A stretch of 64,000 nt of DNA from Archangium gephyra (lineage in GTDB: Bacteria; Myxococcota; Myxococcia; Myxococcales; Myxococcaceae). Below the pieces are notes generated by a model. The model worked only from the letters and a program-made list of their open reading frames with translations, had not been told where the DNA came from and searched no databases. The translations under genes were made by a program, and so were the position numbers. The first letter of the stretch is position 1. Every line of letters starts with the position of its first letter. Positions 1 through 64,000 of this stretch are shown here, in pieces. The stretch is from NCBI RefSeq assembly GCF_001027285.1, contig NZ_CP011509.1, forward strand, positions 7,092,501-7,156,500, read 5' to 3'.

Positions 1-364
1 CCCACAGGAAGGCCGTCCCGGCGTGAGCGAGCGCCGCCGCGTACACCTCCCGGGGGAGCAGCCGTAGCAGCCGGGGCTCCAGGTTCAGGCCGATGATCAC
101 GCCCGCCACCCCGAGCCCCAGGGCCAGCACCGGCCGCAGGGCCGTCAGATCGCCCCAGGACAGCACGCCCAGGGAGCCCGGCCCCATCAGCGCCCCACAG
201 GCCAGGAAGAGCAGCCCGCTGGCCGCCAGGTGCGCCAGGGCCGGAAAGCGGCCAGGGTCCAGCACCGTCCGGCTCGAGGCGAGCAAGGAGAGCGCCGCGA
301 TGGCGAGGAAGACGAGCAGCGCCTGCACGAACAGGTGATTACACCGCCCGTCGCGGTTCGTCAC
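1..364 (-). CDS. CPA2/Kef-like cation:proton antiporter, N-terminal part (truncated by the window edge)
   Basis: Only the first ~120 codons are present; the gene continues off the left end. The reverse-strand translation begins with GTG at 362-364 and gives alternating hydrophobic segments (NHLFVQALLVFLAIAALS, then a helix ending LFLACGALMGPGSLG) followed by a third around GLGVAGVIIGLNLEPRLL. This pattern fits the first helices of monovalent cation/proton antiporters of the CPA2 type, where a GxxxGPxxLG turn follows an early helix. Its GTG overlaps the TGA of the PII-like gene at 361-363 (GTGA), so the two are almost certainly co-translated. Without the rest of the protein, the family is a probable call and the transported ion is unknown. 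Confidence 0.55.
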   Translation of the reverse strand, partial: MTNRDGRCNHLFVQALLVFLAIAALSLLASSRTVLDPGRFPALAHLAASGLLFLACGALMGPGSLGVLSWGDLTALRPVLALGLGVAGVIIGLNLEPRLLRLLPREVYAAALAHAGTAFLW

Positions 365-699
365 TCCCGGCGATGCATGGGGGCGGCGATCACCGGCAGG
401 GCCACCAGCCGTCCCATCGGCGGATCATCCGCGTCCATCTCCAGCTGGACGCGCTGGACGAGCCGCTCCACCTCCTCGGCCGACTGGGCCGGCAGGAGGC
501 TCACCAGCACGAGCCGATCCTCGTCCGCCCCGAGCGCGAGGCTGCGCAGGCCGGCGAAGACGGGCACCTCGGCCGACAGGGTGGCCGCGGCGCTTCGGGC
601 CCGCACGACCAACGGCTCCGGGATACCGAAGTCCCGGAGCCGTCGAATGGCCCGTTCAGGTTGGTCCGCGTGGTCGAGGAACGCGAGGAAGAGGTACAC
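361..699 (-). CDS. PII-like signalling protein
   Basis: This encodes 112 residues starting with GTG. The layout resembles the PII superfamily: an N-terminal strand (YLFLAFLDHADQPERAI), a helix, a strand with GIPEPLVVRARS, a segment ADEDRLVLVSLL, a helix AEEVERLVQRVQ and a C-terminal strand ending VALPVIAAPM. The classical T-loop uridylylation tyrosine of GlnB is not evident, so it is more likely an adenine-nucleotide-sensing PII-like protein than GlnB. It overlaps the start of a membrane antiporter gene. Known relatives often sit next to, and gate, a transporter, so control of that antiporter is the obvious inference. It is not a clear target of the GlnD encoded 2 kb away. Confidence 0.5.
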   Translation of the reverse strand: MYLFLAFLDHADQPERAIRRLRDFGIPEPLVVRARSAAATLSAEVPVFAGLRSLALGADEDRLVLVSLLPAQSAEEVERLVQRVQLEMDADDPPMGRLVALPVIAAPMHRRE

Positions 700-738
700 G
701 ACCCGTGTCTATCCGGTCCGCGGCCCTTGCGTCACGCG

Positions 739-1194
739 CTACTCGGTGCGGCCTGGGCCCGGCTCGCCGGACGGAGGCGAGGCAGATGCTGTCGGCTCCT
801 CCGCCGCTGGAGCGGGGGTTGTGCCGGCCGCCGCCTCCTGCGCCGCCCGGGCCGCCCGCTTGCCCTCCTCGATCAGCTTCTTCACCTTCTGGCCGCCCTT
901 GCGGCCGATCTCCTCGTAGAAGTTCGGACCCCGCGTGGCCTTCACCCGGTCTCCGCCCTTCTTGCCGATCTCCTCGTAGAACTTCGCCCCGCGCTCGGCC
1001 TTCACGGTCTCGCCGCCCTTGCGGCCGATCTCCTCGTAGAAGGAGCGGCCCCTCTCGGCCTTCACCGTCGCGCCGCCCTTGCGGCCGATCGTCTCGTAGA
1101 ACTCCCGGCCCCGCTCGTTGCGGACGGTCTCTCCGCCTTTTCGTCCCGCCTCGGCCACCGTCATGCTGCCCTTGTTGTCTTTGTCCTGCTGCAT
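739..1194 (-). CDS. KGG-repeat general-stress-type protein
   Basis: This encodes 151 residues, starting at the ATG at 1192-1194 behind a strong AGGAGGAGA ribosome site; a longer reading frame upstream has no such site. The protein is a tandem array of about 20-residue units of the form GRKGGETVKAERG...FYEEI, repeated four times plus a partial fifth. A Lys/Ala-rich helix and an Ala/Pro tail (from about residue 115) follow. GGxxGGxTxxxxRG units define the stress-induced KGG family (GsiB-like, Pfam PF10685). It is hydrophilic and Gly/Lys/Glu-rich, with no signal peptide or membrane segment. A cytosolic, hydration- or stress-protective role is known for relatives but not shown here. Confidence 0.85.
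   Translation of the reverse strand: MQQDKDNKGSMTVAEAGRKGGETVRNERGREFYETIGRKGGATVKAERGRSFYEEIGRKGGETVKAERGAKFYEEIGKKGGDRVKATRGPNFYEEIGRKGGQKVKKLIEEGKRAARAAQEAAAGTTPAPAAEEPTASASPPSGEPGPGRTE
901..1140 (-). repeat. 60-bp tandem repeat encoding KGG units
   Basis: Four near-identical 60-base units lie head to tail inside the KGG gene. Each begins with the same stretch GCGGCCGATC plus CTCGTAGAA at positions 901, 961 (first base differs), 1021 and 1081. Each unit encodes one 20-residue KGG motif. Differences are concentrated at a few codons. Copy number is likely to vary between strains. Confidence 0.9.
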
Positions 1195-1484
1195 GTCGTC
1201 TCTCCTCCTACGTTCTCCCCATCCCCGCCAGGGTGCCCCTTGCCCCAAAACTTGGGACGGAAGCGCCCCGATGCAAGCAAGCTCCGTACACCGCCAGCCG
1301 TTCACACCGGACAGAGCACAGCAGTTCCCCAGGAATTACACGGGTTTGGGGGCCCACGCTGTCCCGGCGGGCATGACTACGGCCTGCCCGCCCGGACGCT
1401 TCAGTGTCAAGAACACGCCACAACACGTTGCCGATTCCCGTTCGCTGTCCCACCTTTCCCGCCAATTCTGCGTGGGAGGACGGC

Positions 1485-2285
1485 GTGAACGGTGGCGGCG
1501 GAGGAATCGGTCTCAAGGCCTGGCTGAAGCTGCTGGCGCCGGTGCTGGCCTCCATCGGGGGGCTCACGATGCTGCGGCTGCTGGGCCCGGACTTCATCAA
1601 CCAGAAGGATTTGCATGCCTTCCTGGCGCCCATGGGGAAGTGGGCGCCCATCGCCTTCGTGTTCTTCCTGGCGGTGCGGCCGGTGACGCTGCTGCCCGGC
1701 CAGGTGTTCACCGCGGTGGGCGGGATGATTTTCGGGACCCTGGCGGGGACGCTCTATTCACTGCTGGGCAGCTTCCTGGCCACGTTGCTCATCTTCGGAC
1801 TGTCGCGCTGGCTGGGGACGCGGTTGATGAAGCGCATGGCGGGCAGCCGCTACCCGGCCATCACGCGGGCGGCGAGGCGGCACGGCTTCAAGTTCGCGCT
1901 GCTCACGTGCATCAACCCGCTGCTGCCCACGGACGTGATGATCGCGGCGGCCACGGCGGCCAAGGCGCGCTTCTGGCCACTGGCGATGGGGGTGCTGCTG
2001 GGTACCGTTCCGGGCACCTTCCTCACGGCACAGTTCGGCAGTGGACTGGCGCAGGGGCAGACGGTGATGACGGTGGTGTCGGGCGTGGGGATGGTGGTGT
2101 CGCTGGTGCTGGGAGCGCTGCTCGGCCGCCGCATCTTCCGGGAGATCAGCGAGGACGCCCCGGCCGATGAGCCGGAGAGGGCCGAGCCCCCGCTGCCGCG
2201 GAGCACGCCCGCGAGGACGAAGGGCCAGTCGGGGATCCGTCCCTCGCTGTCGACCTTCCAGGAGCTTCCACCCGCGGGCCCGTGA
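1485..2285 (+). CDS. TVP38/TMEM64 (DedA-like) membrane protein
   Basis: This encodes 266 residues from GTG at 1485, chosen because GGGAGGA lies at 1474-1480; the frame stays open upstream to 1404 but without a ribosome site. There are about five hydrophobic segments. A central SNARE-assoc/VTT-type core contains VRPVTLLPGQVFTAVGG, a Gly-rich helix LYSLLGSFLATLLIFGLSR and later INPLLPTDVMIAAATAA. VTT-domain proteins are inner-membrane proteins related to lipid scramblases. The C-terminal ~35 residues are a charged, Pro-rich cytoplasmic tail. It is transcribed away from the KGG gene, sharing a 290-base divergent control region. Confidence 0.75.
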   Translation: MNGGGGGIGLKAWLKLLAPVLASIGGLTMLRLLGPDFINQKDLHAFLAPMGKWAPIAFVFFLAVRPVTLLPGQVFTAVGGMIFGTLAGTLYSLLGSFLATLLIFGLSRWLGTRLMKRMAGSRYPAITRAARRHGFKFALLTCINPLLPTDVMIAAATAAKARFWPLAMGVLLGTVPGTFLTAQFGSGLAQGQTVMTVVSGVGMVVSLVLGALLGRRIFREISEDAPADEPERAEPPLPRSTPARTKGQSGIRPSLSTFQELPPAGP

Positions 2286-2294
2286 GCCCCCACT

Positions 2295-2327
2295 CCCTCG
2301 CCCTCCGGGAGAGGGCCGGGGTGAGGG
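2295..2327. repeat. CCCTC/GAGGG palindromic repeat, possible bidirectional terminator
   Basis: A hairpin GCCCTC-CGGGA-GAGGGC (2300-2316) is flanked by CCCTC and GGTGAGGG, making a nested inverted repeat. It lies between two convergent genes. Elements of this look (CCCTC..CGGGAGAGGG..GTGAGGG) are common intergenic repeats in GC-rich proteobacteria. No T-run follows. Only this copy was seen here. Confidence 0.5.
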
Positions 2328-2360
2328 TATCCGCCCCCGTTCTCTCCACCGCGAGCCCCT

Positions 2361-5057
2361 TCAGCCGCGGACCTCCGCGCCCTCGCGCTCCAGTGCGTCC
2401 AGGGCGGACGTCATGGCCTCCACCAGCGCCGCCTCGTCACCGGGGCCCTCGACCTTGGCGCCCTGGCGGGTGACGTAGAACGAGTCCACGGCGCGGTGGG
2501 CCTCGGTGGCCACCTTGGCGAGGGCAATGCCCGCGCCCGCGCGAGTCAGGGCGGAGGCGATGGCGTACAGGAGGCCCACGCGGTCCTGGGCCACCACATC
2601 CACCACGGTGAAGTCGCGGGAGGCGCGGTTGTCGACCGTGACCTTGGGAGCCACGGGAGGCAGGTGCCGTTGCAGGACGGAGCCGGAGCGGCGCCGGCGC
2701 AGCACGTCCTCGATGGTGGTGCCGCCGGAGAGGACGCGCAGGAGATCCGTCCGGGCCATGCGCCAGCGCGAGCGCTCGAGCAGCAGCCCATGCGGGGGGC
2801 GCACATCGAAGACATCCAGGGCGAGCCCGTCCGAGGTGGAGACGATGCGGGCCGAGAGGATGTCGATGCGGTGGGCGGAGAGCACGCCGGCGAGCAGCGC
2901 GAGCAGACCGGGCCTGTCCTGGACGGCGAAGGACAGCTCGCTGTAGCCGGCGTCCGGGTGGTGGCGCAGGGCGGCGGCGAAGGGGCGCTTCCGGGCGCAC
3001 GCGAGCAGCCGCCCGTGGAGCGTGGCGCGTGAGGGATCCGTCCCGAGGAAGTACCGCTCGGGGAGCACCTGGCCCAGCTCACGCGCCCGCGGCTCACCGA
3101 GGACACGGGCCCAGCGCGCGTGGAAGCGCTCGCGCAGGTGCTCGGAAGAGCCCTCCCCTCGCGGAGCCGCCGAGCCCACCAGGTGGGCCCGGGCCTTGTC
3201 GTACAGCTCGCGCAGCAGCTGGGCCTTCCAGCCCGTCCACATGCGCGGCCCCACCGAGCAGATATCCGCCCAGGTGAGGAGGTAGAGACAGGTGAGCTTC
3301 TCCACGTCGCCCACCTTGCGAGCGAAGTCGGCGATGAGGGCGGGATCACTCAGGTCGCGGCGCTGGGCGGTGTGGCTCATCGCCAGGTGATCCTTCACGA
3401 GGAACTCGGCCACCTCGCGCTGGCGGGGCGTCAGGCCCAGCCGCTCGCCGAGGGCCACCATGAGCAGGCGGCCCTTCTCCGAGTGATCGCCGCCCATCCC
3501 CTTCCCCGCGTCGTGCAGGAGCATGCCGAGGTAGAGCGGGAGGGGATCCTTCAGATCTCGCATCTCGCGGGAGAGCTCGGGCTCCTGCGTGACGAGGTCT
3601 CCCGCGCGCAGGCACTGGAGGCGGCGCACGGCGAAGAGGGTGTGAACGTCGACGGTGTACACATGGTACAGGTCGTGCTGGTGGTGGGCGGTGACGCGGC
3701 CGAACTCGGGCACGACGGCGCCGAGCACACCCGCATCGTGCAGGGCGAAGAGAAGCTCGCCGCGAGTGCCGGGCCGGGCGAAGAGGGCCTTGAAGGCGGA
3801 GAGGACGGCGGGGGTGGCGCGGGCGGCCTCGAGCGCGGGCAGGGCCTGCACGGCCTGCTCGCGGGCCCACGAGTAGAGGGGCAGCCCGTGCTCCTCGGCG
3901 GTGCGGAAGAAGTCGAGGATGGTGGCGGGCTCGCGGGTGAAGAGGCCCGGGTCCGACACGGTGAGCTTGCCGCGGAACACCTTGAAGGCGCCGATCCGGC
4001 GCTCGGGGAAGAGGGAGATCTTCCGGGCGGTGCTGAGCTCCTCGCAGCGGGCGATGAGCGCGTCGGCGGCCTGACGCAGGGCATGGGCGGACAGGTAGTA
4101 GTCGCGCATGAAGGCCTCGACGGGCAGCACGGGGCCCTGCTGGTAGCCGAGGAAACGCGCCACCTCCTCCTGGAGCTCGAAGGTGAGCCGGTCCTCCTTG
4201 CGTCCGCGCAGGAAGTGGAGCTGGTGGCGGATGCGCAGGAGGAAGTCGCGGGCGGCCTTGAGGCGCGTCACCTGCGAGCCCGGGAGGATGGACTGCTGGA
4301 GCAGACCGGTGAGGCCGCGCGTGCGGAAGCGGACGCGGGCGATCCACAGGGCGGTCTCCAGGTCTCGCAGACCGCCATTGCCCTGCTTGAGGTTGGGCTC
4401 GAGGAGGAAGACGGAGTCGCCGAAGCGCTCGCGGCGGGAGCGCAGCTCCTGGACCTTGTCCTGGATGTAGGCGTCGGCGCGGTGGGTGAGGAGCTCGGGG
4501 AGGACGTCCTCGGCGAGGTGCTGGAAGACGGCGGCATCGCCGGTGACGAAGCGCGCATCGAGCAGTGCGGTGCGGATGGTGTGGTCGGAGTCGGCGGCGC
4601 GGGCGCACTCGTCGGGGCCACGGGCGCTCCAGCCGACGGCGCGCTTGAGATCCCACAGGAGCGTGGGGAACGCGCGGGCCAGGGGGGCGGTGGCCTCCTC
4701 GGAGACACCGGGGCCGCGCAGGAGGAGCAGATCCAGGTCCGAGTGGGGAGACAGCTCGCGGCGCCCGTAGGAGCCGAGCGCGACGAGGGCGAGTCCCGGA
4801 GGGGCGTGGAGCTCGGCGGAGAGCTCGGCGAAGAGCGCCTGGACGAGCCGATCCGTGGCGGCGGAGAGGAGGCGGCAGGTGGAGAGGCCGGCGGCCCCCT
4901 CGCGGTGGAAGGCCTCGACGCGGGCGTGGGCCTCGCGAAGGTACTCCCGGGCGCGGGCCAGCCGGTCCTCGGGACCACCGGAGCGCAACTCCGGGAGCGA
5001 ACCGAGGGCCTCGCGGTGAGAGGGCGCGGGGGGCTGCGGGATGGGCGGGACGCTCAT
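2361..5057 (-). CDS. glnD: [Protein-PII] uridylyltransferase / uridylyl-removing enzyme GlnD
   Basis: This encodes 898 residues, starting at the ATG at 5055-5057 (MSVPPIPQ); a 17-residue longer start would overlap the upstream gene. GlnD senses glutamine and modifies PII. The nucleotidyltransferase signature GSYGRRELSPHSDLDL is at about 95-110, giving the G-S..D-x-D metal site. The GlnD-PUTase middle region follows. The HD hydrolase motif LLHDAGKG lies near residue 515 with HSEKG after it. Two ACT domains close the protein (about 700-775 around VQDRPGLLALL and 815-890 around AQDRVGLLYAI). Length and order match the family (about 890). It lies 19 bases after a glycosyltransferase gene on the same strand, an unusual partner. 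Confidence 0.95.
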   Translation of the reverse strand: MSVPPIPQPPAPSHREALGSLPELRSGGPEDRLARAREYLREAHARVEAFHREGAAGLSTCRLLSAATDRLVQALFAELSAELHAPPGLALVALGSYGRRELSPHSDLDLLLLRGPGVSEEATAPLARAFPTLLWDLKRAVGWSARGPDECARAADSDHTIRTALLDARFVTGDAAVFQHLAEDVLPELLTHRADAYIQDKVQELRSRRERFGDSVFLLEPNLKQGNGGLRDLETALWIARVRFRTRGLTGLLQQSILPGSQVTRLKAARDFLLRIRHQLHFLRGRKEDRLTFELQEEVARFLGYQQGPVLPVEAFMRDYYLSAHALRQAADALIARCEELSTARKISLFPERRIGAFKVFRGKLTVSDPGLFTREPATILDFFRTAEEHGLPLYSWAREQAVQALPALEAARATPAVLSAFKALFARPGTRGELLFALHDAGVLGAVVPEFGRVTAHHQHDLYHVYTVDVHTLFAVRRLQCLRAGDLVTQEPELSREMRDLKDPLPLYLGMLLHDAGKGMGGDHSEKGRLLMVALGERLGLTPRQREVAEFLVKDHLAMSHTAQRRDLSDPALIADFARKVGDVEKLTCLYLLTWADICSVGPRMWTGWKAQLLRELYDKARAHLVGSAAPRGEGSSEHLRERFHARWARVLGEPRARELGQVLPERYFLGTDPSRATLHGRLLACARKRPFAAALRHHPDAGYSELSFAVQDRPGLLALLAGVLSAHRIDILSARIVSTSDGLALDVFDVRPPHGLLLERSRWRMARTDLLRVLSGGTTIEDVLRRRRSGSVLQRHLPPVAPKVTVDNRASRDFTVVDVVAQDRVGLLYAIASALTRAGAGIALAKVATEAHRAVDSFYVTRQGAKVEGPGDEAALVEAMTSALDALEREGAEVRG

Positions 5058-5076
5058 GGAAGAGGTTCTATCGCTT

Positions 5077-6579
5077 TCAGGGCTTCGGCCAGAGCCGTAC
5101 CCAATCATCCTGGATGAGCTTGCCGCTCGTCCGGTCGGTGCTGCCGCTCGCCATGAAGTCGCGGGGACCGCGCAGGGCGAGCGTCCCGGCCTCGAGCCAC
5201 AGCAGCAGCAGGGAGCACGAGGCGAGCACCGGGAGTCTCCAGGCCAGCAAGGGGCGGCTGTCGGCGAACGCCTTCAGGGGCAGCAGGAGCAGCGGCACCA
5301 GCACGGGAAAGAGGACCAGCATGCCACGTGTGTACCCGAAGAAGGCCAGGGTGATGAGCGCGCGGTGCAGCAGCACCAGGGTGAACAGGCTGAAGGCCCG
5401 GTGCGGCGCGCGCAACGAGAGCCCCGCGCCCAGCAGCAGCAACAGCGCGAGCGGCCACTTCAGCCAACTGCTCTCCGGGACGAAGACATCCACCGGCGCG
5501 CGAGCCCCCTCGAGCCCTCCAGGCAGGTTGGAGGCGCCATACCCGAGGCTCAGGCCGTCCAGCCAACGTCCCAGCTTGGCGGCCAGCAGGCGGGCCGCGT
5601 CGGCGGGGTGCTCGCCCATCCACCGCAGCCCTTCCGCATAGCCATGCAGCAGCAGGTGGCGCTGGGAGGGATTGGCCGCGTCCAGCCGGCCGTCCTGGCC
5701 GAGCCGGTTGACCAGGTCCGGCGTGAAGCCGCCCGTGGCTCCGGCGTGGTTGGCCATGGCGAAGTTGATGGGGCCATAGACGGTGACGGGGGCCACCACT
5801 GGCAACGGCTCGAGCTCCGGCGCCCGCGCGTTGAGCTCCTGAAGCACACGCGCGTTGTGGAGCGCCCACGGCGCGAGCACCACCAGGGACACGCCCACCG
5901 CACCCGCCCACCGCACGAGTTGCGCGCGCCCCGGGGCTCCCCTCTCCCGGTGGAGCCAGGCGTAGACGAGCAGGAAGGGCCACAGGTGCAGGTGCTCGGC
6001 CCGGGTGAGCGCGCCCAGCCCCATCACTCCGCCCAGGAGCACCGCGCCCTTCCACGACGGCCCGCTCCGGTGCTCGAACATCAGCCAGCACGTGGCCGAC
6101 AGGAAGAGCACATACAGAACCTCGTTGCTGTACGTCGTCGAGAGCACCAGCCAACCGAAGCTGGCCGAGAAGAGCACCGCGGCCAGCAGGCTCCACCCCA
6201 CCCCGAGCACCCGGCGCCACCACCACCAGGTGAAGGCCACCGTGGCCGAGTTCAACAGCGCCAGGCTCAGCTTGTAGGGCCAGGCGCTGCCTCGCGGCTC
6301 TCCCAGGAACTGGTACAGCAGCCCGAGCGCCCAGGGAAACAACGGCGGGTGGTACGGGAGCGACGCCTGCGCGGGCCGCCCGCGGGCCCAATCGAGCGCA
6401 TACGCGTGGAAGAAGCGCGAGTCCCCGTAGAAGAAGATGGAGAACGGCCAGTTCCGATCCATCGACGCCTCGAGGAACAGCAGCCGCAGCACGAGGCTCA
6501 GCAGGAACGTCCCGAGGACTCCCACGGCCACGGCGTGCCGCGTCAGGAATCCAGGAAGGTTGAAGCTTGGCGTTTTCAT
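5077..6579 (-). CDS. GT-C type membrane glycosyltransferase (ArnT/PMT-like)
   Basis: This encodes 500 residues with around ten hydrophobic helices. After the first helix comes an acidic/aromatic luminal loop (FFYGDSRFFHAYALDW), then a Pro/His-containing helix start (LPYHPPLFPW). Those are hallmarks of the dolichyl/undecaprenyl-phosphate sugar-dependent GT-C families (PMT, ArnT, Pfam PMT_2 group). It would transfer a lipid-linked sugar at the outer face of the inner membrane; substrate unknown. The start ATG (6577-6579) lies in the divergent region shared with the metalloprotease. It is followed after 19 bases by glnD, so read-through into glnD is likely. Also possible is an O-antigen-ligase-like or uncharacterised GT-C member. 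Confidence 0.7.
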   Translation of the reverse strand: MKTPSFNLPGFLTRHAVAVGVLGTFLLSLVLRLLFLEASMDRNWPFSIFFYGDSRFFHAYALDWARGRPAQASLPYHPPLFPWALGLLYQFLGEPRGSAWPYKLSLALLNSATVAFTWWWWRRVLGVGWSLLAAVLFSASFGWLVLSTTYSNEVLYVLFLSATCWLMFEHRSGPSWKGAVLLGGVMGLGALTRAEHLHLWPFLLVYAWLHRERGAPGRAQLVRWAGAVGVSLVVLAPWALHNARVLQELNARAPELEPLPVVAPVTVYGPINFAMANHAGATGGFTPDLVNRLGQDGRLDAANPSQRHLLLHGYAEGLRWMGEHPADAARLLAAKLGRWLDGLSLGYGASNLPGGLEGARAPVDVFVPESSWLKWPLALLLLLGAGLSLRAPHRAFSLFTLVLLHRALITLAFFGYTRGMLVLFPVLVPLLLLPLKAFADSRPLLAWRLPVLASCSLLLLWLEAGTLALRGPRDFMASGSTDRTSGKLIQDDWVRLWPKP

Positions 6580-6736
6580 GAAACCTCGTTGAGCCTTCCA
6601 TCGCTATTTCTCATAACCCCCTGGAAAAGACACTCCCGGATAGAGCAGCATTCACGGGCCGTCCGGGTCTCCCAGTACGACGAGAGGGACGAGCGAATCC
6701 AGAAACCCCCGACAGGTCAAACCCAAGAGGTGTGAC

Positions 6737-9100
6737 ATGAAGCGATTCCTTGGCGCCGCGGCGCTCGCCACCGTCCTGAGCTCTGGCGCGAGCTGGGCCA
6801 TCCACCCCGAGCACGGGCCGTCGCGCGGCACCGTGGCTCAGAAGGCCTTCTTCAATCCCGAGCTCTCCATCAGCTCGAACAATGTCGAGCTGCGTGAGGC
6901 CCGGGCGAAGGGGAAGCTGAACCCCGCGAGGGAGCGGGCGTTGAGCGACTTCCTCCAGCGCTACGGGAAGGACACCAACGTCTACCTCGAGCCGCGCTCG
7001 GGAGCGGTCTCCGGCATCCATGCGCGCATCCCGATGATCCCGGGCGACGGAATGGACAACCGGGTGACGCTGAGCGGCGTGGGCCAGAGCCTGGGCCGCG
7101 CGGTGTCCACGGTGGACGAGTCCCTGGTGGGCGAGCTCGTCGTCCGGTTCGCCCGCGACCACGCGGAGGTGCTGGGGATCGATCCGTCGCAGCTCGGCAC
7201 GCCGCGCGTCACGCAGGTCACCGAGCACCTCTGGCAGGTCCACATCCCGCAGCAGATCCAGGGCATCCCCGTGCGCGAGGGCCGGCTGGCGGCCACCCTG
7301 AGCCACGGCAACCTCGTGCTCATCGGCACCGAGGGCTGGGCCGACGTGAAGATCCGCACCCTGCCGCTCGTGGCCGCGGATCAGGCGCTGGAGCGGGGCC
7401 TGGCCCGCGCCGGACTGGCCCACAGCCCCAAGTCCATCTGGAAGGACGCGAACCTCGAGGTGGTGCCCACCTCGGAGGGTGAGGGGTACGGCCACAAGCT
7501 CGTCTGGGCGTTCGGCTTCCAGGACGAGGGGGACGACGCCACCTGGGAGGTGCTCGTCGACGCCCACAAGGGCGAGGTGATCGCCCTCGAGGACAAGAAC
7601 CAGTACCTCGACGCGTCCATCACCGGCGGCGTCTACCCGCTGACCAACACGGAGATCTGCCCGACCGATGGGACGTGCGGCTCGATGCAGGCCAACTACC
7701 CCATGCCGTGGGCCAACACCGGCCTGGTGAGCCCCAACAACTTCACCAACGGCGCCGGTGTCTTCAGCTACACCTCGGGAACCGTCACCACCACGCTGAG
7801 CGGCAAGTACATCGGCATCAGCGACCGGTGCGGCACCGTCAGCAACGGCTCCACCACCGGCAACCTCAACCTGGGCGGCACCAACGGCCAGCACGACTGC
7901 ACCACGGGAGGCGGCTCCACGGGCAATACCCCGGCGGCCCGCGCCGCGTTCTACGAGCTGAACAAGCTGGCGGAGCAGGCGCGCGGCTGGCTCCCCAGCA
8001 ACACCTGGGTCAACGCGAAGCTCACCGCCAACGTCAACATCGCCAGCACCTGCAACGCGTACTGGAGCTCCGGGACGGTCAACTTCTACCGGAGCGGCGG
8101 CGGCTGCCGGAACACCGGGGAGATCGGCGCGGTGTTCGACCATGAGTGGGGCCATGGCATGGACGACAACGATGCCAACGGCACGCTGAGCGCCTCCAGC
8201 GAGGGGTACGCGGACATCGCGGCCATCTACCGGCTGCAGACGTCCTGCGTGGGCCACGGCTTCTTCGCCACCAGCAACAGGGGCTGCGGCATGACGGCGG
8301 ATGGGACGGGCTACAACCAGAACGAGGCACAGTCGGGCGCGGCGCACTGCGATCTCAACTGCTCGGGCGTGCGCGACGCGGATTGGGCCAGTCACTCGGA
8401 CAACACCCCGGACACGCCGCAGAACCACGTCTGCGTCCGGTGCACCAGCTCGACGGGCCTGTGCGGCCGCCAGACGCACTGCGCCGCCGCGCCCACCCGC
8501 CAGGCCGCGTGGGATCTGGTGGCCCGCGACTTGCGCGCCGCGCCGTTCAACTACGACGCGAACACCGCCTTCATCGTCGGCAACAAGCTCTTCTACCAGG
8601 GCAGCGGCAACGTCGGCTCGTGGCACGCCTGTGACTGCACCGCGAAGACCTCCAGCGGCTGCGGCTCCACCAACGGCTACATGCAGTGGCTCGCCGCCGA
8701 CGACGACAACGGCAACCTCGCCGATGGCACGCCGCACATGACGGCCATCTACAACGCCTTCAACCGGCACAACATCGCCTGCGCCACGCCGGCGCCGCAG
8801 AACGGTGGCTGCTCGACCGGTCCCACCGCGACGCCCTCCGTCACGCTCACCCCCGGCACCCGCCAGGTAGCGCTCTCCTGGTCGGGCGTCACCAACGCCG
8901 CGAAGTACTGGGTGCTGAAGACCGAGGGCCACGCCGGCTGCAACTTCGGCAAGGCACTCAAGGCCACCGTCACCGGGACCACCTGGACGGATAGCGAGGT
9001 CCTCCCGGGCCGGCCGTACTGCTACTCCGTGGTGGCCGCTGGCTCGAGCAACGCCTGCTACACCCAGGCCAGCACCTGCTCCTGCGTGACGCCCAACTGA
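6737..9100 (+). CDS. Secreted HExxH zinc metalloprotease with propeptide and C-terminal fibronectin-III-like domain
   Basis: This encodes 787 residues. An N-terminal Sec signal (MKRFLGAAALATVLSSGASWA) is followed by a ~270-residue FTP/PepSY-type inhibitory propeptide, with AEVLGIDPSQL and later DDATWEVLVDAHKGEV. The catalytic motif HEWGHG places zinc ligands His469 and His473 and catalytic Glu470; SEGYAD supplies Glu489 as the third ligand. The arrangement is that of M36/fungalysin-like gluzincins. Many cysteines between 500 and 640 imply disulphides. Residues ~690-780 form a fibronectin-III-like domain (VTLTPGTRQVALSWSG). Secreted proteases of this kind fit a predatory, protein-degrading lifestyle. 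A strong terminator follows. Confidence 0.85.
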   Translation: MKRFLGAAALATVLSSGASWAIHPEHGPSRGTVAQKAFFNPELSISSNNVELREARAKGKLNPARERALSDFLQRYGKDTNVYLEPRSGAVSGIHARIPMIPGDGMDNRVTLSGVGQSLGRAVSTVDESLVGELVVRFARDHAEVLGIDPSQLGTPRVTQVTEHLWQVHIPQQIQGIPVREGRLAATLSHGNLVLIGTEGWADVKIRTLPLVAADQALERGLARAGLAHSPKSIWKDANLEVVPTSEGEGYGHKLVWAFGFQDEGDDATWEVLVDAHKGEVIALEDKNQYLDASITGGVYPLTNTEICPTDGTCGSMQANYPMPWANTGLVSPNNFTNGAGVFSYTSGTVTTTLSGKYIGISDRCGTVSNGSTTGNLNLGGTNGQHDCTTGGGSTGNTPAARAAFYELNKLAEQARGWLPSNTWVNAKLTANVNIASTCNAYWSSGTVNFYRSGGGCRNTGEIGAVFDHEWGHGMDDNDANGTLSASSEGYADIAAIYRLQTSCVGHGFFATSNRGCGMTADGTGYNQNEAQSGAAHCDLNCSGVRDADWASHSDNTPDTPQNHVCVRCTSSTGLCGRQTHCAAAPTRQAAWDLVARDLRAAPFNYDANTAFIVGNKLFYQGSGNVGSWHACDCTAKTSSGCGSTNGYMQWLAADDDNGNLADGTPHMTAIYNAFNRHNIACATPAPQNGGCSTGPTATPSVTLTPGTRQVALSWSGVTNAAKYWVLKTEGHAGCNFGKALKATVTGTTWTDSEVLPGRPYCYSVVAAGSSNACYTQASTCSCVTPN

Positions 9101-9125
9101 CCGGGTAGCCCGTGGGTTCTCCCGA

Positions 9126-9160
9126 GGCCGGAAGCCGCCGAAGCCTGGCGGTTTCCGGCC
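9126..9160 (+). terminator. Rho-independent-like terminator after the metalloprotease
   Basis: The two arms GGCCGGAAGCCGCC (9126-9139) and GGCGGTTTCCGGCC (9147-9160) form a 14-base-pair stem with one G-T pair and a 7-base loop, followed by TTGGTGTTTT. It lies 26 bases after the protease stop codon. Confidence 0.85.
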
Positions 9161-9273
9161 TTGGTGTTTTCAGGCTCCTTCACCTCCCGTTCAAAAAGAT
9201 TGCATGCGATTCAATTGTTCACAATACTTCTGACACCCGAATCGCTCGCCGCGCGAGCAGACCTGGAGGAGTC

Positions 9274-9753
9274 ATGTCTCGAGACGTTGCCGTGGCACGT
9301 CCCAGTCTCCTGAAGACCGTTGCACGCATCTGGCTGGGAGCCTCCCTGCTCCTCGCGGGGGCGGGCCACCTCACGTGGGCCCGTACCGAGTTCCTGGCCC
9401 AGGTGCCGAAGTGGGTCCCCCTCGACGCCGACTTCGTCGTCCTCGCCTCGGGCGTGGTCGAGCTCGTGCTCGGCGCGGCGCTGCTCTTCGCGCGCAGGCA
9501 GCGCACGCAAGTCGGGTGGGTGGTGGCCGCGTTCTTCGTCGCGGTCTTCCCGGGCAACATCTCGCAGTACACGAATGGCATCAGCGCGTTCGGTCTCGAC
9601 ACCGACAGGGCGCGGTTCATCCGGCTCTTCTTCCAGCCCGTCCTCGTCGCCTGTGCGCTCTGGTCCACCGGCGCGTGGGCGGCCTATCGCGCGTCGAAGC
9701 GCTCGAGTGACGCAACACCTTCCGCGGGCGCTAAGCGCCAGGACATCGGGTAG
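9274..9753 (+). CDS. DoxX-family small membrane protein
   Basis: This encodes 159 residues from the ATG at 9274, which follows GGAGGAG with ideal spacing; the upstream open frame would run through the terminator. Four hydrophobic helices are visible: a first with IWLGASLLLAGAGHLTW, a second with VVLASGVVELVLGAALLF, a third with VGWVVAAFFVAVFPGNI and a fourth with FFQPVLVACALWSTGAW. The motifs AGxxHxxxxxxFxxxVP and PGNIxxY are typical of DoxX-like/DUF417-type proteins of unknown redox or quinone-linked role. The next gene begins only 2 bases after the stop, so the two are co-translated. Confidence 0.75.
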   Translation: MSRDVAVARPSLLKTVARIWLGASLLLAGAGHLTWARTEFLAQVPKWVPLDADFVVLASGVVELVLGAALLFARRQRTQVGWVVAAFFVAVFPGNISQYTNGISAFGLDTDRARFIRLFFQPVLVACALWSTGAWAAYRASKRSSDATPSAGAKRQDIG

Positions 9754-9755
9754 AC

Positions 9756-10124
9756 ATGCTTCCCCACCAGCGGCTCTTGAACTGGCTCGAGTTGGAAGAC
9801 GAGCAACAGCAACTCGAGCAGTTCACCCACGTTTTCGCACCAGACGCGGCGCTCGATGGCGAGCTGGTGCCGTGGGACCGGGTGTTGGACATGTTGGAGG
9901 TCCAGGCCTGCCTGCGTGACGTGCGATCCGTCCTGGCCGAGGGATGCGATACACATGGCGTGGTGGTGCTCGAAGGACGCGACCCGGTGACGAGCCTGTG
10001 GCATCGAAAGGCCTGGGCGTTTACCGCTCGAGATGGACTCGTCCAGAAGGTCGCGTTGACCACTTCCCAAGGGCTGCCCTCGCCACAGGAGCGAAGTGGC
10101 GGTCGCCCTCGAGGCCGCCCATAG
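9756..10124 (+). CDS. Small hypothetical protein, coupled to DoxX gene
   Basis: This encodes 122 residues with no signal peptide or membrane segment. Its start follows the DoxX-like stop by 2 bases, indicating translational coupling. The sequence (WLELEDEQQQLEQFTHVFAP, then VRSVLAEGCDTHGVVVLEGRD and KAWAFTARDGLVQKV) has the alternating strand pattern of a small alpha+beta barrel and is reminiscent of SnoaL/NTF2-like folds. No catalytic residues can be assigned. The C-terminal 15 residues are Arg/Gly/Pro-rich. Confidence 0.6.
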   Translation: MLPHQRLLNWLELEDEQQQLEQFTHVFAPDAALDGELVPWDRVLDMLEVQACLRDVRSVLAEGCDTHGVVVLEGRDPVTSLWHRKAWAFTARDGLVQKVALTTSQGLPSPQERSGGRPRGRP

Positions 10125-10222
10125 GAAGAGCCGCGCCCCCTCGTCACGGGACTGACACAGTCCCCGCCCTCGGCATGTCACGGGCTTGTGGTACTCCAGG
10201 GGCTTCACCTGGAGACCCCCCC

Positions 10223-11569
10223 ATGCAACTCCGCACCCTCGCCCTCGCCAGCTTCGCCGCGCTCGCGGCCTGTACCAACGCCACGCCCGAGACCCCGCAG
10301 GAGACGGGCGTCAGCACCGCCGCGGCGACGGCCACCCGCCTCTACGCCTCCGTGGGCGACAACGAGCTCAGCTTCGAGACGCTCGGCACCTTCGAGGAGC
10401 GTGATGGCGTCCGCGCCCTCATCATCCGCGCCACCGCGAACCGCTACCTCTCGGACGTCCTGAGCTTCGTCCCCGACGACGCCTTCGGGGACGCGCACAT
10501 CATCAGCGAGCGCCGGCTCGAGATCGTCCTCCACGAGGGCCACGAGCTCAACACCGTGCTCTCCGGCCTGCCGCTCTTCGTCCGCGTCGGCACCTTCACG
10601 GGCACGCCGCGCTCGTACACCGCGCGCATCGTGATTGCCCCGCGGTTCTTCGACTTCCGCGGCGACAGCGGCATCTGGATCGACGAGGCGGTGAATCCCA
10701 TCTACGTCGTCCAGGGAAACACCAATCTCCTCTACCGCGGCCGCGCCTCGGTGTCCGGTTACGTGGACTGGCTCTCCGTCACGGCGCCCGATGGCATCCC
10801 GCAGGTCTACGGCCGGCCCAACTACCGCCTCGACTGGTCGTACCCGGCGCTGCACCAGGCCATCGATCCGCACACCGTGCCGCTCACCTTCAGCGCGGGC
10901 GCCGATGACGGCGTGGCCATGCAGAAGACGGCGCGCCTCGTCGCGCGCGTGACGGAGTTCGCGCTCACCGATGGCGACGCCTACGACGTCTGGCCCAGCC
11001 CGGGCTGCGACCCCACCGTCTACAACTGCTACCACTCCCAGCCCGCGGGCACGACGGACTTCGGCCAATGCGGCACCTACCGCCAGGTCCAGCGCTGCAC
11101 GTACGCGAGCGCCTGCGAGGTGTTCCCCCAGCCGTTCTCGCTCACCGCCGCCGATGCCTCGTCCCTGGAGCCCGCGCGCGCGGCGTGGAACGAGGGCTCC
11201 ACCCCCTTGTCCTGGTATGAAATCTCCTCCATCGCCGCCTCCACCACTCCCGAGTGCCCGGCCCAGCCGGTGACGTTGCAGGCCATCGTGGAGCACCTCG
11301 GGGCGGACCCGTCCCTGCCGGCCTTCACGGACGGCACCGTCACGGACCGCGCGGGCCTGGCGCAGAGTTACTTCTTCTCCGGCAGCAAGGGCGCCGCGCT
11401 GCTCTCGCAGCTGGATGCCTACACCGGCGGCGGCGACGTCCAGGCCTGGTTCTCCGGGGCGGAGGTGGCCTGCCACAACTGCCACGATTTCAAGGAGTGG
11501 GGCGTCCTCTACTACCCGGCCAGCCGCAAGGTCATCGTGCTCGACGGGCACCACGGCTACGACTCCTGA
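10223..11569 (+). CDS. Lipoprotein with a C-terminal CxxCH motif
   Basis: This encodes 448 residues from the ATG at 10223 (GGAG at 10211). A lipobox LASFAALAAC gives lipidation at Cys18, so it is probably attached to the outer membrane. The body (about 40-300) is rich in beta strands and shows no family I recognise. A Cys-rich stretch follows (WPSPGCDPTVYNCYH, later CGTYRQVQRCTYASACEVF). Near the C-terminus, EVACHNCHDFKEW contains a CHNCH signature that could bind haem c, although one such motif next to a domain of unclear fold is not proof. It has no obvious operon partner. Confidence 0.7.
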   Translation: MQLRTLALASFAALAACTNATPETPQETGVSTAAATATRLYASVGDNELSFETLGTFEERDGVRALIIRATANRYLSDVLSFVPDDAFGDAHIISERRLEIVLHEGHELNTVLSGLPLFVRVGTFTGTPRSYTARIVIAPRFFDFRGDSGIWIDEAVNPIYVVQGNTNLLYRGRASVSGYVDWLSVTAPDGIPQVYGRPNYRLDWSYPALHQAIDPHTVPLTFSAGADDGVAMQKTARLVARVTEFALTDGDAYDVWPSPGCDPTVYNCYHSQPAGTTDFGQCGTYRQVQRCTYASACEVFPQPFSLTAADASSLEPARAAWNEGSTPLSWYEISSIAASTTPECPAQPVTLQAIVEHLGADPSLPAFTDGTVTDRAGLAQSYFFSGSKGAALLSQLDAYTGGGDVQAWFSGAEVACHNCHDFKEWGVLYYPASRKVIVLDGHHGYDS

Positions 11570-11617
11570 GCCAGCTCGAGCACCATCAACACCTGCCCGG
11601 GGTTATCGTGCCGGCCC

Positions 11618-12214
11618 ATGAGCGAATCCCTCTGGACGGCGCGAGACTTCCTGAAGGCGGCCTGTGAGTTCGAGCGGATGACGCCCGAGCGCCACTTGTG
11701 GACCGACACCGGGTTGGCGTCGAATCCGCCGCGGCACGTGCGGCTGCAACGGCTGCGCGCGCTCGAGAAGGCATTCGACGTCCAGCCCGGCTTCGAGACG
11801 TTGTGGTCGGGTGACTTCATCGGGCAGCGGCCGTTCGAGCGTTACGCGTCCTTCCGCCAGCGCGTCATGAGCGACTGTGAGACGCAGTTCCCCCATGTGC
11901 TCCGCTCGGTGCACAGGCCCATGGATATCCACACCGTCCAGTGGATCTACGAGCGGCTGTTCCAGTTCCTCGCGGAGCACGCCTACCCGATGCTCGGCGT
12001 GAACGGCGGCGTCCTCGAGGCGAGCGGCTTCTCTCTCTACTCGCTGCTGCGGGTGGATCGCGCGCTCGACGCGATTCCCGAGGCGATCCGGCCCATCGAG
12101 GAGCTCGTCGGACTCGTCATCGATCCGGACGGCCGCTCCTTCACGGAGAAGGAGCTCGCCGGGCACGGTTGGCCGGAGGTGGATCTCTTCCAGCTTGACT
12201 GCGACTGGGTCTAG
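11618..12214 (+). CDS. Hypothetical soluble protein
   Basis: This encodes 198 residues starting MSESLWTARDFLKAACEFERM, with no signal peptide or hydrophobic helix. Features include WTDTGLASNPPRHVRLQRL, a helical middle (IHTVQWIYERLFQFLAEHAY) and an acidic C-terminus ending FQLDCDWV. I do not recognise a family. It is a monocistronic gene between the CxxCH lipoprotein and a less GC-rich islet; its stop codon immediately precedes an insertion-sequence-like sequence. Confidence 0.6.
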   Translation: MSESLWTARDFLKAACEFERMTPERHLWTDTGLASNPPRHVRLQRLRALEKAFDVQPGFETLWSGDFIGQRPFERYASFRQRVMSDCETQFPHVLRSVHRPMDIHTVQWIYERLFQFLAEHAYPMLGVNGGVLEASGFSLYSLLRVDRALDAIPEAIRPIEELVGLVIDPDGRSFTEKELAGHGWPEVDLFQLDCDWV

Positions 12215-12240
12215 CAGGCCGCTGAAAAAGTCGGTCGAAG
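12215..12240. mobile_element. Insertion-sequence-terminus-like remnant
   Basis: CAGGCCGCTGAAAAAGTCGG directly follows the upstream stop codon. The form CAG-G-CTGCTGAAAAAGTC is typical of terminal inverted repeats of several IS families. No matching opposite end or transposase was found, so at most this is a relic or solo end. A short frame in the following 100 bases ends MKTVGGIFKDRAI, which could be a residue of a lost gene. Confidence 0.3.
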
Positions 12241-12334
12241 GGGCTCGACGGACCGAACGGGCGAAGTAACTCGAGTGGATGAAGACGGTGGGCGGCATCT
12301 TCAAGGACCGCGCAATATGAAGGGGTCTATTCGG

Positions 12335-12745
12335 ATGCCATCACAGGATACCCCTATGCAGATTGTCGTCTCCGCCTCGCTGGTCATTGCCGCCGTCATC
12401 CATCTGCTGCCGCTGACCGGCGTCGTCTCCGCCAAAGCGCTGGCCCAGCTGTACGGCTTGCCGTTCGAGGAGAGCAACCTGCAGATTCTGATGCGCCACC
12501 GGGCCGTGCTGTTCGGTCTGCTCGGCGTCTTCCTCATGATCGCGGCCTTCACGCCGCGGTTACAAACGCTCGCGTTCGCCGCTGGCCTGATCAGCGCCGG
12601 ATCGTTCCTCTGGATCGCGTTCGCCGTGGGTGGCTACAACGCGCTGCTTCAGCGCGTGGTCGTCGCCGACATCATCGCGGTAGCGTGCCTGCTGGTCGGG
12701 GCTGGGGTGCGCCTGTTTCAGGCGAGGGGCAGCGTGCCGCCGTAG
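12335..12745 (+). CDS. Small four-helix membrane protein
   Basis: This encodes 136 residues from the ATG at 12335; ATG at 12356 (MQIVVSAS) is equally possible. There are four hydrophobic helices: IVVSASLVIAAVIHLLPL, then AVLFGLLGVFLMIAAF, then TLAFAAGLISAGSFLWIAF and VVVADIIAVACLLVGAGV. A conserved-looking segment LAQLYGLPFEESNLQILMRHRAVL connects the first two, with RHR between them. This layout matches small uncharacterised membrane proteins that are sometimes mislabelled as phosphopantetheine adenylyltransferase; no enzymatic residues are present. Base composition is less GC-rich than its neighbours, consistent with transfer. Confidence 0.65.
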   Translation: MPSQDTPMQIVVSASLVIAAVIHLLPLTGVVSAKALAQLYGLPFEESNLQILMRHRAVLFGLLGVFLMIAAFTPRLQTLAFAAGLISAGSFLWIAFAVGGYNALLQRVVVADIIAVACLLVGAGVRLFQARGSVPP

Positions 12746-12940
12746 CGCTCCTTCAATAAGCGCTCGCGGTAGAGCATGTACGCCCTCCCTGGAGGGGGGC
12801 AACAGGGGCGTGGGCCTGACGAGCCTCAACACCACGCGGCCTTATGTGGCCCTCGTGCTGGGACCAGGCGCGCACCTGCCATGGGCAATCCCAGGTGCTC
12901 CAAACAATTGCAGAAAAAAGGTGTTGTTGTTGCACAAAAC

Positions 12941-13273
12941 CTAGAACTCATCCCTCCAGCTGTACAGCGTAAACCATCCACATCTGGCGCACTTGAGCTC
13001 GCTGCATTCGTTGACGCCGTCCAAGCCCGCAGACTCGTCCATGAAGATCTTGACGTTGCCTTCAACGTTGCCGCAGCCGTCGCGTGCGCAGGGCGACTGA
13101 GTGGGCTCGCCCGCGCTCACCCAGCGGCTGCCGTACGAGTGTGTCTGGTCGACGCGATTCGGACCCATGGACGCGTAATTCGCTGGCGCCCTCTGCGGCT
13201 TCTCCGACGCACTCGCCGATCCGCGGTGGTAATGGCTCTTCGGGGCATGTGCCACGCCGCAAGCATGGCACAT
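12941..13273 (-). CDS. Small cysteine-rich, probable zinc-binding protein
   Basis: This encodes 110 residues from the ATG at 13271-13273. It opens MCHACGVAH and contains CARDGCGN and CSELKCARCGWFTLYSW, that is CxxC, CxxxxC and CxxxxCxxC clusters expected for one or two zinc ribbons. The middle is low-complexity and polar (SHYHRGSASASEKPQRAP). No signal peptide. The ribosome site is weak, so the start could lie upstream. Codon use and GC content are lower than in the surrounding genes. The gene sits in the 12.2-13.3 kb islet and has no recognisable family. Confidence 0.5.
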   Translation of the reverse strand: MCHACGVAHAPKSHYHRGSASASEKPQRAPANYASMGPNRVDQTHSYGSRWVSAGEPTQSPCARDGCGNVEGNVKIFMDESAGLDGVNECSELKCARCGWFTLYSWRDEF

Positions 13274-13314
13274 AGAGATCTCGGGCGAGGCCCGCCGTGT
13301 GCTCAATGGAGCGC

Positions 13315-13968
13315 TCAGCCCTTCTTGACGATCTGGATGTTGAAGTCCGGGGTGCCCAGCGCACCCCACAGGCGGAGCCACAGCGGCAGGTAGCTCTCGG
13401 TGCCGCGCGAGGTGGTGATGTCGCCCAGGTCGATGATCTGCTTCCAGCCGAACCACTCGGTGAGGAGGCGCTTCACCTGGGCCTTCGCGTCGGCGTCGTT
13501 GCCGGAGACGAACACGGCGTGCTCTCCGGGGATGCGCGCGGGATCCACCATCACGTTCGCGCTGATGGTGTTGAGTGTCTTGACCACCTTCAGCTCGGGG
13601 AAGGCGCGCTGGATCTGCTCGCCGAGCGAGTCCGTGTTGGAGACGAACAGGGTCGGCGGCATGCCCTTGGAGAAGTCGAGCGGGTTGGAGATGTCCAGGA
13701 GGAGCTTGCCCTTCAGGTTCTCCTTGCCGGCGGCATTCAGGGCCTCGAGGGAGCCCGAGCCCGACGTGCAGTTGAAGATCAGCTCCCCGAAGGCCGTCGC
13801 GTCCGCGAACGTGCCCTGCGAGGCCTTCGCGCCAACCTTCTTCACCCAGGCCGCCGCCTTCTCGTTGTTCGCCGAGCGCGAGCCCATCTTCACCTCGTGC
13901 CCGAGCGCGACCAGCTTGCCGCCGATCGTCTCCCCCACCATTCCGGTACCGAGAACCGCGATCTTCAT
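13315..13968 (-). CDS. NADPH-dependent F420 reductase-like / NADP oxidoreductase
   Basis: This encodes 217 residues behind a good GGAGGA site. The Rossmann start [24 protein letters not shown] has the GxGxxG dinucleotide fold, and [14 protein letters not shown] supplies the Arg-Ser pair expected for NADP preference. [11 protein letters not shown] and [14 protein letters not shown] are typical of the F420_oxidored (NpdG-like) family. Length (about 210) fits. Many bacterial members of this family do not use F420, and no F420-biosynthesis gene is visible here, so the substrate is open. It lies 89 bases downstream of the amidase gene on the same strand. Confidence 0.85.
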
Positions 13969-14057
13969 GGCTGTTCCTCCGTGAGGCGCCCCCTGTGTTG
14001 GCGCCGGAGAGGCTCACGGTAGCCGTCAACCGGATGCGGATCGAGCCCCCGGCCCCC

Positions 14058-15836
14058 CTAGTCCACCTGCACCTTGGCCAGCTGGCGGCGGCCGAGGAAG
14101 TCCTCCACACCCAGGGCGATGGCCTGGGCCACGTCCTCCTGGTACTTCTCCGAGGCCAGGCGGCTCTCCTCCTCGGCGTGGGACAGGAAGGACGTCTCCA
14201 CGAGGATGGCCGGCATCTTCGCGCCCAGCAGCACGTAGAAGAGCGCCTCCTTCGTGCCCAGATCCCTCACGCCCTTGTAGCCGCTGGACAGGTGGCTCAC
14301 GAGGTTCTTCTGCACCCGGGTGGCCAGCCGCGTGGACTCCTCGGTGTTGGCCTTGGTGGCCAGGTCCGCGAGGATGAACTGCAGGTCGCTGATGCCCTTC
14401 TCCGAGGACGCGTTCTCCCGCGCCGCCAGGCGGATGGAGTAGCGGTCCGCCGACGTGTTGAGCGTATACGTCTCGATGCCGCGCAGCTTCGAGGTGGGCG
14501 CCGAGTTGCAGTGGATGGAGATGAAGAGATCGCCCCGCATCTCGTTGGCCATGCGCGCGCGCTCCTCCAGCTTGAGGTAGCGATCGCCCTCGCGGGTGAG
14601 CATCACCTCCAGGCCCCGGTCTCGCAGCTCGCGCGCCAGCTTCTGCGCGATGGCCAGCGTCACTTCCTTCTCCTGCGTCCCCTTGCGGCCGATGGCACCC
14701 GTGTCATGGCCCCCGTGGCCCGCGTCGATCACCACCCGGCGCACCTTCAGCCCGAGCTGCTCCGCCAGCGTCAGCTCGGCGTGGCTGGACACCATGGCCA
14801 CCGCCTTGAGCCGGGCCTGCGCCACATGCTCGTCCACCGGCGCGGTGACGGGCTTGTTCGCCGCGAGCACCTCGGTCTTCGTGGGCTGCACCTCGATCTT
14901 CGTGGGCTCCACGGCGGGCTTCACCGGCTCCACCGCGGGCTTCACGGGCTGCTCGGCCACCTTCACCGGCTCCACCACCGCCGGCTTCGCCGGGGGCTCC
15001 ACGGAGGGCTTCACGGGCTGCTGCTCGGCCACCTTCACCGGCTCCACCGCCGCCGGCTTCGGCTCCGGAGCGGGCACCGGCTGCGGCGCCTGCTGCGGGG
15101 AGGCGGGCTCCCGCGAGTGCCGGCCAATGGCATCGATCAGCGGCGAGGCACCGGGCCGCTCCCCCGCCGTCGCGGAGGCCACGGTCTGCTGCGCGGGCGC
15201 CGGCTGCGGCTCGGCCGACTTGGACAGGTCGACACGGATCACCGGGAGTGGCTCGGTGGCGGCCGGCTTGGACGAAGGGGTGGAGGCCACGGCGGGCGGG
15301 GCCTTCTCGCGCGAGGGCGCGGGCGTCTTGGACGCGGGAGGCGGCGGCAGCGAGGCCAGCAGCGCCTTCAAGTCCCGGACGCGATCACCCTTGGGGTTCG
15401 ACGAGAGGCTCCGGGTGATGACGCGGCGCGCCGCCTCGGGCTGATCCAACCGCTCGAAGTACATGCGCGCGAGCGTCAGCGCCGCGTCGTCCGCCAGCCG
15501 GTGACGCGGGTGGGACTCCATCACGCGGGTGTAGTCGGCGATGGCCGACTGCTGATCCTCGGCGACGAAGGAGATGCGGCTCAGCTCGCTGAGCAGCTCC
15601 GCGGCCGTGTAGAGCGCGTCCGGGGCCCGAGGGCTCTTGGGATGGCTGCTGGCCACGGCCTCGAAACGGGCCGCCACCTTGAGCCAGTTGTGGCGCAGCT
15701 TGCGCCGCGCGGCGTCGTCCTTGAGGGCGTAGTAGGACCGGCGTGCCTCCTGGTAGGCGGCCTCGGCGGGATCCCGTTTCGCCTGGGTGGCGATCGGCGA
15801 CAGCACAGCCAGGAGCAGGACGAGGCGCGGGAGCAT
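14058..15836 (-). CDS. amiC: Exported N-acetylmuramoyl-L-alanine amidase with long Pro/Lys linker
   Basis: This encodes 592 residues. A signal peptide (MLPRLVLLLAVLSPIATQA) is followed by a helical region of TPR-like character (about 25-160: AAYQEARRSYYALKD, FEAVASSHPKSPRAPDAL). A disordered Ala/Pro/Lys linker follows (about 165-350), then a C-terminal Amidase_3 domain. The domain starts VVIDAGHGGHDTGAIG near residue 367, with zinc ligand His in DAGHGG. It continues with ISIHCNS, LAARENAS and the terminal VETSFLSHAEEE, which gives the catalytic Glu. The enzyme cleaves the stem peptide from MurNAc in the periplasm during cell separation. The N-terminal module differs from the AMIN domain of E. 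coli AmiC; the gene symbol reflects family only. Confidence 0.85.
   Translation of the reverse strand: MLPRLVLLLAVLSPIATQAKRDPAEAAYQEARRSYYALKDDAARRKLRHNWLKVAARFEAVASSHPKSPRAPDALYTAAELLSELSRISFVAEDQQSAIADYTRVMESHPRHRLADDAALTLARMYFERLDQPEAARRVITRSLSSNPKGDRVRDLKALLASLPPPPASKTPAPSREKAPPAVASTPSSKPAATEPLPVIRVDLSKSAEPQPAPAQQTVASATAGERPGASPLIDAIGRHSREPASPQQAPQPVPAPEPKPAAVEPVKVAEQQPVKPSVEPPAKPAVVEPVKVAEQPVKPAVEPVKPAVEPTKIEVQPTKTEVLAANKPVTAPVDEHVAQARLKAVAMVSSHAELTLAEQLGLKVRRVVIDAGHGGHDTGAIGRKGTQEKEVTLAIAQKLARELRDRGLEVMLTREGDRYLKLEERARMANEMRGDLFISIHCNSAPTSKLRGIETYTLNTSADRYSIRLAARENASSEKGISDLQFILADLATKANTEESTRLATRVQKNLVSHLSSGYKGVRDLGTKEALFYVLLGAKMPAILVETSFLSHAEEESRLASEKYQEDVAQAIALGVEDFLGRRQLAKVQVD
14870..15060 (-). 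repeat. Imperfect repeats encoding the EPVKVAEQ/KPAVEP linker of the amidase
   Basis: Short degenerate repeats encode successive EPVKVAEQ, VKPAVEP and EPTKIEV units between the TPR-like region and the catalytic domain. At DNA level CTTCACCGGCTCCACC recurs several times. Pro/Lys/Glu linkers of this kind span peptidoglycan and are prone to length change. Confidence 0.8.
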
Positions 15837-15910
15837 GGTCGGTCCTCCAAGGACGGAGAGGGCTACAGGTGTGTGTCACGGCCCCCCTGCCCCCGCAAAT
15901 TTTCGCCCCC

Positions 15911-16675
15911 TCAGCGGACCCACCCCAAGGTCCGTGCCAGCTCCTCGTCGATGACACGGGCCTCGCCGGGCAGCGAGGACAGCACCGCGGCCAGCACCTT
16001 GTCTCCGTTGCGCACCGGCGCCCGGCCGGAGCGCAGGCGCGCGCGCACCGCGTGCGTCTGATCCTGCTTCCGGAAGCTGGCCGGGAAGAGCACCTCCCGG
16101 CGCGACTCCGGCAGCGGTCCGTCCGGAGTCAGCCACACCAGCATGCCCTTGCGCAGCGGCTCCAGCTCCGCGCGCAGCGTCCGCCGCAGCTCCCGCACGA
16201 AGAGGCCCACGCCCACGAGTGCCCCGAGCCCCAGTCCCCAGGGCACCAGCCCCAGCGTCTTCGCGCGCGCGCGCACGTACCCCGCCTCCCGCGGCTTGTC
16301 CGGCACACGCGGATCCACCAGCAGCCGGACGCGAGCCCCTGGCCCCAGGCCCTCGGCGTACTCGGCGTGGGTGCGCACTCCGCTGGCCGAGTACCGCACC
16401 TCGCCCACCGCGTAGAGCACCTCCAGCGTGGCCTCGGCGCCCTCGCGCTCGCCCCGGGGCGGCAGCGTCAGCGCCGCCAGCTGGCCTTCCAGCTCCTCGG
16501 CGCGCGCGAGGAAGTCCAGCTCCTCCACCACGAAGCGGCCCAGGGCCCCCGCGCCCGCGCCGAGCACCGCCATCAGCACCAGTCCCAGGGCCGCTCCGCG
16601 CACGAGCCGGGCAAGGGCACCGGGCACCTTCGAGAGGGGAACGCGTCGGGGAGCCTGGGGGATGGCGAGCTGCAT
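15911..16675 (-). CDS. DUF3592-like membrane protein
   Basis: This encodes 254 residues. One hydrophobic helix near the N-terminus (GAALGLVLMAVLGAGAGALG) and one in the middle (LGLVPWGLGLGALVGVGLF) flank an exported domain of about 100 residues. That domain has the signature V-x-Y-x-V-G-E-V-R-Y-S-A-S-G-V, then GPGARVRLLVDPRVPDKP. This is the DUF3592 pattern (a conduit-like domain between two helices). A ~80-residue cytoplasmic tail follows. Function unknown. It shares strand and 30-base spacing with the DUF2378 gene upstream, suggesting one transcript. Confidence 0.7.
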   Translation of the reverse strand: MQLAIPQAPRRVPLSKVPGALARLVRGAALGLVLMAVLGAGAGALGRFVVEELDFLARAEELEGQLAALTLPPRGEREGAEATLEVLYAVGEVRYSASGVRTHAEYAEGLGPGARVRLLVDPRVPDKPREAGYVRARAKTLGLVPWGLGLGALVGVGLFVRELRRTLRAELEPLRKGMLVWLTPDGPLPESRREVLFPASFRKQDQTHAVRARLRSGRAPVRNGDKVLAAVLSSLPGEARVIDEELARTLGWVR

Positions 16676-16705
16676 GGCCCCATCCTACACCCTGCCCCTC
16701 CCGGC

Positions 16706-17323
16706 TCACCCCCAGGACAACACGTACTCGCTGGAGAGCGGCCCCAGCACCCGGCTCCACACCCGGGGCTCGCGCGCGCCCACCACCTCGAGCGCCGCCA
16801 CCAGCGCGCCCTCCACGTACGCGCGCGGCAGGAAGTCCCGATCCAGCTGCACGAGGGCGCTGCCCGACTGCGCCCACGCCACCACGCACTGGCCCCCATT
16901 GGCCGAGGCCGCCGCGTACGCCATGGGCAGGCTGTCCAGCAGCTTCTTCGGTTCACCCGCCAACAGCGCCTGCAAGGGCCTGCCCGTGGCGGAGGCGAAG
17001 AAGTCCGTGGAGGCCCGGCGCCCCAGCGCCCGCATCGCCCCGGGGAAGTCCCCGTACCCGTTGCCCAGCAAGCGCGCCGCCGTCCACAGCAGCCGGAGGA
17101 AGTCACTCGTCGGGTAGCAGGTGAAGTCCGCGAACTTCCGCCTCCCACACACCTCGACGCAGTGCTCCACGGAGGCCTCGTCCCCCAACGCCCACATCAC
17201 CTCCAGCACGCTGCGGAAGAACATCCCGCGCACACTGTCGGCTGGGGTCGCCAGTCCGAGTCTCCGCTCCAGCTCCAGTTCGGCCCCGAGCTCACCTGGG
17301 TCCGCGCCGGTCTCACGCCTCAT
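16706..17323 (-). CDS. DUF2378 (TIGR02265) myxobacterial paralogue family protein
   Basis: This encodes 205 residues, the usual size for the TIGR02265/DUF2378 family found as multiple paralogues in Myxococcus relatives. Characteristic stretches are ADSVRGMFFRSVLEVMWALGD near the N-terminus, then CYPTSDFLRLLWTAARLL and FFASATGRPLQALLAGEPKKLLDSLP, followed by a beta-rich half (QSGSALVQLDRDFLPRAYVEGAL). The family has no established function; the second half resembles a haem-NO-binding-associated or V4R-like fold. It is transcribed divergently from a histidine kinase. Confidence 0.8.
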   Translation of the reverse strand: MRRETGADPGELGAELELERRLGLATPADSVRGMFFRSVLEVMWALGDEASVEHCVEVCGRRKFADFTCYPTSDFLRLLWTAARLLGNGYGDFPGAMRALGRRASTDFFASATGRPLQALLAGEPKKLLDSLPMAYAAASANGGQCVVAWAQSGSALVQLDRDFLPRAYVEGALVAALEVVGAREPRVWSRVLGPLSSEYVLSWG

Positions 17324-17579
17324 TGCAACGCCCCTCCCGGGCAGCCTCTCCCCCCATCACCGCCCTAATATCGAGCAGGCGGGCGCATCTCGCACGGAAG
17401 AGCCGTTCCCAACGTTTGGATCCGAAACAGATCGCACCCGGGGTGCACCCTCGGGTGCGCTCCAGGCAGGCGCGCCCCCTGACGTATCCGCAACAGCGTG
17501 GCGAAATCCTTCACGCTGGCGGTGTATGATTGTGGACAGGCCGTCCGCGGGGCGCGGACGTGGGGGACGCACCTTCGTC

Positions 17580-19505
17580 ATGTCGAGCACTTCCACCATC
17601 CAGGCGGGACAAGCGGTCGCGCAGACCGCGAGGCCCCATGGGCAGGGGCGTTGGAATCAGCGGCTGGGGGGGTGGATCCTCTCGCGGCTGGACGTCTTCC
17701 TGTCGAAGCCGCTGCGCCGGGCCGCGCCGGAGGAGGTGGTCCGCTGCCGCCTGCTGGTGTGCATCGCCCTGGGGCTGATGCTGCTCGACATGGTGCTGCT
17801 GCTCTCGCTGCCCGTCAGCCCCCAGCCCCTGATGCACGCCACGATCGGGCTCTTCTCCCTCTCCATGAACACGGCCGCGCTGGTGCTGCTGCGCCGCCGC
17901 TCCTCCCACGAGCTCTCCGCGCTGATCGTCTGCTCGACCATCGCCGCCACGTTCGTCTTCACCTGCATCACCAGCACCCGGCCCTTCTCGGCCTCGCACG
18001 CCGCGAGCATGCTCCTGCCCGCGATGTCGGTGTACCTGATGGGGGCCCGCCTGGGGTTCATCCTCACCGTGCCCGTGGCCCTGTTCGTGGGCCTCATCCA
18101 CCCCGTCCACTTCCTCGCCCGCTCCTCCGAGCCCATCCACGCGGGCAACCTGTGGATCGTGGATGTCTGCGCCGCCATCTGCATGATGGTCATCTGGGCG
18201 GTGAGCTGGCTGCACACGGCCGCGCGCAACCAGGCCCACGCGGCGCGCGAGCAGGCGTTGCGCACCGTGCGCGAGAGCGAGCGCAAGCTGCACAGCCTCA
18301 TCGAGCACACCGATGACCAGGCGTGCTCGGTGGACGTGGAGGGGCGGCTCATCATCGCCAACTCGGCCATGCGGCGCGCCTACCGCGAGCGCTATGGGTT
18401 CGAGCCGGTGCCGGGCGAGCCCTTCCTCGCCCGCGCTCCCCCGGAGCATCAACAAGGCTTCCAACAGCTCCTCGCGAAGGCGCTCAGCGGGCAGGGCGTG
18501 AGGCACGAAGACACCTTCGTGCGAGGGGACCGGACCCAGGTCACCGACATCTCCTACAACCCCGTCTTCGGCGAGGATGGCCGGCCGCTGGGGGTGAACC
18601 TCTTCGGACGGGACATCACCGAGCGCAAGGAGTCCGAGCTCAAGCTCAGCGAGATGCACCGCAGCCTGCTGGACGTCTCCCGCCACGCGGGCATGGCCGA
18701 GGTGGCCACCGGCCTGCTGCACAACGTGGGCAACACGCTCAACAGCGTCAACGTCTCGGCCAACCTCGTCACCGAGCGCCTGCGCGGCCTGCGGGTGAGC
18801 GGGCTCGTGCGCTCCGCGGAGCTGCTGCGCGAGCACTCCGAGGATCTGTGCACCTTCCTCGCCACGGATCCCCGCGGCCGGCAGCTCCCGGCCTACCTCA
18901 TCGCCCTGGCGGACCAGCTCACCGAGGAGCAGCAGGCGCTGCTGGACGAGCAGCGGACGCTCACCGAGGGCCTCGAGCACGTCAAGTCCATCGTCAGCAT
19001 GCAGCAGGAGCACGCGCGCTTCGCCGGCATGGTGGAGCTCATGTCGGTGACGCGGCTCATCGACGACGCCCTGCGCCTGCAGTCCGTCTCCTTCTCCCGC
19101 CATGGCATCGAAGTCCACCGCGAGTACACGGACGTGCCGCCCATCCTGCTGGACCGGCACAAGCTGCTGCAGATCATCCTCAACCTGCTGAGCAACGCGC
19201 GGCACGCGGTGATCGACAGCGGCAGGCCGGACAAGCGCATCACCATCCGCGTCGCGCCCGCGCCCGAGGACCGGCTGCGCATCCAGGTGTCCGACAACGG
19301 CCTGGGCATCCCCGCGGAGAACCTGGGGCGACTCTTCTCACAGGGCTTCACCACCCGGAAGAACGGCCACGGCTTCGGGCTGCACATCAGCGCCCTGTCC
19401 GCCATCGAGATGGCCGGCAGCCTCACCTGTGAGAGCGAGGGCGAAGGCAGGGGCGCCACCTTCACCGTCGAGCTGCCCATGCAGAGCGAGGATCCCCGCC
19501 TCTGA
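17580..19505 (+). CDS. Membrane-bound PAS histidine kinase with HNVGN-type H-box
   Basis: This encodes 641 residues from the ATG at 17580; upstream in-frame starts would lengthen it but lack good ribosome sites. Five to six helices (about 55-220, e.g. LLVCIALGLMLLDMVLLLSL) form a membrane sensor. A PAS domain (about 235-350, ending VNLFGRDITERKES) follows. The phosphoacceptor region reads EVATGLLHNVGNTLNSV with His381, rather than the usual HELRTP. The ATPase domain has N-box IILNLLSNARHA, G1 DNGLGIP and G2 GHGFGLH. No response regulator is adjacent, so it is an orphan kinase. It is divergent from the DUF2378 gene and convergent with the CFA synthase gene. Confidence 0.85.
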   Translation: MSSTSTIQAGQAVAQTARPHGQGRWNQRLGGWILSRLDVFLSKPLRRAAPEEVVRCRLLVCIALGLMLLDMVLLLSLPVSPQPLMHATIGLFSLSMNTAALVLLRRRSSHELSALIVCSTIAATFVFTCITSTRPFSASHAASMLLPAMSVYLMGARLGFILTVPVALFVGLIHPVHFLARSSEPIHAGNLWIVDVCAAICMMVIWAVSWLHTAARNQAHAAREQALRTVRESERKLHSLIEHTDDQACSVDVEGRLIIANSAMRRAYRERYGFEPVPGEPFLARAPPEHQQGFQQLLAKALSGQGVRHEDTFVRGDRTQVTDISYNPVFGEDGRPLGVNLFGRDITERKESELKLSEMHRSLLDVSRHAGMAEVATGLLHNVGNTLNSVNVSANLVTERLRGLRVSGLVRSAELLREHSEDLCTFLATDPRGRQLPAYLIALADQLTEEQQALLDEQRTLTEGLEHVKSIVSMQQEHARFAGMVELMSVTRLIDDALRLQSVSFSRHGIEVHREYTDVPPILLDRHKLLQIILNLLSNARHAVIDSGRPDKRITIRVAPAPEDRLRIQVSDNGLGIPAENLGRLFSQGFTTRKNGHGFGLHISALSAIEMAGSLTCESEGEGRGATFTVELPMQSEDPRL

Positions 19506-19517
19506 GGGAGGGGATCC
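19490..19517. terminator. Bidirectional terminator between kinase and CFA synthase genes
   Basis: GGATCCCC (19490-19497) pairs with GGGGATCC (19510-19517), with an inner CCTC/GAGG pairing in the 12-base loop. It overlaps the kinase stop codon and lies 16 bases from the end of the convergent gene. Confidence 0.55.
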
Positions 19518-19532
19518 CCGGTCCTCGTCCTG

Positions 19533-20687
19533 CTACTTGGACTTCAGGTCGCGCTCACCCAGGTTGGTGGCGCCGATCCACCGCAGGCGGTTGAAGCCGT
19601 CGAGGTTCTTGTTGGCGATGACCTGGAAGCAGGTGGACGCGCCCTGGGCGGCGATCTCCACGGACCAGCCGAGGAACATCTGCCAGAGGCGGAACCACCA
19701 CTCGCCGTAGGTCTTCACGACGTCGGCGCGGTTGGCCATCCAGTTGTCGTACCAGCGCGAGATGGTGAGCGAGTAGTGGATGCCCACGTTCTCCACGCTG
19801 TGGATCTCGAAGCCCGCGGTCTCCAGGTTGCTCACCACGAAGGAGAGCGGCATGGAGGCGTCAGCGCCCGGGAAGATGTACTTGTTCATGAAGAGGCCCC
19901 ACACCAGGTCCTCGAAGTGGAAGCCCAGGGTGCCCTTCTTGGCGCGCAGCCCGGCGATCTGCAGGTAGAAGAGCCCGTCGTCGGCGAGCATCCCGTACAC
20001 CTGCTTCATGAAGTCCTGGAACTTGCGCACGCCCACGTGCTCGGCCATCTCCAGGCAGGAGATCTTGTCGTACGGGCCGGCGGGGATGTCGCGGTAGTCC
20101 AGCGTGAGGATGCGGGCGCGATCGCTCACGCCCATGCGCTGGATCTGCTCCGTGCCGTACGCGGCGCCCTTCTCCGCGATGGTGATGCCCGTCGCGTCCA
20201 CGCCGTAGTCCTTGGCGGCCGTCGCCACCAGCGTGCCCCAGCCACAGCCGATGTCGAGGTAGCGCTCGCCCTTCTGCAGCTGCAGCTTGTCGCAGACCAG
20301 CTTCATCTTCTGATCCTGCGCCTGCTCCAGCGTCTGGTTGGGCGAGGTGAAGAAGCCCGACGTGTAGATCATCCGCGGCCCGAGGAACCAGCCGAAGAAG
20401 TCGTTGCCCCGGTCGTAGTGCTCGCGGCCGATGCGGATGTCCTGCTCCTGCGAGTGGATGAGCACCTCGGGCAGGAAGTTGGTGAGCAGGAACTTGAAGT
20501 GGTCCGCGACGAACTTGTAGTCGGCCACCGAGTGGCGCTCGCGGATGAAGGCGCGGAAGTCCCCCTCGATGTCGAGTCGCTCGTGGATGTAGTCCTCGAT
20601 GAGGGTGGTCATCGGGACCTTGCCAGCGCCATAGCGTGCGGCGGCCGGGCCCTTCGGGTTGAGACGGAATGACACTGGAGCGTCCAT
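19533..20687 (-). CDS. cfa: Cyclopropane-fatty-acyl-phospholipid synthase family methyltransferase
   Basis: This encodes 384 residues from the ATG at 20685-20687 behind AGGAGAAA. The N-terminal domain includes HYDRGNDFFGWFLGPRMIYTSG, the family signature for lipid/bicarbonate site formation. The SAM motif LDIGCGWGTL follows, then ITIAEKGAAYG, DYRDIP and SCLEMAEHVG. The enzyme methylenates unsaturated acyl chains in membrane phospholipids using S-adenosylmethionine. Length fits Cfa (about 380). In myxobacteria several paralogues exist, so a variant methyltransferase role is possible. Its upstream region, shared with a lipoprotein gene, carries a CRP-like site. Confidence 0.88.
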   Translation of the reverse strand: MDAPVSFRLNPKGPAAARYGAGKVPMTTLIEDYIHERLDIEGDFRAFIRERHSVADYKFVADHFKFLLTNFLPEVLIHSQEQDIRIGREHYDRGNDFFGWFLGPRMIYTSGFFTSPNQTLEQAQDQKMKLVCDKLQLQKGERYLDIGCGWGTLVATAAKDYGVDATGITIAEKGAAYGTEQIQRMGVSDRARILTLDYRDIPAGPYDKISCLEMAEHVGVRKFQDFMKQVYGMLADDGLFYLQIAGLRAKKGTLGFHFEDLVWGLFMNKYIFPGADASMPLSFVVSNLETAGFEIHSVENVGIHYSLTISRWYDNWMANRADVVKTYGEWWFRLWQMFLGWSVEIAAQGASTCFQVIANKNLDGFNRLRWIGATNLGERDLKSK

Positions 20688-20811
20688 GCGATTTCTCCTG
20701 AGATGAGGTGACCAGCGAATGAAATGGGCCCCGCACGATGGCCTTGTCCCCCAGGCTGGGGCGGGGTGGCCGGCCACAGTACGTGAGTACGCGCGGGTAC
20801 GTGTGAATTCC

Positions 20812-20827
20812 TTCACAGCCAGCCCCG
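20812..20827. promoter_or_regulatory. CRP/FNR-type operator, TGTGA-N6-TCACA
   Basis: TGTGAATTCCTTCACA is a perfect inverted repeat matching the CRP consensus half-sites exactly with 6-base spacing. It is 54 bases before the lipoprotein start at 20882 and about 125 bases before the cfa start. Just left of it, GTACGTG occurs twice (in GTACGTGAGTACG and GGTACGTGTG), the second copy abutting the site. Confidence 0.55.
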
Positions 20828-20881
20828 GGTGCCCCTGTGTTAAGAGCGTCCGGCATTCAACGATTCAACGAGGGGGGATAC

Positions 20882-21466
20882 ATGCGGACATCATTCATCC
20901 TGGCCGCCACGGCCAGTGCGCTCATCGCGTGCAAGGGCGGAGGCACGGCCGGTACGGGGGACTGCTCCACGTCTCCGGCTTCAGCGGGGGGCTCGGCGGG
21001 GCTGTCGTCCTTCGAGCAGGGCCTGGTGGGGCCGTTGCTGTCGGATGTGCGCGAGGGCGTGCAGCCGTACAACGAGCAGAGCATCGGCATCTGCAAGGGC
21101 CAGGGCCGCGACTGCGAGGAGTTCCTCGGCACCAGCGCCGAGGAGCTGCCGCCGGGCGAGTACATGATGCGCGCCGAGCTCAAGGTGCCGCGCGTGGGGG
21201 AGAAGGGCACCTGGAGGGTGAAGTTCGAGGCCCAGTGCACCACGACGCGCAAGACCGAGCGCGGCGAGACCACCAGCACGAGCACCACCAGCAAGGAGTA
21301 CGACGTGCAGTACGCGGGCGCCGAGCGCGGCTCGCGCCTGTCGCCGCTCTACACCATCCGGAGCCCGGACCCGAGTGGCGAGAAGCGCTGCAACTACAAG
21401 CTCACCTCGCTGAACCCGGACAAGCCCACCGAGTGGACGGGGAGCTGGTCGGTGCCGCAGGGCTGA
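20882..21466 (+). CDS. Small lipoprotein of unknown function
   Basis: This encodes 194 residues from the ATG at 20882, preceded by GAGGGGGG. The lipobox ATASALIAC gives lipidation at Cys17. A Gly/Ser linker precedes a compact domain containing SSFEQGLVGPLLSDVREGVQ, paired cysteines in GICKGQGRDCEEF, and a beta-sandwich-like second half (WRVKFEAQCTTTRK ... KRCNYKLTSL ... WTGSWSVPQ). No family recognised. The position of the CRP-like site suggests it is controlled by a CRP-family regulator. Confidence 0.7.
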   Translation: MRTSFILAATASALIACKGGGTAGTGDCSTSPASAGGSAGLSSFEQGLVGPLLSDVREGVQPYNEQSIGICKGQGRDCEEFLGTSAEELPPGEYMMRAELKVPRVGEKGTWRVKFEAQCTTTRKTERGETTSTSTTSKEYDVQYAGAERGSRLSPLYTIRSPDPSGEKRCNYKLTSLNPDKPTEWTGSWSVPQG

Positions 21467-21544
21467 GCCCTCGGAGGAGTGGGGGCGGCATGCGATAGTC
21501 GACGTTCCGGGCACCCGAGCGGTGCCCGAGAACGAGGACGATTC

Positions 21545-22576
21545 ATGCACGCGTTTCAACCCACCCCGCCGGCCCGGCGGACCCTGAAGAAGTCGTTGTA
21601 CGCGGTACTGCTGCTGAGCCTGGGAGGCGCCGGCTGCGAATGGCTTCCCGGGTATGAGGATCCGGATCCGGCCAACCGCGCGCCCACCATCACCCAGGTG
21701 CTCGCCACGCCGGCCTCCATCAACGAGGGCTCGAACACCGGCCTCTCGGTGACCGCCAGCGACCCGGATGGGGATGAACTCACCTATACCTGGACGCAGA
21801 CCCCGGCCGATCCGGCGGGGACCTTTGGCGGCGAGACCGGCTCGACCCGTACCTGGACGGCGCCCACCATCGCCACCAACACCCCCTTCACCCTCCAGGT
21901 GACGGTGTCGGATGGAAAGGGAGGCTCGGCCGAGGCCACGGTGGACGTGGAGGTGGTCAATGTGGCCTCCCCCAACCGCGCGCCCACCGTGAACGAGGCC
22001 ATCACCGTCACCACTCCGGCCATCGCGGGTGACGTCACCCTCTCCATCGGCGCGACCGATCCGGATGGGGATACGCTCACCTACGCCTGGAGCACGAGCG
22101 TGGCCGGCCAGGGCACCTTCACGGCTCCGGCCGCCGCCGAGACGCAGTGGCTCTCGCCCGAGCTCGCCACGGCCACGACCTACACCTTCCAGGTCACCGT
22201 CTCCGATGGGACCGTCTCCGTGACGCGCACGCTGCCCGTGGAGGTCGCCGTCCCCCAGTACGCCCGGGACATCCAGCCCCTCTGGGACGCGCAGTGCACG
22301 AACTGCCACAGCAGCCCCCGGGGCCTGGATCTGCGCTCGGACAAATCCTACGCCTCCCTCGTCAACACCGCTGGCACCGGCGGTTACCCCTCCGGCTGCG
22401 GCGGGACCACGCGCGTGGTGCCGAGCGATCCCAACAACTCGTTGCTGGTGAAGAAGCTCAGCGGCACCGCCTGCGGCGGAAGGATGCCTCAGGGCAACGC
22501 CGGCTACTTCGACAACAACCCCGGCCAGCTCATCCGCATCCGCTCGTGGATCCTCGCGGGCGCGGCCAACAACTGA
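21545..22576 (+). CDS. Lipoprotein with two Ig/PKD-like domains and a C-terminal haem-binding CxxCH domain
   Basis: This encodes 343 residues from the ATG at 21545; a short CGGGCAC/GTGCCCG inverted repeat lies just upstream (21508-21528). The signal ends LLLSLGGAGC (lipidation). Two tandem Ig-like repeats follow, each with NRAPT, then ASDPDGDELTYTW or ATDPDGDTLTYAW and TFQVTVSDG (about 40-145 and 150-235). The last ~100 residues contain QPLWDAQCTNCHSSPRGLDL and PSDPNNSLLVKKLSG, the pattern of planctomycete-type cytochrome c domains. CTNCH would bind one haem c. It is likely a surface-attached redox or adhesin-like protein. Confidence 0.8.
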   Translation: MHAFQPTPPARRTLKKSLYAVLLLSLGGAGCEWLPGYEDPDPANRAPTITQVLATPASINEGSNTGLSVTASDPDGDELTYTWTQTPADPAGTFGGETGSTRTWTAPTIATNTPFTLQVTVSDGKGGSAEATVDVEVVNVASPNRAPTVNEAITVTTPAIAGDVTLSIGATDPDGDTLTYAWSTSVAGQGTFTAPAAAETQWLSPELATATTYTFQVTVSDGTVSVTRTLPVEVAVPQYARDIQPLWDAQCTNCHSSPRGLDLRSDKSYASLVNTAGTGGYPSGCGGTTRVVPSDPNNSLLVKKLSGTACGGRMPQGNAGYFDNNPGQLIRIRSWILAGAANN

Positions 22577-22649
22577 CGGCGGTCACAACGGCCTCCACTT
22601 CCGGAGCGGGAGCGCGCTACTGTCGCTCCCCTCCGGAGGGTAGAGAAGC

Positions 22650-25600
22650 ATGCGGCGTTTCGAGTTCGTCGAGGGCGCTTCGAAGAAGTTCTGGGAGATC
22701 GAGCTCCAGGGCACGGAGTTCACGGTGCGCTGGGGCCGCATCGGCACCAACGGCCAGACCCAACAAAAGTCCTTCGCCAATACGGCGAAAGCCCAGGCCG
22801 AGCACGACAAGCTCATCGCCGAGAAGCAGAAGAAGGGCTACTCGGAGGTGGGCGACGGTACCAACACCGTGGTGGCCTCCCCTCCCGCTACTCCGGACGA
22901 GGCGCAGCAGGCCACTCCCGCTCCCGCCCGGAAGAAGGCCGCCGCCAAGACGGCCGCCGCTCCCGCCCAGGCTCCTGCGCCCGTCGCGGAGGAAGCCCCC
23001 TCCCCCGCCCCGGCGGCACCGGTGGCCACGGACTCCCAGCAGCCCATCGCCTGGAGCGAGTCGCTCGTGCGGCGTGTGTACCCGCGGCGGGGGGGACTCG
23101 CGGTTCCCGTCCGTCCCCTCACCTCCGCGAAGAAGGCCTGGGCCTCGGCCCGCGAGACCTTCTCGAACCTCGGGGGGCACGAGAGCGAGAAGGGCAAGTT
23201 CGGCGCCCAGACGAAGGCCCTTTCGGCGCGGCTGCGCGGGACCGAGCCGGCCATCGGCACTCCCGAGGAGGACGCCATCCTCCTGACCTTCGTGCAGCAC
23301 AAGACGAACTACAACGACAAGACGCCCCACATCGATGCCACCGTCGATCTGCTGTTCTCGCTGGGAGGGCCCGTCCATGCGACGCGGGCCGTGCTCCTGT
23401 CGCTGGCGATGCACCTCGACAAGTCGGGCTCGAATCCCGGAGTGAAACGGGGCCCGGGCGAGAACTGGTTCAACAGCCTGAACCGGGGGGATCTGTTCGG
23501 TCTGCCCCGGCTGCGCGCCCTGCTCGCCACCCAGACCGATGACGCGGGCTACGCGGCCGCCCGCGACGCCGCCGCGGCCCTCCAGGAGCAGGCCACCGCC
23601 GAGCAGCGCGCCGGTGCGGCCTTCCTCTTCCCCACCGAGAAGGCCTGGGTCCGCGCCGAGGCCGAGGCCTACAAGCAACAACCGGACAAGCAGAGCGATC
23701 TCTTCCTCTGCTCGATCTCGGACCGCGCCACCGTCGAGTTCCTGGAGTCCCACATCCAGGGGCGGTACCTGCTCGGCGGCTACTACACCCGGGACTACCT
23801 GCCATCCCTCCTGGACGGCGTGGGCGTGGATGCGCTCGTGGTCCTGCGGAACATGGCCACCCCGCAGTACTCCAACGCCGAGAGCCGGCGGAGCTGGGCC
23901 GAGCTCGTCTCCATCCTCAACACCGACGAGGCGATGGCGCTCCTGTTCGATCATCTCGAAAAGGAGGTGATGCCCTTCGCGCTCGAGGCAGCGGTGCGTT
24001 GGCCCGGCCGCGCGCTGCGCCTGCTGGTGCCCAGGGCCGCCCAGCGCGGCAAGGAAGCGGAGGCCCCGCGCGCGGTGCTCACCACCCTCGTGCGCCGCGC
24101 TCCCGAGGCCGTGAAGGCCGAGCTGTCCGCACTGTCCGAGGAGGCGCGCAAGCTCGTCTCCAGCCTCCAGGGGGTGTCCGCCGGCCCCGACGTGCCCGAG
24201 GCGGCTCCCAGCCAGCTGCCGCCCGTGCTCGCCACTCCTCCCTGGAAGGTGGGCAAGCCCACCAGCCTCCCCGTCCTCACGGACGTGACGCCGCCCGCGA
24301 TTCCCGATGCCATGGTGTGGCGCGGGACAGAGCGCGAAGCGTGGCTCCAGGAGAAGGGCGGCTATGAGTTCGGCACTCAGTACTCGAAATACACCCCGGC
24401 GCAGTGGGAGAAGGCTCGCGAGGCCCTGTCCTCGCAGAAGGCGAGCCTCCCGGCGAACTTCTTCATGTACGCCCCCGTGGAGCTCGTCCGCGAGCAAATC
24501 GAGAACTTCGAGGTCAGCCGATGGGGGGGCGAGGGATGGCTGGCCGCCATCGCCTCACACCGCGAGCTCGAGGTGCTTCCGGCCATCCTCAAGACCCTCG
24601 CCGCGAAGGGCGGAGAGACGTTCCACCTGCTGTTGCCCTTCGGCGTCTCGCGCCTGGCGCCCGAGGTGGCCGAGGCCCTCGTGGGCTCGAAGAAGGCCCG
24701 TCCCCATGCCCGCGCCTGGCTGCTCCGCCACCCCGAGCGCGCCATCACCGGGCTGCTCCCCGTCGCGCTCGGCAAACAGGGCAAGGCCAAGGACGCCGCC
24801 TGCGCCGCGCTGCGCCTGCTGGCCACCAGCGGACACGAGGCCACCGTGCTCGACCTGGCCGGACGCGTCTCGCCCCAGGCGCGCGAGGCGGCCGCGCGGG
24901 TGCTCGCGTTCGATCCGCTCCAGCTCTTCCCCCAGAAGCTGCCGAAGCTGCCCGACTTCTTCACCCCGGGAGGCCTGCCCAGGCCGCTGCTCGCCGATCG
25001 CTCGGCGAAGCTGCCCGTCGCGGCCGTGGAGACGCTCGGGATGTGCCTGGCCATCTCCTCCCTCGAGGAGCCCTATGCCGGCCTGGCGCAGGTGAAGGCC
25101 GCATGCGAGCCCGCGAGCCTCGCCCGCTTCGCCTGGGGTCTCTTCGAGGCGTGGATGGTGGCGGGGGCACCGAGCAAGGAGGCCTGGGCCTTCCAGGCGC
25201 TCGGCCACCTCGGTGACGACGAGTGCGCGCGGAAGCTCGCGCCGCTCATCCGCCAGTGGCCCGGGGAGGCCGCCCACGCGCGCGCCGTCACGGGACTGGA
25301 CATCCTCGCCACCATCGGCACCGACGTCACCCTCATCTACCTCAACGGCATCGCCGAGAAGGTGAAGTTCAAGGGCCTGCAGGAGAAGGCACGGGAGAAG
25401 ATCGAGCAGATCGCCGAGGCCCGGGGCCTCACCCGGGACGAGCTCGCCGACCGGCTCGTGCCGGATCTGGGGCTGGACGACAACGGCTCGCTGCCGCTGG
25501 ACTTCGGCGAGCGCACCTTCACGGTGGGCTTCGACGAGCAGCTCAAGCCCTTCGTGAAGGACGCCACCGGGGCGCGCCTCAAGGATCTGCCCAAGCCCAC

Positions 25601-26381
25601 GAAGAAGGATGACGCCGAGAAGGCCCAGGCCGCCGAGGAGCGGTGGAAGGCGCTCAAGAAGGACGCGAAGGCGGCCGCCGGTCTCCAGGTGCTGCGCATG
25701 GAGCTGGCCATGTGCGCCCGGCGCCGCTGGAGCGCGGAGACGTTCCGCCAGTTCTTCGTCGCGCACCCGCTGCTCATCCACGTGGTGCGCCGCCTGGTGT
25801 GGGGCAGCTACACGGCGGAGGGAAAGCTGGCCGCCACCTTCCGTGTCGCCGAGGACCGGACCTTCGCGGACGTGAACGAGGACACGTGGACGCTCCCCGA
25901 TGATGCGAGCGTGGGGCTTCCCCATGCGCTGGAGCTGGAGGCCCAGACGGCGGGGGCCTGGGGGCAGATCTTCGCGGACTACCAGCTGCTGCAGCCCTTC
26001 GCACAGCTGGGCCGCCCCACCTACGCGCCGACGGCGGAGGAGCGCACGGGCACGGAGCTGGTGCGCGTGAAGGGGCTGAAGGTGCCCACCGGCAAGGTGC
26101 TGGGGCTCGAGACGCGTGGCTGGCGCCGGGGGCCTCCGCAGGACGCGGGCGTGGTGGGATGGATGGAGAAGCACCTCGGCCCGGATCGCCTGATCGAGCT
26201 GGACCTCGATCCCGGCCTCTACACGGGCATGCTCTCCGAGTCCCCCGAGCAGACGCTGGGCACCGTCAAGGTGCGCGAGCCCAACACCTGGGGGAAGGAA
26301 GGCACGCACCCGCTCGGGACGCTCGACCCCATCCTCTTCTCGGAGCTGGTGAGGGATCTCGAGGGGCTGCGGCCCTCTTGA
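22650..26381 (+). CDS. WGR domain / DUF4132 protein (MolR/YehI-like)
   Basis: This encodes 1243 residues. The WGR domain is at 1-75 (FWEIELQGTEFTVRWGRIG, then KAQAEHDKLIAEKQKKGY), a nucleic-acid- or PAR-related module also found in PARPs. An Ala/Pro linker (80-135) precedes a very long helical, HEAT-like middle. The C-terminal DUF4132 region (about 1020-1190) contains RLVWGSYTAEGKLAATFRV, TWTLPDDASVGLPHALEL and FADYQLLQPFAQLGRP. This matches E. coli YehI/MolR in order and length (about 1200). In E. coli the gene lies with MoxR, DUF5682, VWA and SWIM genes; here those four follow at 29.9 kb after two inserted genes. Cytosolic; biochemical role unknown. Confidence 0.85.
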   Translation: MRRFEFVEGASKKFWEIELQGTEFTVRWGRIGTNGQTQQKSFANTAKAQAEHDKLIAEKQKKGYSEVGDGTNTVVASPPATPDEAQQATPAPARKKAAAKTAAAPAQAPAPVAEEAPSPAPAAPVATDSQQPIAWSESLVRRVYPRRGGLAVPVRPLTSAKKAWASARETFSNLGGHESEKGKFGAQTKALSARLRGTEPAIGTPEEDAILLTFVQHKTNYNDKTPHIDATVDLLFSLGGPVHATRAVLLSLAMHLDKSGSNPGVKRGPGENWFNSLNRGDLFGLPRLRALLATQTDDAGYAAARDAAAALQEQATAEQRAGAAFLFPTEKAWVRAEAEAYKQQPDKQSDLFLCSISDRATVEFLESHIQGRYLLGGYYTRDYLPSLLDGVGVDALVVLRNMATPQYSNAESRRSWAELVSILNTDEAMALLFDHLEKEVMPFALEAAVRWPGRALRLLVPRAAQRGKEAEAPRAVLTTLVRRAPEAVKAELSALSEEARKLVSSLQGVSAGPDVPEAAPSQLPPVLATPPWKVGKPTSLPVLTDVTPPAIPDAMVWRGTEREAWLQEKGGYEFGTQYSKYTPAQWEKAREALSSQKASLPANFFMYAPVELVREQIENFEVSRWGGEGWLAAIASHRELEVLPAILKTLAAKGGETFHLLLPFGVSRLAPEVAEALVGSKKARPHARAWLLRHPERAITGLLPVALGKQGKAKDAACAALRLLATSGHEATVLDLAGRVSPQAREAAARVLAFDPLQLFPQKLPKLPDFFTPGGLPRPLLADRSAKLPVAAVETLGMCLAISSLEEPYAGLAQVKAACEPASLARFAWGLFEAWMVAGAPSKEAWAFQALGHLGDDECARKLAPLIRQWPGEAAHARAVTGLDILATIGTDVTLIYLNGIAEKVKFKGLQEKAREKIEQIAEARGLTRDELADRLVPDLGLDDNGSLPLDFGERTFTVGFDEQLKPFVKDATGARLKDLPKPTKKDDAEKAQAAEERWKALKKDAKAAAGLQVLRMELAMCARRRWSAETFRQFFVAHPLLIHVVRRLVWGSYTAEGKLAATFRVAEDRTFADVNEDTWTLPDDASVGLPHALELEAQTAGAWGQIFADYQLLQPFAQLGRPTYAPTAEERTGTELVRVKGLKVPTGKVLGLETRGWRRGPPQDAGVVGWMEKHLGPDRLIELDLDPGLYTGMLSESPEQTLGTVKVREPNTWGKEGTHPLGTLDPILFSELVRDLEGLRPS

Positions 26382-26422
26382 AGGGAGCCGGCGGACGCCC
26401 TCCGAGCCTGCCCGGCTGCCCT

Positions 26423-26436
26423 CCCCGGCGCCGGGG
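26423..26436. terminator. Perfect palindrome CCCCGGCGCCGGGG
   Basis: A 14-base perfect palindrome lies 42 bases after the WGR-DUF4132 stop and is followed by TTCT. It could terminate that transcript or bind a regulator of the next gene; the evidence is only the symmetry and position. Confidence 0.35.
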
Positions 26437-26478
26437 TTCTCCGGTCCACCGGGTTCTGCTGGTATCCTCCCGCGCGCC

Positions 26479-27675
26479 ATGCTCATCAACATCGAGGACC
26501 TTCGACAGCGTGCCCGCCGCCGGCTTCCCAAGGCCGTCTTCGAGTACGTGGAGAGCGGCGCCGAGGACGGGTACACGCTGAACGCCAACCGGCGTGGCTT
26601 CGAGCGCTACCTCTTCCGCGCGCGCTCGCTCGTCGACGTGAGCGCGAGAGACCAGTCGACCACGGTGCTCGGCCAGAAGCTGTCCACGCCCCTCATCCTC
26701 GGGCCCACGGGGCTCGCGGGGCTGCTGGCGCCCTGGGGTGAGGTGCTCGCCGCGAAGGCCGCCGCCAGCCGGGGCAGCCTCTTCACGCTGAGCACCATGT
26801 CCATCTGCACCATCGAGGAGGTGGCCGCCGCGGCGCCCCCACCCCTCTGGTTCCAGCTCTACGTGTGGAAGGACCGGGGCATCACGCGCTCGCTCGTCGA
26901 GCGGGCCCGGGCCGCCGGCTACCACGCGCTCTGCCTCACCGTGGACGTGCCGGAGATGGGCAACCGCGAGCTCGACCGGCGCAACGGCTTCTCCGTGCCG
27001 CCCCGCCTCACCTTCACCAACGTCCTGGACATCTTCCGGCACCTCGGCTGGGTGCTGCGCATGTCCTCGAGCCCCCGCGCCACCTTCGGCAACTTCATCG
27101 ACACCGGCTCCCTGGCGAAGAAGGACGCCGTCTCCGTGGCCGGCTTCACCAACAGGCAGTTCGATCCGTCCATCTCCTGGAAGGACCTGGAGTGGCTGCG
27201 CTCCATCTGGCCGGGGCCGGTGGTGCTCAAGGGCATCAGCTGCGCCGAGGACGCGCGCCTGGCGGTGGAGCACGGCGTCGAGGCCCTCATCGTGTCCAAC
27301 CATGGTGGCCGGCAGCTCGACTTCCTCCCCGCGGCCATCGACGTGCTGCCCGAGGTCGTCGACGCGGTGCAGGGCCGCGCCGAGGTCATCCTCGACGGCG
27401 GCATCCGCCGCGGCTCCGACGTGGTGAAGGCCATCGCCCTGGGCGCGCGGGCCTGCATGATTGGCCGGCCCTTCCTCTACGGGCTGGCCGCGAACGGACA
27501 GGCCGGCGTGGAGCTCACCCTGGACATCCTCTCCAAGGAGATCGACCGGACGCTCGCGCTCATTGGCCGGCCCCGGCTGTCCGAGCTGGACCGGTCCGCG
27601 CTCCGGATGGACCTGCTGCCCTCCACCACCGAGCCCCGCGCTCCCGCCCTGCGCGTCCTCGACGGAGCGGCCTGA
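26479..27675 (+). CDS. FMN-dependent alpha-hydroxy-acid dehydrogenase (lactate dehydrogenase type)
   Basis: This encodes 398 residues. It opens NIEDLRQRARRRLPKAVFEYVESGAEDG, the family start, with ILGPTGLAGL and FTLSTMSICTIEEV forming the FMN pocket. Substrate contacts appear in LWFQLYVWKDRG and TVDVPEMGNRELDRRNG. The catalytic His and FMN loop are in SNHGGRQLDF, followed by EVILDGGIRRGSDVVKAIALGARACMIG split across the phosphate site. It oxidises L-2-hydroxy acids such as lactate or mandelate; the exact acid is unknown. Length is normal. It lies between the WGR-DUF4132 and kinase genes with no functional link visible. Confidence 0.9.
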   Translation: MLINIEDLRQRARRRLPKAVFEYVESGAEDGYTLNANRRGFERYLFRARSLVDVSARDQSTTVLGQKLSTPLILGPTGLAGLLAPWGEVLAAKAAASRGSLFTLSTMSICTIEEVAAAAPPPLWFQLYVWKDRGITRSLVERARAAGYHALCLTVDVPEMGNRELDRRNGFSVPPRLTFTNVLDIFRHLGWVLRMSSSPRATFGNFIDTGSLAKKDAVSVAGFTNRQFDPSISWKDLEWLRSIWPGPVVLKGISCAEDARLAVEHGVEALIVSNHGGRQLDFLPAAIDVLPEVVDAVQGRAEVILDGGIRRGSDVVKAIALGARACMIGRPFLYGLAANGQAGVELTLDILSKEIDRTLALIGRPRLSELDRSALRMDLLPSTTEPRAPALRVLDGAA

Positions 27676-27817
27676 GCGCGCAGCGTCCTGCCGCCAACAG
27701 GACGCGCACGCCTCGCGACCCGTCCCCCGCCTCCCTGCTATACGGCCAGCGCCGCCAGCGCCATCTCTCCCAACGCCACCGGGACTCCCCAGGGGCGGGC
27801 GCTGTTACGTGGTGCAG

Positions 27818-29815
27818 ATGGACCGCATCTCCTCTTCAGCCAAAGCCCCCTGGGAGGACGAGAGTCAGCTCGTCCATCTGCTCGCCAGCCATACGGTCGA
27901 GGCGTTCTACATGATGGATGTCCAGGGGCGCGTCACCTACGCCAACCCCGCCGCCGAGCGGATGTTCGGCTGGAGCCGGCAGGAGATGCTCGGCCAGGTG
28001 CTGCACGACGTCCTCCATCACCACCACCCCGATGGAAGGCCCTTCCCCATGGACACCTGCCCCCTCGGGAAGGTGATGAGCGAGGGACGGCCCGTCCAGG
28101 CCCACGAAGACCTCTTCATCCATCGCGATGGCTCGTTCATCCCCGTCTACTGCTCCAATGCCCCCATCTTCACCGAGGGCCACATCATGGGTGCGGCCCT
28201 GGTGGTGCATGACATCTCCGCGCGCAAGCGCGCCGAGAAGTCCCAGTCCGAGCAGATGCGGCAGTTCCAGCTCCTGACCGACACCCTTCCCCACCTCGCC
28301 TGGATCTCCGGGCCCGATGGCACCTGCGAGTACACCAACCGGCCCTGGTACGAGTACACCGGCCTGTCGATGGAGGAGTCGCGCGGGTATGGCTGGACGC
28401 GCGCGATCCACCCGGAAGACCTGGCGCGCGTCCTGGAGCACTGGCAGCGGACCCGGAACAATGGCGAGGGCCGGGAGGCCGAGCTCCGGCTGCGCCGGGC
28501 CAGCGATGGGGCGTGGCGATGGTTCATCGCCCGAGCCCAGCCCGCGCGAGCCGCGGACGGAAGCATCCTCCAGTGGATCGGCTCCTGCACCGACATCGAC
28601 GAGCAACGGCGCGCCAGCCAGGAGCGCCTGGAGTTGCTGCGGCGCGTGCAGGCGGCCCACGCGGCGGCCGAGGAGGCCAACCGGCTCAAGGATGACTTCC
28701 TCGCCACCGTGTCCCACGAGCTGCGCACGCCGCTGACGGCGATGCTCGGCTGGCTCCAGCTCCTGCGCTCCGGACGTCTGTCCGAGGAGAAGCGCGCCCG
28801 CGCCCTGGAGACGGTGGAGCGCAATGCCCGCTCCCAGGCCCAGGTCATCGAGGATCTGCTGGACATCTCGCGCATCATCACCGGCAAGCTCCGCCTGGAG
28901 CCCGGCTCCCTGGACATGAGGAACGTGGTGGAGGCCGCGCTCGAGTCCACGCGGCCGCTCGCCGAGACCAAGGGCGTGAAGCTGGAGCTGGAAGCGCCCG
29001 CGGAGCCCCTGCCCATGTGGGGTGACGCCGGGCGGCTCCAGCAGGTGGTGTGGAACCTGCTGAGCAACGCCATCAAGTTCACGCCCCAGGGCGGCCGCAT
29101 CACCGTCCACCTGCGCCCGGTGGACGGCTCGGTGGAGCTGCGGGTGACGGACACCGGCGTGGGCATCTCCCCCGCCTTCCTGCCCCATCTCTTCGAGCGC
29201 TTCCGCCAGCAGGACAGCAGCAGCCGCCGGGCACATGGCGGGCTCGGGCTGGGGCTGGCCATCGTGCACCACCTCGTCGAGTTGCACGGGGGCGAGGTCT
29301 CGGCGCACAGCCCGGGAACGGGCCTGGGCTCCAGCTTCGTCCTGCACCTGCCGCGAGAGCCCCGCCCCACTCCTCCGGCGCCACGTCCAGCCCCCTCGCC
29401 CCAGGAGGACGCGGTGCCGCCGGCCCGCTCCGAGCTCACCGGCCTGCGCCTGCTGCTCGTGGAGGACCAGGAGGACACGCGCGAGATGCTCCGCCTCCTG
29501 CTGGAGGACCACGGGGCCCAGGTCCGCGCGGTGACCTCCGCGGCGGAGGCCCTCCCCTGTCTGCGCGAGTGGCGGCCGGACCTGCTCCTCTCGGACATCG
29601 GCCTGCCCGGGGAGAACGGCTACGAGCTCCTCCAGCGCATCCGGGCCCTGCCCGCCGGAGAGGGCGGACTCACTCCGGCCATCGCGCTCACCGCCTACGC
29701 GCGCGCCGAGGATCGGGAGCGGGCCCTGCGCGCGGGCTTCGACATGCACGTGCCGAAGCCCATCCGGGAGGAGGAGCTGCTCGCCGTCCTCGCCGCCGCG
29801 ACGCCGCGGGGATAG
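27818..29815 (+). CDS. Hybrid sensor histidine kinase (PAS-PAS-HisKA-HATPase-REC)
   Basis: This encodes 665 residues from the ATG at 27818; an open frame further upstream overlaps the preceding gene and is not used. There are no membrane helices. The first PAS domain (about 20-140) contains VEAFYMMDVQGRVTYANPA and ends DISARKRAEK; the second (about 148-275) is a PAS_3/PAC type (GYGWTRAIHPEDLARV, WIGSCTDIDEQRRA). HisKA has SHELRTPLTAM with His300. The ATPase has VWNLLSNAIKFTP, DTGVGI and GLGLGLAIV. A receiver domain closes the protein (about 545-662) with phosphoacceptor Asp593 in LLLSDIGLPG and Lys in VPKPI. Its output partner is not in the window. Confidence 0.9.
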   Translation: MDRISSSAKAPWEDESQLVHLLASHTVEAFYMMDVQGRVTYANPAAERMFGWSRQEMLGQVLHDVLHHHHPDGRPFPMDTCPLGKVMSEGRPVQAHEDLFIHRDGSFIPVYCSNAPIFTEGHIMGAALVVHDISARKRAEKSQSEQMRQFQLLTDTLPHLAWISGPDGTCEYTNRPWYEYTGLSMEESRGYGWTRAIHPEDLARVLEHWQRTRNNGEGREAELRLRRASDGAWRWFIARAQPARAADGSILQWIGSCTDIDEQRRASQERLELLRRVQAAHAAAEEANRLKDDFLATVSHELRTPLTAMLGWLQLLRSGRLSEEKRARALETVERNARSQAQVIEDLLDISRIITGKLRLEPGSLDMRNVVEAALESTRPLAETKGVKLELEAPAEPLPMWGDAGRLQQVVWNLLSNAIKFTPQGGRITVHLRPVDGSVELRVTDTGVGISPAFLPHLFERFRQQDSSSRRAHGGLGLGLAIVHHLVELHGGEVSAHSPGTGLGSSFVLHLPREPRPTPPAPRPAPSPQEDAVPPARSELTGLRLLLVEDQEDTREMLRLLLEDHGAQVRAVTSAAEALPCLREWRPDLLLSDIGLPGENGYELLQRIRALPAGEGGLTPAIALTAYARAEDRERALRAGFDMHVPKPIREEELLAVLAAATPRG

Positions 29816-29876
29816 GACGCGTGATGCCGTAAAGGGACTGGCGCGTCCCGCCGCACTTGGGTACGAGTTGCTCCCG

Positions 29877-31013
29877 ATGGCGACGACCCGGAAGAAGAAC
29901 AGCGCCCCCACCCCGGCCGGCAGCGGCCCGGCGAAGGACGTCCAGCGGCCTCCCGCGGAGACCCTCCACGCGGAGGAGCTCGAGAAGCTGCGTGCGCACG
30001 ATGACGCGCCCAAGCCTCCGGGCTGGAGCATGTCCCTGCACGCGGTGCGCCGCTTCATCCTCGGAGACGAGTCGCTGGGCGTGCAGCGCAAGTTCGTGGG
30101 CAACCCGAGCCTGGTGGACCGGGCCATGGTGACGCTGGCCACCAACCGCGGGTTGATGCTCGTGGGCGAGCCCGGCACGGCCAAGAGCCTGTTGTCCGAG
30201 CTGCTCGCCGCCGCCATCTCCGGCACCTCCACGCTGACCATCCAGGGCGGCGCGTCCGTCACGGAGGATCAGATCAAATACTCGTGGAACTACGCGCTCC
30301 TGGTGTCCGAGGGCCCCACGCCCCGCGCGCTCGTGCCCGCCCCGCTCTACACGGGCATGAAGGAGGGCAAGGTGGTGCGCTTCGAGGAGATCACCCGCTG
30401 CCCCCTCGAGGTGCAGGACTCGCTGCTCTCCATGCTGTCGGACCGGGTGCTGGCGGTGCCGGAGCTGCGGGACGAGGAGGCCATGGTGTTCGCGCGGGAC
30501 GGCTTCAACGTCATCGCCACCGCCAACACGCGGGACCGGGGCGTCAACGAGATGAGCGCGGCGCTCAAGCGGCGCTTCAACTTCGAGACGGTGTTCCCCA
30601 TCGGCGACTTCAACACCGAGCTGTCCCTGGTGCGCAACGAGACGAAGCGGCTGCTGGAGCGCTCGGGAGTGCCGGTGACGCCCTCGGAGGACTTGCTGGA
30701 GGTGCTGGTCACCACGTTCCGCGAGCTACGGGCCGGCGAGACGAGCGACGGCCAGGCGATGGAGCGGTTGACGGCGGTGCTCTCCACGGCGGAGGCCGTG
30801 TCGGTGGCCCACGCGGTGGGCGTGCGCGGCTACTACCTGCGCGGAGATGGAGGCTCGGCGGCGGACCTGGTGGAGACGCTGGCCGGGACCGCGGCGAAGG
30901 ACAGCCCCGAGGATCTCAAGCGGCTGCGTGCGTACCTGGAGCAGCGGGTGGCGCGCCGCAATGGACCCCAATGGCGCGCCCTGTACGAGGCCCGCCACCT
31001 CCTGCCGGGCTGA
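29877..31013 (+). CDS. MoxR-type AAA+ ATPase (YehL-like)
   Basis: This encodes 378 residues from the ATG at 29877. A Walker A GEPGTAKS lies at about 96-103, Walker B is VRFEEITRCPLEVQDSLLSML, and sensor/arginine region is FNVIATANTRDRGVNEMSAALKRRFNF. The DRGVNE insertion is typical of MoxR-family chaperone ATPases. MoxR proteins work with VWA-domain partners to remodel or insert metals into client complexes. It is the first gene of a four-gene operon (spacings 16, -4 and -4 bases) with DUF5682, VWA and SWIM genes, the same set as E. coli yehL-M-P-Q. Confidence 0.92.
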   Translation: MATTRKKNSAPTPAGSGPAKDVQRPPAETLHAEELEKLRAHDDAPKPPGWSMSLHAVRRFILGDESLGVQRKFVGNPSLVDRAMVTLATNRGLMLVGEPGTAKSLLSELLAAAISGTSTLTIQGGASVTEDQIKYSWNYALLVSEGPTPRALVPAPLYTGMKEGKVVRFEEITRCPLEVQDSLLSMLSDRVLAVPELRDEEAMVFARDGFNVIATANTRDRGVNEMSAALKRRFNFETVFPIGDFNTELSLVRNETKRLLERSGVPVTPSEDLLEVLVTTFRELRAGETSDGQAMERLTAVLSTAEAVSVAHAVGVRGYYLRGDGGSAADLVETLAGTAAKDSPEDLKRLRAYLEQRVARRNGPQWRALYEARHLLPG

Positions 31014-31029
31014 CACCGTGGGGGCTGAC

Positions 31030-33342
31030 ATGCAGGGGACTCCGGGCCTCCATGTCGTCGGCGTGCGCCACCACAGCCCGGCGTGTGCCCGCGTCGTGGC
31101 GCACACGCTGCACAAGGTGAAACCCCGCCACGTGCTCATCGAGGGCCCGGCGGATATGAATGACCGCCTGGACGAGCTGCTCCTCCCGCACGAGCTGCCG
31201 CTGGCCGTCTTCAGCAGCTACCGCGACGAGGCGCGGACCCATGCCTCGTGGACGCCCTTCTGCGCCTACTCACCCGAGTGGGTGGCCCTGACGGAGGGCC
31301 AGGCGGCCGGGGCCCAGGTGCGCTTCATGGACCTGCCCGCCTGGGACAAGTCCTTCCATGGCGTGCGCAACCGCTACTCGGACGGCGAGCGCCGCACCAC
31401 CCGGCTCATCGAGACGCTCTGCCGCAAGCTGGGCCTGGAGGGGATGGATGCCCTCTGGGATCACCTCTTCGAGCAGCCGTGCGAGCTGGAGGCATTGGCG
31501 GAGCGGCTGCGCGTCTACTTCGACTCGTACCGCGTCGAGGAGGAGGCCACCGAGAGCGACCACCGGCGCGAGGCCTTCATGCTGGCGCACGTGGAGGCCG
31601 CGCTGGCCCTGGGAGACGGCCCCGTGCTGGTGGTGTGCGGTGGCTTCCACGCGCCCGTGCTCGCGCGGGCCACGGTGAAACCGGGCGCCACCTTCCCCGA
31701 GACGCCGAGCCACCCGTCCGCGCGCAGCTACCTCGTGCCCTACAGCTTCCGCCGCCTGGACTCCTTCACCGGCTACGAGTCCGGCATGCCCTCCCCCGCC
31801 TTCTACCAGGCGGTGTGGGAGCTCGGCCCCGAGAAGGCCCCGGAGCACATGCTGCGCGCCGCCGTCACGCGCTTGCGCGGCCGGGGACAGCACGTCTCCT
31901 CGGCGGATCTCATCGCCGCCTCCGTCATGGCCGAGGGACTCGGACGCCTGCGTGCCCATACGGCCCTGGCGCGCTCGGATCTGCTCGACGGGATGGCGGC
32001 CGCTCTGGTGAAGGATGCGCTCGACGTGGCGCTGCCGTGGACGATGCGCGGCGTCCTCTCTCCGGACACGGATCCACTCCTCGCCGAGGTGCTGCGCGCC
32101 TTCTCCGGCGAGCACACGGGCCGTCTCAGCGACCTCACCCCGAGGCCTCCGCTGCTGGCCGACGTGGAGCGCGTGTTGACCGTCCACGAGCTCCGGCCCC
32201 AGGGGCGCACCCGGAAGGTGGGCGTGGAGCTGCGCGAGCCGGCGCACCTGGAGCGCAGCCGCGCGCTGCACCGGCTGCGGGTGCTCGGCATTCCCGGCTT
32301 CACGCGGGACGCGGGCCCCACCTTCCCCACCGAGCCCGTGCTCCAGGAGTCCTGGACGGTGGCCCCTTCGGAGGACTTCATCTCCTGGGTCATCGAGGCC
32401 TCGGGCTGGGGGCCCACGTTGGAGCAGGCGGCCACCGGACGGCTCGAGGAGGCGCTCAGCACCGCCGGCCCGGACCTGGGCAGGCTCGCGCTGCTGCTCG
32501 CCGAGAGTCTCTTCATCGGCGCGAAGGGCCTGGCGCGGCGCGTGCTCGAGACCGTGGCCACGCAGGCCCTGCACGAGCCGGAGCTCACCCGCCTGGGCCT
32601 GGCCCTGGAGCGGCTGCTCTCCGTCTGGCGCCATGACGTGCTGCTCGGCGCCCAGGGCTCGGCCGACGTGGGTGCCGTCATCAAGGCGGCGTTCGAGCGG
32701 GGACTCTGGTTGCTCGAGCAGCTCGACGGGCCCGCCCTTCCGGCGGACGACGGACACCTGCGCGCCGTGGCCGCGCTGCGCGACACGCTCCGCTTCGCGG
32801 GCCGGGCCCTCGCGCTCGACGAGACACATGCCGCCGCCGTGTTCGAGCGCCGCCTGGCCGATCTCCGTGCACCGCCCGCGGTGAGAGGTGCCGCGCTCGG
32901 AGCGCTCTGGTCCCTGTCCCGCTTCTCCGACGAGGCCAGCGCCGAGGCCGCCGCCATCCGCGCGACCCGGGCCGCTTCACGTCCCGCCACCCTGGGCGAC
33001 TTCCTGGCCGGCCTGTTCCGGCTCGCCCGTGAGCAGGTGGTGCGCGCGCCTCCCGTCACCGCGGTGCTGGACGAGGTGCTCCGCGAGTTGCCCCAGGAGG
33101 ACTTCCTCGTCGCCGTCCCCGCCCTGCGCCTGGCCTTCGGCTTCTTCCCGCCCCAGGAGAAGGAGGACATCGCCCGATCAATCCTCACGCTCCACGGCAA
33201 GGATCCCTCGGGTGCTCGGGCGCTGATCCGCCTCGAGGTGGATCCGGCGCTCGTCGCGGCGGGCACGGCGCTGGACGACGAGGTGGAGCAGGTGCTGGCC
33301 CGCTACGGACTGCTGCGGCCCCCCGAGGGAGGTGCGCGATGA
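31030..33342 (+). CDS. DUF5682 family protein (YehM-like)
   Basis: This encodes 770 residues from the ATG at 31030, 16 bases after the MoxR stop; longer frames overlap it. The N-terminal domain (about 1-260) starts LHVVGVRHHSPACARVV, then HVLIEGPADMNDRLDELL and later VLVVCGGFHAPVL. The spacing GxxHxSP ... E-G-P ... GxHxPV recalls the TraB/TIKI/erythromycin-esterase hydrolase fold, with His and Glu as putative metal ligands; that is inference. The rest is helical, with Ala/Leu-rich repeats (HEAT-like) to the C-terminus. Length resembles E. coli YehM (about 760). Overlap ATGA with the VWA gene implies stoichiometric synthesis. Confidence 0.85.
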   Translation: MQGTPGLHVVGVRHHSPACARVVAHTLHKVKPRHVLIEGPADMNDRLDELLLPHELPLAVFSSYRDEARTHASWTPFCAYSPEWVALTEGQAAGAQVRFMDLPAWDKSFHGVRNRYSDGERRTTRLIETLCRKLGLEGMDALWDHLFEQPCELEALAERLRVYFDSYRVEEEATESDHRREAFMLAHVEAALALGDGPVLVVCGGFHAPVLARATVKPGATFPETPSHPSARSYLVPYSFRRLDSFTGYESGMPSPAFYQAVWELGPEKAPEHMLRAAVTRLRGRGQHVSSADLIAASVMAEGLGRLRAHTALARSDLLDGMAAALVKDALDVALPWTMRGVLSPDTDPLLAEVLRAFSGEHTGRLSDLTPRPPLLADVERVLTVHELRPQGRTRKVGVELREPAHLERSRALHRLRVLGIPGFTRDAGPTFPTEPVLQESWTVAPSEDFISWVIEASGWGPTLEQAATGRLEEALSTAGPDLGRLALLLAESLFIGAKGLARRVLETVATQALHEPELTRLGLALERLLSVWRHDVLLGAQGSADVGAVIKAAFERGLWLLEQLDGPALPADDGHLRAVAALRDTLRFAGRALALDETHAAAVFERRLADLRAPPAVRGAALGALWSLSRFSDEASAEAAAIRATRAASRPATLGDFLAGLFRLAREQVVRAPPVTAVLDEVLRELPQEDFLVAVPALRLAFGFFPPQEKEDIARSILTLHGKDPSGARALIRLEVDPALVAAGTALDDEVEQVLARYGLLRPPEGGAR

Positions 33343-34463
33343 CGATGGATCCCCTGGCGCGCTGGCGCCTCGTGCTCGGTGAGGCGGCGGAGGGAGCGCT
33401 CGGCAACAGCCTGGACGCCCAGGGCCGCGGCATGGACGCGGCGCTCGAGTGGCTGTACGGACGCGAGGGAGACCTCGCCGAGCGCGACGTCCGGGGGCGC
33501 CAGGGAGGCCAGGGCCCCTCCGCGCTCACCGTCCCCGACTGGATCAACGAGGTCCACACCCTCTTCCCCAAGGAGACCATCGAGCGCCTCGAGCGCGACG
33601 CCGTCGAGCGCTACAAGATCGACGAGGTGGTGACACGCGCCGACGTGCTCTCGCGCGTGGAGCCCAACGAGACGCTGCTGCGCGCCGTGCTGCGCACCAA
33701 GCACCTCATGAATCCCGAGGTGCTGGCGGTGGCCCGCCGCATCGTCGAGAAGGTGGTGCGCGCGCTGATGGAGAAGCTGAGCAAGGAGGTCCGCCAGACC
33801 TTCTCGGGCGTGCTCGACCGGCGCCGCCGCTCGCCGCTGAAGGTGGCGCGCAACTTCGACTTCCGGCGCACGCTGCGCGAGAACCTGGACCGCTACTCCC
33901 CCTCCGAGCGCAAGGTCGCCATCGAGCGCGCCTCGTTCTTCTCGCGCACCCGGAAGTACACCGAGCGCTGGCAGGTCATCCTCCTGGTGGATCAATCCGG
34001 GAGCATGACGTCGTCGGTCATCCACTCGGCCGTCACCGCGGCCTGTCTGTGGGGGCTGCCGGGCATCCAGACGCACCTGATCGCCTTCGACACCGCCGTG
34101 GTGGATCTCACCCGCGAGGTGACCGACCCGGTGGAGCTGCTGATGAAGGTGCAGCTCGGAGGAGGCACGGACATCCAGCAGGCGGTGGCCTACGGCGCCC
34201 GGCTCATCGAGGCGCCCCGGCGGAGCATCGTGGTCCTCATCACGGACTTCTACGAGGGCGGCAGCCCCGAGATGCTCGTGCGCCGCGTGAAGGAGCTGTG
34301 CGCCCAGGGGACGAAGGTGCTGGGGCTCGCGGCGCTCGAACCGGACGCGACCCCGAACTATGACCGGGACCTGGCCCGGCGGCTGGTGGACGTGGGCGCC
34401 CACGTGGGAGCGATGACGCCCGGCCAGCTCGCGGCGTGGATCGCCGAGAAGGTGCGCGCATGA
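33339..34463 (+). CDS. VWA-domain protein (YehP-like)
   Basis: This encodes 374 residues; E. coli YehP is about the same size. The N-terminal helical part (1-205) includes FPKETIERLERDAVERY and ends in basic RRRRSPLKVARNFDFR. The von Willebrand A domain begins WQVILLVDQSGSMTSSV with the MIDAS DxSxS at 218-222. GGGTDIQQAV supplies the MIDAS threonine and VVLITDFYEGG the third motif. VWA proteins of this kind are the partners of MoxR ATPases, as in Mg chelatase. It overlaps its upstream neighbour by 4 bases (ATGA) and its downstream neighbour by 4 bases. Confidence 0.92.
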   Translation: MTMDPLARWRLVLGEAAEGALGNSLDAQGRGMDAALEWLYGREGDLAERDVRGRQGGQGPSALTVPDWINEVHTLFPKETIERLERDAVERYKIDEVVTRADVLSRVEPNETLLRAVLRTKHLMNPEVLAVARRIVEKVVRALMEKLSKEVRQTFSGVLDRRRRSPLKVARNFDFRRTLRENLDRYSPSERKVAIERASFFSRTRKYTERWQVILLVDQSGSMTSSVIHSAVTAACLWGLPGIQTHLIAFDTAVVDLTREVTDPVELLMKVQLGGGTDIQQAVAYGARLIEAPRRSIVVLITDFYEGGSPEMLVRRVKELCAQGTKVLGLAALEPDATPNYDRDLARRLVDVGAHVGAMTPGQLAAWIAEKVRA

Positions 34464-36493
34464 GCCGCCCGGATCTCCTCGCCCTCACCCCGCAGGCCAT
34501 CGCGAGTGTGTCCAACCTGGGCCTGGTGAAGCGCGCCCAGAAGGAGCTCGAGCAGGGCAAGGGTCCCCGGCTGGAAGAGCTGGCCGATGGCACGGTGGTG
34601 GGCACCTTCGAGGATGGCAACACGGCCCGGCTGCTCCCGGGCAAGAGCCTGAAGGACAGCCCCTGCTCGTGCAACTCCACCACCGTGTGCCGGCACCGCG
34701 TGGCCGTGGCCCTCGCCTACCCGGCGTTCATCAGCGCATCGGGCCCGGCGTCAGCCCCGGAGAAAGCCGGTGAGTCCGCGCCGGAGCCGCCCTGGTCCCC
34801 GGGCTCGGTGGAGGACAAGGCCCTGGAGGAGCTGATCCCCCGCCGCTCGTTGGAGCGGGCCTGGTCGCTCCGCGAGCGCGGCTACCTCGCGCAGGTGCGC
34901 CGGGGGACGTTCGTGGGCGAGGACCTTCCCACCGTGTCGCTCGCCACGTGCACGGTGCGCTTCCTCGTGCCCCGGAACCTGGGCTACGCGCGCTGCGACT
35001 GCTCGGTGGGCACGGGCTGCGAGCACCTGCCGCTCGCCATCTGGGCCTTCCGCGCCGCCGACGAGAAGGACCCCACGAGCCGCGAGCTCTCCGTCGAGGT
35101 GGCGCGCGGGCAGGTCACCTCGCACGAGGGCGGGCCCGCCATGGACGCCGCGAGCGATCTGGCCAGCTTCCTCCTGTTGGAGGGGGCCCAGCACGCCAGC
35201 ACCGGCCTCGCGGGGCGCTTCGCGGTGGCGCGCTCGAGCCTCGCGGACGTGAAGATGGCCTGGCCGCTCGCGGCGCTCGAGGAGCTGGAGGAGCTGCTCG
35301 GGGCCTACGTGGGCCGCGGGGCCCGCTACACCCCGGCGAAGCTCTCGGCCACCCTGGCGGAGCTCTTCGCCCGGCTGCGCGCCGCCCGCACCTCGGGCGC
35401 CGTCCCACCCCGCGCGGTGCTGGGCATGGACGAGGCTCCCGAGACGAAGCTCGACTACGTCCGGCTGGTGTCGCTCGGGGCGCGGCTGTTCGCCGACGGC
35501 AGGGAGCGCCGCGCGGAGCTGGTGCTCGCGGATCCGGCCAGCGCGAGCCTCCTCGTGGTGCGCCGGGCCTTCACCTACGCGGAGGATCAGACGCCCGAGG
35601 ACGGCGCCGAGCTCGGACGCCGCCAGGGTGCCCCCGGTGCGACCCTCGAGGCGCTCGCGCGGGGACAGGTGGTGACCTCGGGGGCCACGCGCCTGCCGGA
35701 TCGCCTCGTGGTGATCTCCACGCGCGGGCTGCAGCGCACCTCGGTGACGCCGCAGTCCGGGGACTGGAGCCTGTTGCCGGCGCCGCTGCGGGTGAAGGAC
35801 GTCTCCGCGCTGGAGGCCTCCCTGCGGGCCCGGCCCCCACGCTTCCTGCGGCCACGGCAGCTCGCCGAGAACGTGCACGCCTTCGAGGTCTCCCGGGTGG
35901 TGGACGTGTCCTATTCACCGGGTGCCCAGCTGGTGCGCGCGGAGCTGGAGGACGCGAGCGGGCACGGCTTCCTCGTGGAGCTGGCCCACCGCCGGGTGGC
36001 CCCCGGAGCACTGGACGCGCTCGCCGAGGGCCTGGGCGGGAAACGCGGGGCGCTGCGCTACCTCTCGGGGGAGGTGCGGAGGACCGCCCGGGGGCTCGTC
36101 GTCGAGCCGCTGGCGCTCTCCTGCGAGGGCTCGGGGGTGGTGGTGCTGGACATGCAACCCGCCACCGCGACGGGGCCGCTGCGCACCGCCGGGGACAAGC
36201 CGCCCCTGGAGCCCCTCCCGGCGGCCCTGGCCGAGCTGGAAGGCTACCTGGCGGATGCGGTGCACCAGGGCCTGCGCCACGTCGTCCCGGCCTGGGGGGC
36301 CCGGCTCTCCACGGTGGCCGCGCGCGTCCGCGAGCTCGGGATGAAGCGTCTGGCGGAGGAGGTGGGAGCGCTCGCCACGAAGCTGGACGCGGCCCGTGCC
36401 TCGGGCCTGCCCGGGGACGAAGCGGCGCTCGCGGCCGCCTGGGCCGATGCCGCCCTCCGCGTCACCGTGGGCCTCGAGCAGCTCGGGCCGTAG
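34460..36493 (+). CDS. SWIM zinc-finger protein (YehQ-like)
   Basis: This encodes 677 residues from the ATG at 34460, overlapping the VWA stop as ATGA. Two SWIM-type CxCxnCxH fingers are visible: CSCNSTTVCRHRVAVALAY with ligands 69, 71, 77 and 79, and CDCSVGTGCEHLPLAIW at about 180-190. SWIM fingers bind nucleic acid or protein. The remaining ~480 residues are a long alpha/beta region with no recognised domain. As last gene of the MoxR-DUF5682-VWA-SWIM operon it may recruit a target. The tandem SWIM arrangement with a short spacer is clear from the sequence. Confidence 0.87.
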   Translation: MSRPDLLALTPQAIASVSNLGLVKRAQKELEQGKGPRLEELADGTVVGTFEDGNTARLLPGKSLKDSPCSCNSTTVCRHRVAVALAYPAFISASGPASAPEKAGESAPEPPWSPGSVEDKALEELIPRRSLERAWSLRERGYLAQVRRGTFVGEDLPTVSLATCTVRFLVPRNLGYARCDCSVGTGCEHLPLAIWAFRAADEKDPTSRELSVEVARGQVTSHEGGPAMDAASDLASFLLLEGAQHASTGLAGRFAVARSSLADVKMAWPLAALEELEELLGAYVGRGARYTPAKLSATLAELFARLRAARTSGAVPPRAVLGMDEAPETKLDYVRLVSLGARLFADGRERRAELVLADPASASLLVVRRAFTYAEDQTPEDGAELGRRQGAPGATLEALARGQVVTSGATRLPDRLVVISTRGLQRTSVTPQSGDWSLLPAPLRVKDVSALEASLRARPPRFLRPRQLAENVHAFEVSRVVDVSYSPGAQLVRAELEDASGHGFLVELAHRRVAPGALDALAEGLGGKRGALRYLSGEVRRTARGLVVEPLALSCEGSGVVVLDMQPATATGPLRTAGDKPPLEPLPAALAELEGYLADAVHQGLRHVVPAWGARLSTVAARVRELGMKRLAEEVGALATKLDAARASGLPGDEAALAAAWADAALRVTVGLEQLGP

Positions 36494-36547
36494 GCCCCCT
36501 CCCTACTTGTCAGGAATCAAACACTCTGATGAGTATGGAAAGTTTCA

Positions 36548-36572
36548 GTTGCAAACCTCAAATTTAGAGGTA
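36548..36572 (+). promoter_or_regulatory. Upstream copy of a shared 25-bp motif
   Basis: The motif is GTTG-N-AA-N-CCTCAAA, four variable bases, then GAGGTA. The variable bases here are TTTA, making CCTCAAATTTAGAGG a near-palindrome. It lies in an unusually AT-rich stretch (about 36525-36600), 85 bases before the start at 36658. A second copy is at 37187-37211 in front of the padR-like gene, with identical spacing. Confidence 0.55.
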
Positions 36573-36657
36573 CCGTGTATCCCACGAAAGCACCGGCAAA
36601 CCCACACGGGCCGTGCGCGTGGGAACCGTTGGCCTTCGGGAAGACGGAGGTGTTCCG

Positions 36658-37110
36658 ATGAACGACGAGCACAGGCCGGAGTTCACAGACGGGGAGGAGT
36701 GGTTCGCGCTCGAGGATGGACTCACGGGCTCGCGCAGGAACGTGCTGGGTGGCACCTACGTCCCCCTCCGCGCCCGCGCGCCCTCCGCCGCCCCCGTCCG
36801 GAAGCAAGCGGCACCTGCGGCGGCCCTGGCGCGGTTCCCGGAACAGTCGGAGCTGCTGCTGGAAGCCCAGAGGCTCTTCGACTCCCTGGGCGTGCACCTG
36901 CCCCAGCGCATCAGCGCCGAGGAGCTGGGTGATGCGCTGGAGGCCCTCCAGCGGATGGTGAGGGCGGGACAGCCGAAGTGGAGGATCCAGATGAGGATCC
37001 TCTCCACCCTCTTCTGGGTCAGCGCCCACTCCGTGCAGGACGGCGTCCACGCGCTCGTCGGGACGGAGACGGCGGCCACCGGCAACAACGGCGGCCAGGG
37101 TCACGAGTAG
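36658..37110 (+). CDS. Hypothetical protein, possibly co-regulated with the PadR gene
   Basis: This encodes 150 residues from the ATG at 36658, which follows GGAGG with good spacing. An N-terminal acidic/aromatic stretch (DGEEWFALEDGLTG) and an Ala/Pro linker precede a helical C-terminal half with SELLLEAQRLFDSLGVHLP, AEELGDALEALQRMV and MRILSTLFWVSAHSV. No signal peptide or membrane helix, and no family recognised. Its upstream region carries one copy of the motif shared with the padR promoter, so it may be a target of that regulator. Confidence 0.6.
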   Translation: MNDEHRPEFTDGEEWFALEDGLTGSRRNVLGGTYVPLRARAPSAAPVRKQAAPAAALARFPEQSELLLEAQRLFDSLGVHLPQRISAEELGDALEALQRMVRAGQPKWRIQMRILSTLFWVSAHSVQDGVHALVGTETAATGNNGGQGHE

Positions 37111-37186
37111 CGCCCGAGGCCCGGGCGGGGCCCCACGGCCCTGCCCATCTTCAACTGGTGACTGGCGGGCAGACCCGTGACGTGAG

Positions 37187-37211
37187 GTTGTAATCCTCAA
37201 AGTCCGAGGTA
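37187..37211 (+). promoter_or_regulatory. Second copy of the shared 25-bp motif, in front of padR
   Basis: GTTGTAAT then CCTCAAA, variable GTCC, then GAGGTA. This matches the copy at 36548-36572 at 20 of 25 positions with no gaps. It ends 13 bases before the PadR start codon, overlapping where a ribosome site or -10 would be, as expected for an autorepressor site. Confidence 0.5.
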
Positions 37212-37224
37212 GCCTCCGCGCCCC

Positions 37225-37539
37225 ATGGACACTCCCCTCTCGACCCGGGCCGCGATCCTGACCGTGCTGATTCAGGACAGGAGCTTCGGGCTGGAGCTCA
37301 TCGAGAAGGTGCACGCGCGGACCGGGGGGAAGATCGTCCTGAACGAGGGCACGGTGTACCCCGCCCTCAAGGCGCTGGAGCGCGAGGGCCTGGTGCGCAG
37401 CTTCGAGGGAGAGCCCCTGGCGGAGCGAGGCGGCCGGCCGAGGCGCTACTACGAGCTGACGGGCGAGGGCCGGCGTGCCGCGCTCGAGCAGAAGCGGGCG
37501 GTGCCCGGAGGAGTGCTGAGGCCCGCGAGAGTCTTCTGA
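37225..37539 (+). CDS. PadR-family transcriptional regulator
   Basis: This encodes 104 residues with the winged-helix motif of PadR: TRAAILTVLIQDRSFGLELIEKV, then VLNEGTVYPALKALEREGLV and RPRRYYELTGEGRRA. Family members usually repress operons involved in stress or drug responses. The C-terminal dimerisation helix is short, so it is subfamily-2-like. The 25-base shared motif sits just upstream (37187-37211). The next gene is a kinase after a 170-base gap. Confidence 0.88.
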   Translation: MDTPLSTRAAILTVLIQDRSFGLELIEKVHARTGGKIVLNEGTVYPALKALEREGLVRSFEGEPLAERGGRPRRYYELTGEGRRAALEQKRAVPGGVLRPARVF

Positions 37540-37707
37540 GAGTCCCCACGGCGCGCGGTGTTCTGCGGTATAGGGGGCCGAGGCTCACGCCCCCCTTATG
37601 CGTCGACTCCTCTCCGCAGACACCGTCCCGGAGCGCCTCGCTCTCCTGCTCGCGCCGGGTGCCCGTGCCCTGACGGCCCCCCCGAATGGCCTCCGGGGAG
37701 TGACGGC

Positions 37708-39393
37708 ATGACGGCGGAGCGGAACACGGCGGAGCTGACGGCGCTGCTCGCCGAGCAGAAGCGCGTGGAGCACGCCCTGCGCTCCTCGGAGGCCCGGCTC
37801 GCGGGCATCATCTCCCTGGCCGCGGACGCCATCATCTCCGTGAACGGCCAGGGACGCATCACCCTCTTCAACTCCGGGGCGGAGCAGATCTTCGGCTACA
37901 GCGCCCAGGAGATCCTCGGCCAGCCGCTGGAGCTGCTCCTCCCCGAGCGCTTCCGGGGCGGCCACCCCGGACACCTCGAGGGCTTTGGACGAGGGCCCGT
38001 GGTCTCCCGGAGGATGGCCGAGCGCCAGCCCATCTTCGGCCTGAGGAAGAACGGAGAGGAGTTCCCCGCCGAGGCCGCCATCTCCCACATGGAGGTGGAG
38101 GGCGAGCGGGTGCTGACGGCCATCCTGCGGGACGTCTCCCTGCAGAAGCAGGTGGAGGCGGAGCACCGCTTCCTGGCGCGGGCCGGGGAGACGCTCTCCA
38201 GTTCCCTGGACGCCGAGCGCACCCTGGCCTCGATGGCCCGGCTCACGGTGGAGTCGCTGGCGGACTGGTGCGTGGTGTACGTCTCGGAGGGAGCGCACGT
38301 GCGCCGGCTGGAGGTGGCCCACCAACAGCCCGGACAGCGGGAGCTGGCCACGGCGCTGCGCGAGTTCCGCATCGACATGGGCCAGCCCTTCCTCGCGCGC
38401 GAGGTGCTGGTGCGGCGCGAGCCCCTGCTCCTGCCCGTCGTCACCCCCGAGGCGCTGGAGTCCATGGCCCAGGGCGGCGAGCACCTGTCGCTGCTGCGGC
38501 GGCTCGGGCCGCGCTCGCTCATGGGCGTGCCCCTGCTGAGTGGCGAGCAGCTGTTGGGCGCGCTGGTCTTCATCTCGACCCGTCCCGGGCACAGCTATGG
38601 CCCCGTGGACGTGGAGTTCGCCCTGGGACTGGCACGGCTGGCCAGCCTGGCGATGGAGAACGCCCGGCTCTACCAGGCCGCGCAGCGCGCGGCGAAGGTG
38701 CGCGACGAGGTGCTGGGCATCGTGGCCCATGATCTGCGCAGTCCGCTCAACTCCATCTCCCTGTGGACCCAGGTGGTCGAGCGGCAGATCCAGAAGCTGG
38801 GCTCGGCGGACCTCCAGACCCGGAGCCAGGAGGCCCTGGGCTCCATCGCCTCCGCGTGCCGGCGCATGAGCCGGCTCATCCAGGATCTCCTGGACGTGGC
38901 CCGGCTGGAGGCGGGCCGGCTGTCCCTGAACGTGAGCCCCCAGACCCCCGCCAGCCTGCTCCGGGAAGCCCTCGATTCAGCCGGTCCCGAGGCCACGGGG
39001 TTCCAGCTGCACCTGGAAGCTCCCGAGGAGGCGTCCCCGGTCCTGGCCGATCGGGATCGGCTGCTCCAGGTCTTCTCCAACCTGCTGGGCAATGCGCTGA
39101 AGTTCACGCCGGCGGGAGGGGAGATCCGGGTGGGGGCGCGGATGGAGGGCGAGCAGGTCCTCTTCTATGTGCGCGATACCGGTCCGGGCATTCCCGCCGA
39201 GTCGCTCGCACACATCTTCGATCGCTTCTGGCAGGCGAACCGGACGGACCGCCGCGGGGCGGGCCTCGGGTTGTCCATCGCCAAGGGCATCGTCGAGGCG
39301 CACGGTGGGCGGCTCCAGGTGGAGAGCGAGCCGGGCCGTGGCAGCACCTTCTCCTTCACCGTGCCGACCGTGCCTCGAGCCAAGCCGCGCTGA
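37708..39393 (+). CDS. Histidine kinase with PAS and GAF sensors
   Basis: This encodes 561 residues from the ATG at 37708 behind GGGGAG; the open frame upstream is not supported. A short coiled coil (LLAEQKRVEHALRSSEARL) leads into a PAS domain (about 30-150, VNGQGRITLFNSGAEQIFGY ... ILRDVSLQKQV). A GAF domain (about 165-325) follows, with SLMGVPLLSGEQLLGALVF. HisKA reads VAHDLRSPLNSISL with His341. The ATPase has LGNALKFTP, DTGPGIP and GLGLSIAKGIVEAHGG. No membrane helices and no paired response regulator. It is followed after 6 bases by the DUF2891 gene, so read-through is likely. Confidence 0.9.
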   Translation: MTAERNTAELTALLAEQKRVEHALRSSEARLAGIISLAADAIISVNGQGRITLFNSGAEQIFGYSAQEILGQPLELLLPERFRGGHPGHLEGFGRGPVVSRRMAERQPIFGLRKNGEEFPAEAAISHMEVEGERVLTAILRDVSLQKQVEAEHRFLARAGETLSSSLDAERTLASMARLTVESLADWCVVYVSEGAHVRRLEVAHQQPGQRELATALREFRIDMGQPFLAREVLVRREPLLLPVVTPEALESMAQGGEHLSLLRRLGPRSLMGVPLLSGEQLLGALVFISTRPGHSYGPVDVEFALGLARLASLAMENARLYQAAQRAAKVRDEVLGIVAHDLRSPLNSISLWTQVVERQIQKLGSADLQTRSQEALGSIASACRRMSRLIQDLLDVARLEAGRLSLNVSPQTPASLLREALDSAGPEATGFQLHLEAPEEASPVLADRDRLLQVFSNLLGNALKFTPAGGEIRVGARMEGEQVLFYVRDTGPGIPAESLAHIFDRFWQANRTDRRGAGLGLSIAKGIVEAHGGRLQVESEPGRGSTFSFTVPTVPRAKPR

Positions 39394-39399
39394 AACGCC

Positions 39400-40491
39400 A
39401 TGACCTCCCCTCTCCTGCTGACGATCCTCGTGACCACGCTCACCTCCCATACGCCCCCGTCCCCGGAGTTCGGCGCCGAGGCCGCGACACGCTTCGCGGA
39501 GCTGGCGCTCGCCTGCGTCCACCGGGAGTACCCGAACAAGATCGCGCATGTGCTGGCCGGTGACGCGGATGTGCGCCCGCCTCGCGAGCTCACCCCGGCC
39601 TTCTACGGCTGCTACGACTGGCACTCGGCCGTCCACGGGCACTGGCTGCTGGTGCGGCTGGCGAGGACCTTCCCGGAGGCGCCCTTCGCCGCGCGGGCCC
39701 GGGAGGAGGTGGCGAAGAGTCTGACGCCCGCGAACATCGAGGCGGAGGTGCGCTACCTGAGCGCCCCGGGCCGGGTGTCCTTCGAGCGGCCCTATGGGCT
39801 GGCGTGGCTGCTCCAGCTCGCGGCGGAGCTGCGGGAGTGGGACGATCCCCAGGCGCGCGAGTGGTCGGCCACGCTGAAGCCGCTGGAGGCGCGCGCGGCC
39901 GATCGGCTCCGGGAGTGGCTGCCCAAGCTCTCGCGGCCCATCCGCGAGGGCGAGCATGATCAGACGGCCTTCTCCTTCGGGCTCATCCTCGACTGGGCGC
40001 GGCAGGCGGAGGATCGCGCGATGGAGCAACTGCTGACGTCGCGGGTGGAGACCTTCTATGGGAAGGACGTCCGGTGCCCGCTCGCGTACGAGCCCTCGGG
40101 GCAGGACTTCCTCTCGCCGTGCCTGGGAGAGGCGGACCTGATGCGGCGGATCCTCCCCCCGGCGCGCTTCGCCACCTGGCTGCGAGCCTTCCTGCCGGAG
40201 ATTCCCACGGATGGCTCCAGCGCGTGGCTCGCCCCGGCGGTGGTGACGGACCCGAGCGATCCGAAGCTGGCGCACCTGGATGGGCTGAACCTGAGCCGGG
40301 CGTGGATGCTGGAGGGAATCGTGTCCGGACTGCCGCCCGCGGACAAACGGCTCCGGGCGCTGCGGGCCACGGCGAAGCAGCACCGCGAGGCGGGGCTCCG
40401 GGCGGTGACCGGAGCCCACTACGAGGGAGGACACTGGCTGGGCAGCTTCGCCGTGTACCTCGTCACGGGCAGGGGCCTGCGCAAGCCGTGA
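39400..40491 (+). CDS. DUF2891 family protein, probably exported
   Basis: This encodes 363 residues with an N-terminal hydrophobic segment (LLLTILVTTLTSH) that may be a short signal. Signature segments of DUF2891 are present: VHREYPNKIAHV, YGCYDWHSAVHGHWLLVRL, RPYGLAWLLQL, HDQTAFSFGLILDWARQ and QDFLSPCLGEADLM. These resemble alpha/alpha toroid glycan-processing or hydrolase folds, though activity is undetermined. It follows the PAS-GAF kinase gene by only 6 bases and is convergent with the M24 peptidase gene. Confidence 0.8.
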   Translation: MTSPLLLTILVTTLTSHTPPSPEFGAEAATRFAELALACVHREYPNKIAHVLAGDADVRPPRELTPAFYGCYDWHSAVHGHWLLVRLARTFPEAPFAARAREEVAKSLTPANIEAEVRYLSAPGRVSFERPYGLAWLLQLAAELREWDDPQAREWSATLKPLEARAADRLREWLPKLSRPIREGEHDQTAFSFGLILDWARQAEDRAMEQLLTSRVETFYGKDVRCPLAYEPSGQDFLSPCLGEADLMRRILPPARFATWLRAFLPEIPTDGSSAWLAPAVVTDPSDPKLAHLDGLNLSRAWMLEGIVSGLPPADKRLRALRATAKQHREAGLRAVTGAHYEGGHWLGSFAVYLVTGRGLRKP

Positions 40492-40498
40492 CGGCGGC

Positions 40499-41836
40499 TC
40501 ACCCCCCGCTGCCGGGCTGGCGGGGCTGCTCCGCTGGCGAGGGGATGAGGATGAGCGCCTCCTGCGGCGGGATGAGGTACTCCGCGCCCTTCTCCGTCAC
40601 CACGGCCATCTCCTCGACGGAGAGCGTCTTCGTCTCGCCGGGGGTCGCGAGCTTCCAGGCGAAGAAGCCATCGAAGCCGAACACCTGACCGGGGCGGAGG
40701 GGCCGGAGCGCCCAGCCCTCGGGGGGCTTGCCCTTCTGCGCGCCCGAGAGCGCCGGGCCCACGTCGTGCGCCCAGTAGCCCACGGGATGGCCCGTGCCCC
40801 ACATCACCGGCTCCGAGCCCGCCTCGCGCATCCAGTCGCGCTGGGCCTTGTCCACGTCATAGCCGCGCACCCCGGGCTTCATCGCCGCGAGCGCCACGCG
40901 GCTGCCCTTCTTCGACTTCTCCCACTTCTCCAGCGCCTCGGCGGGAGGCTGCGTCTCGCCCGGGGCGAGCACGTAGGCGAAGCGCTGGATGTCGGTGCCC
41001 CACACGCCCTCCACCTTGATGCCGAAGTCCATCTGGATGAAGTCACCCGGCTGGATGACCCGGTCCGTCGCGTGCGAGTGGCCCCGGTCCGGACCGGAGT
41101 TCACATTGGGGTTCTGGTCGGGTTGCCAGCCGTCCTCCACGCCCAGCTCGGCCATGCGCTTCTTGAGGAAGCGGGCCACGTCCGAGTCACGCGTCTTGCC
41201 AGGGACGACGGTGCGATAGGCCTCCTCCTGGAGCGAGGACGTCAGCGCCGCGGCGCGCCGCATGATCTCCACCTCCTCGGGGAGCTTCACGGACAGCCAC
41301 TCGAAGACGAGCTCCTCGGAGGAGACGATGCGGCGGCGCAGCGCGGGAGAGAGCGCCGCCTCGAGCCGCTGACGCTGGGTGGCCGACAGCCCATCCGCCA
41401 CGGTGAGGTGGCTCGAGGAGTTCACCGCGAGGCGCTGGGGCTTCGCCTCGGCGAGCGCCGTGGCCACCCGGGCGAACAGGTCCGTACCGCGCTCCAGGGA
41501 GACCACCTCATCGAAGGGGCCCACGTCCTGGAGGGCCCTGGCCTCACCCGCCGGAGAGAGCGCGAGAGAGCGCAGTCCGCCCTTCTGCTTCAGGAAGAGG
41601 AAGGCCGCCTGGGCGCCGGTGTTCTCACAGCCCACGTGCATGGCCAGGGGATCGTTGTCGTTCTCGCGGCAGATCACGACCCAGGCATCCACCTGTGCCA
41701 GCTCCATGGCGCGCGGGAGCAGTTGCTGGATGCGGGCCTTGCGGATGCGGGGCCAGGAACTCTGGGCGTGGGAGTCGGCGGCGCTGGCGGGCAGGGCCGT
41801 GAGGAGCAGCAGGGCGGAGATCAGGGCACGACGCAT
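40499..41836 (-). CDS. Exported M24-family (Xaa-Pro aminopeptidase-like) metallopeptidase
   Basis: This encodes 445 residues from the ATG at 41834-41836. The signal peptide is MRRALISALLLLTALPASA. The N-terminal creatinase-like domain spans about 30-200. The pita-bread domain follows, with VSGPDRGHSHA-type region, QMDFGIKVEGVWGTDIQRFA giving the first Asp ligands, and the later MWGTGHPVGYWAHDVGP giving His. EEMAVVTEKG supplies one Glu. M24 enzymes bind two metal ions and cleave X-Pro bonds; secretion implies peptide scavenging. The upstream frame start lacks support. Confidence 0.8.
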   Translation of the reverse strand: MRRALISALLLLTALPASAADSHAQSSWPRIRKARIQQLLPRAMELAQVDAWVVICRENDNDPLAMHVGCENTGAQAAFLFLKQKGGLRSLALSPAGEARALQDVGPFDEVVSLERGTDLFARVATALAEAKPQRLAVNSSSHLTVADGLSATQRQRLEAALSPALRRRIVSSEELVFEWLSVKLPEEVEIMRRAAALTSSLQEEAYRTVVPGKTRDSDVARFLKKRMAELGVEDGWQPDQNPNVNSGPDRGHSHATDRVIQPGDFIQMDFGIKVEGVWGTDIQRFAYVLAPGETQPPAEALEKWEKSKKGSRVALAAMKPGVRGYDVDKAQRDWMREAGSEPVMWGTGHPVGYWAHDVGPALSGAQKGKPPEGWALRPLRPGQVFGFDGFFAWKLATPGETKTLSVEEMAVVTEKGAEYLIPPQEALILIPSPAEQPRQPGSGG

Positions 41837-41876
41837 CGAGGTGGAGCCTCCGGGCGGAAAACGGCGGCCACCATAC

Positions 41877-42227
41877 TCACACGTCCTGTTGGACCGCGAC
41901 CAACCGGATGGCCTTTTCCGGGCACGCGACGACGCACAGGCCACACGCCTGGCACTGGTCCGCCTGTGGCGTGTAGGCGGTCTTCCGCCCGTGCACGATG
42001 CTCTTGAGCTTCCCGAGCACGGAGAGCCCCGCGAAGTCGGAATCCTCCATGCGGCGGACCTCGAAGACGCCGTAGGGGCAGACCTCCACGCAATCGCGCT
42101 TGCCCTCGCACTTGCTTCGGTCCACCACGGGGACGAAGCGCCCGGCCTCGGCCCGGCACTGCTCGCCAGGACGATCCGGGTGCGCGGCCGCGCGCCGGGC
42201 CTTCTCTCGATTCAGGGACTCAGGCAT
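41877..42227 (-). CDS. Ferredoxin with two iron-sulphur cluster sites, one lacking its second cysteine
   Basis: This encodes 116 residues from the ATG at 42225-42227, preceded by GGAGGGAAG. Cluster site 2 is complete (CQACGLCVVACP, Cys92, 95, 98 and 102). Site 1 reads CEGKRDCVEVCP, with Cys40, 46 and 50, but Lys43 where the second cysteine normally stands. Sites missing that cysteine commonly hold a [3Fe-4S] cluster, so this may be a 7Fe ferredoxin. An intervening 40-residue loop is longer than in classical 2[4Fe-4S] proteins. It is 40 bases upstream of the peptidase gene on the same strand. Confidence 0.85.
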   Translation of the reverse strand: MPESLNREKARRAAAHPDRPGEQCRAEAGRFVPVVDRSKCEGKRDCVEVCPYGVFEVRRMEDSDFAGLSVLGKLKSIVHGRKTAYTPQADQCQACGLCVVACPEKAIRLVAVQQDV

Positions 42228-42300
42228 CAGGCTTCCCTCCTTACGAGTCCATGGTGCCACAACCCCGCCGGCTCTGGGTGTCCCGATGACACCCAGGTCC

Positions 42301-42332
42301 TTGCATGCGCCAGCTTCGTGTGTATATTACAC
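42301..42332 (+). promoter_or_regulatory. Sigma-70-type promoter with overlapping palindrome
   Basis: TTGCAT (42301-42306) and TATATT (42323-42328) are separated by 16 bases, a good housekeeping promoter in an otherwise GC-rich region. The -10 lies inside the perfect palindrome GTGTA-TAT-TACAC (42320-42332), a plausible operator. The oxygenase start codon is at 42357, downstream of a G-rich ribosome site. Confidence 0.65.
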
Positions 42333-42356
42333 CAAGTTCGCTTCAGGGGGATCACC

Positions 42357-42923
42357 ATGGGCGCAGCGACACAGGTGGACTCGAAACAGCCGTTCATCCG
42401 GACCCTGTCCGCCGTGCTCTCCGAGGCGGAGTGCGAGGCGATACGCCAGCGCATCGAGTCCCTGGGGCCAGCCCCCGCGCCCATCACCACCCCGTTTGGC
42501 TTCGTGATGCGCCCGGACATCCGCAACAACGATCGGGTGATGTTCGACGACGTGGCCCTGGCCGCGGAGCTCTTCGAGCGCGTGAGCTCCTGCATCCCAC
42601 AGGTGCTGGGCGGTTGGCGGGCGGTGGGAACCAACGAGCGGTTCCGCTGCTACCGCTACCAGCCGGGGCAGTACTTCGCGCCCCACAAGGACGGGGCCTT
42701 CGTCCGCTCGGCGGACGAGCGGAGCCTGCTCACCCTGCTCGTCTACCTCAATGGGGAGTGCGAGGGCGGAGAGACGCGCTTTCCCACGCTGGGCCAGGAG
42801 GTTGTCCCGGCCCGGGGCATGGGCCTGCTGTTCGAGCACCGGGTGCTGCACGAGGGCGCGGAGGTACGCGGTGGCGTCAAATACGTGCTGCGCACGGACG
42901 TGATGTACCGCTTCGAGGGGTGA
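42357..42923 (+). CDS. 2-oxoglutarate/Fe(II) dioxygenase, prolyl-4-hydroxylase-like
   Basis: This encodes 188 residues from the ATG at 42357; a much longer frame upstream crosses the promoter and is rejected. The jelly-roll metal triad is visible as HxD (His110, Asp112 in FAPHKDG) and His165 in VLHEGAEV. Lys175 or Arg179 would bind the 2-oxoglutarate carboxylate. ERSLLTLLVYLN and GGETRFP are P4Hc-domain signatures. It hydroxylates a protein or small molecule using 2-oxoglutarate; the substrate is not evident. The gene has its own promoter. Confidence 0.88.
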   Translation: MGAATQVDSKQPFIRTLSAVLSEAECEAIRQRIESLGPAPAPITTPFGFVMRPDIRNNDRVMFDDVALAAELFERVSSCIPQVLGGWRAVGTNERFRCYRYQPGQYFAPHKDGAFVRSADERSLLTLLVYLNGECEGGETRFPTLGQEVVPARGMGLLFEHRVLHEGAEVRGGVKYVLRTDVMYRFEG

Positions 42924-43024
42924 GTCGCGGAAGGTTGGCGGGCGAGCAGAGGGGCGCCCGGAGGGCATGCGGCCCTTCAACATCTCCTGGGGACCGGGCT
43001 GGCAGGTGCTAATGTGCGCGGCCG

Positions 43025-44041
43025 ATGAAGCGCATTCTTCTCGTCCTGGTTGGGCTGTTCGTCCTCGCGGTGGGCGCGGTTGCCGGCACGTTCTTCTGGG
43101 CGGAGCGTGAGGTCCAACGCTCCGTGGCCCCGCCGGGCGCCGCCTCCGTTGAATTCACCGTGCCCAAGGGCACCACGGGCCGCGGCCTGGGCACCCAGCT
43201 CGCCGCCCAGGGGCTGATCCGCGACGTCCGCATCTGGCGCTGGCACCTCTACCGCCGCGGCGCCTTCGCCCCCAAGGCGGGCCGCCACATGGTGAGCCCG
43301 TCCATGACGATGGCGGAGCTGTCCACCGCGCTCGAGGGCAGCCCCATCCCCGAGGACGTCCCCTTCGTCGTCATCGAGGGCTGGCGCCTGCGTGACACCG
43401 ACGCGGCGCTCGCCACCGCGGGCCTCATCAAGCCGGGCGCCTATATCGCCGCCGCCAGCGAGCCTGGGCGCTACACCGCGGCCTTCCCGCTGCCGCGCGC
43501 CACGCTCGAGGGCTACCTCTACCCGGAGACGTACCGGGTGGTGCCCGGCTCCTTCAACGTCCAGGAGCTCATCCAGCGCCAGCTGGACACCTTCGCCGAG
43601 CGCTTCTACACGCCGCACCGCGAGGCCCTCCAGCAGAGCGGCCGCAGCCTGCACGAGGTGGTGGTGATGGCCTCGATGCTGGAGCGCGAGGAGCCGGTGC
43701 CGGCGCAGCGTCCGCTGGTGGCGGGCATCCTCTGGAAGCGCGTGGACAAGGGCTTCCCGCTGGGCGTGGACGCGACGTCGCGCTACGAGCTGGCCGAGTG
43801 GAATGATCGGGTGGCCTTCCTCAAGCGGCTGCGCGACCAGGAGGATCCGTGGAACACGCGGCACCGCAAGGGCCTGCCGCCGGGGCCCATCGGCGCGCCC
43901 ACGGTGGAGTCGCTCCAGGCCTCGCTCAAGCCCAAGCCGAGCGAGTTCTGGTACTACCTCCACGACGCCGAGCGGCGCCTGCACCCCTCGCGCAACGCCG
44001 ACGAGCACGAGGCGCTGCGCCGCAAGTACAACGTCTACTGA
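43025..44041 (+). CDS. mltG: Endolytic murein transglycosylase MltG
   Basis: This encodes 338 residues. An N-terminal membrane anchor (LLVLVGLFVLAVGAVAGTFFW) precedes a LysM-like region (about 40-115, VEFTVPKGTTGRGLGTQL). The YceG catalytic domain shows LEGYLYPETYRV and MASMLEREE, with catalytic Glu220, and later PIGAPTVESLQASLKP and FWYYLHDA. MltG cleaves nascent glycan strands in the periplasm and sets strand length. Size is normal. Followed directly by the convergent dusA gene. Confidence 0.93.
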   Translation: MKRILLVLVGLFVLAVGAVAGTFFWAEREVQRSVAPPGAASVEFTVPKGTTGRGLGTQLAAQGLIRDVRIWRWHLYRRGAFAPKAGRHMVSPSMTMAELSTALEGSPIPEDVPFVVIEGWRLRDTDAALATAGLIKPGAYIAAASEPGRYTAAFPLPRATLEGYLYPETYRVVPGSFNVQELIQRQLDTFAERFYTPHREALQQSGRSLHEVVVMASMLEREEPVPAQRPLVAGILWKRVDKGFPLGVDATSRYELAEWNDRVAFLKRLRDQEDPWNTRHRKGLPPGPIGAPTVESLQASLKPKPSEFWYYLHDAERRLHPSRNADEHEALRRKYNVY

Positions 44042-44048
44042 CGGTGGC

Positions 44049-45089
44049 TCACGCCGAGGCGGCCAGCGGGGCCGGTTCGGCGGCGGCGGGCTCGTCCAGG
44101 ACGCGATCCGGCACCTGGGCGAGCGCATCCCGGAGCACCTCCATCCCCGCTCCGGCCCGGCAGGCGCGCTCGCTCAGCACGCGCCGCCAACCCCGCGCCC
44201 CCGGCTGCCCCGCGAAGAGCCCCAGGATGTGGCGGGTGACGCGCGAGAGGTGCCCATCGCGCGACAGCAGCTCCTCCACGTACGGCATCAGCGCCTCGAC
44301 GACCTGGCGCCGGGTGGGTGCGGGGCGCTCGTCGCCGAACAGCAGACCATCCGCGAGCGCGAGCATGTACGGGTTCTGGTACGCCTCGCGGCCGATCATC
44401 ACGCCGTCTGCCCACGCCAGGTGCTCGCGCGCGGCCTCCAGGGACTTCACGCCGCCGTTGAGCACGATGGTGAGGTGCGGGAAGTCCGTCTTGAGCTGGC
44501 GGACGACCTCGTAGCGCAGCGGAGGAATCTCGCGGTTCTCCTTGGGGCTGAGCCCCTGCAACCAGGCCTTGCGCGCGTGCACGATGAAGGTGTCACAGCC
44601 CGCCCCGTGGATGGTCCGCACGAAGTGCGTCAGCAGCTCGTACGAGTCGAGGTCGTCGATGCCGAGCCGGTGCTTGACGGTGACGGGCAGACGGGTGGCG
44701 CCGCGCATGGCCTCGACACAGCGGGCCACGAGGTCGGGCTTCGCCATGAGGCACGCGCCGAACATGCCGTTCTGCACGCGATCCGAGGGGCAACCCACGT
44801 TGAGGTTCACCTCGTCATAGCCCCACTGTTCGGCGATGCGGGCGCACTCGGCGAGCTGCTCGGGATCACTGCCGCCGAGTTGCAGCGCGATGGGGTGCTC
44901 TTCCTTGGAGAAGTCGAGGTGCCGAGCCTTGTCGCCGTGGAGGATGGCGCCAATGGTGACCATCTCGGTGTACAGCCGCGTGCGCTTGGAGATGAGGCGC
45001 AGGAAGTAGCGGTCGTGGCGGTCCGTCCAGTCCATCATGGGTGCGACGGAGAGACGGTGGATCGAGCGGGCAGTCATCGGGGCATCCAT
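44049..45089 (-). CDS. dusA: tRNA-dihydrouridine synthase (DusA type)
   Basis: This encodes 346 residues from the ATG at 45087-45089; ATG at 45075-45077 (MTARSIHR) is an alternative. The TIM-barrel FMN enzyme begins [20 protein letters not shown]. It has [34 protein letters not shown] with the catalytic Cys in [14 protein letters not shown] and [15 protein letters not shown], the last being specific to DusA. It reduces uridines 20/20a in tRNA. The C-terminal tail is Ala/Pro-rich. It is convergent with mltG; the Rpn-nuclease gene upstream is on the same strand. Confidence 0.92.
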
Positions 45090-45127
45090 GCCGGGGTTCG
45101 GGCCTCCATGCAAGCGGGTCGGCGCCC

Positions 45128-46081
45128 TCACCCAAGGGCGTCGGAGACGCTCGTGGCGCTCACGGCCTGAACGAGCCAGCGCTGGAGCGTGCCCAGGTCC
45201 TCACAACCATCCAGGCGCTCCTGCTCCTGGGGGCCTGGCGTCAAACCCCGCTGCCGCAACACCTCCGACAACGCCGCGCGCATGGCACGCATGCCCTCCT
45301 GCCGCCCCTCCTGCTTCCCCTCCTGCTTTCCTTCCTGCCACCCCTGGGCCCTCCCTTGCTTGCTCGCCAGCGACAGGGCACCGCGCTTGTCTTGAATCGC
45401 CATGCCCGCGCGGATGTAGGCGTCCCATTCCTCTTCCGTGAAATCCGCCGCACGGGCCGCTTCCAATGCGTCGGCATACGGCCGCTCCGCCAGGACCTCC
45501 GGCACCATCTCCAGATTGTCCGCCTCCCGGAAGAAGTAGGCCCACTTCTCCACCGCCGTCACCGGTGGGCGCGAGGCGTCGTACTTGGGCAGTTCCAGGA
45601 AGACGAACTGGAGCTGCCCCAGGCCCTTCGCCCCTCTGTGCTGCTCCTGCATGCACCAGCGGCTGAGCATGGGCACATGGGGCATCTCGCGCCGGGGCCA
45701 CAGCTCGAAGTCGCAGATGGTCACGCCGATCACGTCATCCAGGTCCGGGTACTTCTGTCCCCGCTTGAGCTGGGTCGTGTAGGCCTTGGCCACGTTGTAC
45801 ACCACGCGCTTGTCGAAGCCCTCCACGTTGAGGACCTGCATCTCCACCACGTAGCGGGCACCTCGCGCGTCCACGCACTTGACGTCGACGATGGAGCGCA
45901 TCAGTTCCTGCACGACGGGCCGCTGCTCGGGAGAGAGCAACTCGACCTCCACCACTCGATGCACCTCGTCCAGTTCCAGCAGACCATTGAGCAACGCCAC
46001 CAGCAGGGGCTTGTGCTCCTCGGTACCGAAGATCTTCTTGAAGACGAAGTCGGTTTTCGGGTCCACGAACAAGGTGCGCAT
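45128..46081 (-). CDS. Rpn-family PD-(D/E)xK nuclease (transposase_31-like)
   Basis: This encodes 317 residues. The N-terminus ([20 protein letters not shown], then [12 protein letters not shown]) is the signature of recombination-promoting nucleases (PF12784). Catalytic residues look like Asp66 in [10 protein letters not shown] and Glu80/Gln82 in YVVEMQV. The domain continues with WAYFFREA. A coiled-coil-like tail holds repeated [15 protein letters not shown] units. Rpn proteins increase RecA-independent recombination and are often spread by horizontal transfer. The gene has no partner and no flanking repeats. Confidence 0.85.
45294..45339 (-). repeat. 12-bp microsatellite-like repeats encoding QEGK units
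   Basis: Four imperfect CCTCCTGC-based 12-base units encode QEGK/QEGR in the Rpn protein tail. Such in-frame 12-base repeats can expand or contract without shifting frame. Confidence 0.8.
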
Positions 46082-46285
46082 AGGGAGGGACTCGATGTCT
46101 CAGGTCATCTATTACCACGTGACCTCTTGAGTCAAACCCACTTCTTTTCCGAGGCATGCAATCGGAGGCTCGGTTGCTCGTACACCCTCCGGAGATCCCA
46201 CCGCCATGGCTCGTGCCTACCCTTCATCCGCAGCCCGTGCGTGGGGAGCAACCCATGCGGCGGCGGACCGTGAGGGCCTGGGCAC

Positions 46286-47437
46286 ATGAGGCACCCATCC
46301 CGTGTCTTGAAGCTCGCCCTGGCCTTCAGCCTCGTGCTGCACCTGGTGCTGCTGTGGTGGTGGCAGCGCATCCCGACGCCTCCGGCGCGACCCTCCGCCT
46401 CCTCGCACTCCACCCAGGGCCCGGTGGAGGTGCTCGTCGTCGACCTCTCCCCTGCCCGTCCCGCCCCCCCACCACCACCACCCGCCCCGGCCACGCCTCG
46501 CCAGGGTCCGGAAACGCGCCAGTCCCAGGCGGGACGCAAGGGCGACAGGTCCCGCACGGCCCCACCCGCCGCGGACACACCGCCAGCGCCCGCCCCCCTG
46601 GCCAGTGACGTGCCCCGAGCCGAGCCGGGCCCGGAGAAGCCCTCGCTCCTGCCGAGCGCCGATACGTTGGCGCTCCAGTCCGGTGGAGACTTTCCCGTGC
46701 CGCCACCCGAGCCGGGGCCTCCGGGCACCCGCCTTCGAGCCCCCGCGCGCCCCGCCTCCCCCCAGGAGCTCGCCACCGAGACGGCGCGCGACACCATCGC
46801 CCGGCGGCGTGTCGAGAGCGGCCTGACGCACTCGTACTTCGGTGACCTGGGCAAGGCGCTCGTGCGGCGCTTCCGCCAGAGTCATGCGGAGGTGGAGCGC
46901 GGACAGACGACAAAGGAGAAGGTGGCCCAGAAGGCGCGCGACGTGGGCAGCGTCCTCTCCCGCTCCGGCGAGATGGAGGATCCGATGAAACACCCCCGCC
47001 GGGTCGATCCGCTCGCGGCCGGTCCGGCCTCCCACCCGATGCTGGAGGATGCCCAGAAGCGGCTGGCCTACTCGCTGCCCAACAAGTGGACGCACAGCGA
47101 GGGCGTGACGGTGGTGCGTCTCACCCAGGGCGCCGACGGGAAGGTCCTCTCCGTGGAGCTCCTCGCGCCCTCGGGCAATGGGGAATTGGATCAGGCCGCC
47201 GTGACGGCCGTGAAGGAGCTGGGCGAGGAGCTGACCTCCCTTCCACCGGAGGTCCTCATGGGCCGCGACTCGGTGGTGAGCGAGTGGAAGTTCGAGCTGC
47301 TGCGCACCGTGGGAGGCCCGGCGGCCAACGGCGTGGGCATCGTGGGAACGTTCGACCCCGTCACCGGTGTCGAGGACGCGCTGCCCACCTTCGCCGCCAG
47401 GAGCCAGGTGCGTGTCACACTGGTGGCGTATTACTGA
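46286..47437 (+). CDS. TonB-like energy-transducer protein
   Basis: This encodes 383 residues. A single N-terminal membrane anchor (LKLALAFSLVLHLVLLWWW) precedes a Pro-rich periplasmic spacer (PPPPPPAPATPRQ). A folded C-terminal domain (about 240-383) starts MLEDAQKRLAYSLPNKW and runs through VVRLTQGADGKVLSVELLAPSG in the beta-alpha-beta TonB_C pattern. It would link inner-membrane proton energy to outer-membrane transporters or machines, but no ExbB/ExbD gene is in the window. A myxobacterial gliding-type or secretion-linked TonB-like role is possible. The MMPL gene follows on the same strand. Confidence 0.8.
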   Translation: MRHPSRVLKLALAFSLVLHLVLLWWWQRIPTPPARPSASSHSTQGPVEVLVVDLSPARPAPPPPPPAPATPRQGPETRQSQAGRKGDRSRTAPPAADTPPAPAPLASDVPRAEPGPEKPSLLPSADTLALQSGGDFPVPPPEPGPPGTRLRAPARPASPQELATETARDTIARRRVESGLTHSYFGDLGKALVRRFRQSHAEVERGQTTKEKVAQKARDVGSVLSRSGEMEDPMKHPRRVDPLAAGPASHPMLEDAQKRLAYSLPNKWTHSEGVTVVRLTQGADGKVLSVELLAPSGNGELDQAAVTAVKELGEELTSLPPEVLMGRDSVVSEWKFELLRTVGGPAANGVGIVGTFDPVTGVEDALPTFAARSQVRVTLVAYY

Positions 47438-47551
47438 GAACCCTGCTGCACAGCGCTCCGCTACAAATTGTTTCGGGGCGCTCGCGACGCTTGGGCTCGC
47501 CCCGCATTCATGAGACACACGCGGGCGGATGCCGGGGGGTTGTGAGGGTCC

Positions 47552-50023
47552 TTGGACGTGCGTCTGGATTTCAACAGAGGAATGGAGCGCTTCACCCGGC
47601 TGTCGTACCGGCGGCCCGGGCTCGTGCTCGCGTGGGTGGTGGCGGCGGCGCTGCTGTCGGGCGTGCTCGCCTCGCGGCTCGTCTTCCGCGGCTCCTTCGT
47701 GGAGCTGCTCCCGGCCCACACCCAGGAAGTGCGCGAGCTGGAGGCCGTGTCCCAGAAGGCCGGCGGTGACGGCTACCTCGTGCTGCGGGCCCGTGGTGGC
47801 AGCCCGGAGACGCTGCGCCGTTTCGCTCACGCGCTGGCGCCGAAGCTGGAAGCCCTGGACGAGGTCCGCTACGTCGAGTTCCACTACGACACGCGCTTCT
47901 TCGAGGAGCGCGCCCTGCTCCTGCTTCCCGCGGAGCAGCTGCGGGCCCTGCGCACGGATCTCGAGGCCATTCTCCGGGCGGAGAAACGCGCCGCCCTGCC
48001 CCTGCTCGTGGAGCCCGAGGACGCGACCCCGCCGCCCTCGCTCGAGGAGCTCGCCCGCCGCTACGCGCCCCGTGCCGCCGCCGTGCGCGAGTACCTGAGC
48101 CCCGCGGACGGCAGCGAGCTGTACCTCTTCGTGAAGCCCTCGGGCGTCGCCGCGGATCTCCCCTTCGCCCAGCGCCTGGTGACGCGGGTGCGGGAGACGA
48201 GCACCGAGGTGGCGCGAGACTTCCCCGGGGTGGAGACGGACGCCACGGGCGCGCACGTGCTGCGGCTCGAGGAGGACAAGAGGATGCGCGCGGATCTCAC
48301 GCGCGCCTCCATGCTCTCGTGCGCCATCGCGGCGCTCATCGTCGTGCTGTCCTGCCGGCGGCTCTCCTCGCTCCTGGTGGTGGGCGCGCCCGTGGGCGTG
48401 GGACTGCTCGTCACCTTCGCGCTGGCGCAGCAGAGCATCGGCTACCTCAACATCATCACCGGCTTCCTCGTGGCCATCCTCATCGGGCTGGGCATCGAGT
48501 ACGGCCTCCACCTGGCCATGCGCTATGGCGAGGAGCGCCGCCAGCACCCCGCCGCGGAGGCGCTCGTCGAGGCCGTGCTGGGCACGTGGAAGGGCGCGCT
48601 GACGTCGGCCTGCACCAACGCCGCGGCCTTCGCCGCGCTCACGCTCGCGCAGTTCCAGGCCTTCGCCCAGTTCGGGTGGATCGCCGCCGCCGGCGTGATG
48701 TTCACCGTGCTGGCCACGTACCTGAGCGGCCCCGCGCTCATCGCCCTGACGGAGCGGCTGCGGCCCGGACGCGCGGAGCTGCCGCTGCCGGCCCGGCCCC
48801 GCCGCGAGGCCCCGCACCTGTCCCGCGCCGTGCTGGTGAGCATCGTCGTGGGCGTGTGCGCGCTGGCCGCCTGGTCCGCCACGGTGGTGGGCTCCATCGG
48901 CTTCGAGCCCGACATGCGCAAGCTGCGCGGGGAGTTCGCCGCCACCCGTCTGGATGATCACATCATCGCCCAGCTGGGACGGCGCCACTCGCCCACCATC
49001 TTCCTCGCCGAGGACGTGTCGCGGGCGGGCCAGCTCGCGGCCGCCCTGCGGGAGCTGGAGGCCCGCCATGGCGCCGAGCGCACCTTCACGGAGGTGGTAT
49101 CGCTCAGTGACTTCCTGCCGCGCACAGGCGAGGACGTGGAGGCGGAGCGCGCCGCGCTGCGCGCGTTCCTCGAGCGCATTCCCGCCAGTGCCTGGGACTC
49201 GGAGCGGGTGGGCCCCGCGCTGCGCCGCCTGGAGTCCCTGCTGAATGCCCGGCCCTACGGCGTGGAGGAGCTGCCCGCCGAGGTGCGCCGCCGCTTCACC
49301 GCGTTGGATGGACAGGGCACCTTCGTGCTCGCCTTCAAGCGGGAGTCGCTCTCCGACACGGACGCGCTGCACCGCTTCGGCGTCCAGATGGACGAGCTGC
49401 GCGAGGTGGCCCGGGCCCGGGGCCTGGCGGTGCAGGTGCTCGACCCCAACCTCATCGCCTACCGCATCTTCGAGCTGGTGAGGATGGATGGCCCCTGGCT
49501 GCTGCTGGCCGCCGCGCTCGCGGTGTTCGCGATGATGGCGCTGAGCCTGCGCAGCCTGCGCCGGGCGGCGCTGGTGGCCGGGCCGCTGTACCTCGGGCTC
49601 GCGTGCCTGCCGGCGGCGATGCACCTGTACGGGCTCAAGCTCAACTTCATCAACGCGGTGGTGCTGCCCAACCTGCTGGCCATCGCCGTGGATAACGCGG
49701 TGCATCTCTACCACCGCTACCGCGAGGAGGGGCCGGGCTCACTGCCCCACGTGGTGCGCACCACGGGCGTCGCGGCGGTGGTCGCCACGCTGTCCAATGC
49801 CGCGGGCTACGGAGCGCTGCTCACGGCGCGCCACCCGGGACTGCGCTCCATCGGGGAGATCGCCCTGCTGGGGGTTGTCTGCGCCTCGCTGGGCACGACG
49901 GTGCTGTTCCCCGCCGTGCTCGCGTTGCTCGAGCGCCGCGCACCGGGCCTCCCGGAGCAGGAGGAGCCCCTGCCCCTTCCGCTCCAGGCGGAATCGGACG
50001 AGGAGCCCCGGCACTCGGCATGA
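47552..50023 (+). CDS. MMPL/RND-family exporter
   Basis: This encodes 823 residues starting TTG (MDVRLDFNRG); GTG at 47558 or ATG at 47582 are alternatives. It has two similar halves, each with one helix, an exported domain and five helices. The first half contains LVLAWVVAAALLSGVLASRL and LLVTFALAQQSIGYLNIITGFLV split by GLGIEYGLHLAMRY; the second contains LLLAAALAVFAMMALSLRSL and ANLLAIAVDNAVHLYHRYREE. MMPL members of this form (HpnN-like) export hopanoids or complex lipids to the outer membrane. Its substrate is unknown. Spacing of 114 bases from the tonB-like gene. Confidence 0.85.
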   Translation: MDVRLDFNRGMERFTRLSYRRPGLVLAWVVAAALLSGVLASRLVFRGSFVELLPAHTQEVRELEAVSQKAGGDGYLVLRARGGSPETLRRFAHALAPKLEALDEVRYVEFHYDTRFFEERALLLLPAEQLRALRTDLEAILRAEKRAALPLLVEPEDATPPPSLEELARRYAPRAAAVREYLSPADGSELYLFVKPSGVAADLPFAQRLVTRVRETSTEVARDFPGVETDATGAHVLRLEEDKRMRADLTRASMLSCAIAALIVVLSCRRLSSLLVVGAPVGVGLLVTFALAQQSIGYLNIITGFLVAILIGLGIEYGLHLAMRYGEERRQHPAAEALVEAVLGTWKGALTSACTNAAAFAALTLAQFQAFAQFGWIAAAGVMFTVLATYLSGPALIALTERLRPGRAELPLPARPRREAPHLSRAVLVSIVVGVCALAAWSATVVGSIGFEPDMRKLRGEFAATRLDDHIIAQLGRRHSPTIFLAEDVSRAGQLAAALRELEARHGAERTFTEVVSLSDFLPRTGEDVEAERAALRAFLERIPASAWDSERVGPALRRLESLLNARPYGVEELPAEVRRRFTALDGQGTFVLAFKRESLSDTDALHRFGVQMDELREVARARGLAVQVLDPNLIAYRIFELVRMDGPWLLLAAALAVFAMMALSLRSLRRAALVAGPLYLGLACLPAAMHLYGLKLNFINAVVLPNLLAIAVDNAVHLYHRYREEGPGSLPHVVRTTGVAAVVATLSNAAGYGALLTARHPGLRSIGEIALLGVVCASLGTTVLFPAVLALLERRAPGLPEQEEPLPLPLQAESDEEPRHSA

Positions 50024-50123
50024 GTGGAGCCCCCGGTACGGGCTCACCCGGGTCCCAAGGGACACAGGATCCGTCAAGCCATCTCTGAAATCCCTGACTT
50101 GACGGCATGCGGCTTCCTGTTGG

Positions 50124-50144
50124 AAAGGATTCTTTCAGTCCTTT
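50124..50144 (+). promoter_or_regulatory. Inverted repeat in front of the beta-propeller cytochrome gene
   Basis: AAAGGA (50124-50129) and TCCTTT (50139-50144) form a perfect dyad with a 9-base spacer in a locally AT-rich stretch; the TTGACG at 50099 could be a -35. Its end is 14 bases before the start codon. No clear -10 can be assigned. Confidence 0.35.
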
Positions 50145-50158
50145 TGTATGGAGCCATC

Positions 50159-52951
50159 ATGGAAGCCCGCCGTCAGGCATCTCGCTGGAATCGTCTGAGA
50201 GCAGCCCTCGTCGCGCTGCTGCTCGTGGGAGCGGTGGCGGGTCACGAGGCGTCCGCGTCTTCGTTCACCCTCTTCGAGAGTGGACAGGTCCGCCCGCTCG
50301 CGCTGTCGCCGAATGGCAGGTTCCTCTACGCCGTCAACACCCCGGACAACCGCCTGGAGATCTTCCTGGTGACGGCGGGCACGCTCTCCCACGTCTCCTC
50401 GGTGCCCGTGGGGCTCGAGCCCGTCGCGGTGGCGGCGCGGAGCGACGACGAGGTCTGGGTCGTCAATCACCTGTCCGACAGCGTGAGCATCGTGCGCCAC
50501 AACGTGTACGGGCGCGCTGGCGCCGTGGTGCGCACGCTGCTCGTCGGTGACGAGCCGCGCGACATCGTCTTCGCGGGAACGGGGAAGAACCGCGCCTTCA
50601 TCACGGCCGCCCACCGCGGGCAGAACGTCCCCTTCGATCCGCAGTTCACCACGCCGGGCGTGGGCCGCGCAGACGTCTGGGTCTTCGATTCCAACAACCT
50701 GGGCACCTCGCTGGCCGGCAACCCGCTGAAGATCATCACCCTCTTCAGCGACACCCCGCGCGCGCTCGCGGCGACGCCGGATGGCTCACGCGTCTACGCG
50801 GCGGCGTTCCACTCCGGAAACCGCTCCACCGTGGTGCATGAGATCCTCGTGCCCAACGGGGGCGAGGCGGCCGGCGGCGTGCCGGGGCCGAACGTCAACG
50901 CCGAGGGCAAACCGGCGCCCGAGGTCTCGGTGATCGTCCGGTTCAACGGCCAGGACTGGGTGGACTCGCTGGGCCGTTCGTGGACGGACAAGGTGAAATT
51001 CTCCCTGCCGGACAAGGACGTGTTCGTCATCGACGCCAACGCCAACCCGCCGGCGCAGCTCTCCGGCACGGCCGGCTTCTACTCCGGCGTGGGCACCATC
51101 CTGTTCAACATGGCCGTCAACCCGGTGAACGGGAAGGTGTACGTCAGCAACACCGAGGCCCGGAATGATCTGCGTTTCGAGGGACCGGGCACCTTCGCCG
51201 GGCAGACCCTGCGCGGGCACCTGCACGAGAGCCGGATCTCCGTGCTGAGCTCCACGGGCGTGGCCCCGCGGCACCTCAACAAGCACATCAACTACTCCGC
51301 CTGCTGCGCGGCCACCCCCAACGCGGAGAACGAGAAGAGCCTCGCGCAGCCGCTCGGCATGGCGGTGAGCTCCAACGGCACCACGCTGTACGTGGCCGCG
51401 TTCGGCTCCTCGAAGATCGGCGTCTACTCCACCGCGGCGCTCGAGGCCGACACCTTCGTGCCGAGCACCACGCACCAGATTCCCCTGACGGGGGGCGGCC
51501 CCACCGGCATGGTGCTGGATGAGAGCTGCGGGCACATGTACGTGCTGACGCGCTTCGACAACGGCATCTCCGTCGTCAACACCGTCACGCGCCAGGAAGT
51601 GGCCCACCACCGGATGCACAACCCCGAGCCGGCGAACGTGGTGGCGGGACGCCCGTTCCTCTACGACGCGAGGAAGAGCTCCAGCCATGGTGACTCGTCC
51701 TGCGCGAGCTGCCACATCTTCGGCGACTTCGACAGCACGGTGTGGGACCTCGGCAACCCGGATGGCACCTACAAGACCAGCCCGAACCCCATCGTCCAGG
51801 TGCCGCTCGAGTTCGGGGACGATCCCACCTTCGGCCAGGATCCCAACTTCCACCCGATGAAGGGGCCGTTCTCCACCCAGAGCCTGCGCGGAATGGCGAA
51901 CCATGGTGCCATGCACTGGCGCGGGGACCGCAACGGCGGCTACACCGCGCCGACCGCCCAGCCGGACAGCGGGGCCTTCGACGAGGCCGCGGCGTTCAAG
52001 CAGTTCAACCCGGCGTTCATGGACCTGCTCGGCAGGAATGCACAGCTCACCCCCGCGGAGATGCAGCAGTTCACCGACTTCATCCTCCAGGTGACCTACC
52101 CGCCCAACCCGGTCCGCAACCTCGACAACACGCTCACGCCGGCGCAGCAGGCGGGACGGGACTTCTACTTCAACACCACGAGCTTCTTCCACGGCTCGTG
52201 CAACTCCTGCCACCGGCTGGATCCCAACGCCAACCCCAGTGCGGGCGTGGCCAAGGGCTTCTTCGGCACGGAGGGCCTCTCGGCCTTCGTGGGGACGGCG
52301 CTCTTCCCCAAGACGCCGCACCTGCGCAACCTGTACCAGAAGGTCGGCATGTTCGGCGTGGGCTACGACTTCGGCCTCCTGCCGGCCGATCCCTTCATGG
52401 GAGATCAGATCCGCGGCTTCGGATTCAACAGCGACGGCTCCATCGACACGCTGTTCCGCTTCAACAGCAGCTTCGACGTCCACCCGATCTTCAACTCGGT
52501 GGGCATCCCGGACACGCCCGAGGGCCACCAGGCCAAGCTGGACATGGAGCAGTTCCTGCTGGCCTTCGACACCAACCTGGCGCCCATCGTCGGCCAGCAG
52601 GTGACCCTCACGGCCACCAACCATTCCGTGGTGGGCCCGCGGATCGATCTGCTGGTGGCGCGCGCGAACGCCGGCGAGTGTGACCTGGTGGCCCAGGGCC
52701 GGGTCGCCCAGACCGCGGTGGGCTTCTTCTACCAGGGGGGCCACTTCAAGGCCGACCGGCAGTCCAGGCCGCAGCAGACGGACGCGGCCCTGCGCCAGCA
52801 TGTGGCCACGGGCGGCGGGGCGCTGACCTACACCTGCACGCCTCCGGGCTCGGGCCAGCGCATCGGCATCGATCGCGATCTGGACGGCTTCCTCGACGGC
52901 GACGAGCGGGCGGCGGGAAGCAACCCGGCGGATCCCCTCAGCACCCCCTGA
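50159..52951 (+). CDS. Exported beta-propeller protein with two c-type haem motifs
   Basis: This encodes 930 residues from the ATG at 50159 with signal peptide LRAALVALLLVGAVAG. A YVTN-type beta-propeller follows (about 35-470: RPLALSPNGRFLYAVNT, RALAATPDGSRVYAAAFH, GMAVSSNGTTLYVAAFGSSKIG). Two haem c motifs come next, CASCH at about 519-523 and CNSCH at about 681-685, in a region resembling bacterial cytochrome c peroxidase pairs (PHLRNLYQKVGMFGVGYDF). The C-terminus has DRDLDGFLDGDE, a dockerin/EF-hand-like calcium motif. It is expected in the periplasm or outside the cell. The kinase gene starts 17 bases later. Confidence 0.8.
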   Translation: MEARRQASRWNRLRAALVALLLVGAVAGHEASASSFTLFESGQVRPLALSPNGRFLYAVNTPDNRLEIFLVTAGTLSHVSSVPVGLEPVAVAARSDDEVWVVNHLSDSVSIVRHNVYGRAGAVVRTLLVGDEPRDIVFAGTGKNRAFITAAHRGQNVPFDPQFTTPGVGRADVWVFDSNNLGTSLAGNPLKIITLFSDTPRALAATPDGSRVYAAAFHSGNRSTVVHEILVPNGGEAAGGVPGPNVNAEGKPAPEVSVIVRFNGQDWVDSLGRSWTDKVKFSLPDKDVFVIDANANPPAQLSGTAGFYSGVGTILFNMAVNPVNGKVYVSNTEARNDLRFEGPGTFAGQTLRGHLHESRISVLSSTGVAPRHLNKHINYSACCAATPNAENEKSLAQPLGMAVSSNGTTLYVAAFGSSKIGVYSTAALEADTFVPSTTHQIPLTGGGPTGMVLDESCGHMYVLTRFDNGISVVNTVTRQEVAHHRMHNPEPANVVAGRPFLYDARKSSSHGDSSCASCHIFGDFDSTVWDLGNPDGTYKTSPNPIVQVPLEFGDDPTFGQDPNFHPMKGPFSTQSLRGMANHGAMHWRGDRNGGYTAPTAQPDSGAFDEAAAFKQFNPAFMDLLGRNAQLTPAEMQQFTDFILQVTYPPNPVRNLDNTLTPAQQAGRDFYFNTTSFFHGSCNSCHRLDPNANPSAGVAKGFFGTEGLSAFVGTALFPKTPHLRNLYQKVGMFGVGYDFGLLPADPFMGDQIRGFGFNSDGSIDTLFRFNSSFDVHPIFNSVGIPDTPEGHQAKLDMEQFLLAFDTNLAPIVGQQVTLTATNHSVVGPRIDLLVARANAGECDLVAQGRVAQTAVGFFYQGGHFKADRQSRPQQTDAALRQHVATGGGALTYTCTPPGSGQRIGIDRDLDGFLDGDERAAGSNPADPLSTP

Positions 52952-52968
52952 GCAGGCCGAGCACCCCC

Positions 52969-55239
52969 ATGGCCAGACAGCACGAGTCTTCCACCCCAGC
53001 CCGGTCCTCCCTGGCCCGCTCGACGCTCATCAGCATGGGGGTGCGCATCGCGGTGATCATCGCGCTGACCACCTTCTTCAGCTACCTCCACATCTTCTAC
53101 TCCCTGCGCGAGGAAGCCCTCGTGCAGTTGAAGCGCAACGTCACGGAGCGCAGCCAGAGGGAGCAGGCCCTCTTCGTGCTGGCGGAGGACAACCACGCCG
53201 CCATGAAGGGGGCCCTGGAGGAGCGGATCCGGACCCTGCGCCAGGAGGACGTGGACGCCCGGTTCGACAACCTGTTCGCCCCACGTCCCGATGGGACGAT
53301 CCGCAACCGCCGCGAGCACTTCGATGGCACGCGGATGCCGGGCGTCTTCGTTCCCCCGGGCGTGACGGCGGATGCCGACTTCCGCCGCCGGCTCGTGGCC
53401 GCCTACGACGTGACGGCGCAGTACGCGCCCGCCTTCCACGTCCGCTTCGCCACCACCGGCGTCATCCTGCCGGAGGGAGCGGTGGTCGGGTACTGGCCGG
53501 AGGGCGCCAACTATTTCCAGGATCTCGACGCCACCTTCTCGCTCAAGGACTTCGAGTACTACACGCTCGGGTTGCCCGCGAACAACCCGCGGCGGGAGTC
53601 CGCCTGGACCAGCATCTACGAGGATCCGCCCACCCAGACGTGGATGGTCACGGTCGCCACCCCGCTGGACGTGGACGGGCGCCACGTGGGGACGCTCTCC
53701 CATGACCTGCTCCTCAACGAGCTGATGGTCCGCACCATCAACAACCACATGCCCGGGGCCTACAACATCCTCGTGCGCGAGGACGGCCAGCTCATCGCCC
53801 ACCCCGAGATGAAGATGAAGAGCGGAGAAGGCGTCTACGACATCCTGAAGAACACCGGGAAGCCGGAGGATACCGCCGCCTACGTGGGCACCGCGGAGCA
53901 GCGAGCCCATCTGCACGCCATCTTCGAGCGGGTGAAGAACCATCCCCCGGACCAGCCCGTGCTGGAGCTCCCGGAGTACGACGAGCTGCTCGGCGTGTCC
54001 CGGCTGAAGGGCCCGGGGTGGTTCGTCGTCACGGTGCTGTCCGAGCAGATGGTGTCCGCGGGCGCGTTCCGGGCGGCGCGCTACGTCCTGGGGTTCGGCG
54101 TGATGTCGCTGCTGCTGGAGCTGGCCATCATGTACTGGGTGCTGAAGCAGCAGATCACCCGCCCGCTGCTCGGCTTCACCCAGGCCACCACCCGGCTGGA
54201 GGCCGGTGACTTCGATGTCCGGCTGGAGACCTCGCGCGGTGACGAGCTGGGGCAGCTGGCGAACGCCTTCCAACGGATGGCCGGGGAGATCCACCGGCGC
54301 GAGGAGGCGCTGCGGCAGGCCAACGAGGGGCTGGAGCAGCGGGTGGAGCTGCGCACCCGGGAGCTCCAGGACGTCCACCGGCAGCTGGTGGAGACGGCGC
54401 GGCAGGTGGGACGGGCGGAGATCGCCACCAACGTGCTGCACAACGTGGGCAACGTGCTCAACAGCGTCCTCACCTCGACGCTGCTGGCCCGGGAGCGGCT
54501 GGGCGCGCTGAAGCTCGAGAGCCTGGAGAGGGTGGCGGAGCTGCTCGAGTCGCACCGGGCGGACCTCTCGGCCTTCCTCACCCGGGACGAGCGCGGGAAG
54601 AACACCCTGCCCTTCCTCACCCGGCTGGGCAGACACATGGAGGAGGAGCGCCAGGAGTTGCAGACCCTGCTCGGAGACATCAGCCGGCACACCGAGCACA
54701 TTGGCGCCATCGTCAAGCTGCAGCAGCGCTACGCCCGGACGCCCCAGCAGATGTTCGAGCCGGTGCAGCTGGGCGAGCTGGTGGAGGACGCCCTGCGCAT
54801 CAACCAGGCCGCGCTCGGCCGCCACGCCGTCATGGTGGAACGCAACCTGGCCGACGTGCCTGCCGTGGAGACCGAGAAGCACAAGGTGTTGATGATCCTG
54901 GTGAACCTGATCAGCAATGCCAAGTACGCCATGGACGCGGTGCCCGCGGGGCAGCGGCGCCTGACGGTGAACCTGGAGAGCCCCACTCCCGGGCGTATCC
55001 ACATCGAGGTGCGGGACAATGGCGTGGGCATCGCACCGGAGATGCTCACGCGCATCTTCCAATATGGGTTCACCACCCGCAGCGAGGGGCACGGCTTCGG
55101 CCTGCACTCCAGTGCCCTGGCGGCGCAGGAGCTGGGAGGCTCGCTGAGGGCGAACAGCCCTGGACCGGGCCATGGGGCCACGTTCACGCTGGAGCTGCCC
55201 CTCACCCCCGAGCAGCGAAGCGAGCGGGCGAGCGCGTAG
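52969..55239 (+). CDS. dCache-HAMP membrane histidine kinase with HNVGN H-box
   Basis: This encodes 756 residues. A first helix (SMGVRIAVIIALTTFFSYLHIFY) and a second (LGFGVMSLLLELAIMYWVL, about 365-385) enclose a ~320-residue exported sensor with dCache-type features (WTSIYEDPPTQTWMVTVATPL). A HAMP linker (RPLLGFTQATTRLEAGDF) and a coiled coil follow. The phosphoacceptor segment is EIATNVLHNVGNVLNSV with His491, matching the kinase at 17580. The ATPase has ILVNLISNAKYAMDA, DNGVGI and GHGFGLHSSALAA. It follows the propeller cytochrome by 17 bases and precedes the TssBC-like gene by 10, so all three probably form one operon. Confidence 0.9.
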   Translation: MARQHESSTPARSSLARSTLISMGVRIAVIIALTTFFSYLHIFYSLREEALVQLKRNVTERSQREQALFVLAEDNHAAMKGALEERIRTLRQEDVDARFDNLFAPRPDGTIRNRREHFDGTRMPGVFVPPGVTADADFRRRLVAAYDVTAQYAPAFHVRFATTGVILPEGAVVGYWPEGANYFQDLDATFSLKDFEYYTLGLPANNPRRESAWTSIYEDPPTQTWMVTVATPLDVDGRHVGTLSHDLLLNELMVRTINNHMPGAYNILVREDGQLIAHPEMKMKSGEGVYDILKNTGKPEDTAAYVGTAEQRAHLHAIFERVKNHPPDQPVLELPEYDELLGVSRLKGPGWFVVTVLSEQMVSAGAFRAARYVLGFGVMSLLLELAIMYWVLKQQITRPLLGFTQATTRLEAGDFDVRLETSRGDELGQLANAFQRMAGEIHRREEALRQANEGLEQRVELRTRELQDVHRQLVETARQVGRAEIATNVLHNVGNVLNSVLTSTLLARERLGALKLESLERVAELLESHRADLSAFLTRDERGKNTLPFLTRLGRHMEEERQELQTLLGDISRHTEHIGAIVKLQQRYARTPQQMFEPVQLGELVEDALRINQAALGRHAVMVERNLADVPAVETEKHKVLMILVNLISNAKYAMDAVPAGQRRLTVNLESPTPGRIHIEVRDNGVGIAPEMLTRIFQYGFTTRSEGHGFGLHSSALAAQELGGSLRANSPGPGHGATFTLELPLTPEQRSERASA

Positions 55240-55249
55240 CGGAGGCCTC

Positions 55250-56662
55250 ATGGACGCAACCCCTCCGCCCGCCGTCCGTGTGCGCTGGCTCGTCGCCGGG
55301 GCCTTTCTCCCCGCCCCCTCGGGCCGCCGGTTCCTCCTCACCGAGGCCTCCTTCGCCGAGCAGCTCGGGCGGGCCGGGAGCGGGCTGAGCGTCACCATCC
55401 GGGATCGCCTCGGCTCCGGCGACGCGAGCTCCCATACGCTCTCCTTCGATGGGCTGGAGGCCTTCCAGCTCTCCGCGGTCATCGACGCCCTTCCGGACCT
55501 CCGCACCCTGCGCGCCGTCCGCGACGCGCTCTCCGGCGCGAAAGGCCTCGGACCCCAGGACGCCGCCCGCCTCGAGGAGGGGCTGGGTCCGGGTCTGCTG
55601 TCCTCGGCACTGGCCGGAGCCCTTCGCGGCACGCAGTCACCCCAGGAGGCCCGCGACGCCGCACTGGCCCTCATCGAGGAGGCCCTCTTCGGCACCGCGC
55701 GGGACATCCTCCAGCACCCCCGGGTGGCGCGGCTGGAGTCCGCCTGGCGCGGGCTGCACTGGTTGTGGACGCACTGCCCCGCCTCCGCGGGCATGGACAT
55801 CGAGGTGCTCGACGTGGAGCCCCACCAGTTGGTGGACGCGCTCACCCAGGGCCTCGACGTGCCCGCCCTTCAGCGCCCCGATGCGTGCTTCCTCCTGGAG
55901 CCCCTCGACGACGTGGACACCCTGCACCGGCTCGCGGCGCTGGGGGAGCAGGCCTGGCTGCCCATGGTGGTGGCCGTCCGGGAGGCGCCCGAGCCGGAGG
56001 CGTGGAGCCGGCTGCGCGCGGACGAGGCCTCCCGCTGGCTGTGCGCCGCGCGGAATCCCGTGGTGATGATGGCCGAGCAGCACGGCGAGGTGCACCGCGA
56101 GTGCTTCACCAGCCCCGCGCTCGCCCTGGCGGCGCTGTTGGCGGCGAGCTTCCGGGACACGCGCACCTTCGGCCGGCTGGTGGGACCGGGCAGCGGGACG
56201 CGGGCCCCCGCCGTGTGGAGGCCAGGTGGACGCTCGCCGGTGGCGACCGAGGTGGGCCTCTCGCTGCGGGAACAGCAGCAACTGGCCGCGCGAGGCGTGG
56301 TGGGGGTGGGAGGCTGGTGGGACTCGAACGCCGTGCTGCTGGCGGCGGCGCCCACCGTGTACGGCGGCCGGGATGCCACACCGCTGCCCGCGCAGCTGCT
56401 CACCGGCCGCATCGTCCGCCTCGCCGAGGAGCTCGCCGAGCGCCTTCCCGCGGGAGCCAGCCAGGACGCGGTGTCCGCCGTCTTCACCCGGGCCGCCGAG
56501 GCGTTCCTCCCCACGGGAGGGGCCGGGCGGGCCTGTCAGCTCCAGGGGAAACTGGTGTCCACCGGGAACGGCGAGCGGGCCGTCCAGGTGTTCGCCGCGC
56601 TCAAGCCCGAGCTCGCGGGCACGCACGTGCAGTTGGAGTTCACGCTACCGCTGCACGGCTGA
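55250..56662 (+). CDS. Shrunken TssB-TssC fusion (type VI sheath-like protein)
   Basis: This encodes 470 residues from the ATG at 55250 (GGAGG at 55241). The first ~110 residues resemble TssB/VipA (LSFDGLEAFQLSAVIDALPDLRTLRAVRDAL matches the FxxxDxFxP..L..ipELrkLl pattern in two short pieces). Residues ~140-470 resemble TssC/VipB: RDILQHPRVARLESAWRG, then RWLCAARNPVVMM, GRSPVATEVGLSLREQQQL and AARGVVGVGGWWDSNAVLL. Canonical TssB (~160) and TssC (~490) total about 650, so this is a compacted fusion. It is likely a dedicated sheath-like or regulatory paralogue; core T6SS genes are not seen here. It is operonic with the kinase. Confidence 0.7.
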   Translation: MDATPPPAVRVRWLVAGAFLPAPSGRRFLLTEASFAEQLGRAGSGLSVTIRDRLGSGDASSHTLSFDGLEAFQLSAVIDALPDLRTLRAVRDALSGAKGLGPQDAARLEEGLGPGLLSSALAGALRGTQSPQEARDAALALIEEALFGTARDILQHPRVARLESAWRGLHWLWTHCPASAGMDIEVLDVEPHQLVDALTQGLDVPALQRPDACFLLEPLDDVDTLHRLAALGEQAWLPMVVAVREAPEPEAWSRLRADEASRWLCAARNPVVMMAEQHGEVHRECFTSPALALAALLAASFRDTRTFGRLVGPGSGTRAPAVWRPGGRSPVATEVGLSLREQQQLAARGVVGVGGWWDSNAVLLAAAPTVYGGRDATPLPAQLLTGRIVRLAEELAERLPAGASQDAVSAVFTRAAEAFLPTGGAGRACQLQGKLVSTGNGERAVQVFAALKPELAGTHVQLEFTLPLHG

Positions 56663-56684
56663 GAGACGGGCCTGGGGCTCAGCC
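56657..56684. terminator. Terminator-like hairpin between convergent genes
   Basis: GGCTGAG (56657-56663) and CTCAGCC (56678-56684) form a 7-base-pair perfect stem with a 14-base loop. It spans the stop of the TssBC-like gene and the stop of the convergent gene at 56679. No T-run. Confidence 0.5.
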
Positions 56685-57395
56685 CGCCCAGGGCAGGCCC
56701 TCGGTGTTGTCCTGGAGGTTCTGACCACGGGTCCAGCCGAGCAGCCCGGTGGAGGACTTCACGAGGTACCAGTAGTCCGGGTCCTTGGGCCCCACGGGGG
56801 CGGCGGCGAGCACCTGGATCTTCGAGCCCTCGGCCAGGTTGGCCACCACGGCCTTGTCCTTGGTGCCGCGGACGATCGGGAAGGACTTCTTCACGGTGGC
56901 CTCGGCGCCGACGAAGTAGAGCTCCTGGGGGACGGGGTTGAGCTTCCACGCCTTGCGATCCAGGGCGTACTTCTCGCGACGGTTCCAGAAGCCCATCCAC
57001 GAGTCGGAGAGGACAATGCCGTTGCCCCGCACCTCGGTGAGGGCGTGGGGGCTGCCCAGTTCCTTCAACGCCTTGCCATCGAAGCCGTAGACGATGCTGC
57101 GGTGATCGTCGTCGGTGAGCCCCATGTCGACGGCGACTTCCTTCCACTTGTCGCCGCCATCGAGGTCGATGACGGACACGCCGCGCACCTCGGCGTCGTT
57201 CGTCTTGCCTCGGACGGTGGCGCCGCCCACCTTGAGGACGAACTGCGCGTCACCCTGCCCCCACTGCACGGAGATGGCCTCCGGCTTGCCATCCCCATCC
57301 AGGTCGGCCGAGGTGGACTTCACGGGCTCATCCGCACGCGCCGGGGGCGCGGCGAGCAGCATCAACGCCGCCACGGTCAGGACAGGGACTTTCAT
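56679..57395 (-). CDS. Exported protein with VCBS-like repeat and SH3-like domain
   Basis: This encodes 238 residues. Signal peptide MKVPVLTVAALMLLAAPPARA. A calcium-loop-like DLDGDGKPEAISV starts an integrin-alpha/VCBS-like region (about 25-100, second motif VSVIDLDGGDKWKEVAVD). The C-terminal ~90 residues form an SH3-like domain (KAVVANLAEGSKIQVL, YWYLVKSSTGLLGWTRG), a type that binds peptidoglycan. It is the last gene of a three-gene operon led by the LysM/peptidase/transglycosylase/M23 protein. Position and periplasmic location make it a candidate immunity protein (inference). Confidence 0.75.
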   Translation of the reverse strand: MKVPVLTVAALMLLAAPPARADEPVKSTSADLDGDGKPEAISVQWGQGDAQFVLKVGGATVRGKTNDAEVRGVSVIDLDGGDKWKEVAVDMGLTDDDHRSIVYGFDGKALKELGSPHALTEVRGNGIVLSDSWMGFWNRREKYALDRKAWKLNPVPQELYFVGAEATVKKSFPIVRGTKDKAVVANLAEGSKIQVLAAAPVGPKDPDYWYLVKSSTGLLGWTRGQNLQDNTEGLPWAG

Positions 57396-57401
57396 GCGGT
57401 A

Positions 57402-57746
57402 TCAATCCTCGGAGTTGGCCATCTGCGTCTCCCGCTCTTCCTCGCAGAGGGCCTTGGTCTTGAAGATGACGTACTGCTTGGAGTCGTCCTTCCGGGTGCA
57501 GGCCACCTGCGGCTTGCCGGAAGCGGAGTTGGACTTCTCCTCCAGATCGCACTGGTAGTTCTTCTGGAACTCCTTCAGCAGCTTGTCATCGACGCGAACG
57601 CACTTCTCCTTGCTCGCGGCGTTGTACCAGTTGAAGCCGAACCGACCCTTGAGGGTGGCCAGTGAGGCCGTCTGGGGGGCCGACTCGGCGTACGCCGTGC
57701 CTCCGAGGGCCAGCATGAGCAACACGACTCCAGAGCTTGTCTTCAT
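57402..57746 (-). CDS. Small exported protein, candidate immunity protein
   Basis: This encodes 114 residues with signal peptide MKTSSGVVLLMLALGGTAYA. The mature part is small and charged, with four cysteines (KEKCVRVDDKLLK, NYQCDLEEK, VACTRKD, KALCEEERE) likely to form two disulphides. No family recognised. It begins 17 bases after the multidomain hydrolase gene and ends 6 bases before the next gene, on the same strand. Small exported proteins encoded directly downstream of a peptidoglycan-hydrolase effector are often its immunity protein; that reading is inference. Confidence 0.65.
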   Translation of the reverse strand: MKTSSGVVLLMLALGGTAYAESAPQTASLATLKGRFGFNWYNAASKEKCVRVDDKLLKEFQKNYQCDLEEKSNSASGKPQVACTRKDDSKQYVIFKTKALCEEERETQMANSED

Positions 57747-57763
57747 GTGGGCAGGTCCGATCT

Positions 57764-60079
57764 CTACGAGGACGAAGACGACGAGGACGGCAGGTTCGCC
57801 GACCAGGCATCCAGGAAGGGGGTGGGATCCAGCAGATCCTTGCGCCGCTGGTAGGGCTTGTTGTCCTTCGCGGTCAGATTGCCACTCTCGGTGCCCGCGT
57901 ACATCTCGATGTGGAGCATGTCGCTCTCGACCTTGATGCCAACGAGGTGCCCGACCTTGCAGAGCCGCTGGCCCTTCTTCACGGTCTTACCGCCAACGAA
58001 GCTGTTCGGTTGGATCTCTCCGTAGCGCACGATGATCGGGCCGTGCCTGATCTCGAGGGCCTGGGTCCCCGCGTAGAAGTTGTAGGGCTGCTGGATGACC
58101 TCGCCATCGGCCACGGCGTGGATCCACGTCCCCGCGGGGAAGTAGAGGTCGCAACCGGCATGCTTGCGTTTACCGCCACTGCGAAGGGCGCCGAAGACCC
58201 GGGCGCCCGTCTTCCAACTCTGGGAGGGCAGCTTGGGGAACGGGAAGCAGAAGTCGCTCGTCGACTTGGGGTGGCTCCCAACGCCGGTGGAGGCCGTGGT
58301 CGGTTTGAGCTCCGCCGGCTTCTTCTCCGGAGGCCTGGTGATCACCGGCTTGTTCGTCTCCGCGGCACGATCCTGGAGCTGGATCGTGTACGCATCCGCC
58401 TTCGGAGCGATCTTCTTCTCCATGAGCGCATACACCTCGTTCAGGGTGCGCTCGTTCTTCAGGACCACCAGCGTGGTGCCCGAATAGAAGATGGACGGAT
58501 TGGCCTCGGCCGCGTCGGGGAACATGTCGGCCGCGCTCTGGTTGCCCCTGCCCGCATCGCGTGCGGCGAGGAACCTGGCCGCGTTACCCGGGCCGAGGAA
58601 GTGCGCCATGTAGAGCTCGGTCGGGCTCACGCTCCGTCCCAGCTTCTTCGTCAGGAGGGCTTGATTGTCCTTGGCGTACTCCGCCGCCAGCAGCGCGTTG
58701 TAGTTTCCATTCTCGCGCAGCGCGAGGATTTCCTGCGCCTTCTCGGGAGGATTCACCACCCACTTCTTGTCTGATTTGGAATAGGAGATCCGGGCGGCAT
58801 GGTTGGCCAGGCCATGCTTGGCTCCATGCAGTTTGACCATGCCGAGCCAGGACTGCTTGATGAACTGGTACAGACCCACCGCGGAGCTGGTCTTGCCCTT
58901 GGCCGGAATGGAGGTCTTGAAGCTGCTCTCCTGAGCGGCCATGGCCATCATGTACCCGTAGTCCACCCCGACCTTGGTCGCGGCGTTACGGATGATCTCC
59001 TCCACCGCGGGAGGAGCCTGCAGCAGGTCCGGCGCGGCCTTGCTTCCCTTGGAGGCCGTGTTCTTCGGGGGCGTGGTGGTGGTCTTCGGGGTCGGCGTCT
59101 CGTTGGCCGTCGGGGTCTTGGTCTTGGCCGTGCTGGCCACGTTCTTGGCCGCGACCACCACGCCACCTGCCGAGGGAACTCCCGGGCCCCGGTCGAACGT
59201 GGTGCCATTACCCGTCGTGCGGTACTTCGTCTTGTACTTGTTGTCGGCGCTGTCCGCTTCGAGCCGGCCATCCAGCAGCCGGTGCATCGTCATCATCCTG
59301 CCGCCGGCGGGATCATTGACCAGGTAGCGCTTGTCCGGGGTGCGGCCCACGATGAGTATCCAGTGGTCGCCCACCCCGTCGTAGCCCGCCTTCGCCGCCT
59401 TGCCGCGTCCATCGTGATAGTCGACCTGGACGACCACCGGCCGGCCCGCCTTCAGCTCTTGATCGATGACATTCGCATCGACGCTGAAGCGGCGCGTCAC
59501 CTTGACCTTCGGGTTGACCAGCTCCCCCATCCGAGGCCAGGCCTGGATGCCTCCCTCGCTGTTGAAGCCGCCAATCTTGTTCATGAAGCGGTTCATCTCG
59601 TCCGGCGTGACCGCCTGGCCGCCGATGCCGCTGATCGCCATGGCCACGGACGTCATGGCACAGCCGATGTTGCTGATGTCGCTCTTGCCAATGGGCAGAC
59701 GTGCCCAGTCCTCGCGCGTACCGGTGGCGCTGTTGAGGCCCTGCGCGTAGACCGGATAACCATTGTTGTTGGGGAAGGTCCGCCCGTCCTTGAGGAACGC
59801 GGTGGCTCCCGTGGTGGACTGGAGCTGGAGGGTCGGCTCGATGACCGGGAGCGTGGAGCCCGGCTGCGCGCTCCCCGGACTGGCGGAGACCTCCTGCTTC
59901 CGTGGCTGCTGCGCCGGACGGGAAGCCGGCTTGTCCGAGAGGATCAGCTGCTGGCCAGCGGTAATGAGGTTGGCGTTCTTCAGGTGGTTGAGCCTGACGA
60001 GCTCCGCCACGCTGGTGTGGTACTGGCGCGCGATCTCGCTGAGCGTCTGACCGCTCTGGACGATGATGGTACTGGCCAT
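57764..60079 (-). CDS. Four-domain peptidoglycan-targeting protein: LysM, C39-like peptidase, lytic transglycosylase, M23-like
   Basis: This encodes 771 residues from the ATG at 60077-60079 behind GGGGGAG; the frame runs open far upstream but antisense to other genes. No Sec signal. Domains: LysM (3-48, IIVQSGQTLSEIARQYHTS); a papain/C39-like peptidase (about 80-290) with Cys140 in SNIGCAMTS, His239 in GDHWILIVG and Asp256 in VNDPAG; a Thr/Lys linker (300-345); an SLT lytic transglycosylase (355-530) with Glu384 in MAAQESSFK; an M23-like domain (610-755) with His640/Asp644 and His723. The end is a poly-Ser tail. Lack of a signal peptide beside VgrG suggests delivery by a contractile system. 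Confidence 0.85.
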   Translation of the reverse strand: MASTIIVQSGQTLSEIARQYHTSVAELVRLNHLKNANLITAGQQLILSDKPASRPAQQPRKQEVSASPGSAQPGSTLPVIEPTLQLQSTTGATAFLKDGRTFPNNNGYPVYAQGLNSATGTREDWARLPIGKSDISNIGCAMTSVAMAISGIGGQAVTPDEMNRFMNKIGGFNSEGGIQAWPRMGELVNPKVKVTRRFSVDANVIDQELKAGRPVVVQVDYHDGRGKAAKAGYDGVGDHWILIVGRTPDKRYLVNDPAGGRMMTMHRLLDGRLEADSADNKYKTKYRTTGNGTTFDRGPGVPSAGGVVVAAKNVASTAKTKTPTANETPTPKTTTTPPKNTASKGSKAAPDLLQAPPAVEEIIRNAATKVGVDYGYMMAMAAQESSFKTSIPAKGKTSSAVGLYQFIKQSWLGMVKLHGAKHGLANHAARISYSKSDKKWVVNPPEKAQEILALRENGNYNALLAAEYAKDNQALLTKKLGRSVSPTELYMAHFLGPGNAARFLAARDAGRGNQSAADMFPDAAEANPSIFYSGTTLVVLKNERTLNEVYALMEKKIAPKADAYTIQLQDRAAETNKPVITRPPEKKPAELKPTTASTGVGSHPKSTSDFCFPFPKLPSQSWKTGARVFGALRSGGKRKHAGCDLYFPAGTWIHAVADGEVIQQPYNFYAGTQALEIRHGPIIVRYGEIQPNSFVGGKTVKKGQRLCKVGHLVGIKVESDMLHIEMYAGTESGNLTAKDNKPYQRRKDLLDPTPFLDAWSANLPSSSSSSS

Positions 60080-60232
60080 GGACGAACTCCCCCGGTGCTT
60101 GCTCGGAAGCATGCCCGACCAGGATCGCATTTGCCATGAGGGGGGGCCGTAGGCCCTGAGGCACGTGACTTCCCCCATGGGAGTGGAGATATTCCGCGCG
60201 CCCTCTCCTACCCCGAGGCCCGAGGAGTCCCC

Positions 60233-61363
60233 ATGCCCCTGCTTCGCTGGAGCCGTTCGTTGTTCGCCGTTGCCGTCGTGCTGGTGGGCTGCAAGCCGAA
60301 CACCTCCGCCGCCGCCATGGCGGATGCAGACGCCGCCACGCAAGCCCCGAGCAAGACACCCGCGCCGGTGCCCACCCCCGCTTCCGGGGCCGCCCTCTCG
60401 TATCTCAAGCCCGTGGGCCCCGAGAAGTGCGAGTGGGTGCGACAAGCACTCCCCTCGGGTGCGCCGACCACGCTCTTCACTTTCGACGGAGCCTGTGGCC
60501 AGTCCGTCCTGGCCTGGAGCCCGAATGGCAAGGAGGGGCTGGTGCTCCACCGGCCCGAGGCCGAGGGGGCCCAGCCGCGCTTGTGGCGGGTGGACTTCAC
60601 CACGAAGAGCGGCAAGCGGTTGGCGCTGGTGGGGTTGCCGGTCCTGGCCACACGCGGCCCCGACAAACCCTTCATCGAGCAGGTGGGCTTCGACGCCCAG
60701 GGCCGCCCGGTGGCGCTCGTCTCCAACATCTACGCCAACCGCAAGCTGGAGAAGGACAAGAGCGGCAAGAGGTTCATCCTCTTCGAGAACCAGCGCTACC
60801 CGGTGGAGAAGTCCGTGAGCTCGCCGGGCCTGGCCCTCGCGTACCGGCTGGAGGGCTCGGACTGGAAGCGCTTCGAGACGAAGGTGAGCACCTACGAGCC
60901 GGAAACGGCCCCGGGCATCAACGCGCTCGACGCCGCCAAGGCCCTGGCACCCGTCCCCGCTCCCCTGCCGGAGGGCACTCCCGGCCAGGAAGCCTCGGAG
61001 AGCGCCGCGAAGATGCTGGACGCCGCCCTGCCTCAGCAGGACAAGGCCAGCAAGTGGATGGCCCTGCCCACTCCGGGTGGGACGCTCCTCTACCGGGGCG
61101 CGGTGGACTACTCGGATGAGTCGTTCTACCCGGCCGCGCCAGCACGTTGGGAGCAGGACGGAAAGCTCGTGGAGCTCGCCGGGTTGAAGGCGAAGGACGG
61201 AGACCGCCTCGGCTTCCAGCTCCAGGACGGGCTGCTGATCATCTTCGTCCTGGGAGAGGATTCGCGCTCGGTGCACGTCTACGACACCCGGACGAAGAAG
61301 AACCTCGCCTCCGTCCAGGGCGTCGAGTCCGCGGCCTTCTGGCCCGAGCCGCCCAAGCCCTGA
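60233..61363 (+). CDS. Lipoprotein, first of a tandem paralogous pair
   Basis: This encodes 376 residues with lipobox FAVAVVLVGC (lipidation near Cys20) after MPLLRWSRSL. A disordered Ala/Pro linker precedes a domain beginning GAALSYLKPVGPEKCEWV. Recurrent strand motifs (LAWSPNGKEGLVL, RLWRVDFTTKSGKRLAL, VGFDAQGRPVAL, RWEQDGKLVELAGL, VHVYDTRTKKNLASV) look like WD/NHL-type beta-propeller blades. The next gene is a clear paralogue. The gene is divergent from the hydrolase operon and upstream of the VgrG-like gene, so immunity or accessory roles are candidate functions. Confidence 0.75.
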   Translation: MPLLRWSRSLFAVAVVLVGCKPNTSAAAMADADAATQAPSKTPAPVPTPASGAALSYLKPVGPEKCEWVRQALPSGAPTTLFTFDGACGQSVLAWSPNGKEGLVLHRPEAEGAQPRLWRVDFTTKSGKRLALVGLPVLATRGPDKPFIEQVGFDAQGRPVALVSNIYANRKLEKDKSGKRFILFENQRYPVEKSVSSPGLALAYRLEGSDWKRFETKVSTYEPETAPGINALDAAKALAPVPAPLPEGTPGQEASESAAKMLDAALPQQDKASKWMALPTPGGTLLYRGAVDYSDESFYPAAPARWEQDGKLVELAGLKAKDGDRLGFQLQDGLLIIFVLGEDSRSVHVYDTRTKKNLASVQGVESAAFWPEPPKP

Positions 61364-61390
61364 CCTCTCGGCACGTTCCCGGAGCCTCCC

Positions 61391-62509
61391 ATGTCATTGC
61401 TTCGCTGGAGCCGTTCGCTGCTCGCCCTGGGCCTCGTTGTGGCGGGCTGCAAGTCGAACCCCCCCGCCGCCATTCTGGACGCGGGCATCGCCGCCGCGCC
61501 CGCGCCGGACAAGGTGTCCTCACCCACCCCCACGCCCGAGCCCATCACCGGGCCGGCACTCTCGTACTTGAAGCCCGTGGACCCCGAGCGGTGCGCGTGG
61601 ATGCGGCGCCCCCTGTCCTCCGCGGAGCCCACCACGCTCTTCACCTTCGACGCGGCCTGTAGCGGCTCCGAGTTGTCCTGGAGCCCGGATCTCCAGAGGG
61701 GCCTGGTGTTCAACCAGCCCACGGGCGAGGGAGCCCGGCCGCGCCTGTGGCGGGTGGACTTCGCCGCGAAGACGGGCTCACCGGTGGAGCTGAAGGGACT
61801 GCCGGGCGGAATGGGAGCGCAGGGCGCCCACACGCCTGTCATCGCGAAGGCGGGCTTCGACGCGCAGGGACGCCCGATGGCGCTCGTGTATGTCGTCCCC
61901 GAGCTGAAGAAGGAGCAGGACGGCGAGCCCTTCATCACCTTCGAGGGCGAGCGCTATCCGGCGAAGGGCATCGAAGGCACACCCGCTCTGGCGCTCGCGT
62001 ACCGGCAGGAGGGCGCGGATTGGAAGCGCTTCGAGGCCAAGGTGGTTTCCAGTGAAACGGACAGCGTCGACGTGCTCGACGCCGCCAGGCTGCCCGGCCC
62101 CAATCCCTTCATGGCCGACAGCCTGCCCGGGCAGAAGGCCTCGGAGAGCGCCGCGCGGATGCTGAAGGCCGCCCTGCCGCCACGAGACAAGTTCGGACAG
62201 TGGATGGCGCTGACCACCCCGGGTGGAACGCTCTTCTACCGGGCGGAACGGTTGGAGAAGGAGGACACCCCCTCCCCGTCCGCCCCGGTGCGATGGGAAC
62301 AGGACGGGAAGCTGGTGGAGCTCGAGGGGTTGATGGCGAAGGAGGGCGACCCGCTCGTCTTGCGGCTCCGGGGCGACCTGCTGGTCATCAACGTCCTGGG
62401 AGAGGGTTCGCGCTCGGCACACGTCTACGACACCCGGACGAAGAAGAACCTCGCGTCCGTCCAGGACGTCGACCTCGCGACCCTCTGGCCCGAGCCTTCC
62501 AGACCCTGA
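61391..62509 (+). CDS. Lipoprotein, second of a tandem paralogous pair
   Basis: This encodes 372 residues. It is a tandem duplicate of the gene 27 bases upstream: it shares LRWSRSL at the signal, YLKPV, RLWRVDF, GFDAQGRP, WKRFE, RWEQDGKLVEL and VYDTRTKKNLASVQ, with divergence in the middle (residues ~140-230) and a shorter linker. Lipobox ALGLVVAGC. Both copies keep intact reading frames, suggesting both are selected, perhaps with different partners. A terminator-like hairpin follows. Confidence 0.75.
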   Translation: MSLLRWSRSLLALGLVVAGCKSNPPAAILDAGIAAAPAPDKVSSPTPTPEPITGPALSYLKPVDPERCAWMRRPLSSAEPTTLFTFDAACSGSELSWSPDLQRGLVFNQPTGEGARPRLWRVDFAAKTGSPVELKGLPGGMGAQGAHTPVIAKAGFDAQGRPMALVYVVPELKKEQDGEPFITFEGERYPAKGIEGTPALALAYRQEGADWKRFEAKVVSSETDSVDVLDAARLPGPNPFMADSLPGQKASESAARMLKAALPPRDKFGQWMALTTPGGTLFYRAERLEKEDTPSPSAPVRWEQDGKLVELEGLMAKEGDPLVLRLRGDLLVINVLGEGSRSAHVYDTRTKKNLASVQDVDLATLWPEPSRP

Positions 62510-62538
62510 CACCCCGCCTGGCCGCTGGCTGCTCGGCT

Positions 62539-62559
62539 GCCCCTCGTCACACGAGGGGC
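62539..62559 (+). terminator. Hairpin after the lipoprotein pair
   Basis: GCCCCTCGT (62539-62547), loop CAC, then ACGAGGGGC (62551-62559): a 9-base-pair perfect stem with a 3-base loop, 30 bases after the stop. No T-run, so it may only attenuate transcription toward the VgrG-like gene. Confidence 0.5.
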
Positions 62560-62633
62560 TTCGGGGGACGGAGGTCGCGGGGATGTGAGATGATGGGGTC
62601 CAGGCACCCTGCTCGAGGGGAGGACACCACCCG

Positions 62634-64000
62634 GTGAGGACGGCATTCCAGGAGGAGCTCAAACCCGAGTTGACGCTCACCATCGGCGGCCAGTCCTTCT
62701 CCATCCCCGGTGGGCAGGTGAAGCACCTGTCCGTGCGCCTGGCCAGCCACGGCTTCAACGCCTCGGTCACCTTCTGGACCTCGCTGGAGAAGAAGGACGC
62801 GCCGCTCTTCACCGCCTTCCAGAAGCCGGATCTCGTCCAGGTGCGGCTGGCGGTGGCCGCGGTGAACCCCGCGCTCGACTCACCGCCCGCGCCGCTCGTG
62901 GTCCAGGGAATCGCCCGCAGCCGCCGGCTCATCGCCGAGCCCCACGGCAAGGACAAGAAGGCCGAGCGCGTCTTCCGTCGCTACACCTTCGAGTTCGCCG
63001 ACGCCGCCCAGGTGCTCTGGCGCCAGCACCGCCCCGTCGAGCTGCACACGGACATGTCCATGCAGGAGGTGCTCGAGGCCCACAAGGCCACCCTCCAGCT
63101 CTCGTATGACTGGGCCGCGCTGCGGCAGAAGCAGGAGATGCTGTGCCTCGCGGTGGGCGCGGATGCCCCCGAGGTGAGCTTCTACGACTTCGTCCTCTGG
63201 TACGTGCACGCCCACAACGGCGTCTTCAGCTACGACTGCCAGAAGAACGAGTACCTGCTGGCCGACAGCAAGCCCTCGGGCACGGCGGAGCCGCTCGATC
63301 GCCTCCAGGTTCGGCACGTGGACGTGCGGCTGCCGCAGCCCATCCGCCACGGCACCCGCGTGCTCAACGCCCTGGCCAACGGGCCCACCACCACGCCCAT
63401 CGAGCAGCCCCAGGCCGTCGCGGGCGTGTCCCACGACGTGTTGCTGCGCACGCCCATCACCGCCCAGGCCGAGCAGCGGCAGAAGCTGGAGAAGGCCCGC
63501 CTGCAGGTGCGCCAGCGGCAGCTGCAGCTGTCCTTCAAGCACTTCCCCACGGTGCCCGTGCATGCCGGCGCACTGGTGCGCCTGGAGGGCCCGCTGTGGC
63601 CCGCGGCGTTGACGGGGCTGGACGAGGACCAGCGGGTGCTGGAGCTGGAGCTGGAGGCCCACGCCGAGCGCGAGGGCCAGCACGACAACCAGCAGACGCC
63701 CCAGGCCAACTACCAGGTGATGATGTCGGCGCGGCTGGAGTCCGCCTCGGAGCCGCTGGTCACCCTGCCCGCCTACCGCGCTCCGCGCTACCCCATCCAC
63801 GTCGAGGCCCTGGTGCACAGCCCCGGCGGCGAGCCCCCGGACAGGCGCTACCTCATCGTCGAGGACGAGAAGACGTCGCTGGCGTACTTCCGGATGACGG
63901 TGCCGCTGTGGAACCAGACGGTGAGCGTGCCCGCCGAGCCCATCCACTTCCCGGGCCAGTTCTTCTTCCCTCCGTACAAGAACACGCGGGTGCTGATCGC
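62634..64000 (+). CDS. VgrG/GpD-like spike protein, N-terminal part (runs off window)
   Basis: The frame begins GTG at 62634 behind GGGGAGGA and is open to the window end (455 codons). The N-terminal region (LTLTIGGQSFSIPGGQVKHL, then VRLASHGFNASVTFW) resembles the beta-barrel of VgrG/phage GpD. It continues with YTFEFADAAQVLWRQH, HTDMSMQEVLEAH and YDFVLWYVHAHNGVFSYDC, the gp27-like order where the family has W/L-rich and F-x-x-x-S-x-x-x-I/V blocks. VgrG forms the tip of a contractile injection system and carries effectors. The needle domain would be in the missing part. T6SS is preferred over phage because of the TssBC-like gene nearby. Confidence 0.7.
   Translation, partial: MRTAFQEELKPELTLTIGGQSFSIPGGQVKHLSVRLASHGFNASVTFWTSLEKKDAPLFTAFQKPDLVQVRLAVAAVNPALDSPPAPLVVQGIARSRRLIAEPHGKDKKAERVFRRYTFEFADAAQVLWRQHRPVELHTDMSMQEVLEAHKATLQLSYDWAALRQKQEMLCLAVGADAPEVSFYDFVLWYVHAHNGVFSYDCQKNEYLLADSKPSGTAEPLDRLQVRHVDVRLPQPIRHGTRVLNALANGPTTTPIEQPQAVAGVSHDVLLRTPITAQAEQRQKLEKARLQVRQRQLQLSFKHFPTVPVHAGALVRLEGPLWPAALTGLDEDQRVLELELEAHAEREGQHDNQQTPQANYQVMMSARLESASEPLVTLPAYRAPRYPIHVEALVHSPGGEPPDRRYLIVEDEKTSLAYFRMTVPLWNQTVSVPAEPIHFPGQFFFPPYKNTRVLI

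Follow-up and report, generated by a model that had tools for sequence, protein, structure and literature searches.

A leaderless LysM protein of Archangium gephyra with three predicted wall-cutting domains, encoded between T6SS genes

Results

We analyzed a 64,000-nucleotide stretch of the Archangium gephyra genome (the window) and found a gene for a protein, P0001, in which a LysM domain is joined to a C39_2-like cysteine peptidase, a gp144-type lytic transglycosylase and an M23-fold domain (Table 1). We lean toward the reading that P0001 is delivered as T6SS cargo and acts as an antibacterial effector with three catalytic domains, of the same kind as Tse4, Tae17 and TseP. P0001 would be made leaderless and loaded onto the spike or tube of the neighboring T6SS, which would then inject it into the periplasm of prey or competing cells, where it would be toxic. 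There, LysM would anchor the protein on peptidoglycan, the transglycosylase would sever glycan strands and the C39 peptidase would cleave peptides, while the zinc M23-fold domain, with Glu688 presumably replacing the usual histidine base, would cleave one more bond of the peptide or amide type. The producer's own periplasm may be shielded by a small secreted protein (P0004), by two lipoproteins, or by all of them.

Table 1. Genes and protein domains around P0001, with positions in the window.
Feature	Position	Strand	Remark
T6SS sheath-like gene (VipB N-terminal segment)	55250..56662	+	Pfam VipB 7.3e-14; 1.1 kb from P0001
P0005, 238-aa secreted protein	56679..57395	-	relatives in 55/96 genomes
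P0004, 114-aa secreted small protein with four cysteines	57402..57746	-	candidate immunity protein, by position
P0001, 771-aa multidomain peptidoglycan hydrolase	57764..60079	-	ATG at 60079, stop ends at 57764
P0001 M23-fold domain, residues 639-730	57890..58165	-	Pfam M23 2e-10
P0001 gp144-type lytic transglycosylase, residues 352-558, E384	58406..59026	-	PDB sequence and Foldseek
P0001 C39_2-like cysteine peptidase, residues 136-258, C140/H239/D256	59306..59674	-	Pfam 2.4e-10
P0001 LysM domain, residues 6-47	59939..60064	-	Pfam E 1.6e-12
Lipoprotein A (P0003), 376 aa	60233..61363	+	lipobox read by eye; candidate immunity protein
Lipoprotein B	61391..62509	+	paralogue of A, 57% identical
Baseplate-hub-like gene	62634..63998, past window end	+	642 aa in L039; 2.6 kb from P0001

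Gene and domain structure of P0001

The coordinates, strand and frame of the gene were exactly as originally predicted. A codon model made from nine genes of the window, including P0001, gave P0001 a log-odds score of +240, and the score was +208 when P0001 was left out of the training set; by codon log-odds, P0001 is a real gene. The best 11-residue hydropathy within its first 45 residues was 0.65, compared with 2.4-3.0 in four leader-bearing neighbors, indicating that residues 1-45 contain no signal peptide as judged by hydropathy alone rather than by a trained signal predictor. The same measure reached 0.78 at most in 27 homologues, with starts taken from our own gene finder. An upstream in-frame start with a leader was ruled out by the codon log-odds of the open extension (-129) and by the homologue starts. 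The original prediction had proposed that P0001 lacks a secretion signal and is unlikely to be exported by Sec, and these results agree with it.

Next, the domains were examined with Pfam, PDB sequence searches and Foldseek, which recovered all four that had been proposed. The Pfam SLT match was just under the 21.3-bit cut-off (2.9e-4, 20.8 bits). Residues 352-558 matched the phiKZ endolysin gp144 (3bkh) in the PDB sequence search (E 7.6e-22), and 3bkh was also the first Foldseek match of the AlphaFold model (E 3.4e-8); 3SLU was among the M23-fold matches of the same model. Homologues were collected from 30 loci, 29 of which yielded one, and the 27 longer than 300 aa were retained. C140, H239 and D256 were invariant in all 28 sequences (these homologues plus P0001). 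E384 was conserved in both homologues that could be aligned across the SLT block, and it aligns with gp144 position 115, a Glu that we take to be the catalytic residue of gp144. The residues on which the original prediction depended (Cys140, His239 and Glu384) are conserved in these alignments. P0001 has the N-terminal LysM followed by C39_2 with Cys-His-Asp that characterizes LysM-C39_2 myxobacterial hydrolases, as well as the sequence, fold and aligned Glu of gp144-type lytic transglycosylases. By domain, not by activity, it also belongs with bifunctional peptidoglycan effectors, which have at least two wall-cutting domains per polypeptide. Pfam gave no match to a PAAR or Rhs segment in P0001.

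A Glu/Met variant of the M23 domain

The M23 domain of P0001 retains the zinc ligands H640, D644 and H723 (H-x3-D plus the second His of HxH). The two catalytic histidines of M23 are described as lying ~30 residues before HxH and at the first His of HxH (PMC9662197); these positions are occupied by E688 and M721 in P0001. In a 48-locus scan, Glu was present at the 688 position in all 37 loci with Met at 721, and the three zinc ligands were kept in 35 of the 37, one of the other two having Asn for Asp and one being truncated. The search patterns held Met-Leu-His or H-x3-D, so that Met was enriched by design, and Glu688 was absent from them; two of the 37 loci (L152 and L159) seem to duplicate L101 and L102, from which the profile was made. 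Seven further rows, with neither Met nor His at 721, had Gly or Cys there and varied residues at position 688. Because all Met loci also carry Glu, the Glu/Met M23 looks, from its sequences, like a subfamily and not like decay, and a degenerate domain is unlikely given this pairing together with the retained zinc ligands. The original prediction had P0001 cutting both peptides and glycans. Domains for both are present and, the M23 domain being a Glu/Met variant, three cuts by P0001 are predicted as likely.

We then searched for canonical vgrG in the flanks of the M23 loci (L126-L162; flanks up to 6 kb, some ended by contig ends). It was found within 6 kb of eight of the 37 Met-type loci (L126, L127, L137, L139, L142 and L153-L155) and not within the searched flanks of the other 29, compared with 0/11 for non-Met M23 loci in the same scan. 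Five of the eight VgrGs had been inside the first profile, hence the search was rerun with single-genus profiles; Burkholderia-only and Acinetobacter-only profiles each recovered the same eight loci. In one locus, the Met-type M23 was fused to an eCIS core domain.

The T6SS neighborhood

T6SS genes flank P0001 on both sides. Starting 7.2 kb beyond P0001 on the hub-gene side, we observed genes for an IglE-like lipoprotein, TssM, L, F, E, K, C and B, and a DUF4280 gene. The Hcp-like gene of this cluster had no Pfam match, and ClpV and TssG were not identified in it. The hub-like gene next to the lipoproteins is a paralogue of the hub-like gene within the cluster. It had no Pfam match, and its matches by PDB profile and hhalign were marginal (PdpA, 0.042; canonical VgrG, 0.092), which does not prove it a VgrG. 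Profile searches of the window and the next 40 kb (L039, L040) found no canonical VgrG. We also considered that the hub-like copies might be orphans with effectors alongside, which was ruled out as all 11 fetched copies lie among T6SS genes.

Thirteen hub neighborhoods were compared; Pfam scanning covered 12 proteins in seven of them, and the rest were compared by BLAST to window proteins. At the same site of G039, between the sheath-like and hub genes, a LysM-VanY-glucosaminidase-PG_binding protein lies beside a lipoprotein of the same family as those near P0001, and a LysM2-GH46-Amidase_2-lysozyme protein is encoded just beyond the sheath-like gene. G004 has an 89% identical hub-like gene and lacks P0001, which was likewise not found in the other 12 hub neighborhoods. 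A recent insertion in G000, as inferred from the empty G004 site, was ruled out by a remnant of the P0005 gene end there; because this remnant persists beside the sheath-like gene, G004 is better read as a deletion.

Contractile-system cargo, as first proposed, is the leading explanation for P0001, given the T6SS genes on both sides, the vgrG-linked and once eCIS-fused M23 subfamily, the LysM multi-hydrolases at the G039 site and the missing leader; the hub-like neighbor is not provable as a VgrG. Adjacency to canonical vgrG was observed for the M23 subfamily (eight of 37 loci) and not for P0001 itself. The 0/11 control and the missing canonical VgrG pull in opposite directions, so our estimate for the cargo effector was left unchanged.

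Candidate immunity proteins

P0004 begins 17 bp downstream of P0001 on the same strand, assuming the ATG at 57746 (the gene finder favored 57716). Its relatives were found in two other of the 96 family genomes, one of them being a fragment. P0005 is probably not effector-specific because its relatives occur in 55 of the 96 genomes, and it was ruled out as a specific immunity protein on the same ground.

The lipoprotein family comprised 94 places in 62 genomes, after merging split rows and leaving out the weak G090:C226, G080:C23 and G080:C228. Among the places listed, a member lay less than 6 kb from a C39 homologue in 16 cases, spread over 13 genomes that include Archangium gephyra, compared with 0.13 pairs expected under uniform placement; several of these genomes are close relatives, and we estimate six or seven separate settings. 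Many other copies have no C39 homologue nearby. Foldseek gave weak propeller matches for the lipoprotein (TolB, TM 0.32, rmsd 12.5).

The LysM-C39 family and alternative explanations

C39 homologues occur in at least 42 of the 96 family genomes at E 6e-13 or better, in at least 61 places among the matches listed. These counts leave out weaker rows (G085:C19, G061:C406, G057:C8, G055:C102, G064:C1 and three short ones), the SLT fragment G018:C282 and LysM-only rows. The C-terminal enzyme varies among LysM-C39 members and includes GH19, glucosaminidase, SLT and others. The closest relatives, in G063 and G026, are LysM-C39-SLT proteins without M23, and neither T6SS or VgrG genes nor an immunity candidate were found beside them. 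Among the matches listed, the exact four-domain combination was present in one of the 96 genomes, that of Archangium gephyra. A search of genome contigs with P0001 as the query gave no confirmed relative.

This distribution raises the possibility, to which we give appreciable but lesser weight, that P0001 is a myxobacterial leaderless LysM-C39-X hydrolase that leaves the cell by another exit (lysis, vesicles or an unknown exporter) and serves predation, its T6SS adjacency being incidental. The wide occurrence of C39 homologues agrees with this, as does the variation of C-terminal enzymes while all 27 tested homologues are leaderless. In the 21 other C39 neighborhoods that were read, neither a T6SS gene like those of this cluster nor a canonical VgrG was found, and, with 61 C39 places listed, one lying near T6SS genes by chance is not very unlikely. 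However, the M23 subfamily that was added in P0001 is VgrG-linked (8/37 versus 0/11 controls), and LysM multi-hydrolases recur at the T6SS-edge site of G039.

Since some T6SSs need a peptidoglycan hydrolase and P0001 adjoins T6SS genes, P0001 might also be an assembly enzyme that opens the producer's own wall, like TagX or MltE; we regard this as highly improbable, as P0001 is missing from G004 despite its 89% identical hub-like gene and from the other 12 hub neighborhoods, and lacks a leader that would take it to the producer's periplasm. A captured phage endolysin or prophage remnant is just as improbable: the SLT block is of the jumbo-phage endolysin type and 188 phage records match P0001 in part (15/15 among the matches listed hit the SLT block), but coverage of P0001 reaches 80% in no phage or plasmid record, none of 50,697 phage records has all four domains, the identified neighbors are T6SS, lipoprotein and signaling genes, and bacterial genomes yielded relatives of its C39 and M23 portions.

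Discussion

If P0001 is a T6SS cargo effector, it has several partial counterparts. Tae17 of Acinetobacter baumannii AB307-0294 similarly combines LysM, a lytic transglycosylase and a Cys-His amidase; it is VgrG-linked, modular with flexible linkers, and toxic in the periplasm (PMC11796386). In contrast to P0001, Tae17 has two enzymes and not three, its amidase is CHAP/Tae3-like and not C39_2, and M23 is unmentioned in the portions of that paper drawn on here; its N-terminus is Ig-like and, together with LysM, faces VgrG17 in the published model (PMC11796386). Tse4 of A. baumannii ATCC 17978 is likewise described as uniting a transglycosylase and an endopeptidase in one T6SS effector (Le et al. 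2021, as cited in PMC11796386, PMC11893102 and PMC10433429). Relatives of Tse4 may include the M23 genes linked to VgrG in A. pittii and A. haemolyticus (L137, L139). TseP of Aeromonas dhakensis binds VgrG2 and has a Zn-dependent amidase domain, superposed on 3SLU, fused to a glycan-cutting domain; unlike in P0001, the latter is a lysozyme and not a transglycosylase, and the words LysM and M23 are absent from the main text (PMC11893102). WHIX double-toxin effectors carry several peptidoglycan-targeting domains per effector, some of them M23-like, and have as their own features a WHIX export domain and one immunity protein per toxin (PMC12135965). From a myxobacterium, Myxococcus xanthus, TsxE is a LysM-bearing T6SS effector, which differs in its Amidohydrolase-2 domain, its immunity protein TsxI and its location downstream of vgrG2 (PMC5801462). 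The endolysin gp144, which P0001 residues 352-558 resemble in sequence, fold and aligned Glu, is a phage lysis enzyme with other partner domains.

The original prediction took the domain combination as not known to have been described. Peptidoglycan effectors with more than one enzyme have precedents in Tse4, Tae17, TseP and the WHIX effectors. Papers of 2024-2025 call two catalytic domains per peptidoglycan effector rare. Among the matches listed, the exact combination was seen in this genome only. We put forward more tentatively the joint proposal that P0001 is a three-activity LysM-anchored T6SS effector, that the Glu/Met M23 is a distinct zinc-hydrolase class forming a widespread contractile-injection toxin module, and that the propeller-like lipoproteins are a new immunity family common to several hydrolase types.

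Three catalytic domains on a leaderless, LysM-anchored protein from predatory bacteria would illustrate the extent of such stacking, and in G039 a further two multi-hydrolases are encoded at the equivalent site or next to it. The Glu/Met M23, with loci in several phyla, poses a testable question, namely which bond it cleaves and whether Glu688 serves as its base. Furthermore, the lipoproteins constitute a candidate immunity family that could flag further hidden effectors in myxobacteria.

Domain composition, export signals, and catalytic residues of P0001

P0001, the candidate four-domain peptidoglycan hydrolase, encodes 771 residues in a source genome of one contig (12,489,432 bases; window at 7,092,501-7,156,500). 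The original prediction had placed LysM, a C39 peptidase, an SLT transglycosylase, and an M23-like domain on this one polypeptide, and the assignment held by Pfam (see the table). Furthermore, a PDB sequence search matched residues 352-558 to the phiKZ endolysin gp144 (3bkh, E 7.6e-22). The AlphaFold model (17-row alignment; mean pLDDT 74, pTM 0.40) showed the four domains as folded blocks with linkers of low confidence. Foldseek with this model returned 3bkh as the top match (3.4e-8), followed by numerous M23 structures, including LytM (TM 0.70 on target); a C39 structure was absent among the best 50 matches listed. P0001 is a real gene; its codon log-odds was +240, and +208 when it was excluded from the training set, and the 399 open in-frame codons upstream scored -129. 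GC over 57-60 kb was 0.635-0.666, slightly below the flanks (0.67-0.735).

The predicted N-terminus without a leader was borne out by Kyte-Doolittle hydropathy, which was used here in place of a trained signal-peptide predictor. The best N-terminal 11-residue mean was 0.65 in P0001, and the maximum was 0.78 in 27 homologues, whose starts are gene-finder predictions; the same measure gave 2.37, 2.75, 2.99, and 2.63 for four neighbour proteins with leaders. The proposed catalytic residues Cys140 and His239, as well as Asp256, were invariant in the window protein and its 27 homologues (28/28), and Glu384 was kept in both homologues whose alignment covers the SLT block. Glu384 aligned with the glutamate at gp144 position 115, which we take to be the catalytic residue of gp144.

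Features at and around P0001 and related loci (window positions unless a residue range or locus is given)
Feature	Location	Setting	Evidence or content
P0001	57764-60079 (-)		771 residues
LysM	P0001 residues 6-47		Pfam 1.6e-12
Peptidase_C39_2	P0001 residues 136-258		Pfam 2.4e-10
SLT	P0001 residues 362-410		Pfam 2.9e-4, 0.5 bit below cut-off
Peptidase_M23	P0001 residues 639-730		Pfam 2e-10
Sheath-like gene	55250-56662	1.1 kb from P0001, other side	matches VipB N-terminal part only
Two paralogous lipoproteins (A/B)	60233-61363, 61391-62509	upstream of P0001, divergent	57% identity
Hub-like gene	from 62634	2.6 kb from P0001	
T6SS genes	past window end, from 7.2 kb on		IglE-like lipoprotein, TssM, TssL (DotU), TssF, TssE (gp25), TssK, TssC, TssB, DUF4280 gene
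550-aa hub-like gene	L039:13366-15018	between TssE and TssF	
200-aa gene	L039:12721-13323	between TssE and TssF	
1950-aa protein	L040:3686-9538	few kb past T6SS genes	ASH/Cep192/HYDIN-like immunoglobulin domains
P0005-end remnant, G004	L086:13165-13279	beside sheath-like gene	
840-aa multi-hydrolase, G039	L089:6185-8707	sheath-hub interval	LysM-VanY-glucosaminidase-PG_binding_1; VanY marginally below cut-off
1091-aa protein, G039	L089:11767-15042	just past sheath-like gene	LysM-LysM-GH46-Amidase_2-phage lysozyme
644-aa protein, G005	L093:5401-7335	adjoining hub-like gene	weak Lipase_3 match, 5.6e-6
830-aa protein, G006	L118:2941-5433	adjoining A/B-family lipoprotein (5582-7036)	PG_binding-NlpC/P60
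Single eCIS-core protein	L131:5323-8067		eCIS core domain, Glu/Met M23, PG_binding_1, lipase-like fold
Tandem M23 stretches, Minicystis rosea	L127:6001-11516	each adjoining own VgrG gene	two Glu/Met M23 stretches
VgrG-linked M23 loci	Minicystis rosea L126, L127; Acinetobacter L137, L139, L142; Burkholderia L153-L155		

A Glu/Met variant of the M23 domain

A review of M23 peptidases describes H-x3-D and the second His of HxH as the canonical zinc ligands, with water activation proposed for the first HxH His and another His ~30 residues earlier; the term glutamate is absent from its main text (PMC9662197). The P0001 domain retains the ligands H640, D644, and H723, and the two catalytic positions are occupied by Glu688 and Met721. 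A three-row profile, used against genome contigs with patterns that held Met-Leu-His without the Glu, detected 48 loci from several phyla. Upon alignment, all 37 loci with Met721 had Glu at 688, and all four with His721 had His there; in the other seven, position 721 was Gly or Cys and residue 688 was mixed. Because Glu688 accompanied Met721 in every case and all three zinc ligands were retained in 35 of the 37, we read the Glu/Met form as a probable distinct active-site type, not decay, with Glu688 as the putative base. Among the titles listed by a search of the open-licence literature, none concerned a glutamate general base in M23 T6SS effectors.

A canonical VgrG was found within 6 kb of eight of the 37 Met-type loci, and VgrG profiles trained on Burkholderia alone or Acinetobacter alone recovered the same eight; the same profiles detected none at the 11 non-Met loci. 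Pfam confirmed the VgrG identity in L137 and L153. By gene neighbourhood, the Glu/Met subfamily is apparently tied to contractile injection. In Acinetobacter pittii, VgrG is followed by a 178-aa protein, a 796-aa protein with a C-terminal Glu/Met M23, and a 154-aa lipoprotein-like protein; the gene behind VgrG in Burkholderia stagnalis (L153) encodes LysM-M23-phage lysozyme. Fusion to an eCIS core domain and a tandem arrangement were also observed (see the table).

The T6SS neighbourhood and its variable site

ClpV, TssG, and canonical VgrG were not identified in the T6SS region by P0001, and the Hcp-like gene of the cluster had no Pfam match. The hub-like gene also lacked a Pfam match. Since its profile matches were weak (PdpA 0.042 and canonical VgrG 0.092, both in the same region) and the canonical VgrG profile had no match in the window or in the 40 kb beyond its end (L039, L040), we named it hub-like and not VgrG. 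The cluster (L039; window 62634-63998) is without a Pfam- or profile-recognisable VgrG. A paralogue of the hub-like gene (42%) lies within the cluster between TssE and TssF, where the 550-aa hub-like gene and the 200-aa gene stand together; by analogy with the Francisella system, which has a split spike, these two might form one. Of the 96 family genomes, 53 contain relatives of the hub-like gene, one just marginal, and a sheath-like gene lies close to it in eight of the 13 neighbourhoods examined in relatives. Several relatives (L179-L189) have a T6SS cluster carrying a hub-like gene, some of a more divergent type (hub ~35% identical) in the order TssB-TssC-Hcp-like-two unannotated genes-short gene-hub-TssF.

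The interval between the sheath-like and hub-like genes was variable. In G004, whose hub is 89% identical, the two genes are 115 bases apart. Compared with the window stretches just after 56662 and just before 62634, G004 still has a remnant that matches the end of P0005, so nearly the whole interval was probably deleted there. G003 and G006 retain P0005 with other interval genes, namely a kinase in both and tyrosinase-like, YHYH, and sigma-54 activator proteins in G006 by Pfam. In G039, an A/B-family lipoprotein sits between the 840-aa multi-hydrolase and the hub gene. Both LysM proteins of G039 showed no visible leader, and Pfam assigns each of them four or five domains that hydrolyse or bind the wall. 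The 644-aa protein, a possible lipase cargo, occupies this T6SS edge in G005. Wall hydrolases were observed in one (G039) of the 13 hub neighbourhoods, where 12 proteins from seven were Pfam-scanned and the others were compared with window proteins alone.

Candidate immunity proteins

P0004 (114 aa, with a leader and four cysteines) starts 17 bp downstream of P0001 on the same strand, with the gene finder favouring a start 30 bp further in. Its relatives occur in two other family genomes, one as a 32-residue match, and no P0001 match was present in the 20 kb examined around them. The A/B lipoprotein family was found in 63 of 96 genomes. With 94 lipoprotein and 61 C39 places considered, 16 lipoprotein-C39 pairs closer than 6 kb were present across 13 genomes, of which the present genome is one; uniform placement would give 0.13 pairs. 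Genome relatedness inflates the count, and we distinguish six or seven separate settings. Among 20 lipoprotein neighbourhoods without a nearby C39 homologue, in which four neighbour proteins were Pfam-scanned, the only wall hydrolase was that of L118. The lipoprotein model (mean pLDDT 84) was mostly beta, and its matches to TolB and kelch propellers were weak. P0005 is unlikely to be a specific immunity protein, because it is present in 55 of 96 genomes.

Homologues and the reading of P0001 as T6SS cargo

Among the matches listed in 96 family genomes, full-length P0001 was found in this genome only. G063 and G026 encode LysM-C39-SLT without M23 (54-55% identity), the parts are split over two contigs in G018, and four of the 195 phylum genomes carry the gp144-type block. 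C39 homologues that end differently were common: among the matches listed, 61 places from 42 genomes passed the cut-off. In six others given a full Pfam scan, the C-terminus was GH19, glucosaminidase, or ordinary SLT, or else had no match.

Tse4, Tae17, and TseP are described as peptidoglycan T6SS effectors with two activities, which are called rare (PMC11796386, PMC11893102), and WHIX effectors as bearing one or two toxic domains (PMC12135965). TsxE of Myxococcus xanthus is a T6SS effector bearing LysM (PMC5801462), and in an Acinetobacter survey the toxin domains located close to vgrG include LysM plus Peptidase_M23 (PMC6838775). Consistent with the suggestion that the combination had not been described, no single protein with LysM, C39, transglycosylase, and M23 appeared among the titles and abstract openings listed by searches of the open-licence literature.

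Delivery as contractile-system cargo, also predicted, gained partial support. T6SS genes lie on both sides of P0001 and its M23 subfamily is VgrG-linked, but 21 other C39 neighbourhoods contained no gene matching this T6SS by BLAST and no canonical VgrG by profile; this is the main counter-evidence and weakens the T6SS reading. It is not very unlikely that one of the 61 C39 places would fall near T6SS genes by chance. The finding is real, and sharper than the reading from sequence alone. P0001 most likely works like a multi-enzyme T6SS cargo effector, a candidate member of that class with predicted secretion, toxicity, and immunity and with a putative hub gene as neighbour.
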